From a virus, in the IMG/VR virus record IMGVR_UViG_3300024518_002003, positions 1-20,058 of that record: a stretch of DNA of 20,058 nt, one strand, 5' to 3'. Numbering within the stretch: the first letter of the stretch is position 1; each line of letters starts with the position of its first letter. The notes below the pieces were generated by a model, which saw nothing but the letters and a program-made list of their open reading frames with translations, was not told the origin of the DNA and searched no databases. The translations under genes were made by a program, and so were the position numbers. Of the stretch, positions 1-20,058 are shown piece by piece.

Positions 1-328
1 AGCGCGGGTCGCACACGTCACCGGAACCACCGACGATAGCGGCGCCTCCTGCGTTGTCTGTGAAGGCTTCCGGGTCAAGGACGATGACTGTGTAGCCTGC
101 GTCGCGGTAGGGCTGCGACCATGAACCGGTGCCTCCGCAGACGTCGAGGATAAGCTTGCTAGCGTTCAGCTCGCGGTCAATCTCTGCCATGCAGTCGCGG
201 CAGATCCAGCCGTCGAAGTAATTGCCGTTCAAGTCATGCCAATCGGCGGAAACGCGGTCAACGAACAGGCCGTGCCCTTGCGATGTGTCCCGCGAGCAGT
301 CGCGGCATTGTGGAGTGTGGATGCTCAT
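1..328 (-). CDS. SAM-dependent methyltransferase with N-terminal CxxC motifs (partial, C-terminus off the window)
   Basis: I translated the minus strand from the ATG at 326-328; the frame stays open to the left edge (109 residues visible). Residues 59-68 read LILDVCGGTG, a class I SAM-binding motif I, followed by SWSQPYRDAGY and then VIVLDP, where D85 fits the acidic residue that binds the SAM ribose. This spacing is common in phage DNA (cytosine) methyltransferases. Ahead of it are two CxxC pairs (C8/C11 and C43/C46), which suggests a small zinc-binding module fused to the catalytic domain. An AAGAGAG sequence about 8-14 nt upstream of the ATG can serve as the ribosome binding site. The catalytic motif and target specificity lie outside the window, so DNA versus another substrate cannot be decided. 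It is read in the same direction as the next minus-strand gene (417-821), probably from one transcript. Confidence 0.72.
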   Translation of the reverse strand, partial: MSIHTPQCRDCSRDTSQGHGLFVDRVSADWHDLNGNYFDGWICRDCMAEIDRELNASKLILDVCGGTGSWSQPYRDAGYTVIVLDPEAFTDNAGGAAIVGGSGDVCDPR

Positions 329-378
329 GTGTAGGTACTCTCTTGCCCTTTGCCGGGGCGGTTAGGTGGTCTCATCAG

Positions 379-410
379 TAGCGGCAACACCGCTAGACGC
401 CCGTAGGCGT
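379..410 (-). other. Two adjacent small hairpins between minus-strand genes
   Basis: Positions 379-395 form a 6-bp stem (TAGCGG/CCGCTA) with a CAACA loop. Positions 397-410 form a 5-bp stem (ACGCC/GGCGT) with a 4-nt loop. They sit just downstream of the stop of the 417-821 gene and inside the leader of the methyltransferase gene. Neither is followed by a T-run on the minus strand, so they are not convincing intrinsic terminators. They may be RNA-processing or stability elements. Confidence 0.3.
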
Positions 411-416
411 TTCGAC

Positions 417-821
417 CTAGCTACGGGCGCGCATGCCTTCGTCGGTGAACACAACAGCATCACAGCGCATAAACACAACGCCCGTTGCGCGGTAGGTAAA
501 CGCCGCCTCTTTTCGGTCGCGGGGGTTGTAGCCAACGAGCTGCCAAGCTGAATCGCAGTCCAACACGGGTGACAGCGACAGCACGCCGGTTATCCAAGCA
601 TGCACGCTGCGATTGCCACCCTCTGCAATCTTGCGTGCCGCGTTCTGTCCGACGTGCGCCACGGCGTTAACAAGCCCGACGTGCCAACAACGGGCGACGA
701 CGCGACCTTTATGGACAACGCACCACGGTGCGGTACCGCTGCGGACGGCGTTGAGGTTGTAGTGTACGCGGACCTTCTTGCCGATGAAGGGCGCGACGTT
801 GTCTGTGTAGTGGGTTGCCAT
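417..821 (-). CDS. Small phage protein of unknown function (134 aa)
   Basis: This 134-residue protein starts at the ATG at 819-821. GGAGA lies about 10 nt upstream of that codon on the minus strand, which supports the start. The N-terminus (KKVRVHYNLNAV), the central segment with RSVHAW (near residues 71-76) and the late segment GYNPRD followed by F-x-Y and hydrophobic strands match, from memory, a widespread group of short phage proteins of unknown function (pattern: V-R-V-x-x-N-L, then N-V-H-A, then Y-N-P). No catalytic motif, signal peptide or membrane segment is visible. It lies upstream of the methyltransferase on the same strand, so it probably belongs to an accessory or early module rather than to the virion genes. 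The overlapping + strand reading frame at 600-863 is a shadow. Confidence 0.7.
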   Translation of the reverse strand: MATHYTDNVAPFIGKKVRVHYNLNAVRSGTAPWCVVHKGRVVARCWHVGLVNAVAHVGQNAARKIAEGGNRSVHAWITGVLSLSPVLDCDSAWQLVGYNPRDRKEAAFTYRATGVVFMRCDAVVFTDEGMRARS

Positions 822-858
822 TTGTTGATTGTCTCCGTTGGCGTGATTGCCTGTCAGG

Positions 859-888
859 AGTAAACCACCGCTTGACGCATGCCGTCAA
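859..888 (-). promoter_or_regulatory. Candidate minus-strand sigma70-like promoter at a TTGACG palindrome
   Basis: Positions 872-888 form a perfect inverted repeat, TTGACG-5 nt-CGTCAA. Read on the minus strand, TTGACG (883-888) is followed after 18 nt by TTTACT (859-864, 4 of 6 matches to TATAAT). This would put the transcript start about 30 nt upstream of the ATG at 821. The + strand copy of TTGACG has only a weak -10 (TATTCA, 894-899). The palindrome could also simply be an operator. Confidence 0.3.
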
Positions 889-916
889 CTACTTATTCAC
901 ACCCCGCCCTTAACGC

Positions 917-946
917 TTGACTGCGACCCGTTGCAAGCCGGAGAAT
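917..946 (+). promoter_or_regulatory. Candidate sigma70-like promoter upstream of the putative small terminase gene
   Basis: TTGACT (917-922, 5 of 6 to consensus) and GAGAAT (941-946, 4 of 6) are separated by 18 nt. The predicted transcript start falls at about 953, inside the dyad element at 951-972, as would fit a repressor site at a promoter. The match is moderate and could be chance. Confidence 0.3.
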
Positions 947-950
947 CCAG

Positions 951-972
951 GAACTGATCAAATGATCAATTC
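951..972 (+). promoter_or_regulatory. 22-bp dyad-symmetric element, copy 1
   Basis: The left arm GAACTGATCA and right arm TGATCAATTC flank a 2-bp centre. The arms are inverted repeats at 9 of 10 positions. Two related copies occur at 5537-5558 and 5569-5590, and 18 of 22 positions are identical in all three. All copies are intergenic and lie upstream of + strand transcription units. This copy ends 18 bp before the ATG of the 991-1566 gene. It is likely an operator for a dimeric DNA-binding protein; a phage-specific promoter is the alternative. Confidence 0.55.
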
Positions 973-990
973 CAAAAATAGGGCCAACAA

Positions 991-1566
991 ATGCCATCAC
1001 GCGCAATCAGCAACCCGAAGACTCGCGAGCACGCGGCGTTGCTAGTGGGCGCCTGCATCGCGACCATGCGGGGGCAGGGCATGACGTGGCGAGCGTGCAT
1101 CGCGGCGTTGCCGTCGCAGGCTATGCAAGAGCAGCCGGAGGCGTGGTTAGCGTTGCGCGGCGCTCTCGCGCAGCACAAGCGTATGGGGAGTATGCGGGTG
1201 CAGGCGCTTTATCGGCGTTATATGGAGGCACAAGCGGCAAATGCGGTGGAGTCAGCCGAGTCACAACGCACGTTAATCAACGCCCGACTAGACGAGCAGT
1301 ACGAGCTCCTCGCCACGACCCAAGCGGCACGCGACGGCGACCCAAAGACAATTGACGCGATGCGGAAGATTGAAGCCGACCGCGCAACGTTGTACGGGCT
1401 GCGTGAGAAGCAAGCAGGTGGTGAGCTTGCTGCGGCGTTGTCTGAATTGGCACGTGCGGCGCAACCACGACGCCTCGGGAACGTCGGCGCGGTGGTGGTC
1501 GACGTCCAGGGCGAATCCAGCAAGGCCCCACGGGGGGTGGAGGGGGGTACCCCGTCCAGTACCTGA
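991..1566 (+). CDS. Putative terminase small subunit (191 aa)
   Basis: The protein is mostly helical. The N-terminal part (TREHAALLVGACIATMRGQG, then MTWRACIAALPS) could form a helix-turn-helix. The middle and C-terminal part, with INARLDEQYELLATTQAARD followed by GDPKTIDAMRKIEADRATLYGL (about residues 95-140), resembles the helical pattern D-L/P-K-x-I/L-D-x-x-x-x-I-x-x-R-x-x-L-x-G-L seen near the C-terminus of many phage small terminases. This protein would recognise the packaging site on phage DNA and recruit the large subunit. AGGG at 979-982, 8 nt before the ATG, supports the start. The last codons are very G-rich, with two runs of six G at about 1532-1547. The gene is separated from the large terminase by about 2.2 kb and several genes, so the call rests on pattern resemblance alone. 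The antisense reading frames here are Ser/Arg-rich shadows. Confidence 0.5.
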   Translation: MPSRAISNPKTREHAALLVGACIATMRGQGMTWRACIAALPSQAMQEQPEAWLALRGALAQHKRMGSMRVQALYRRYMEAQAANAVESAESQRTLINARLDEQYELLATTQAARDGDPKTIDAMRKIEADRATLYGLREKQAGGELAAALSELARAAQPRRLGNVGAVVVDVQGESSKAPRGVEGGTPSST

Positions 1567-1574
1567 CGGGTTTT
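1551..1574 (+). terminator. Possible weak intrinsic terminator overlapping the stop of the 991-1566 gene
   Basis: CCCGTC (1551-1556) pairs with GACGGG (1565-1570) around an 8-nt loop and is followed at once by TTTTG and then ACTTT. The stop codon TGA lies in the loop/3' arm junction. The T-run is short and interrupted, so termination would be inefficient at best. Confidence 0.3.
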
Positions 1575-1613
1575 GAAACTTTGCCCACCGGACCTAACGG
1601 GTTTTGAAACTTT
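1561..1613 (+). repeat. Tandem 22-nt direct repeat with 31-nt period
   Basis: The unit ACCT(G/A)ACGGGTTTTGAAA plus CTTT occurs at 1561-1582 and 1592-1613, identical at 21 of 22 positions, and the following GCCC/CGCCC is also similar. The 31-nt offset is close to three DNA helical turns. I saw no further copy in the window. Directly downstream of a putative small terminase, such repeats could be part of a packaging (cos/pac) recognition site, or protein-binding sites; both readings are inference. Confidence 0.6.
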
Positions 1614-1815
1614 CGCCCTACGCGTACTTGTCGTCCAGGCGAGGTACGCCTTAGAGCGAAGCGCAGTGGTTATTCGGTGGTGGTTGTGTTCGTTTCGGCA
1701 CATTCAAACTGTGTGACACGAACTCGATGTAGCGAAGCGGATTCGAGTTTACCCTGAAACGTTCAGATCTCAAATGTTGTCAAGGTGAGACCGCCGGTCT
1801 GAACGAAGTTTACTT
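1614..1815. other. Non-coding stretch with three inverted repeats
   Basis: I see no credible gene between the putative small terminase and the minus-strand 56-aa gene. Three inverted repeats lie here: GCGTAC (1622-1627)/GTACGC (1644-1649); AACTCGA (1721-1727)/TCGAGTT (1743-1749) around a 15-nt loop; and CGTTCAGA (1760-1767)/TCTGAACG (1798-1805). The last one encloses a second stem, TCTCA (1768-1772)/TGAGA (1786-1790), stacked directly on its 5' arm; an alternative AGACC/GGTCT stem is also possible. The two flanking genes converge on this region, so terminator or packaging-site functions are possible. It does not fold as a tRNA that I can recognise. Confidence 0.45.
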
Positions 1816-1986
1816 TTACCTGCTGCGTTCAGGGTTTTGGGGCTCGGCTGGATTCTTGATCATAATGCGCCGTTTCTTCCTCGCTTTTTTCCTCTTCGCC
1901 GTGGCCTTTTCAGCCTTGATGCGCAGTCGTTCCCACGACGCCTTGCTCCTACTCGATTCGTACTTGCTGCCATTATGCCAAGCCAT
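1816..1986 (-). CDS. Tiny, highly basic protein of unknown function (56 aa)
   Basis: The start is set by the ATG at 1984-1986, because a near-perfect Shine-Dalgarno AGGAGGT lies 4 nt upstream (1991-1997 on the minus strand). An in-frame ATG nine codons further upstream has no such signal. The protein begins MAWHNGSKYESSRSK, continues through a helical segment SWERLRIKAEKATAKRKKAR and is dominated by Lys/Arg up to about residue 44, then ends in a Pro/Asn-rich tail. This composition suggests nucleic-acid or membrane-surface contact, but no known fold is evident. It is divergent from the + strand genes starting at 2056 and convergent with the putative small terminase. The strong ribosome binding site is the main reason for calling it real. 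Confidence 0.6.
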   Translation of the reverse strand: MAWHNGSKYESSRSKASWERLRIKAEKATAKRKKARKKRRIMIKNPAEPQNPERSR

Positions 1987-2055
1987 ATCAACCTCCTGCG
2001 GCGATTGTAACATGCGGTGTTGACGGGCGGGGATTTGCCGTGGTTGTTTAGGGCG

Positions 2056-2238
2056 ATGACTGAAGAGAAACCGAAGTTGCCCGCTATGCCTGAGAAGAAG
2101 TTCGCGGACCGGATGCGCGAGCGTTACCGGCTGCCTCGCTTCTTGTTTACCGTGGACCCTGCTGGCGGCTACCCGGTCGCGGCTTACAAGGGGCGGGTTA
2201 AGGGTAAGGGCTGGAGCGGCCTGGGGAAGTCGTTATGA
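2056..2238 (+). CDS. Hypothetical protein (60 aa)
   Basis: This short protein (MTEEKPKLPAMPEKKFADRM...) is charged at the N-terminus and ends in a Gly/Lys-rich segment (AAYKGRVKGKGWSGLGKSL). The middle part, YRLPRFLFTVDPAGGYPVAAY, looks like a small strand-turn-strand. I chose the ATG at 2056. A GTG at 2017 in the same frame would add 13 residues but has no ribosome binding site, and the AGGG just before 2056 is closely spaced. Its stop overlaps the next start (ATGA at 2235-2238), which supports translation of both. It would be the first gene of the unit leading to the large terminase. Function is not recognised. Confidence 0.5.
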   Translation: MTEEKPKLPAMPEKKFADRMRERYRLPRFLFTVDPAGGYPVAAYKGRVKGKGWSGLGKSL

Positions 2239-2450
2239 GTCTCATCACCCTTACTCAGGAACAGGTGGTCGCGTCGGTCGTGCGTGATATGATTCGCAGG
2301 GGCGAGCTGTCGACGGAGGTCGGGGTGGCGGCCCGGTTCGGGTTTAAGGACGACGTTATGACGATGTTTTTGATACAGGCCGCGACGGCGGATCTACCAC
2401 AGGGGTCGCAGGCGGAAATCAGCCTGTCTCCAGAGAAGATGGTGAATTAG
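2235..2450 (+). CDS. Hypothetical protein (71 aa)
   Basis: The start overlaps the preceding stop by the ATGA arrangement, so translation is probably coupled. The protein begins MSLITLTQEQVVASVVRDM and looks mainly helical, with a short hydrophobic stretch (MTMFLIQAATADL, about residues 42-54) that is too short and too polar for a confident membrane segment. The pattern T-Q-E-Q-V-V-A-S-V-V-R-D-M-I-R-R could be an amphipathic helix used for protein contacts. The stop at 2448-2450 is one base away from the next ATG at 2452. No family is recognised; its place suggests a packaging-associated or structural accessory role. Confidence 0.6.
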   Translation: MSLITLTQEQVVASVVRDMIRRGELSTEVGVAARFGFKDDVMTMFLIQAATADLPQGSQAEISLSPEKMVN

Positions 2451-2451
2451 A

Positions 2452-3096
2452 ATGCCCTGTCCCGGCGCCTACCCTCTTCCTTGCGTTCCCGCCAAGACCC
2501 CGCCGCCCCGCGCAGTACTTAATAGTATGGCGATGCAGGCTGCGATGGGTATCAACGACGCGATGCAGGGTCTTAAGCCCTACGTCGAGGGCCGGGAGTT
2601 GCCCAAGGGCGTGTCTCAGTCGGCGATCGTGCTGTCTACATCGGCGATGGTCTACTCCTCGCTCACCTCGCTGGGCTTGCCCGACGATGCGCCCGCCGGC
2701 TTCGGGGACGTGCTTATCTCGGCGAACCCGAAGACGCTGAGTCGGGAGTTCCGCGACTGCCGCAAAGCCATCGCAGACTTCTTTGAGTCGGACAACTGGC
2801 CTCGGCCCGCCGACAAGGCGCACTTCAGGTCCAAGAAGTCGGGCGTGTTCTTCGGTGAGGCGCTCGACGTTATGCACCTTTTACGAGCTGCGTACCTGCT
2901 CGACAGCGCCAAGGTCACCAACAAGATGACCAAGAAGCAGCGCAAGAAAACAGCCGGTTACGCCAAAGAGCGAGACAAGCAGGTTCGCGCCAGTTACCTA
3001 AACGACGGGCAGAAGGCGGCGGTTGCAGCCGCCATGTCCGCAGGAGCCTCTTTCGACGAGGCTTTGAAGGGAGCGGAAAATGCCGACGCGACTTGA
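2452..3096 (+). CDS. Hypothetical protein (214 aa)
   Basis: The N-terminus is Pro/Cys-rich (MPCPGAYPLPCVPAKTPPP). A globular central part follows, with SRELPKG-like turns and the segment FRDCRKAIADFFESDNWPRP near residues 99-119. The C-terminal third is Lys-rich and helical (NKMTKKQRKKTAGYAKERDK, then DGQKAAVAAAMSAGASFDEA). I do not recognise a family. The ATG at 2452 follows the previous stop by one base and lacks a clear Shine-Dalgarno, so translational coupling is likely; a later start at the internal Met near 2527 cannot be excluded. It overlaps the next gene by 17 nt. Position just upstream of the large terminase suggests a late-gene product. Confidence 0.65.
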   Translation: MPCPGAYPLPCVPAKTPPPRAVLNSMAMQAAMGINDAMQGLKPYVEGRELPKGVSQSAIVLSTSAMVYSSLTSLGLPDDAPAGFGDVLISANPKTLSREFRDCRKAIADFFESDNWPRPADKAHFRSKKSGVFFGEALDVMHLLRAAYLLDSAKVTNKMTKKQRKKTAGYAKERDKQVRASYLNDGQKAAVAAAMSAGASFDEALKGAENADAT

Positions 3097-3778
3097 GATG
3101 GCGCAAATGGCGCAGCAGATGCTGCCCGCAGAGTCGATCGGCTTGCCTGAAGAACTCGTGGCGCCTGCGCCCGCTTCTGGTCAGCCGCAACCGGGCGTCC
3201 CTTGGGATGACATTATGAAGTACGTCCGCGCCCGGTATTCCGTTAATGAGCCGATGCAGAGCATCAAACACGCCGCCCAAGACTTTGGCCCGCTCCAACC
3301 CGCAGACCCGACAGGCAAAGTGCTTGGCGCGTCAGTCGCCCCTCCCGGCTCCGGCTTGCTAAGAGGCGCTGCGAAGCTTGCCGCAGCGAAGCCGTCTCTG
3401 AACGCTGTCCGCAGCATGTTTCCAGCACGTAGCGCCGCTCAGTCGTTTCCGACCAAGAGCATGTCGAACGAAATTGCCCGTCGTAGCCTTCCTGAGTCTC
3501 TGGTTGGGGTGGTCAAGAAAAGCGAACCCATATCTCAGAGTTTCTTAGGCCAAGTAGCGAGCAGCCCAAACATTCTGGCCGATTGGGTTGGTCGATCGCC
3601 CAAGATGGCGGAGAAATTGAGAGACGGACTTGCCGCCCACCAAGGCGGTCACGCTGTAGTAGAAAAAGCCCACTTTGCTGTCCAATTGCTCAAACGAGGG
3701 AAACTGGGTGACGACGTAAAGGCCCATAGTTTGCTCATCGAGGCGGTCGAAGACCTCTTGAAGTGGCAAGCCAAATAG
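3080..3778 (+). CDS. Hypothetical protein (232 aa), possible minor virion or packaging accessory protein
   Basis: The start ATG at 3080 lies inside the end of the previous gene, and AAGGGAG about 8-14 nt upstream serves as ribosome binding site. The N-terminal third is Pro/Gln-rich (about residues 20-40). A Gly/Ala-rich stretch (GSGLLRGAAKLAAAKPSL, about residues 91-108) could be an amphipathic or membrane-active helix. The C-terminal part has LADWVGRSPKMAEKLRDGL and a helix-rich end (DVKAHSLLIEAVEDLLKWQAK). No known domain is recognised. Such low-complexity plus amphipathic organisation is seen in some virion accessory proteins, but that is only an analogy. The stop overlaps the start of the large terminase by 16 nt. 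Confidence 0.6.
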   Translation: MPTRLEMAQMAQQMLPAESIGLPEELVAPAPASGQPQPGVPWDDIMKYVRARYSVNEPMQSIKHAAQDFGPLQPADPTGKVLGASVAPPGSGLLRGAAKLAAAKPSLNAVRSMFPARSAAQSFPTKSMSNEIARRSLPESLVGVVKKSEPISQSFLGQVASSPNILADWVGRSPKMAEKLRDGLAAHQGGHAVVEKAHFAVQLLKRGKLGDDVKAHSLLIEAVEDLLKWQAK

Positions 3779-5508
3779 TGGCTGAGTTTCTCACCCAAGC
3801 GGACTACCTCCGCGAGATGCGCTCCTGTAAAGAGAGCCTGCTCTACTTCTGCCGCAAGTACGCCCACATCGAAGACCGAAAGAACGGACGCCCGCGCCTG
3901 TTCTCGCCCAACAACGAACAGTTACTACTATATAAGGCGCTAGAGGAGAACGATAAGGTCTACATCCTCAAGGCCCGAAAGCGCGGCCTCACCACCGCCT
4001 CTATAGTAAGGGCGGGTCACGGCTGCCACTTCAACGCCGGCTACAAAGCGGCGACCCTCACCCACGACGACGAGTCGGCAGAGGAAGTCCTCGCCACCAA
4101 GATGAGCCTGCTCCTTCGGCGGATGCCCGAAGCGTTCTTCCTTCACGACTTCGCCCTGCGTAAGCACCGCGCCAACCGCGTCGAGTGGAACCACGGCGCC
4201 GTGTTTCGTGCGATGACGTACAAGTCGGAGAAGGTGCGGTCGTCCGACGTAGACTTGCTCCACTTCAGCGAGTTTAGCGCCTACGAGAACGTCGAGAAGG
4301 TCATCAGCGCCAACGAGAACGCCCTGCGTCCCGGCGGCAAGGTCATATACGAGACGACAGCTCGGGGGTTGGGGTTCGCCTTCGACCTTTGGCGAGCCGA
4401 CAACGGCATCTGCAAGTTGTTCTTCCCGTGGACGACCGACCCGACCTACGCAATGTTCAACAAGCCAAACGTCACCCAAGAGGTGTGGGAGTGGGCGCAG
4501 CAGTACAAGGAAGACTTCCGTATCAAGCGCCAGCAGATGCACTGGGCTGCGTGGAAGATGAACTCCTACGGCGGCGCTATCACCAAACTGACGCTGCACC
4601 ACTTCAACAGCGAGTACCCGGTCACGGCGGATGTGGCGTTCTCCGTCGCCAGCGGTCGTGTGTTTCAGGTTATGTATCCCGGCGCTCGCGTCTCTACGGG
4701 TCTGTGTGAGTTCTCTGAGCCTGGGCCGTATCGCGTCTATACTATGGGTGTCGACACAGCGACGGGGTCGCCAACCGGAGACTTCAGCGCCTTCTGCATC
4801 CTTGATGTGACCAACAAGGAGGCGCCAAGTGTCGCGTGCACCTTCTATGACCGCATCCCGCCAACCGACTTCGCTGAAGTTGTCGTCCACTACGCCAAGA
4901 AGTACAACGCGCTGGTTGTCCCCGAGAGGAACATGGGCATCGACGTTGTCACCCTGTTGGACCGCAGCTCCTACCCCAACGTCTGGATTGAGCAAGCCTA
5001 CGCAAAGGTAGGCAAGAAGCGGGTGCCGAGACTCGGTTTTCACACTTCAGAGATGAGCCGGAAGATCCTCACCGGGCGGCTCGACCACTGGCTTGGCGGC
5101 CTTATCCCGAAGATGGACCCTCGATGTCCCCGATTGCAAAGTGAAATCAACGACTTTGTTTACTCAGACGACAAGCGACAGCGACCAGAACACATGCCCG
5201 GCAAACACGACGACATGCTGTTCGCCTTGGCGCTCGCCTTGGTTGGAATGGACCAGGCCGAACGTGTGCGAGAGAATCGGACTTGGGCGAGGCCCGGCTC
5301 TATCCAAGAGATGCGCCAGTACCGCAAGGTCACCGGCAAGGCTTACGACGCCAACGACCAATTCGACGCAGACCTTGAGGATGAACTGGACGTGTTGTTT
5401 GGCAAAAGGACCAAGCGCGGTTTACGGGGTCTGCACAAAATAGATGGCGAACAAACTAGGGGACACATCCCTTTGCCAGAGCGCATTGGTCGAACCAGAG
5501 AGTGGTAA
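3763..5508 (+). CDS. terL: Terminase large subunit (581 aa)
   Basis: This is the packaging motor ATPase and headful/cos nuclease, which docks on the portal. A divergent Walker A reads ILKARKRGLTT (residues 68-78), a form seen in phage terminases with KAR-Q/K-x-G-x-(S/T)-T. The Walker B-like segment is VDLLHFSEFSAYENV (163-177), where E170 is the likely catalytic Glu. The coupling motif follows as YETTARG (196-202). The C-terminal RNase H-fold nuclease shows MGVDTATGSPTGDFSAF with D331, then VVPERNMGID with E388, and HDDMLFALALAL with D483/D484 as the metal-binding set. The length is normal for the family. The start is GTG at 3763; GTG at 3778 is an alternative overlapping the previous stop. 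Neither has a strong ribosome binding site, so coupling to the upstream gene is likely. Confidence 0.93.
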   Translation: MASQIVAEFLTQADYLREMRSCKESLLYFCRKYAHIEDRKNGRPRLFSPNNEQLLLYKALEENDKVYILKARKRGLTTASIVRAGHGCHFNAGYKAATLTHDDESAEEVLATKMSLLLRRMPEAFFLHDFALRKHRANRVEWNHGAVFRAMTYKSEKVRSSDVDLLHFSEFSAYENVEKVISANENALRPGGKVIYETTARGLGFAFDLWRADNGICKLFFPWTTDPTYAMFNKPNVTQEVWEWAQQYKEDFRIKRQQMHWAAWKMNSYGGAITKLTLHHFNSEYPVTADVAFSVASGRVFQVMYPGARVSTGLCEFSEPGPYRVYTMGVDTATGSPTGDFSAFCILDVTNKEAPSVACTFYDRIPPTDFAEVVVHYAKKYNALVVPERNMGIDVVTLLDRSSYPNVWIEQAYAKVGKKRVPRLGFHTSEMSRKILTGRLDHWLGGLIPKMDPRCPRLQSEINDFVYSDDKRQRPEHMPGKHDDMLFALALALVGMDQAERVRENRTWARPGSIQEMRQYRKVTGKAYDANDQFDADLEDELDVLFGKRTKRGLRGLHKIDGEQTRGHIPLPERIGRTREW

Positions 5509-5536
5509 AAGCGACACCGCTCCCTGCTGCGGCACC

Positions 5537-5558
5537 GAACTGATCATATGATCTATTC
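5537..5558 (+). promoter_or_regulatory. 22-bp dyad-symmetric element, copy 2
   Basis: Left arm GAACTGATCA, centre TA, right arm TGATCTATTC; the arms match as inverted repeats at 8 of 10 positions. It lies in the gap between the large terminase and the scaffold gene. Its centre is 32 bp, about three helical turns, from the centre of copy 3, which suits cooperative binding on one DNA face. Confidence 0.55.
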
Positions 5559-5568
5559 CGTCGCGACC

Positions 5569-5590
5569 GAACTGATCAAATGATTAGTTC
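5569..5590 (+). promoter_or_regulatory. 22-bp dyad-symmetric element, copy 3
   Basis: Left arm GAACTGATCA, centre AA, right arm TGATTAGTTC; the arms match at 9 of 10 positions. The element directly abuts TTGACA at 5591-5596, a perfect -35 hexamer, so a protein bound here would touch RNA polymerase. The matching -10 (CATGTT, 18 nt downstream) is poor, as would fit an activator-dependent promoter. Confidence 0.55.
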
Positions 5591-5620
5591 TTGACAGACG
5601 GCCTCTGTCACCCGCATGTT
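5591..5620 (+). promoter_or_regulatory. Candidate activator-type promoter for the structural operon, with an overlapping hairpin
   Basis: TTGACA (5591-5596) is a perfect -35 and CATGTT (5615-5620) a weak -10 at 18-nt spacing. TGACAGA (5592-5598) and TCTGTCA (5604-5610) form a perfect 7-bp inverted repeat around CGGCC, so this segment could instead be an operator or RNA hairpin. No T-run follows, which argues against a terminator. Confidence 0.3.
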
Positions 5621-5662
5621 CCAAACCACGAGACGCCATCGATAAGGGCGAGGGAGAGAGAA

Positions 5663-6547
5663 GTGTCAGAAGTTCAAGGGGACGCAGAGTTCGTTGAAAG
5701 CCTCAAGGCCGACCTTGAGACCGCGCAAGTGGAAGACGCCGCATCGGAAGCGGCGGGGGCAGACGATGAGGAAGTCAGTTTCCTTGATAAAGAAGTGGAG
5801 GTCGAAGGCGGTGCGTCCGCTGAAGCTTCAACTTCGGCAGCAGATGAGACGTTCGAGCAGTGGCAGGAGAGAATTGGCGGCATCGATCTCGCGAACGCCC
5901 CGAAAGGGCTAGGCGTCCCGGTTCCAAGATTTTCTCAGGTCATTCACCAGCGCAACGAAGCGCGCACCAAGTATCAAGAACTTGAGGCGCGCTACGCAGA
6001 ACTGGAGCGACAGGCAGCAAAGCCGCCGTGGGTAGACCAACTCGCGGCGCAGCAGCAGCAGCCTCAAGTCAATTCAGACGAAGCGTGGCTCGACAGCATC
6101 CTCGGCACTTCGGAAAACGCTGTGTCACCACAGCACATCGACCAAGTGGTCGAACAACGGCTGAACGCGCACCCTGCGGTTCAGCAATTCCAATCTTACC
6201 TCGCCAACCAGGAGCGGGAAAAACAGAACTACCACCTCGCCACTCAACTGCGAGCTGAAGTTCAGGAGATTCAGGAAGCGTACCCAAACGTCCCAGAGCA
6301 GTTCTTGTACAACGCTTACGCCGCGAACCAGAACATGCTCCAGACGGCACAGTCGCTGTCGCAACTTCTGGGCCAGCAGCAAGGCGCGCAAGCGCCAGCC
6401 GCAAACCAGATGCACGCCGCACCGCCCGTAATTGGACGCGCTCCCTCAAGGCCTCGTACCGCCGCTCCGGTGAAAACCAACGCGATGGATGACGACGACT
6501 TTCTCTTGCACATGAGGCAAACGGTGAAGCAGCAGTTTGGTAGTTGA
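5663..6547 (+). CDS. Putative capsid scaffolding protein (294 aa)
   Basis: The gene lies directly before the major capsid gene. The product has the usual scaffold make-up: a very acidic N-terminus (residues 1-65, many Asp/Glu/Ala), a predicted coiled coil after VPRFSQVIHQRNEARTKYQE (88-107) continuing to about residue 118, a Gln-rich middle with QQQQPQ, and a C-terminus with basic residues (RAPSRPRTAAPVKT) and MDDDDFLLHMRQTVKQQF. R-F-x-x-V-I-x-x-R-N-E-A-R is a recurring scaffold signature in my memory. The start is GTG at 5663, supported by the strong purine-rich AGGGAGAGAGAA just upstream. The reading frame is open back to a TTG at 5591, but that lies in the regulatory element. The scaffold should be co-assembled with the capsid protein and leave the head before DNA packaging. 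No protease motif is visible in it or next to it. Confidence 0.75.
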   Translation: MSEVQGDAEFVESLKADLETAQVEDAASEAAGADDEEVSFLDKEVEVEGGASAEASTSAADETFEQWQERIGGIDLANAPKGLGVPVPRFSQVIHQRNEARTKYQELEARYAELERQAAKPPWVDQLAAQQQQPQVNSDEAWLDSILGTSENAVSPQHIDQVVEQRLNAHPAVQQFQSYLANQEREKQNYHLATQLRAEVQEIQEAYPNVPEQFLYNAYAANQNMLQTAQSLSQLLGQQQGAQAPAANQMHAAPPVIGRAPSRPRTAAPVKTNAMDDDDFLLHMRQTVKQQFGS

Positions 6548-6570
6548 CTGCTCCATAAGGAACACACGTC

Positions 6571-8001
6571 ATGGCAACCACGACCTCACTCAACTCGGTC
6601 CTCAAGACCAAGTACTCGGATCGAATCGAGTACCAACTGAACGACGAGGGTAACCTCCTCAAACTCTTCAAGAACGCGATCTGGGACTGGTACGGTCTCC
6701 AGATCCACGTCCCCGTGCACGTCAGCCGAAACGATGGCATCCAAGCCATTCCGTTCGGCGGCAACTACCGCACCGCAGGCGACCAGGGTTACAACAACCT
6801 TATCGTCACGGCGGCGCTGCTTACCGGCCACATCTACATTCCGCGCAGCGAGATGAAGAGGGCGAAAGAGAAGGGCTACGGCGCCTTCGTTTCGTGGTGG
6901 GACGCTGAGTTCAAGCGCACGATGGTGGACGTGAAGTTCCGCGCCAACCGCTACTTGCTCGCGGGCAACCGCTTCAAGGGCTTCATCACCAACCGCAACG
7001 GTGGCGGCGCCGGTAACACCGGCAACAACAGCACGGGTGCATGCACAGTCGCAGCGCCCGCCGCCGGCACGGACACGAAGGACTACTTCGGCGACATGAG
7101 CGCGTTCGACGGCTCTGACGAAAACCCCGTTGCGGTCGGCACTGGTCCCGCGCCCATCGTCAGCAACTCGTGGGTCCGCATTCGCGTGTTCCGCTTGGAC
7201 ACGCTGGCAGAAGTCCTCACGACCGGCGGTATCGCGAACCCGGCAATCTGGGTCAGCGCATTTGACGCAACCGCCCGCACGATCGACGTATCGGTCACGG
7301 CGAACCTCGCCGCCGAGTCGCTCGACCTGAATATCGCCGGCATGCCTGCTGGCCAGATCTTCGGTGTTGCGCTCTCTCCGACCGCTTACCTCGACAGCAC
7401 GGGGGCGCCGTTCGGCGCACTCACAAGCTTTGCCAATCAGCCGCAGGGCGTGTTCGGCAACCTCTGTGAGCCGGTCCACTTCGGTATCGACCGCACCACG
7501 GCGACCGGCACGGCGGTTGTGTTGCAGTGCGACGCGCTGTTTATGCAAGCCAACGATGCCGTGGGAGCACGCGCTGCGGTCACCCCGGCTCGTGTCCAGC
7601 ACTGCATGGACCAGGCGTTCGTGGACGGCGGCGAGGAGATCGATTGCATCCTCATCAGCCCGCTCACTCGGGCCGCATACCTCGCCATCATGACCGGCAC
7701 GCTTACAGCGAACGTCGAGAGTGCTGGCGGAAAGGGCGACGCCGCCTACTCCAGCCTCGCGTTTGCGGGGATGAAGTTGAAGGTCAGCCAACACGTGCCG
7801 CCGGGCGGCTGGATCTTCCTCAAGCGCAGCTCGTGGAAGATTGCGGAGATGAGCAAGTGCGAGTTCGTTGATGACGACGGCTCCATCATCCACCGCGTTT
7901 CTGGCACCTCTGCATTTGAGGCCGCCATCGAGTGGTACTACAACTTCGTCTGCCTCAAGCCTCGCTGCAACGCGATTCTTGCTGGCACCGCACTGGCTTA
8001 G
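6571..8001 (+). CDS. Major capsid protein, HK97-fold type (476 aa)
   Basis: This protein builds the icosahedral shell. The N-terminal region (residues 1-60, with KYSDRIEYQLNDEGNLLKLF and then IHVPVHVSRNDGI) fits the N-arm and first strands. PRSEMKRAKEKGYGAFVSWW and the following helix match the usual spine-helix region. Near residues 344-374, HCMDQAFVDGGEEIDCILIS and LTRAAYLAI resemble the A-domain pattern, and PPGGWIFLKRSSWKIAE (about 410-426) the late strand motif. A Gly/Asn/Thr-rich linker (about 141-156) opens a Ser/Thr/Ala-rich section up to about residue 290, possibly an inserted surface domain; this would explain the greater length relative to minimal HK97-type proteins. AAGGA precedes the ATG by about 10 nt. 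The long antisense frame across this gene is a codon-bias shadow. Confidence 0.87.
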   Translation: MATTTSLNSVLKTKYSDRIEYQLNDEGNLLKLFKNAIWDWYGLQIHVPVHVSRNDGIQAIPFGGNYRTAGDQGYNNLIVTAALLTGHIYIPRSEMKRAKEKGYGAFVSWWDAEFKRTMVDVKFRANRYLLAGNRFKGFITNRNGGGAGNTGNNSTGACTVAAPAAGTDTKDYFGDMSAFDGSDENPVAVGTGPAPIVSNSWVRIRVFRLDTLAEVLTTGGIANPAIWVSAFDATARTIDVSVTANLAAESLDLNIAGMPAGQIFGVALSPTAYLDSTGAPFGALTSFANQPQGVFGNLCEPVHFGIDRTTATGTAVVLQCDALFMQANDAVGARAAVTPARVQHCMDQAFVDGGEEIDCILISPLTRAAYLAIMTGTLTANVESAGGKGDAAYSSLAFAGMKLKVSQHVPPGGWIFLKRSSWKIAEMSKCEFVDDDGSIIHRVSGTSAFEAAIEWYYNFVCLKPRCNAILAGTALA

Positions 8002-8014
8002 GGGGAACTGACCA

Positions 8015-8563
8015 ATGCCGAATTACACACCAAGCGCAGCGGGGGTTGAACTCCGCGTCACCAACAACGGTCGCCCGCAGGGCAAAGGCCCGCTCACGCA
8101 GGCTGACATCAACTCTGCGATCGACTTTGAGTCGGGCGGCCAAAGCAACATCGCTGCGGTCCCGCCGGTCGCGGGAGGTTCGCCGGCCTTGCCGCGCTAC
8201 TACCGCATCGACACCATTACCGCAGCTGGCACCAACGACTCGCAGGTCCACCCTGACACGGGTCCGTTCTTGGTCACCGACATGAAGGTGCTTCGGACGG
8301 TGAACGGAGCCGGGGGCGACACGTGGGCGCTGGCGGTTCAGCGCCAAGGCGCCGGGGTGTTCTTGCCGGTCTTCCCGGCGGCGTCGTTTACCGCAGCCGC
8401 AAGCGAAGCGGCAGCGGGTGACTATGTTGCTCGTGTTATCGGGACTCCCATGACGATCGCCAACCAGCGCATCGTCGGCGGCGACGTTCTTCGCCTTACC
8501 ACCACAAACGGTGGCGCGAGCAGTAGCGCACAGTGCTACATCGAATGTGCCGGCGTGCTTTAA
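8015..8563 (+). CDS. Putative capsid decoration or head-fibre protein (182 aa)
   Basis: The gene follows the major capsid gene by 13 bp, and GGGGGA about 8 nt before the ATG is a strong ribosome binding site. The product is rich in Gly, Ala, Thr and Val, with alternating strand-like segments, for example YYRIDTITAAGTNDSQVHPD (about residues 62-81), FLVTDMKVLRTV and VLRLTTTNGGASSSAQCYIE near the C-terminus. It has no signal peptide or membrane helix. A small beta-rich protein directly after the major capsid gene is most often a decoration (cement) protein or head fibre; this is inferred from place and composition, not from a recognised family signature. Confidence 0.6.
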   Translation: MPNYTPSAAGVELRVTNNGRPQGKGPLTQADINSAIDFESGGQSNIAAVPPVAGGSPALPRYYRIDTITAAGTNDSQVHPDTGPFLVTDMKVLRTVNGAGGDTWALAVQRQGAGVFLPVFPAASFTAAASEAAAGDYVARVIGTPMTIANQRIVGGDVLRLTTTNGGASSSAQCYIECAGVL

Positions 8564-8574
8564 AGAGGCAATAG

Positions 8575-8892
8575 ATGGGTCACCAAGTCAGTCGCTACGG
8601 GATTAAGGACGGGTTGTACACGGAGGCTCAGGTCTTCGCGGACCCGCTCTTGTGTCACTTGAACGGCAGTCGCGGCCCAAAAGGATGGAACGTGCGTGTC
8701 AAGGACGGTTGCGCCAGGGCAGAAAAGCCCAAAGGCGCGAAGGCGAAAGCCCCGTCCTTGACCGCGCCTCCTGCTGCTTCTTCGGCAGAGAGCTTGAGTT
8801 ATTCTGAGTTGGTGTCCCTGTGGAAGAAGACCAACGGAGGCCGACGCCCCACCAAGGCAAAACTCCTTGAGTGGTACGCGGAGCAGCCGTGA
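8575..8892 (+). CDS. Hypothetical protein with a possible C-terminal SAP/HeH-like helical motif (105 aa)
   Basis: The start ATG at 8575 has GAGG about 8 nt upstream. Residues 1-48 form a compact part with RYGIKDGLYTEAQVFADPLL and three Cys (C27, C46 and none nearby to pair obviously). A Lys/Ala/Pro linker follows (about 49-70). The last 35 residues, LSYSELVSLWKKTNGG then RRPTKAKLLEWYAEQ, have the helix-extended-loop-helix look of SAP/HeH domains, which in phages often sit at protein termini and may bind nucleic acid. The stop overlaps the next start in a GTGA arrangement, so the two are coupled. The gene sits between the capsid and portal genes, so a head-associated role is likely but unproven. 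Confidence 0.62.
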   Translation: MGHQVSRYGIKDGLYTEAQVFADPLLCHLNGSRGPKGWNVRVKDGCARAEKPKGAKAKAPSLTAPPAASSAESLSYSELVSLWKKTNGGRRPTKAKLLEWYAEQP

Positions 8893-9122
8893 GCCGGGCC
8901 GAGCAAGCAATTGGCCTTGCCAAGGTGTTCTTTCGTGTCGGCTACCACGTGGCTGTCGCTGCGATTACGGTCGCAGATTGTGTTGAGGAGGACGTTCGCG
9001 TTCACCTGTTGCGCGAGCCACGTGCGAACAACTCAACGCAGGGTCAGGTCATGGCTGAAGCAGAGGAGCTGAAGAGGTCGCGCAACGATTATGCGCCGGT
9101 CAATCTCTCTGAAATTAGCTAG
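8889..9122 (+). CDS. Hypothetical small protein in the head gene cluster (77 aa)
   Basis: I chose GTG at 8889, which overlaps the preceding TGA (GTGA) and has GGAG about 6 nt upstream. A GTG at 8871 in the same frame would add six residues without a better signal. The protein starts MSRAEQAIGLAKVFFRVGYH and continues VAVAAITVADCVEEDVRVHL. Overall it looks helical with an Ala/Val-rich hydrophobic face; the hydrophobic stretch at about residues 16-34 contains Arg and His and is not a clear transmembrane helix. The C-terminus is polar. No family is recognised. It stays in the coupled run of genes between capsid and portal. Confidence 0.6.
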   Translation: MSRAEQAIGLAKVFFRVGYHVAVAAITVADCVEEDVRVHLLREPRANNSTQGQVMAEAEELKRSRNDYAPVNLSEIS

Positions 9123-9130
9123 GGGACCAC

Positions 9131-9376
9131 ATGAACGGATACGCTTTTGGTGCAAATCCGGGGCAAATGCCACCACCCCAGCGACAACCAAACAATACCG
9201 GCGCACAAGTCGGAGGCGACCTCGGCGGTCTTATTGGTGTCTTGCTTGGGCAAGGGAACCCCGCTGCCGCAGCGGGCGGCAGGATGGCGGGGAATTGGCT
9301 AGGCAGTCAGTTTGATGATCAGATTGACCCGGCAGCCCTCGCAGCGGTGCAAGCCCGTCAGAACGGGGGTTTCTAG
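9131..9376 (+). CDS. Small glycine-zipper protein preceding the portal (81 aa)
   Basis: GGGGA lies about 7 nt before the ATG. The N-terminal 25 residues are Pro/Gln/Asn-rich (GQMPPPQRQPNNTG). A glycine-patterned segment follows, GGDLGGLIGVLLGQG (28-42), then AAAAGGRMAGNWLGSQ (45-60), with G-x3-G spacings typical of glycine zippers that pack helices tightly or span membranes. The tail is FDDQIDPAALAAVQARQNGG. The hydrophobic run is short (about 12 residues) for a full membrane span. Glycine-zipper proteins occur among phage ejection and membrane-active proteins, so a minor virion protein acting at the envelope is one possibility; a helical assembly piece of the portal vertex is another. The function is not established. 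The stop is two bases from the portal ATG. Confidence 0.62.
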   Translation: MNGYAFGANPGQMPPPQRQPNNTGAQVGGDLGGLIGVLLGQGNPAAAAGGRMAGNWLGSQFDDQIDPAALAAVQARQNGGF

Positions 9377-9378
9377 TC

Positions 9379-11373
9379 ATGTACGGTGAAGAGCCGCGCA
9401 TTGGTGACTTGCGCGAACCCATGATGAAGGCGGGCAAGGTATCGTCTGCCATCGACGTTGCGCGTAATGACCGGACGCCAGATGTCGCCGCGTGGAATCA
9501 CGTGCTGCGCTTTCTCGCTAACCAGCAACACTTCAGTTACGGCTCAGACCGCCGCACGCTCGTCCCCAGTAAGGTGTCGCCGGGCCAGAACGAGATCGTC
9601 ACCAACATCATGTTGCCGATCTACCGAACCACCATCAGCCTGCTTATGACGCGCACCCCGCGCCTCACCGTTCTGCCAACAACTCCAAGCATAGACAACA
9701 TCACCAAGGCCAAGGCGTCTTCGGTGGTACTTGGCGCTTGGTGGTATCAGGCGCGCATGGACGAGCAGATGGCGACCGTCGCCAAGTTCCTGTCCTCTTG
9801 CGGAACCGCCGGCCTGCACAGCTACTATGACCCCGGCATGGACAAGGTCTGCACCGAAGCGGTCAGCCCATACGACCTTATCTTTGAGCCGTACACGTCG
9901 GCAGATACCGAGTGGAACTGGCTGGCGATACGCCGAACGCTCGACAAAGACGCGGTCATGCGGACGTACCCTGACTTCGCCGAGTACCTCAAGGACCAAT
10001 CGACCGAACGAGACGCAGGCGAGACTGACACCAAGATGCATCGCGACGCGGAGAACCGCATCGACACCTTCCGCGTGTACTTCAAGAACGGCGACTCGGG
10101 CGTGTTGGTTGGTAACAAGTGGGTGTGGCAGGGGACAACACCGGACGGCATCATGCCGGTAAGCATCTGTAGGTTCCATGATGTGCCGGGCAACATCTAC
10201 GGGATGGCGCAGCTCTATCCGATTCTCGACATCCAACGCTCATACAACCGCTTCAAGAACTTCGCGCTCGACATCGCAGACACGATGAGCAACCCGGTGT
10301 GGTTGGTTCCATCAAACAGCGGGATTTCGAGCCAGCAGATTACCAACGAACCTGGCGCAGTTATCCGCTACAACCACATGGGCGAAAAGCCCACCCGCGA
10401 GCAGGGCGCTTCACCGCCAGCCGCCTTGTTTGACATCCAAGCACGCGAACACGCGGTCGCCTTTGACATCGGCGGCATTCACCCGTCGTCCACAGGTAAG
10501 CGCAGCACCGGCATCACCAGCGGCGTCGCCATCCGCGAACTGCGCGAAGGCGACCTTGGTGCAATCGAGTTCACGATGCAGGACATCGCTCGTGCTATCG
10601 AGGACCAGGGCCGTAACGTGTTGGTGTTGACCAAGGCGCACATCAGCGAACAGAAGATGGTCCGCATCATGGACCAGAGCGTTGGTCGGGTTGTGTTCAA
10701 GGAGATCGCCAACTCCGACATCGTTGACGCACCGGAGGTCAAGGTTGAGGCAGACACGCTGTTCATCCACAAAGCCCGTGAGCGCGACGAGCAAATCATG
10801 GCCATGTATGAGAAGGGTCTTGCGACGCCTGAACAGGTGAACAAGCAACTCTCGATGCGGATAGGCGAACAAGATGCGCTGCAAGAAATGGTGGACCTGT
10901 CGCACGCACAGGACTTGCTTGAGTACGCCAAGCGTGGCGGCAAGATTGAGATCTCTATGGCAGACAACCTCGCCTCCATTCGTAAGACATTCGAGGAATA
11001 CATCCGCTCGCCCGCGTACTACGAGCAGACCGCGATGCTCAAGCAGCAGTACGGCATGACGCAGGGCGAAGGTGACTACATCGGGTTGGTCGCGCAGATG
11101 GGAGTAGACGACTACGTCTATGACCAGTACCTGTACGTTGTCGCGATGGAAATGGGCATGGGGCAGCAGGCGTTCGGCCAAGAGTTGCAGCAGTCCTACA
11201 TGCGAAACAGCGGGCAGATGCCGCCACAGCCGCAAGGCCCGCAAGACCCGGCACAGGCGCAACAGGCCGCCCAGCAGGGCGTGCGGACGCAGGACATCGG
11301 CAACCAGAACAGCGCCATGCGACAGGACATGGGCGCGCTCAAAGGCACGCCCGGCGTGACGGGGTCACCATGA
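9379..11373 (+). CDS. Portal protein (664 aa)
   Basis: The portal forms the ring at one head vertex through which DNA enters and leaves. Diagnostic pattern: PVSICRFHDVPGNIYGMAQL followed by YPILDIQRSYNRFKNFALDI (about residues 260-299), the typical wing/stem segment with P-x-x-x-x-G-x-x-x-x-x-x-x-x-Q-x-x-x-N. Earlier, NEIVTNIMLPIYRTTISLLM (71-90), SPYDLIFEPYTSADTEWNWL (163-182) and the strand-rich FRVYFKNGDSGVLVGNKWVW (231-250) also fit portals of podoviruses. DIGGIHPSSTGKRSTGITSG and VAIRELREGDLGAIEFTMQD (about 360-400) correspond to the tunnel-loop and following helix. The last 65 residues are Gln/Pro/Ala-rich, probably a flexible tail. Placement after the capsid gene is unusual. GGGGG lies about 9 nt before the ATG. 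Confidence 0.9.
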   Translation: MYGEEPRIGDLREPMMKAGKVSSAIDVARNDRTPDVAAWNHVLRFLANQQHFSYGSDRRTLVPSKVSPGQNEIVTNIMLPIYRTTISLLMTRTPRLTVLPTTPSIDNITKAKASSVVLGAWWYQARMDEQMATVAKFLSSCGTAGLHSYYDPGMDKVCTEAVSPYDLIFEPYTSADTEWNWLAIRRTLDKDAVMRTYPDFAEYLKDQSTERDAGETDTKMHRDAENRIDTFRVYFKNGDSGVLVGNKWVWQGTTPDGIMPVSICRFHDVPGNIYGMAQLYPILDIQRSYNRFKNFALDIADTMSNPVWLVPSNSGISSQQITNEPGAVIRYNHMGEKPTREQGASPPAALFDIQAREHAVAFDIGGIHPSSTGKRSTGITSGVAIRELREGDLGAIEFTMQDIARAIEDQGRNVLVLTKAHISEQKMVRIMDQSVGRVVFKEIANSDIVDAPEVKVEADTLFIHKARERDEQIMAMYEKGLATPEQVNKQLSMRIGEQDALQEMVDLSHAQDLLEYAKRGGKIEISMADNLASIRKTFEEYIRSPAYYEQTAMLKQQYGMTQGEGDYIGLVAQMGVDDYVYDQYLYVVAMEMGMGQQAFGQELQQSYMRNSGQMPPQPQGPQDPAQAQQAAQQGVRTQDIGNQNSAMRQDMGALKGTPGVTGSP

Positions 11374-11702
11374 AGAAGAAACAGCGCAAACGCGGAGAAA
11401 TGCCTTACTACACATGGGCCCTCAACAGACTTATTGACCAGGACATCGACAACCCCAAGACCGCAGCCGCCCACCGCGCAGTAACTGCGCGTATGAAGTA
11501 CGACAAGTCGATCGTTGACGAGGCAATGAGGCAGAAGGACAAGGAAAAAACACCGGGATTTCCGGCAACTGAAGAGTTGGCAAGAGTGAAGCACGGAAAG
11601 CGCGGGGAGGAACTCGCGAGTCACGAGGATGACGACTACCCAACGCGGAACGCGAAAAGCCACCGACCCAAGCATCCTGAAGAGAAAAAGCGTAAGAAAT
11701 GA
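11370..11702 (+). CDS. Small highly charged protein between portal and adaptor (110 aa)
   Basis: The start overlaps the portal stop (ATGA at 11370-11373) and the stop overlaps the adaptor start (ATGA at 11699-11702), so it is translationally locked into the connector genes. The protein begins MKKKQRKRGEMPYYTWALNR, continues with a helical part containing IDQDIDNPKTAAAHRAVTAR, and ends in a very charged tail (SHEDDDYPTRNAKSHRPKHP, then EEKKRKK). There is no hydrophobic segment. Lys/Arg-rich termini suggest DNA or protein-surface contact, perhaps at the portal vertex. No known family is recognised. Some phages keep a small chaperone or core protein next to the portal, but nothing here identifies it as such. 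Confidence 0.65.
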   Translation: MKKKQRKRGEMPYYTWALNRLIDQDIDNPKTAAAHRAVTARMKYDKSIVDEAMRQKDKEKTPGFPATEELARVKHGKRGEELASHEDDDYPTRNAKSHRPKHPEEKKRKK

Positions 11703-12439
11703 ACGTCACCCAAATCAAAGACCTGTTCCTGTCCTACGTCGATGAAACCGACGAGGGTGGACCTGCGCCCAACTGGACGACAATGCGGCGCAACCTGCTG
11801 GAGCAGGGGTACTTCGACTTCGTGGACTTCATCATCCGCCACGACGACTTCATCTTCCGACAGGAAGTGGACATCGCGTTCGCCAACACCGACGTGTACG
11901 ACCTCGCGGCTGCTGGGTCTGCCGTCCGCATCATGGGCAACCCCGCTGGCGGTCTTACGCACGGGCGGCTGTGGCGACTCATCAACATCACCACCCTCGA
12001 CGGCAACAACAACCCGTCGCAGATTATCCCGTCCACTCGCAGGCTCGATGCTCTTGCCCCGTTTGGTTCTCCGTCTTTTCAAATGCTACGACCGTGGTTT
12101 GCGGCGTCGTTCATCCTTAAAGGCTCAGTCCTTCAGTTCAACATCGACCTGAACCAGAGTTTGCGAGTGTTCTACGTGCCGTCGCCCCGATATAACGCGG
12201 CTCTCGGCATTGGCGTTGATTGGACAGCAGACGGCGCGGCACAGACCACCTACGTGGACAACTTTGAAGCGTGGCACGACATCATCGCGCTGTTCGCAGC
12301 TCGTCGGTACGTGATCATGGACGGGCAATCCAACCCGATGGTCGACAATCTGCTAGCCGCTCGCAAGATGGAGTTCGGCTCGTTCATGATCAAGAACATC
12401 GATGCCGACGCGGGCAGTCGCGTTCAAGTGGTCTATTGA
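11699..12439 (+). CDS. Head-tail adaptor (connector) protein, podovirus type (246 aa)
   Basis: The protein begins with a helical segment (MNVTQIKDLFLSYVDETDEG, then MRRNLLEQGYFDFVDFIIRHD). A beta part follows with the pattern F-x-x-T-D-V-Y-D-L (FANTDVYDLAAAGSAVRIM, about residues 61-79). RVFYVPSPRY (156-165) corresponds to the L-x-x-x-Y-x-P-x-P strand, and NFEAWHDIIALFAARRYVIM (about 187-206) to the C-terminal helix that precedes 'V-x-N-x-L-A-A-R'. This order matches tail tubular protein A/gp4-like adaptors that bind below the portal in short-tailed phages. Placement directly before the nozzle-like gene supports this. It should extend the portal channel and stop DNA leakage after packaging. 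No enzymatic (muramidase) residue is claimed. Confidence 0.72.
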   Translation: MNVTQIKDLFLSYVDETDEGGPAPNWTTMRRNLLEQGYFDFVDFIIRHDDFIFRQEVDIAFANTDVYDLAAAGSAVRIMGNPAGGLTHGRLWRLINITTLDGNNNPSQIIPSTRRLDALAPFGSPSFQMLRPWFAASFILKGSVLQFNIDLNQSLRVFYVPSPRYNAALGIGVDWTADGAAQTTYVDNFEAWHDIIALFAARRYVIMDGQSNPMVDNLLAARKMEFGSFMIKNIDADAGSRVQVVY

Positions 12440-12442
12440 GGG

Positions 12443-15169
12443 ATGGCTGCACACTTCCCAGAACTGGACGTGCTGCCAAACAGCATGAACCTGAACTCAC
12501 CTTACAAGGGCGCGTTCTTCCAGAATATGTATCGCCGCCGCAACTCGTGGGAGACACGGGCGGGCTTTGGTCAGTTGGCGCAACACAACACAACCCTTGG
12601 ACTCAACCCCTCGGGTACGACCGAGTATGGGTTCAGTCGCCAGCACGGGTTGCACGTTATCAAGACCAACTTTGACCACGTTCAACTTGTGTCGGTCTGG
12701 TCAGGTCTCGCGTACACAGGAAACAACACCAACAGCGGACAGTGGCAACTGTGCTACTCGCTGCTGGTCTACGACGCGACAACCAACCAGACATGGGAAG
12801 AAGTCCTTCACCGCAAGACGGCGGAATTCAATGACGATGTTAAGGCGATGCCATACTGGCGTGGTGTTTACGAGTCGAACCTGACCGAAGACCTGTCAGA
12901 CTTCCTCGTCGCCACAGACCGCGAGACGTGGTTCCACGAGCATAGCGACACCCTACTTTTCGGAAACGAAGACATGGGGTTGTTCCTCTACACGCCCAGC
13001 GACTTTGACGCGAACCTCCGCAAGCAAGTGGACGGTACGAACGGTCGGTCATGGAACCTCCCATACAGCGAGAGCGCCGTGTTGGTCGAGGTGGCTGCCG
13101 TTGACGGGGTGGATTCAGATGCCTACGGGTACATGAAGAGCGACATCTTTCCAAGACCAACTGACGCTTGTAGCCACGGTGACCGTATCGTCTACGTCAC
13201 CGGACACTACGTGTACTTCACGGACTTCGGTCGGCCCGGTTCGATTCTCGCCCGCAACCTGCTCTTTCTGCCGTCCGATGAAGAGATTGTCGCCTGTGAG
13301 TCGGTTAACGACCAGTTGTTGCTGTTCACCCCCAATGAGACGTGGCTTTACCAACCAAGCCTTGGGACCACGGTGACACAGGGCCGGCTCGTGCAGATGG
13401 ACAGCAACGTCGGCTGTCTCAACGCTTCGTGTCTCATCAAGGTTGGCGGCGTCGCTTATTGGATGGACCGACGCGGCATCTATGCGTCCAACGGAAGTTC
13501 ACAGCCACAGGAAATCGGACAGGCGCTTCAGCCGTTCTTCGATGAGAGCATGAGCAACCCCTTGTCACAGTACTTCACTGAGACCGGGTTTTCTGACCTG
13601 GCTACCAACCAACCCAAGGCATTTTACGACCTCATCGACACAACGGGCGCCCACGCGACATACGAGAGCGCCAACGAACTGCTGATGTTTGCCATACCGA
13701 CACAGAGTATCGCGCTGTGCTATCGGGTTCCTGAGCAGTCGTGGTCGTTATGGAACTTTGAGAGCATGAGCAGCGGCGACGCGCCTCCTGAAGTGGAGGC
13801 TCAACGTCAGTTGCTGGTGCCTCACATAGCCGCCAAAGACGAGCGGTTGTTCATGTGCTGCGGCCCTGAGATTTACGTCACCGCCGATGCTGTTGCTCCA
13901 CCACAAAACGCACGACCGCGCAGCGCGTACTTCTTGGAGTGGGGGAGAGGCGGCGGGATCGACCGCTCTGTCGACTTGCTTGAGGACAACCGCACGGGTC
14001 ACGGGTTCTACGACGGGTTGCTTGAGGCGGGCAACACTGCGGTCTTTTACGTTGGCGAGCCAATTGAGAGGCGTTTTGATCTTGGCGAGAAGTTGAATCG
14101 AAATGTCGCCCCAGGCAACACGCTCTACCTTTTTCCCGTCTACCTTCACCCAAACTCTGCCGCTGGAACCGGAACGGACGGTGTCACTTTCCTTTTCAAC
14201 TTCGATAACACCGAGTGGACGCCCGTGTTCATTGACAACGCGGCATCAACGGAACTTGACTTCCTTCTTCCTCAAGAGCGATGGCCAAGTCGGGACGGTT
14301 GGGGTTACGGAGCTGTTGCAGCCGGCACAAGGGAGGTCCAGTGTTACTCAGGAGGCGTCGCCAACAGGACCGGCAATCAAATCCGCTTGCGTTTCGATGG
14401 TCCGTCGAGTGCTGGCGCATGGACTCGGGCGCCATCGTTAGACCTGATGACCGGCACCAAAAACCCACTTATGTACCTGCCGTTTGTCAAAGACAACGGA
14501 GGCTCGGATGTCACCGGGTTGGACCCCGTGCTGGGTACAACACAGGCGCGACCCACCGCAGGCGCCTTTGCGGACGCTGATACCTATTGGTTCCAGAAGA
14601 TGAATCAAGGCTCTCGTCACGACAACGACGACGTAGCGCAGGCTGTTGATTGGTGCATGAAAACCCAGAGCATCCTCCTTGATAATGGCGGCGTGCGTCT
14701 TCGTGGCATGCTGTTGGAAATGCAGTCGCACGGGGACTCGGACACGCCAATACAGGGGACATGGATTTACGGCGTCCTTAACATGGTCATCGGTTCTGAT
14801 TGGAAGTCGTGGACTAGCCAACTGCTTGATTATACTGGGACCGGCAACGGGGACGCGAACCTGACAGAGATTCGCAACAAGTCGTCTCTTCGTAGTCGCT
14901 TTATGAACTCGGCGGTCACATCTGCTCTAGCAACCAAGGTGTTTGGCACAACTACTGCTACTTGGGGTAACACGGCTAACAGCGCGCACGGCAACCTTCT
15001 TATCGATGATGAGGCGGTTGACCAGATCTACTTGTCTGACAGCGTGAAGGGTCAGTCTGCCACGGCAATGGTGTTTGGGTTCATCCGTAACCGCAGCGAG
15101 CGTATTGTTCTCGCGTCAGCCAAAGCCATCGCGCAGCCTTGGGGCGGGCGTCGGAGGCGCGGACGATGA
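12443..15169 (+). CDS. Tail nozzle / tail stabilisation-like beta-propeller protein (908 aa)
   Basis: This is a large beta-rich protein directly after the adaptor. The N-terminus (FPELDVLPNSMNLNSPYKGA) contains the short motif area typical of proteins that dock on the adaptor. Repeated propeller-blade-like segments follow, for example RIVYVTGHYVYFTDFGRPGS (about 248-267), EEIVACESVNDQLLLFTPNE ending in TWLYQP (about 279-304) and GGVAYWMDRRGIYASNG (about 336-352). The phrase 'V-Y-F-T-D-x-G-x-P' and 'D-x-L-L-L-F-x-x-x-x-T-W' recur in tail tubular protein B and P22 gp10-type proteins. It would form the lower tail tube and carry fibres. GAGGG sits almost against the ATG at 12443, a short spacing; coupling to the adaptor stop 4 nt upstream is likely. 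The stop overlaps the next gene (ATGA). Confidence 0.72.
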   Translation: MAAHFPELDVLPNSMNLNSPYKGAFFQNMYRRRNSWETRAGFGQLAQHNTTLGLNPSGTTEYGFSRQHGLHVIKTNFDHVQLVSVWSGLAYTGNNTNSGQWQLCYSLLVYDATTNQTWEEVLHRKTAEFNDDVKAMPYWRGVYESNLTEDLSDFLVATDRETWFHEHSDTLLFGNEDMGLFLYTPSDFDANLRKQVDGTNGRSWNLPYSESAVLVEVAAVDGVDSDAYGYMKSDIFPRPTDACSHGDRIVYVTGHYVYFTDFGRPGSILARNLLFLPSDEEIVACESVNDQLLLFTPNETWLYQPSLGTTVTQGRLVQMDSNVGCLNASCLIKVGGVAYWMDRRGIYASNGSSQPQEIGQALQPFFDESMSNPLSQYFTETGFSDLATNQPKAFYDLIDTTGAHATYESANELLMFAIPTQSIALCYRVPEQSWSLWNFESMSSGDAPPEVEAQRQLLVPHIAAKDERLFMCCGPEIYVTADAVAPPQNARPRSAYFLEWGRGGGIDRSVDLLEDNRTGHGFYDGLLEAGNTAVFYVGEPIERRFDLGEKLNRNVAPGNTLYLFPVYLHPNSAAGTGTDGVTFLFNFDNTEWTPVFIDNAASTELDFLLPQERWPSRDGWGYGAVAAGTREVQCYSGGVANRTGNQIRLRFDGPSSAGAWTRAPSLDLMTGTKNPLMYLPFVKDNGGSDVTGLDPVLGTTQARPTAGAFADADTYWFQKMNQGSRHDNDDVAQAVDWCMKTQSILLDNGGVRLRGMLLEMQSHGDSDTPIQGTWIYGVLNMVIGSDWKSWTSQLLDYTGTGNGDANLTEIRNKSSLRSRFMNSAVTSALATKVFGTTTATWGNTANSAHGNLLIDDEAVDQIYLSDSVKGQSATAMVFGFIRNRSERIVLASAKAIAQPWGGRRRRGR

Positions 15170-15684
15170 CACGCAGAGAGATACGACACGCGCCCACAAT
15201 CCAGCGGGATTGGAGTTTGGCCGACCGGGAGGACACAGCCGTCAAGGTTGGCGCCCTCGGCGACGTGGTGGTACGTCCCGGCGACCCTCTTGATGAGGGC
15301 CGCATTGTAGACAACGCGATGCTTCTGCTGGCGGGCGACCACGGCAAGATGAGGACGCTAAAAAGCACAAGGCTTGACGGCTCGCCCGGCGCGTTAGCCT
15401 CGGGTCCAAGTGAGTTCTCGCACGACGAGTCGGTGAGCGGGCTGAGTTTTAAGGACACGGTGGCAATCGGCGCTTCAGCTCGTGTGCGGTTCTTCAACTG
15501 CACCTTCCATAAGGTCGTCACCATGACCAGCGGCGGTGAGGCCCGGTTTTTCGGCTGCGCCTTCGTGGACATCGCGGCAATAAACAACGCTGGCGCGCCG
15601 CTGAACGCACAGGCGCTCGGGTGCTTGCGGACCAGTGGCGTGGCTCACACCAATGTTACCCTCGTCGGCGGGGAGATGACATGA
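15166..15684 (+). CDS. Beta-solenoid-like small virion protein (172 aa)
   Basis: The start is ATG at 15166, overlapping the previous stop and preceded at 8 nt by a perfect GGAGG. An ATG at 15139 in frame lacks this signal. After a basic N-terminus (MTRREIRHAPTIQRDWSLAD) the protein has strand repeats such as SGLSFKDTVAIGASARVRFF (about residues 87-106), NCTFHKVVTMTSGGEARFFG and CAFVDIAAINNAG. The repeated short 'F-x-x-C-x-F' with evenly spaced hydrophobics resembles a right-handed beta-helix or other beta-solenoid, as in phage spikes and fibres. The length is short for a receptor-binding spike, so it may be an adaptor or fibre-base piece trimerising on the nozzle. Function is inferred from position and pattern only. 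Confidence 0.62.
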   Translation: MTRREIRHAPTIQRDWSLADREDTAVKVGALGDVVVRPGDPLDEGRIVDNAMLLLAGDHGKMRTLKSTRLDGSPGALASGPSEFSHDESVSGLSFKDTVAIGASARVRFFNCTFHKVVTMTSGGEARFFGCAFVDIAAINNAGAPLNAQALGCLRTSGVAHTNVTLVGGEMT

Positions 15685-16586
15685 GTGGCTCCATCCGAGA
15701 GATCGGCACAGAGCAGGCAGCGGAAGGCACGTCCATTGACGGCAACCGCATGTCGCGCATGGTGCGCTTCCTGATGGATGCATGGAACAACCTGCGACCA
15801 CGGCACATCAAGCGCAGATGGACACCAGTGACGTTTAGCGGCGGATACACGCCCGTGGACCCTCAAGACGCAACACAGGACAATCTTCCTTGGCTCGGCG
15901 CTTACAACAGCACGAAACAGACCGTAGGAACCAATCCCGACGCCTGGTCCAATCCGTGGCGCACGAAGGGCAACGTGGTTTCAGGCATTGACCCAACCAA
16001 TCCGGCACTCAATAGCGCAGACGACCTGCTCACATGGACGACGAGCTTCTACTTTCGGCGACCGGCTCGACTGTCTGGTGTGTTCGTCGGTCTGATTGTG
16101 GACACCGCATTCGACAACACGTTTCAATACGGACCTAGCGGAGGGAACATCCCGCCAACCAAGGCGCTTAACGGCTACGTGAACGATTGGACAGTCGAGG
16201 TGTCGGTAGATGACCCGCACGCCCGTGAGAACCGCAAACTCAACAGCGTGTTGTATCATCGCCTTCAGGTGACAGAGAACGGGTTCTGGTTCTCAAACAT
16301 CACAGGGGCGCCGACTAGCGCCATGACGGTTGTCCATCCCGGTGGCGAACTAGGGGTTGCCACCAGCAAAGACAGCCTTGTTCTTGTTGACCAGAACGTC
16401 GATATGGTTATCCCACAGAACAGTCGCGTGCGGTTCTCTATCACCATTCCAAAGTACGAGGTCGTGCCAGCACGGGCTGATGATTACGATACAGGATGGG
16501 GCAATAACGGGGTTGTGTCGTACAGCCCGTGGCAGGCGCAGACCTACTCATGGTCGCTGCACTTTCTTGAGGCGCTTGAGAAATGA
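15681..16586 (+). CDS. Beta-rich virion protein of unknown function (301 aa)
   Basis: The start is ATG at 15681, overlapping the previous stop and preceded by GGGGAG; the longer frame beginning near 15621 has no signal. A helical N-terminus (MSRMVRFLMDAWNNLRPRHI, about residues 24-43) is followed by a long beta-rich body rich in Asn, Thr and Trp. Strand-like pieces include TSFYFRRPARLSGVFVGLIV, DWTVEVSVDDPHARENRKLN, SRVRFSITIPKYEVV and the C-terminal AQTYSWSLHFLEALEK. I do not recognise a family. Its architecture (N-terminal helix, strand body, terminal strand with alternating hydrophobics) resembles the next gene's product, so the two may share a fold. It is probably a tail or fibre-associated structural protein. 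Confidence 0.6.
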   Translation: MSGSIREIGTEQAAEGTSIDGNRMSRMVRFLMDAWNNLRPRHIKRRWTPVTFSGGYTPVDPQDATQDNLPWLGAYNSTKQTVGTNPDAWSNPWRTKGNVVSGIDPTNPALNSADDLLTWTTSFYFRRPARLSGVFVGLIVDTAFDNTFQYGPSGGNIPPTKALNGYVNDWTVEVSVDDPHARENRKLNSVLYHRLQVTENGFWFSNITGAPTSAMTVVHPGGELGVATSKDSLVLVDQNVDMVIPQNSRVRFSITIPKYEVVPARADDYDTGWGNNGVVSYSPWQAQTYSWSLHFLEALEK

Positions 16587-18280
16587 GCAAGTACACCGCG
16601 AAAGACCTCGCCCGTGGCATCAAGTTGACCGTGTCCCACATGTTCGACTTGCCGTCACATATCAGAACAACTCTGAACGCCGCGTCGAACCTCATCCAGC
16701 AGGACCAACTGGAAGAGGGGCGGGCGCCATTCCGAATGGACTTCAGCGTCCCGGTGGTCGACGGTCACTTCGTTAACAACGACGCAATAACTTCGTCTGG
16801 CCCGATTGACTACGACTTCTGTATTCCGTTTTGCTTACCTCCACTACAGGAGTTTTGGAGCGCAAGCGGAAAGGTTGCTGAGACGGCGCCACGGGTCGTT
16901 CTTGACGAAGTTCAGTTGTCGTTTGATCAGCGAGCTGAGAACGCCGCCATCTGCGACGGCTTGTTCAACAATGGCGCGCTCCTCAACGAGGGCAAGGTAG
17001 ATTACGACGGCATCAAGGCTCTTGATTTTGAGTTGTCTATCGTTGAGAAGGAGCAGTTGCTGTTCAATAGCCACGCAGGGACGATACCCCAGCGCGAGAT
17101 TTTCAGCGCCAAGTTGCCGATTAGCGCCTTCAGCGACAAGTCCTTCCGCAACAACCCGTGGATTGCCGCTGACCTAAATCGACCGATAAACCCGTACCGC
17201 ACGTATCTGATCATGCTTCGGGTCAACTCGCTGCATCTCGCGGACGCAGGGGTCATCACGCACAACAGTCATGCGCTCGTGAGTTTGAACATCGGTCTTA
17301 GGTTTCGCCACCCGCTCGTTCATGCGGACGTAGTCAGCGGGATTGCTGAAGTTCAGAACATACCCAGCGACCACGACGGCGAGCCGAGTGTGAACGCATC
17401 GACGCTGTCTTTGTCTGTTCCAGCGGGCAATGCGGCGATTGAGGCTGACACCGTGACGGGTGTTCAAACCAACTACCGGCTCATCGACACGCTGTTTCAG
17501 CGAAAGTTTCGCGGCGGATTTACCAAGGACAGCGACCGGCCCGGCTACAACCACCTGGACGACGACTGCGGATATTCGTGCATCGCGGTTCCGCTGTACG
17601 GCAACTTGACCAACGCACGCCTTATGACCGGCGCGGCGGCGTCGGCTGCGAACTTTGTGTACAGCGGTGGCGACACGGGCAACCCCACCGGGGACCGTCG
17701 AATCATCACGCTGGACTACCCGTTCGTCATTCACCACGTCGTGGCTGTCACGAACTACGTGAACCCCGCGACGGGTCTAATGCCAACACGCGGCACGTTC
17801 ATTACGAAGATCAACGTCGGGCTTGGCACCGGCATACGGTCTGACCAGTACGCATATAACGATGTTGCCTATGTCGACTTTACGCCCGCCAACAAGGCAA
17901 CGTACCGAATCGACCAAGTTAAGAGCCGCCTCAACAGCGGGTTGAACGGAGATGTGGCTGAGTTTGAGTTGTTCCACGTCCCCTTGGTTATTCAGGGCGG
18001 CCACAGCGGAACGGGCTACACGGCACAGGGCCGACCCTATTGGTGCGGAAAGTCCACCAGCAGGCTCACAGCTCGCCGCAACGTCGGCAGCATTGCTGGT
18101 GTTGGCGGCGCTCCCGCAACTGCCGGGTGCGAGCAATTCCTTGAGGTCCGCTGGACAATGGAAGACAGTGGCGGCCTCGACGCCGCCGCTGACGACGAGA
18201 CTTATGTCGGCTACGGCGGTCATTGGGTTCTAATTTACGGCAAGGTCGGCCTTGTCGGTTCTGGCGACTTGCCGGTTTAG
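16583..18280 (+). CDS. Large beta-rich virion protein of unknown function (565 aa)
   Basis: The start overlaps the preceding stop (ATGA at 16583-16586). A helical N-terminus (ARGIKLTVSHMFDLPSHIRT, about residues 10-29) is followed by strands such as DEVQLSFDQRAENAAI (about 108-123), NPYRTYLIMLRVNSLHLAD and ALVSLNIGLRFRHPLVHADV. The second half has DRRIITLDYPFVIHHVVAVT, a Thr/Gly-rich region and a C-terminal QFLEVRWTMEDSGG and WVLIYGKVGLVG. The two halves each end in a strand of similar kind, so an internal duplication or two stacked beta domains is possible. No known motif is seen. Position after the nozzle and solenoid proteins suggests a tail appendage or minor capsid/core protein. It has several Cys but no obvious catalytic residues. 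Confidence 0.6.
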   Translation: MSKYTAKDLARGIKLTVSHMFDLPSHIRTTLNAASNLIQQDQLEEGRAPFRMDFSVPVVDGHFVNNDAITSSGPIDYDFCIPFCLPPLQEFWSASGKVAETAPRVVLDEVQLSFDQRAENAAICDGLFNNGALLNEGKVDYDGIKALDFELSIVEKEQLLFNSHAGTIPQREIFSAKLPISAFSDKSFRNNPWIAADLNRPINPYRTYLIMLRVNSLHLADAGVITHNSHALVSLNIGLRFRHPLVHADVVSGIAEVQNIPSDHDGEPSVNASTLSLSVPAGNAAIEADTVTGVQTNYRLIDTLFQRKFRGGFTKDSDRPGYNHLDDDCGYSCIAVPLYGNLTNARLMTGAAASAANFVYSGGDTGNPTGDRRIITLDYPFVIHHVVAVTNYVNPATGLMPTRGTFITKINVGLGTGIRSDQYAYNDVAYVDFTPANKATYRIDQVKSRLNSGLNGDVAEFELFHVPLVIQGGHSGTGYTAQGRPYWCGKSTSRLTARRNVGSIAGVGGAPATAGCEQFLEVRWTMEDSGGLDAAADDETYVGYGGHWVLIYGKVGLVGSGDLPV

Positions 18281-18289
18281 GAGAGAGAG

Positions 18290-18994
18290 ATGGGTGGTTA
18301 TTTCCCCGGTCAAGATGATGAGTTAGAAGCCGGGCCGCCCAAACCCAGCGGGACAGTGACGCCCTATGGGTCGACGCCAACAAGGGTTCCAGAAACGGCA
18401 GCGGCGGCAGAGGCTCGGCGCCGTCGAGAGGCGGTTGCGCTTGCAGAAAAGATGTCAAAACAAGCCCACGCTAACGTCGGCAGCCTTCGTAGCGCGTATG
18501 GGGCGTCGATGGCGGCGCAAGAGAACGCTGGCGTACAGGGTCGTCGCCAGATTCACCAGTTGTCAGGACTTGCTGTCGCTGGTGGCGGAAACCAAGGTCT
18601 GAGGGGCAACATCGCGGGCGCAGTCGATGCTGCCAAGCAGGGGCAAATCGCCACCGCTGGGTTTGAGGCACAACAGGCCGGCATCATGGGCAATCTCGCC
18701 ACAACGATGGCGACCGATGTCGGGCAAGCCGAGACGAGCGCGTTGGAACAGGACCAAAACGTCCTTGAGCGCAAACAGCAGTTGAAAGCTGGAGAGGGCG
18801 AAGCTCTTGTTCACCAAGCGGACAAGTACGACACGCTCATGGAAAAAAATCCGCAGCACTATTTTGGCCTTGAGATTGATGAAGGATATGCGCTCAGACT
18901 AGTTGAGATCGGCGTGAAGAACGGGTCGATTCCTGATAATGATGAGGCAAAGTTTGCCGCAGTCTCATACTTTAAGAGCAAACTCGGCGTGTAG
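18290..18994 (+). CDS. Ala/Gln-rich helical protein, candidate internal (ejection) protein (234 aa)
   Basis: A near-ideal Shine-Dalgarno (AGGAGAGAGAG) directly precedes the ATG at 18290. The N-terminus is Pro/Gly-rich (GQDDELEAGPPKPSG). A long helical section follows: AAAAEARRRREAVALAEKMS (about 37-56), then Ala/Gly-rich stretches (AVAGGGNQGLRGNIAGAVDA, about 95-114) and helices near LEQDQNVLERKQQLKAGEGE (about 152-171). The C-terminal 60 residues look globular (DKYDTLMEKNPQHYFGLEID, then YALRLVEIGVKNG). This composition, with glycine-spaced Ala-rich helices and no catalytic motif, resembles proteins stored in the head and ejected with DNA by short-tailed phages. That role is inferred; there is no recognised family signature. 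Confidence 0.6.
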   Translation: MGGYFPGQDDELEAGPPKPSGTVTPYGSTPTRVPETAAAAEARRRREAVALAEKMSKQAHANVGSLRSAYGASMAAQENAGVQGRRQIHQLSGLAVAGGGNQGLRGNIAGAVDAAKQGQIATAGFEAQQAGIMGNLATTMATDVGQAETSALEQDQNVLERKQQLKAGEGEALVHQADKYDTLMEKNPQHYFGLEIDEGYALRLVEIGVKNGSIPDNDEAKFAAVSYFKSKLGV

Positions 18995-19003
18995 AGGTTC
19001 ATC

Positions 19004-20058
19004 ATGGGTAGGTTTGTAGTTCCACTTCCGCAGCGGTCAGCGTTTGACCGCAGACCCGTCGCCGCGCCACAGCAGGGGACGACGGCTCGCGACGTATATG
19101 CCGCGCTCGCTGCGGCAAACCAGGGCGTGCAACTCGCTCGCGCCATTGCGCCAGACGCTTCAACTATCGGCGCCATCGGTCGTGGGTTGGGGCTTATGGG
19201 CGATGACCCGGCGAAGTTCCAAGCCTCGCCTGAAGCGATGCAGTGGCAGAACATTGACCGTGACCGCCTACAAGCGACGCAGGCAGTTGAGGCCCAGCAG
19301 GCGGCCGCCGTGTCGGCTGAGTCCGCAGCAGTGCAAGCCGTACAGGGACAGTTAGCCAAAGCCCAGCAGCAGCGCGTTCAAGGGCAGATGGAGCAAAACG
19401 AACAGCGCCTAGCCACCCCCCATCCGGGGGTGCAAAAAGTGCAACCCATTTCAGAGGCCGCTGGCGCGGGCGTTCCCGCATGGATGCACCAAGGTGAGTC
19501 TGAAATTAGCTACCTTGACGAGGGGATAATGCGGCGCGGCCCTGCCGGGAAGGGGCATATGCGGGATGCTTGGTCAGACATAAAAAATACGCCACCCTTG
19601 GTGCCGCAACGACGGTACGGCCCAGTGACTGAACTGCCACCAGACCAGACGCAGCAGCCGGACTCCAGCGGCATTCACATGCAGCGCCAACCCAACGCTT
19701 ACATGCCTGACCAACCTGCCCCGCAACAACCCGCCGGCCCGACAGCGTATGAAGAGATGAAGCGAGCCGCGCTTGACGCAGAGCGAGATAAGTCGTCTCA
19801 GTTGTACCAGAAGGAAAAGGCGGCATTTGAGGCTGCACCCAAGACGGCGAGCGACGTGATTCTGGCGGCCAAGTCAGCCATTGCTGCCGGGGACGCCGAC
19901 GCTTACCGCACAGCTCTGCAAGCCGTGAACAAGGTCGATGTGTCGGGGATGCCGGAGGCGGGCTACGGCGAGTTGTTCAGCGACCGAGGCAAGCGCCAGA
20001 GGTTGGTGAAGTTGCTTGCCGGCATGGGCGTGCCGAAGAAGAGTAGGTCGACAGCGTC
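19004..20058 (+). CDS. Ala/Gln-rich protein, candidate internal (ejection) protein (partial, open at right edge)
   Basis: I translated from the ATG at 19004 and found the frame open for 351 codons to the window edge. It starts MGRFVVPLPQRSAFDRRPVA. A Gln/Ala-rich helical part follows with QATQAVEAQQAAAVSAESAA and GQLAKAQQQRVQGQMEQNEQ (about residues 90-135). Next come a linker with HPGVQKVQPISEA, a segment ESEISYLDEGIMRRGPAGKG (about 165-184), a Pro/Gln-rich stretch (about 210-250), and another helical region (YEEMKRAALDAERDKSSQLY). The coiled-coil-prone N-terminal part and low-complexity linkers are common in large phage internal virion proteins. GAGG lies 8 nt upstream, and the preceding gene ends 9 nt away. 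The rest of the protein, and any lytic-transglycosylase domain it might carry, lies outside. Confidence 0.65.
   Translation, partial: MGRFVVPLPQRSAFDRRPVAAPQQGTTARDVYAALAAANQGVQLARAIAPDASTIGAIGRGLGLMGDDPAKFQASPEAMQWQNIDRDRLQATQAVEAQQAAAVSAESAAVQAVQGQLAKAQQQRVQGQMEQNEQRLATPHPGVQKVQPISEAAGAGVPAWMHQGESEISYLDEGIMRRGPAGKGHMRDAWSDIKNTPPLVPQRRYGPVTELPPDQTQQPDSSGIHMQRQPNAYMPDQPAPQQPAGPTAYEEMKRAALDAERDKSSQLYQKEKAAFEAAPKTASDVILAAKSAIAAGDADAYRTALQAVNKVDVSGMPEAGYGELFSDRGKRQRLVKLLAGMGVPKKSRSTA
19414..19432 (+). other. GC-rich hairpin within the last coding region
   Basis: CACCCCC (19414-19420) and GGGGGTG (19426-19432) form a perfect 7-bp stem around CATCC, followed by CAAAAAG. It lies in frame inside the last gene (residues 138-143 region). 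The reading frame continues across it without a break. It could slow polymerase or ribosome, or simply be compositional. Confidence 0.35.

Follow-up and report, generated by a model that had tools for sequence, protein, structure and literature searches.

Three near-identical 22-bp dyads, designated E1, E2 and E3, stand at the heads of two rightward gene blocks of an uncultured virus of bacteria, and most likely serve as docking sites for a virus-made switch protein, a familiar type of genetic switch in which the sequence is new. We propose, with a probability of about 0.6, that a single dimeric DNA-binding regulator encoded by the phage uses them as operators; its gene would lie outside the 20-kb fragment. 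The window, that is, the whole stretch of DNA analyzed here, is a complete IMG/VR record of 20,058 bases classed as linear, and represents a phage genome fragment. Its features are listed in Table 1.

Table 1. Dyads, neighboring genes and local sequence features of the window.
Feature	Position	Strand	Match or remark
Methyltransferase-like gene (weak)	2-328	leftward	
Gene of the mycobacteriophage L5 gp82 family	417-821	leftward	PF25735
Divergent control region separating the leftward from the rightward genes, containing E1	822-990		
Dyad TTGACG-CATGC-CGTCAA	872-888	.	sequence, stem listing
Weak sigma70-like match TTGACT-18-GAGAAT	917-946	+	
E1, 22-bp dyad GAACTGATCA-AA-TGATCAATTC; full GAACTGATCAAATGATCAATTC	951-972	+	
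191-aa ORF, putative small terminase	991-1566	+	first gene after E1
Large terminase (TerL)	3763-5508	+	PHROG 2, E 1.7e-22; clade homologues
E2, 22-bp dyad GAACTGATCA-TA-TGATCTATTC; full GAACTGATCATATGATCTATTC	5537-5558	+	TerL-scaffold gap
E3, 22-bp dyad GAACTGATCA-AA-TGATTAGTTC; full GAACTGATCAAATGATTAGTTC	5569-5590	+	
TTGACA adjoining E3	5591-5596	+	
Second perfect dyad, 7-bp arms, TGACAGA-CGGCC-TCTGTCA	5592-5610	+	overlaps TTGACA
CGCC-ATCGATAAG-GGCG-AGGGAG	5634-5656	+	downstream of E3; alone weak: z -1.0
Scaffold protein	5663-6547	+	first gene after E2/E3; syntenic homologues, E down to 2.6e-10
Major capsid protein	6571-8001	+	PHROG 14242, E 1e-23; clade alignment
Portal protein	9379-11373	+	PHROG 156, E 3.3e-23; clade alignment

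The three elements are identical in 18 of 22 columns, the left arm being invariant and columns 11, 17, 18 and 19 variable, and their arms are complementary at nine (E1), eight (E2) and nine (E3) of ten positions. All positions and identities given for them in a preliminary description of this DNA, including arms matching at 8-9 of 10 positions, were thus reproduced. From the ideal dyad GAACTGATCA-NN-TGATCAGTTC, E1 and E3 depart by one mismatch each and E2 by two. With up to three mismatches allowed, this ideal occurs in the window at these three places only, as compared with no matches in 100 shuffles (0.00 expected). When the window was searched for pairs of dyads, the best pair agreed at 20 of 22 positions and three pairs agreed at 18 or more; in 1000 dinucleotide-preserving shuffles the best dyad pair reached 17/22, and none reached 18. 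A symmetric weight matrix scored E1-E3 at 38-39 bits and the next-best site at 0.4 bits, and detected no weak further copies in the 20-kb window, a gap indicating that there are three copies and no tail of weak ones. A half-arm match at 8005 (one mismatch) coincides with the ribosome-binding site of the next gene and was judged to be due to chance. The conservation of E1-E3 ends at the dyad edges, the flanks having no shared sequence, and the G+C content is 32% in the elements versus 59% across the record. The right arm holds all four departures from symmetry, and the copies share one orientation (chance about 1 in 8); at that chance level, the one-sided departures are not decisive as evidence of polarity.

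All three elements are intergenic, as described previously. E1 heads the terminase block (991-5508), 18 bp separating its end from the ATG at 991, and E2/E3 head the scaffold/capsid/portal block starting at 5663, with 72 bp between the end of E3 and the GTG of the scaffold gene. The preliminary description had assigned the genes downstream of the elements to a putative small terminase and to the scaffold and capsid. The latter assignment is upheld by syntenic scaffold homologues, whereas no family or fold match was found for the former: searches of Pfam, PHROGs and NCBIfam returned no family for the 191-aa ORF, and its structure model is all-helical, of low confidence and without a PDB match. 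The models of this ORF and of a 71-aa ORF were too poor for naming any function. The 191-aa ORF is followed by a 450-bp stretch with no obvious rightward gene and then by four ORFs without family matches; beyond the portal gene, more structural or unassigned ORFs continue, nearly gapless, to the end of the record. Family searches of the 20-kb window, in which several ORFs match no family, detected no regulator of a recognized DNA-binding family, in agreement with the earlier statement that none is visible, and no XRE gene was found there.

The relatives of this virus were reached by a degenerate capsid pattern followed by a capsid alignment. The capsid search gave 18 syntenic contigs, and a portal search of IMG/VR matched 264 relatives, 80 of which were kept. 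Single-protein searches of IMG/VR with the capsid and with TerL returned no relatives, a portal alignment including Microbacterium phage Shocker reached distant relatives only, and a terminase alignment run against genome contigs found only remote relatives (22-29% identity). The clade is large and mostly uncultured, with a common gene order of TerL-scaffold-MCP-portal and a protein identity of ~30-38%; the closest named phages are Microbacterium phage Shocker, Cellulosimicrobium phage DS1 and Arthrobacter phages, with 23-25% portal identity to a clade member. Another record (L086) belongs to the same virus (99.9% over 5,912 bp), and the elements lie outside its coverage.

The ideal dyad has no copies within five mismatches in 1.06 Mb of clade DNA, the exact motif has no matches across all of IMG/VR, and the E2-E3 stretch gave only chance-level matches to phage and plasmid records. 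Judged by these comparisons, the dyad sequence is lineage-specific. The preliminary description had taken absence of the motif from relatives as refuting a control site, and the motif is indeed absent from the clade DNA scanned; these relatives share only ~30-38% protein identity, however, a distance over which one would not expect an operator sequence to survive. A search for tandem half-sites, GAACTGATCA-N12-42-GAACTGATCA, gave 23 matches, none of them followed by the right arm and most of them coding-like (e.g., Glu-Leu-Ile repeats), and these were rejected.

Repeated dyads of other sequence were detected in some of the relatives. An intergenic scan for near-identical 20-mers spaced 20-60 bp apart picked out a few loci; a simple estimate places matches of 18-19/20 far above chance, and some of those at 16/20 are probably chance. 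In L069, ~2.2 kb upstream of TerL, two 20-bp repeats built on a GTACT-N5-AGTAC core are spaced exactly 32 bp apart. Upstream of the terminase genes, L145 carries three to four dyads of the GTATA-N5-TATAC-like type, and L138 and its near-twin L115 carry several CTAC-N6-GTAG dyads within ~220 bp. The L138/L115 array directly precedes a gene for an 82-aa XRE (Cro/C1-type) regulator (HTH_3, E 2.5e-14), which is followed by a DnaB-like helicase gene. An XRE regulator was found in 5 of 17 relatives. The XRE genes of L143 and L164 have TTGACA-N3-TGTCA in front of them, a dyad that covers a -35-like hexamer and resembles 5591-5610 of the window. Most relatives have no tandem dyads at the corresponding place in the loci examined. 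This kind of site recurs, with differing sequences, in the control regions upstream of the terminase genes of some relatives.

The operator reading is based on the statistical reality and uniqueness of the dyads, on the conservation being limited to the symmetric 22 bp, on an RNA fold that is not preserved in E2, on the extra DNA that carries E2/E3 between TerL and the scaffold gene, on the dyads and XRE regulators of some relatives, and on the failure to find a T7-type polymerase in 15 relatives. Of the control site for a dimeric regulator that had been suggested earlier, a protein-binding dyad set at the block heads is the best-supported part; protein binding, a dimer, cooperativity and late timing are inferred. 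Several observations speak against operators: the window shows no regulator of a recognized DNA-binding family; the exact site is absent from every relative examined, so that no sequence conservation backs a function; most relatives lack tandem dyads at the corresponding place; relative to promoter matches, E1 is not arranged in the way that E2/E3 are; and the one-sided changes of the right arm, together with the common orientation, would also suit a directional element.

Alternatively, the dyads could act as RNA hairpins in the leaders of both blocks and affect translation, stability or processing there. The fold of E3 is perfect (-9.3 kcal/mol, z -6.9), the start codon is close to E1 (18 bp), and many relatives carry a conserved short hairpin, CG(C/U)C-loop-G(G/A)CG-U(U)AAAAGGAG, directly before the ribosome-binding site of the scaffold gene. 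This clade hairpin, however, differs from the dyads in sequence and adjoins the ribosome-binding site, and its probable version in the window is the element at 5634-5656, downstream of E3. Furthermore, the fold is weakened by a C-A mismatch in E1 (-5.3) and by C-A and U-U mismatches in E2 (-4.2), which loses two pairs, and the four changes are one-sided with none of them compensatory. We consider this explanation unlikely.

The same low probability is given to the dyads being sites for packaging (pac/cos sites that the small terminase would recognize) or for other DNA handling, such as replication or partition, that flank the terminase module. Small terminases of some phages bind DNA near their own genes, and here the putative small terminase gene directly follows E1, while E2/E3 come directly after TerL. 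The identity of the 191-aa ORF as a small terminase is itself unproven, though, and a position on both sides of the module, with two copies at the head of the capsid operon, fits transcription control better. The gap between TerL and the scaffold gene measures 154 nt here versus 0-114 nt, usually ~40, in 45 relatives, and none of these 45 gaps holds a dyad pair of the E2/E3 kind after TerL. E2/E3 therefore lie within extra DNA of this lineage at a conserved junction.

Somewhat less probable again is binding of a host regulator, or a function of the GATC sites as methylation-sensitive switches. Every dyad holds GATC (two sites in E1, two in E2 and one in E3) although GATC is depleted across the window, where 39 sites were observed against ~73 expected; E3, however, retains just one. 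T7-type promoters are not dyads and have an initiation region in common. The least probable explanation, named as the main alternative in the preliminary description and disfavored here, is that a phage RNA polymerase, whether of the T7 type or another, reads the 22-mers rightward as its promoters: a repeated sequence of 20-odd bp with an invariant left arm, placed three times in one direction ahead of gene blocks, is reminiscent of such promoters, but E1-E3 are palindromic, with symmetric conservation stopping at the dyad edges and no shared initiation region downstream, and a single-subunit polymerase (PF00940) was found in none of 15 relatives, six of them of 34-40 kb, with a positive T7 control, these relatives being fragments in which absence is no proof.

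As operators, E2 and E3, with centers at 5547.5 and 5579.5 and thus, as reported earlier, 32 bp or about three helical turns apart, would lie on one face of the helix and could accommodate two dimers side by side. Occupancy of E1 together with E2/E3 could then switch the packaging and head genes together. The TTGACA noted previously does adjoin E3, and it also contributes to a further perfect dyad, which the preliminary description did not include. If this hexamer were a -35 element, the center of E3 would be at about -48 and that of E2 at about -80, an activator-like position, whereas E1 would overlap the start expected from the sole (weak) nearby promoter match, which would suit a repressor. 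The TTGACA is no more than a candidate promoter element: what follows at the -10 distance is a poor match (GCATGT or CATGTT), and a sigma70-like promoter scan of the window gave four matches versus 4.6 expected. Because the promoter matches are not above chance, the dyads may act either in activation or in repression.

In its proposed working, the arrangement most resembles the phi29 p4 sites, the Mu Mor/C sites and the operator arrays of its own clade. The p4 protein of phi29 is a phage-encoded dimer that governs the switch to late genes from imperfect inverted repeats, of which there are two in each region next to the late promoter (PMC3100819). Both systems have paired inverted repeats; the p4 consensus, CTTTTT-15 bp-AAAATG (PMC3100819), differs in sequence and spacing and involves A-tract readout, and E1-E3 sit at two separate block heads. 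Mor/C of phage Mu is an activator dimer acting on inverted repeats within ~16 bp, the center of which lies at about -43.5 relative to a promoter used by the host polymerase (PMC4390567). The position of E3 near -48 of a TTGACA promoter would be similar, whereas the Mu dyad is shorter and a single site. The XRE/Cro-C1 operator arrays of L138/L115 belong to the same phage clade and likewise comprise several near-identical dyads per control region, but they differ in sequence and directly precede their regulator gene, in contrast to the window with no XRE gene found.

If E1-E3 are operators, the dyads could be used as probes with which to isolate the regulator in a large uncultured clade, and they would suggest that the structural genes are run by the host polymerase and a lineage-specific switch, not by a polymerase of the phage itself. 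Once complete genomes are at hand, the idea could be examined computationally through the dyad arrays that lie beside regulator genes in relatives. A doubtful extension of the operator reading is that a new-family regulator co-controls the packaging and head blocks, the dyads also being readable as two tandem 8-bp TGATCA boxes in a GAA/TTC frame, and that each clade lineage has its own dyad sequence; regulator-operator pairs would then diverge fast and could determine which phages interfere with one another.

Further features were observed next to the dyads. As a hairpin, the dyad at 5591-5610 has a folding energy of -8.0 kcal/mol (z -3.2), and it is possibly a candidate -35 with an overlapping operator, or an RNA hairpin. 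A scan of the window for terminator-like structures performed no better than shuffles. The sigma70-like match upstream of E1, if used, would start transcription at ~953, inside E1. In the dyad at 872-888, the minus-strand TTGACG stands ahead of TTTACT, and may possibly form the promoter of the leftward genes.

A candidate Type II hammerhead ribozyme (RF02276) was detected in the window, with the CUGAUGA and GAAA sequences and the GUC cleavage site all present. At 26.8 bits the match falls below the gathering score of 37 for this family, and its E-value was 0.1 when the whole window was searched and 0.0006 when the search was made on the local stretch. The match is located between the gp82-like and the methyltransferase-like genes. 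In addition, RF02276 was matched with 31.6 bits in a relative, on the contig of L155, on the strand opposite to the late genes of that contig. Coordinates of this and the other features are summarized in the table.

Features of the window and of related contigs
Feature	Location	Strand	Remark
Candidate hammerhead ribozyme	window 361-417	minus	full-length match
Hammerhead match in relative	contig of L155, 16551-16614
Direct repeats ACCT(G/A)ACGGGTTTTGAAACTTT	window 1561-1582, 1592-1613		31 bp apart
Short basic ORF, MAWHNGSKYESS...KRKKARKKRR	window 1816-2013	minus	65 aa
Candidate pre-scaffold hairpin	window 5634-5656
Operator-like tandem dyads	L138 1450-1760; L115 1-211; L145 60-240; L069 4560-4640
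C-rich/G-rich palindromes, CCCCCCTTAAGGGGGG type	L060 9225; L066 8716; L072 8078

Across much of the clade, a short hairpin, CG(C/U)C-loop-G(G/A)CG-U(U)AAAAGGAG, lies immediately 5' of the ribosome-binding site of the scaffold gene. It was found in L058, L061, L087, L100, L115, and L143, among other relatives, and a C-G to U-A exchange is seen between lineages. The operator-like tandem dyads of the relatives differ in sequence lineage by lineage, those of L138 and L115 lying 5' of an XRE regulator gene. The CCCCCCTTAAGGGGGG-type palindromes, which are terminator-like, occur shortly 3' of the capsid gene and a second time upstream of the terminase genes.

Family searches gave no match for the basic ORF, the lone minus-strand ORF amid rightward genes. 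The direct repeats, a second such pair in the window, lie where the 191-aa ORF reaches its stop codon and are followed by a 450-bp stretch without rightward genes.
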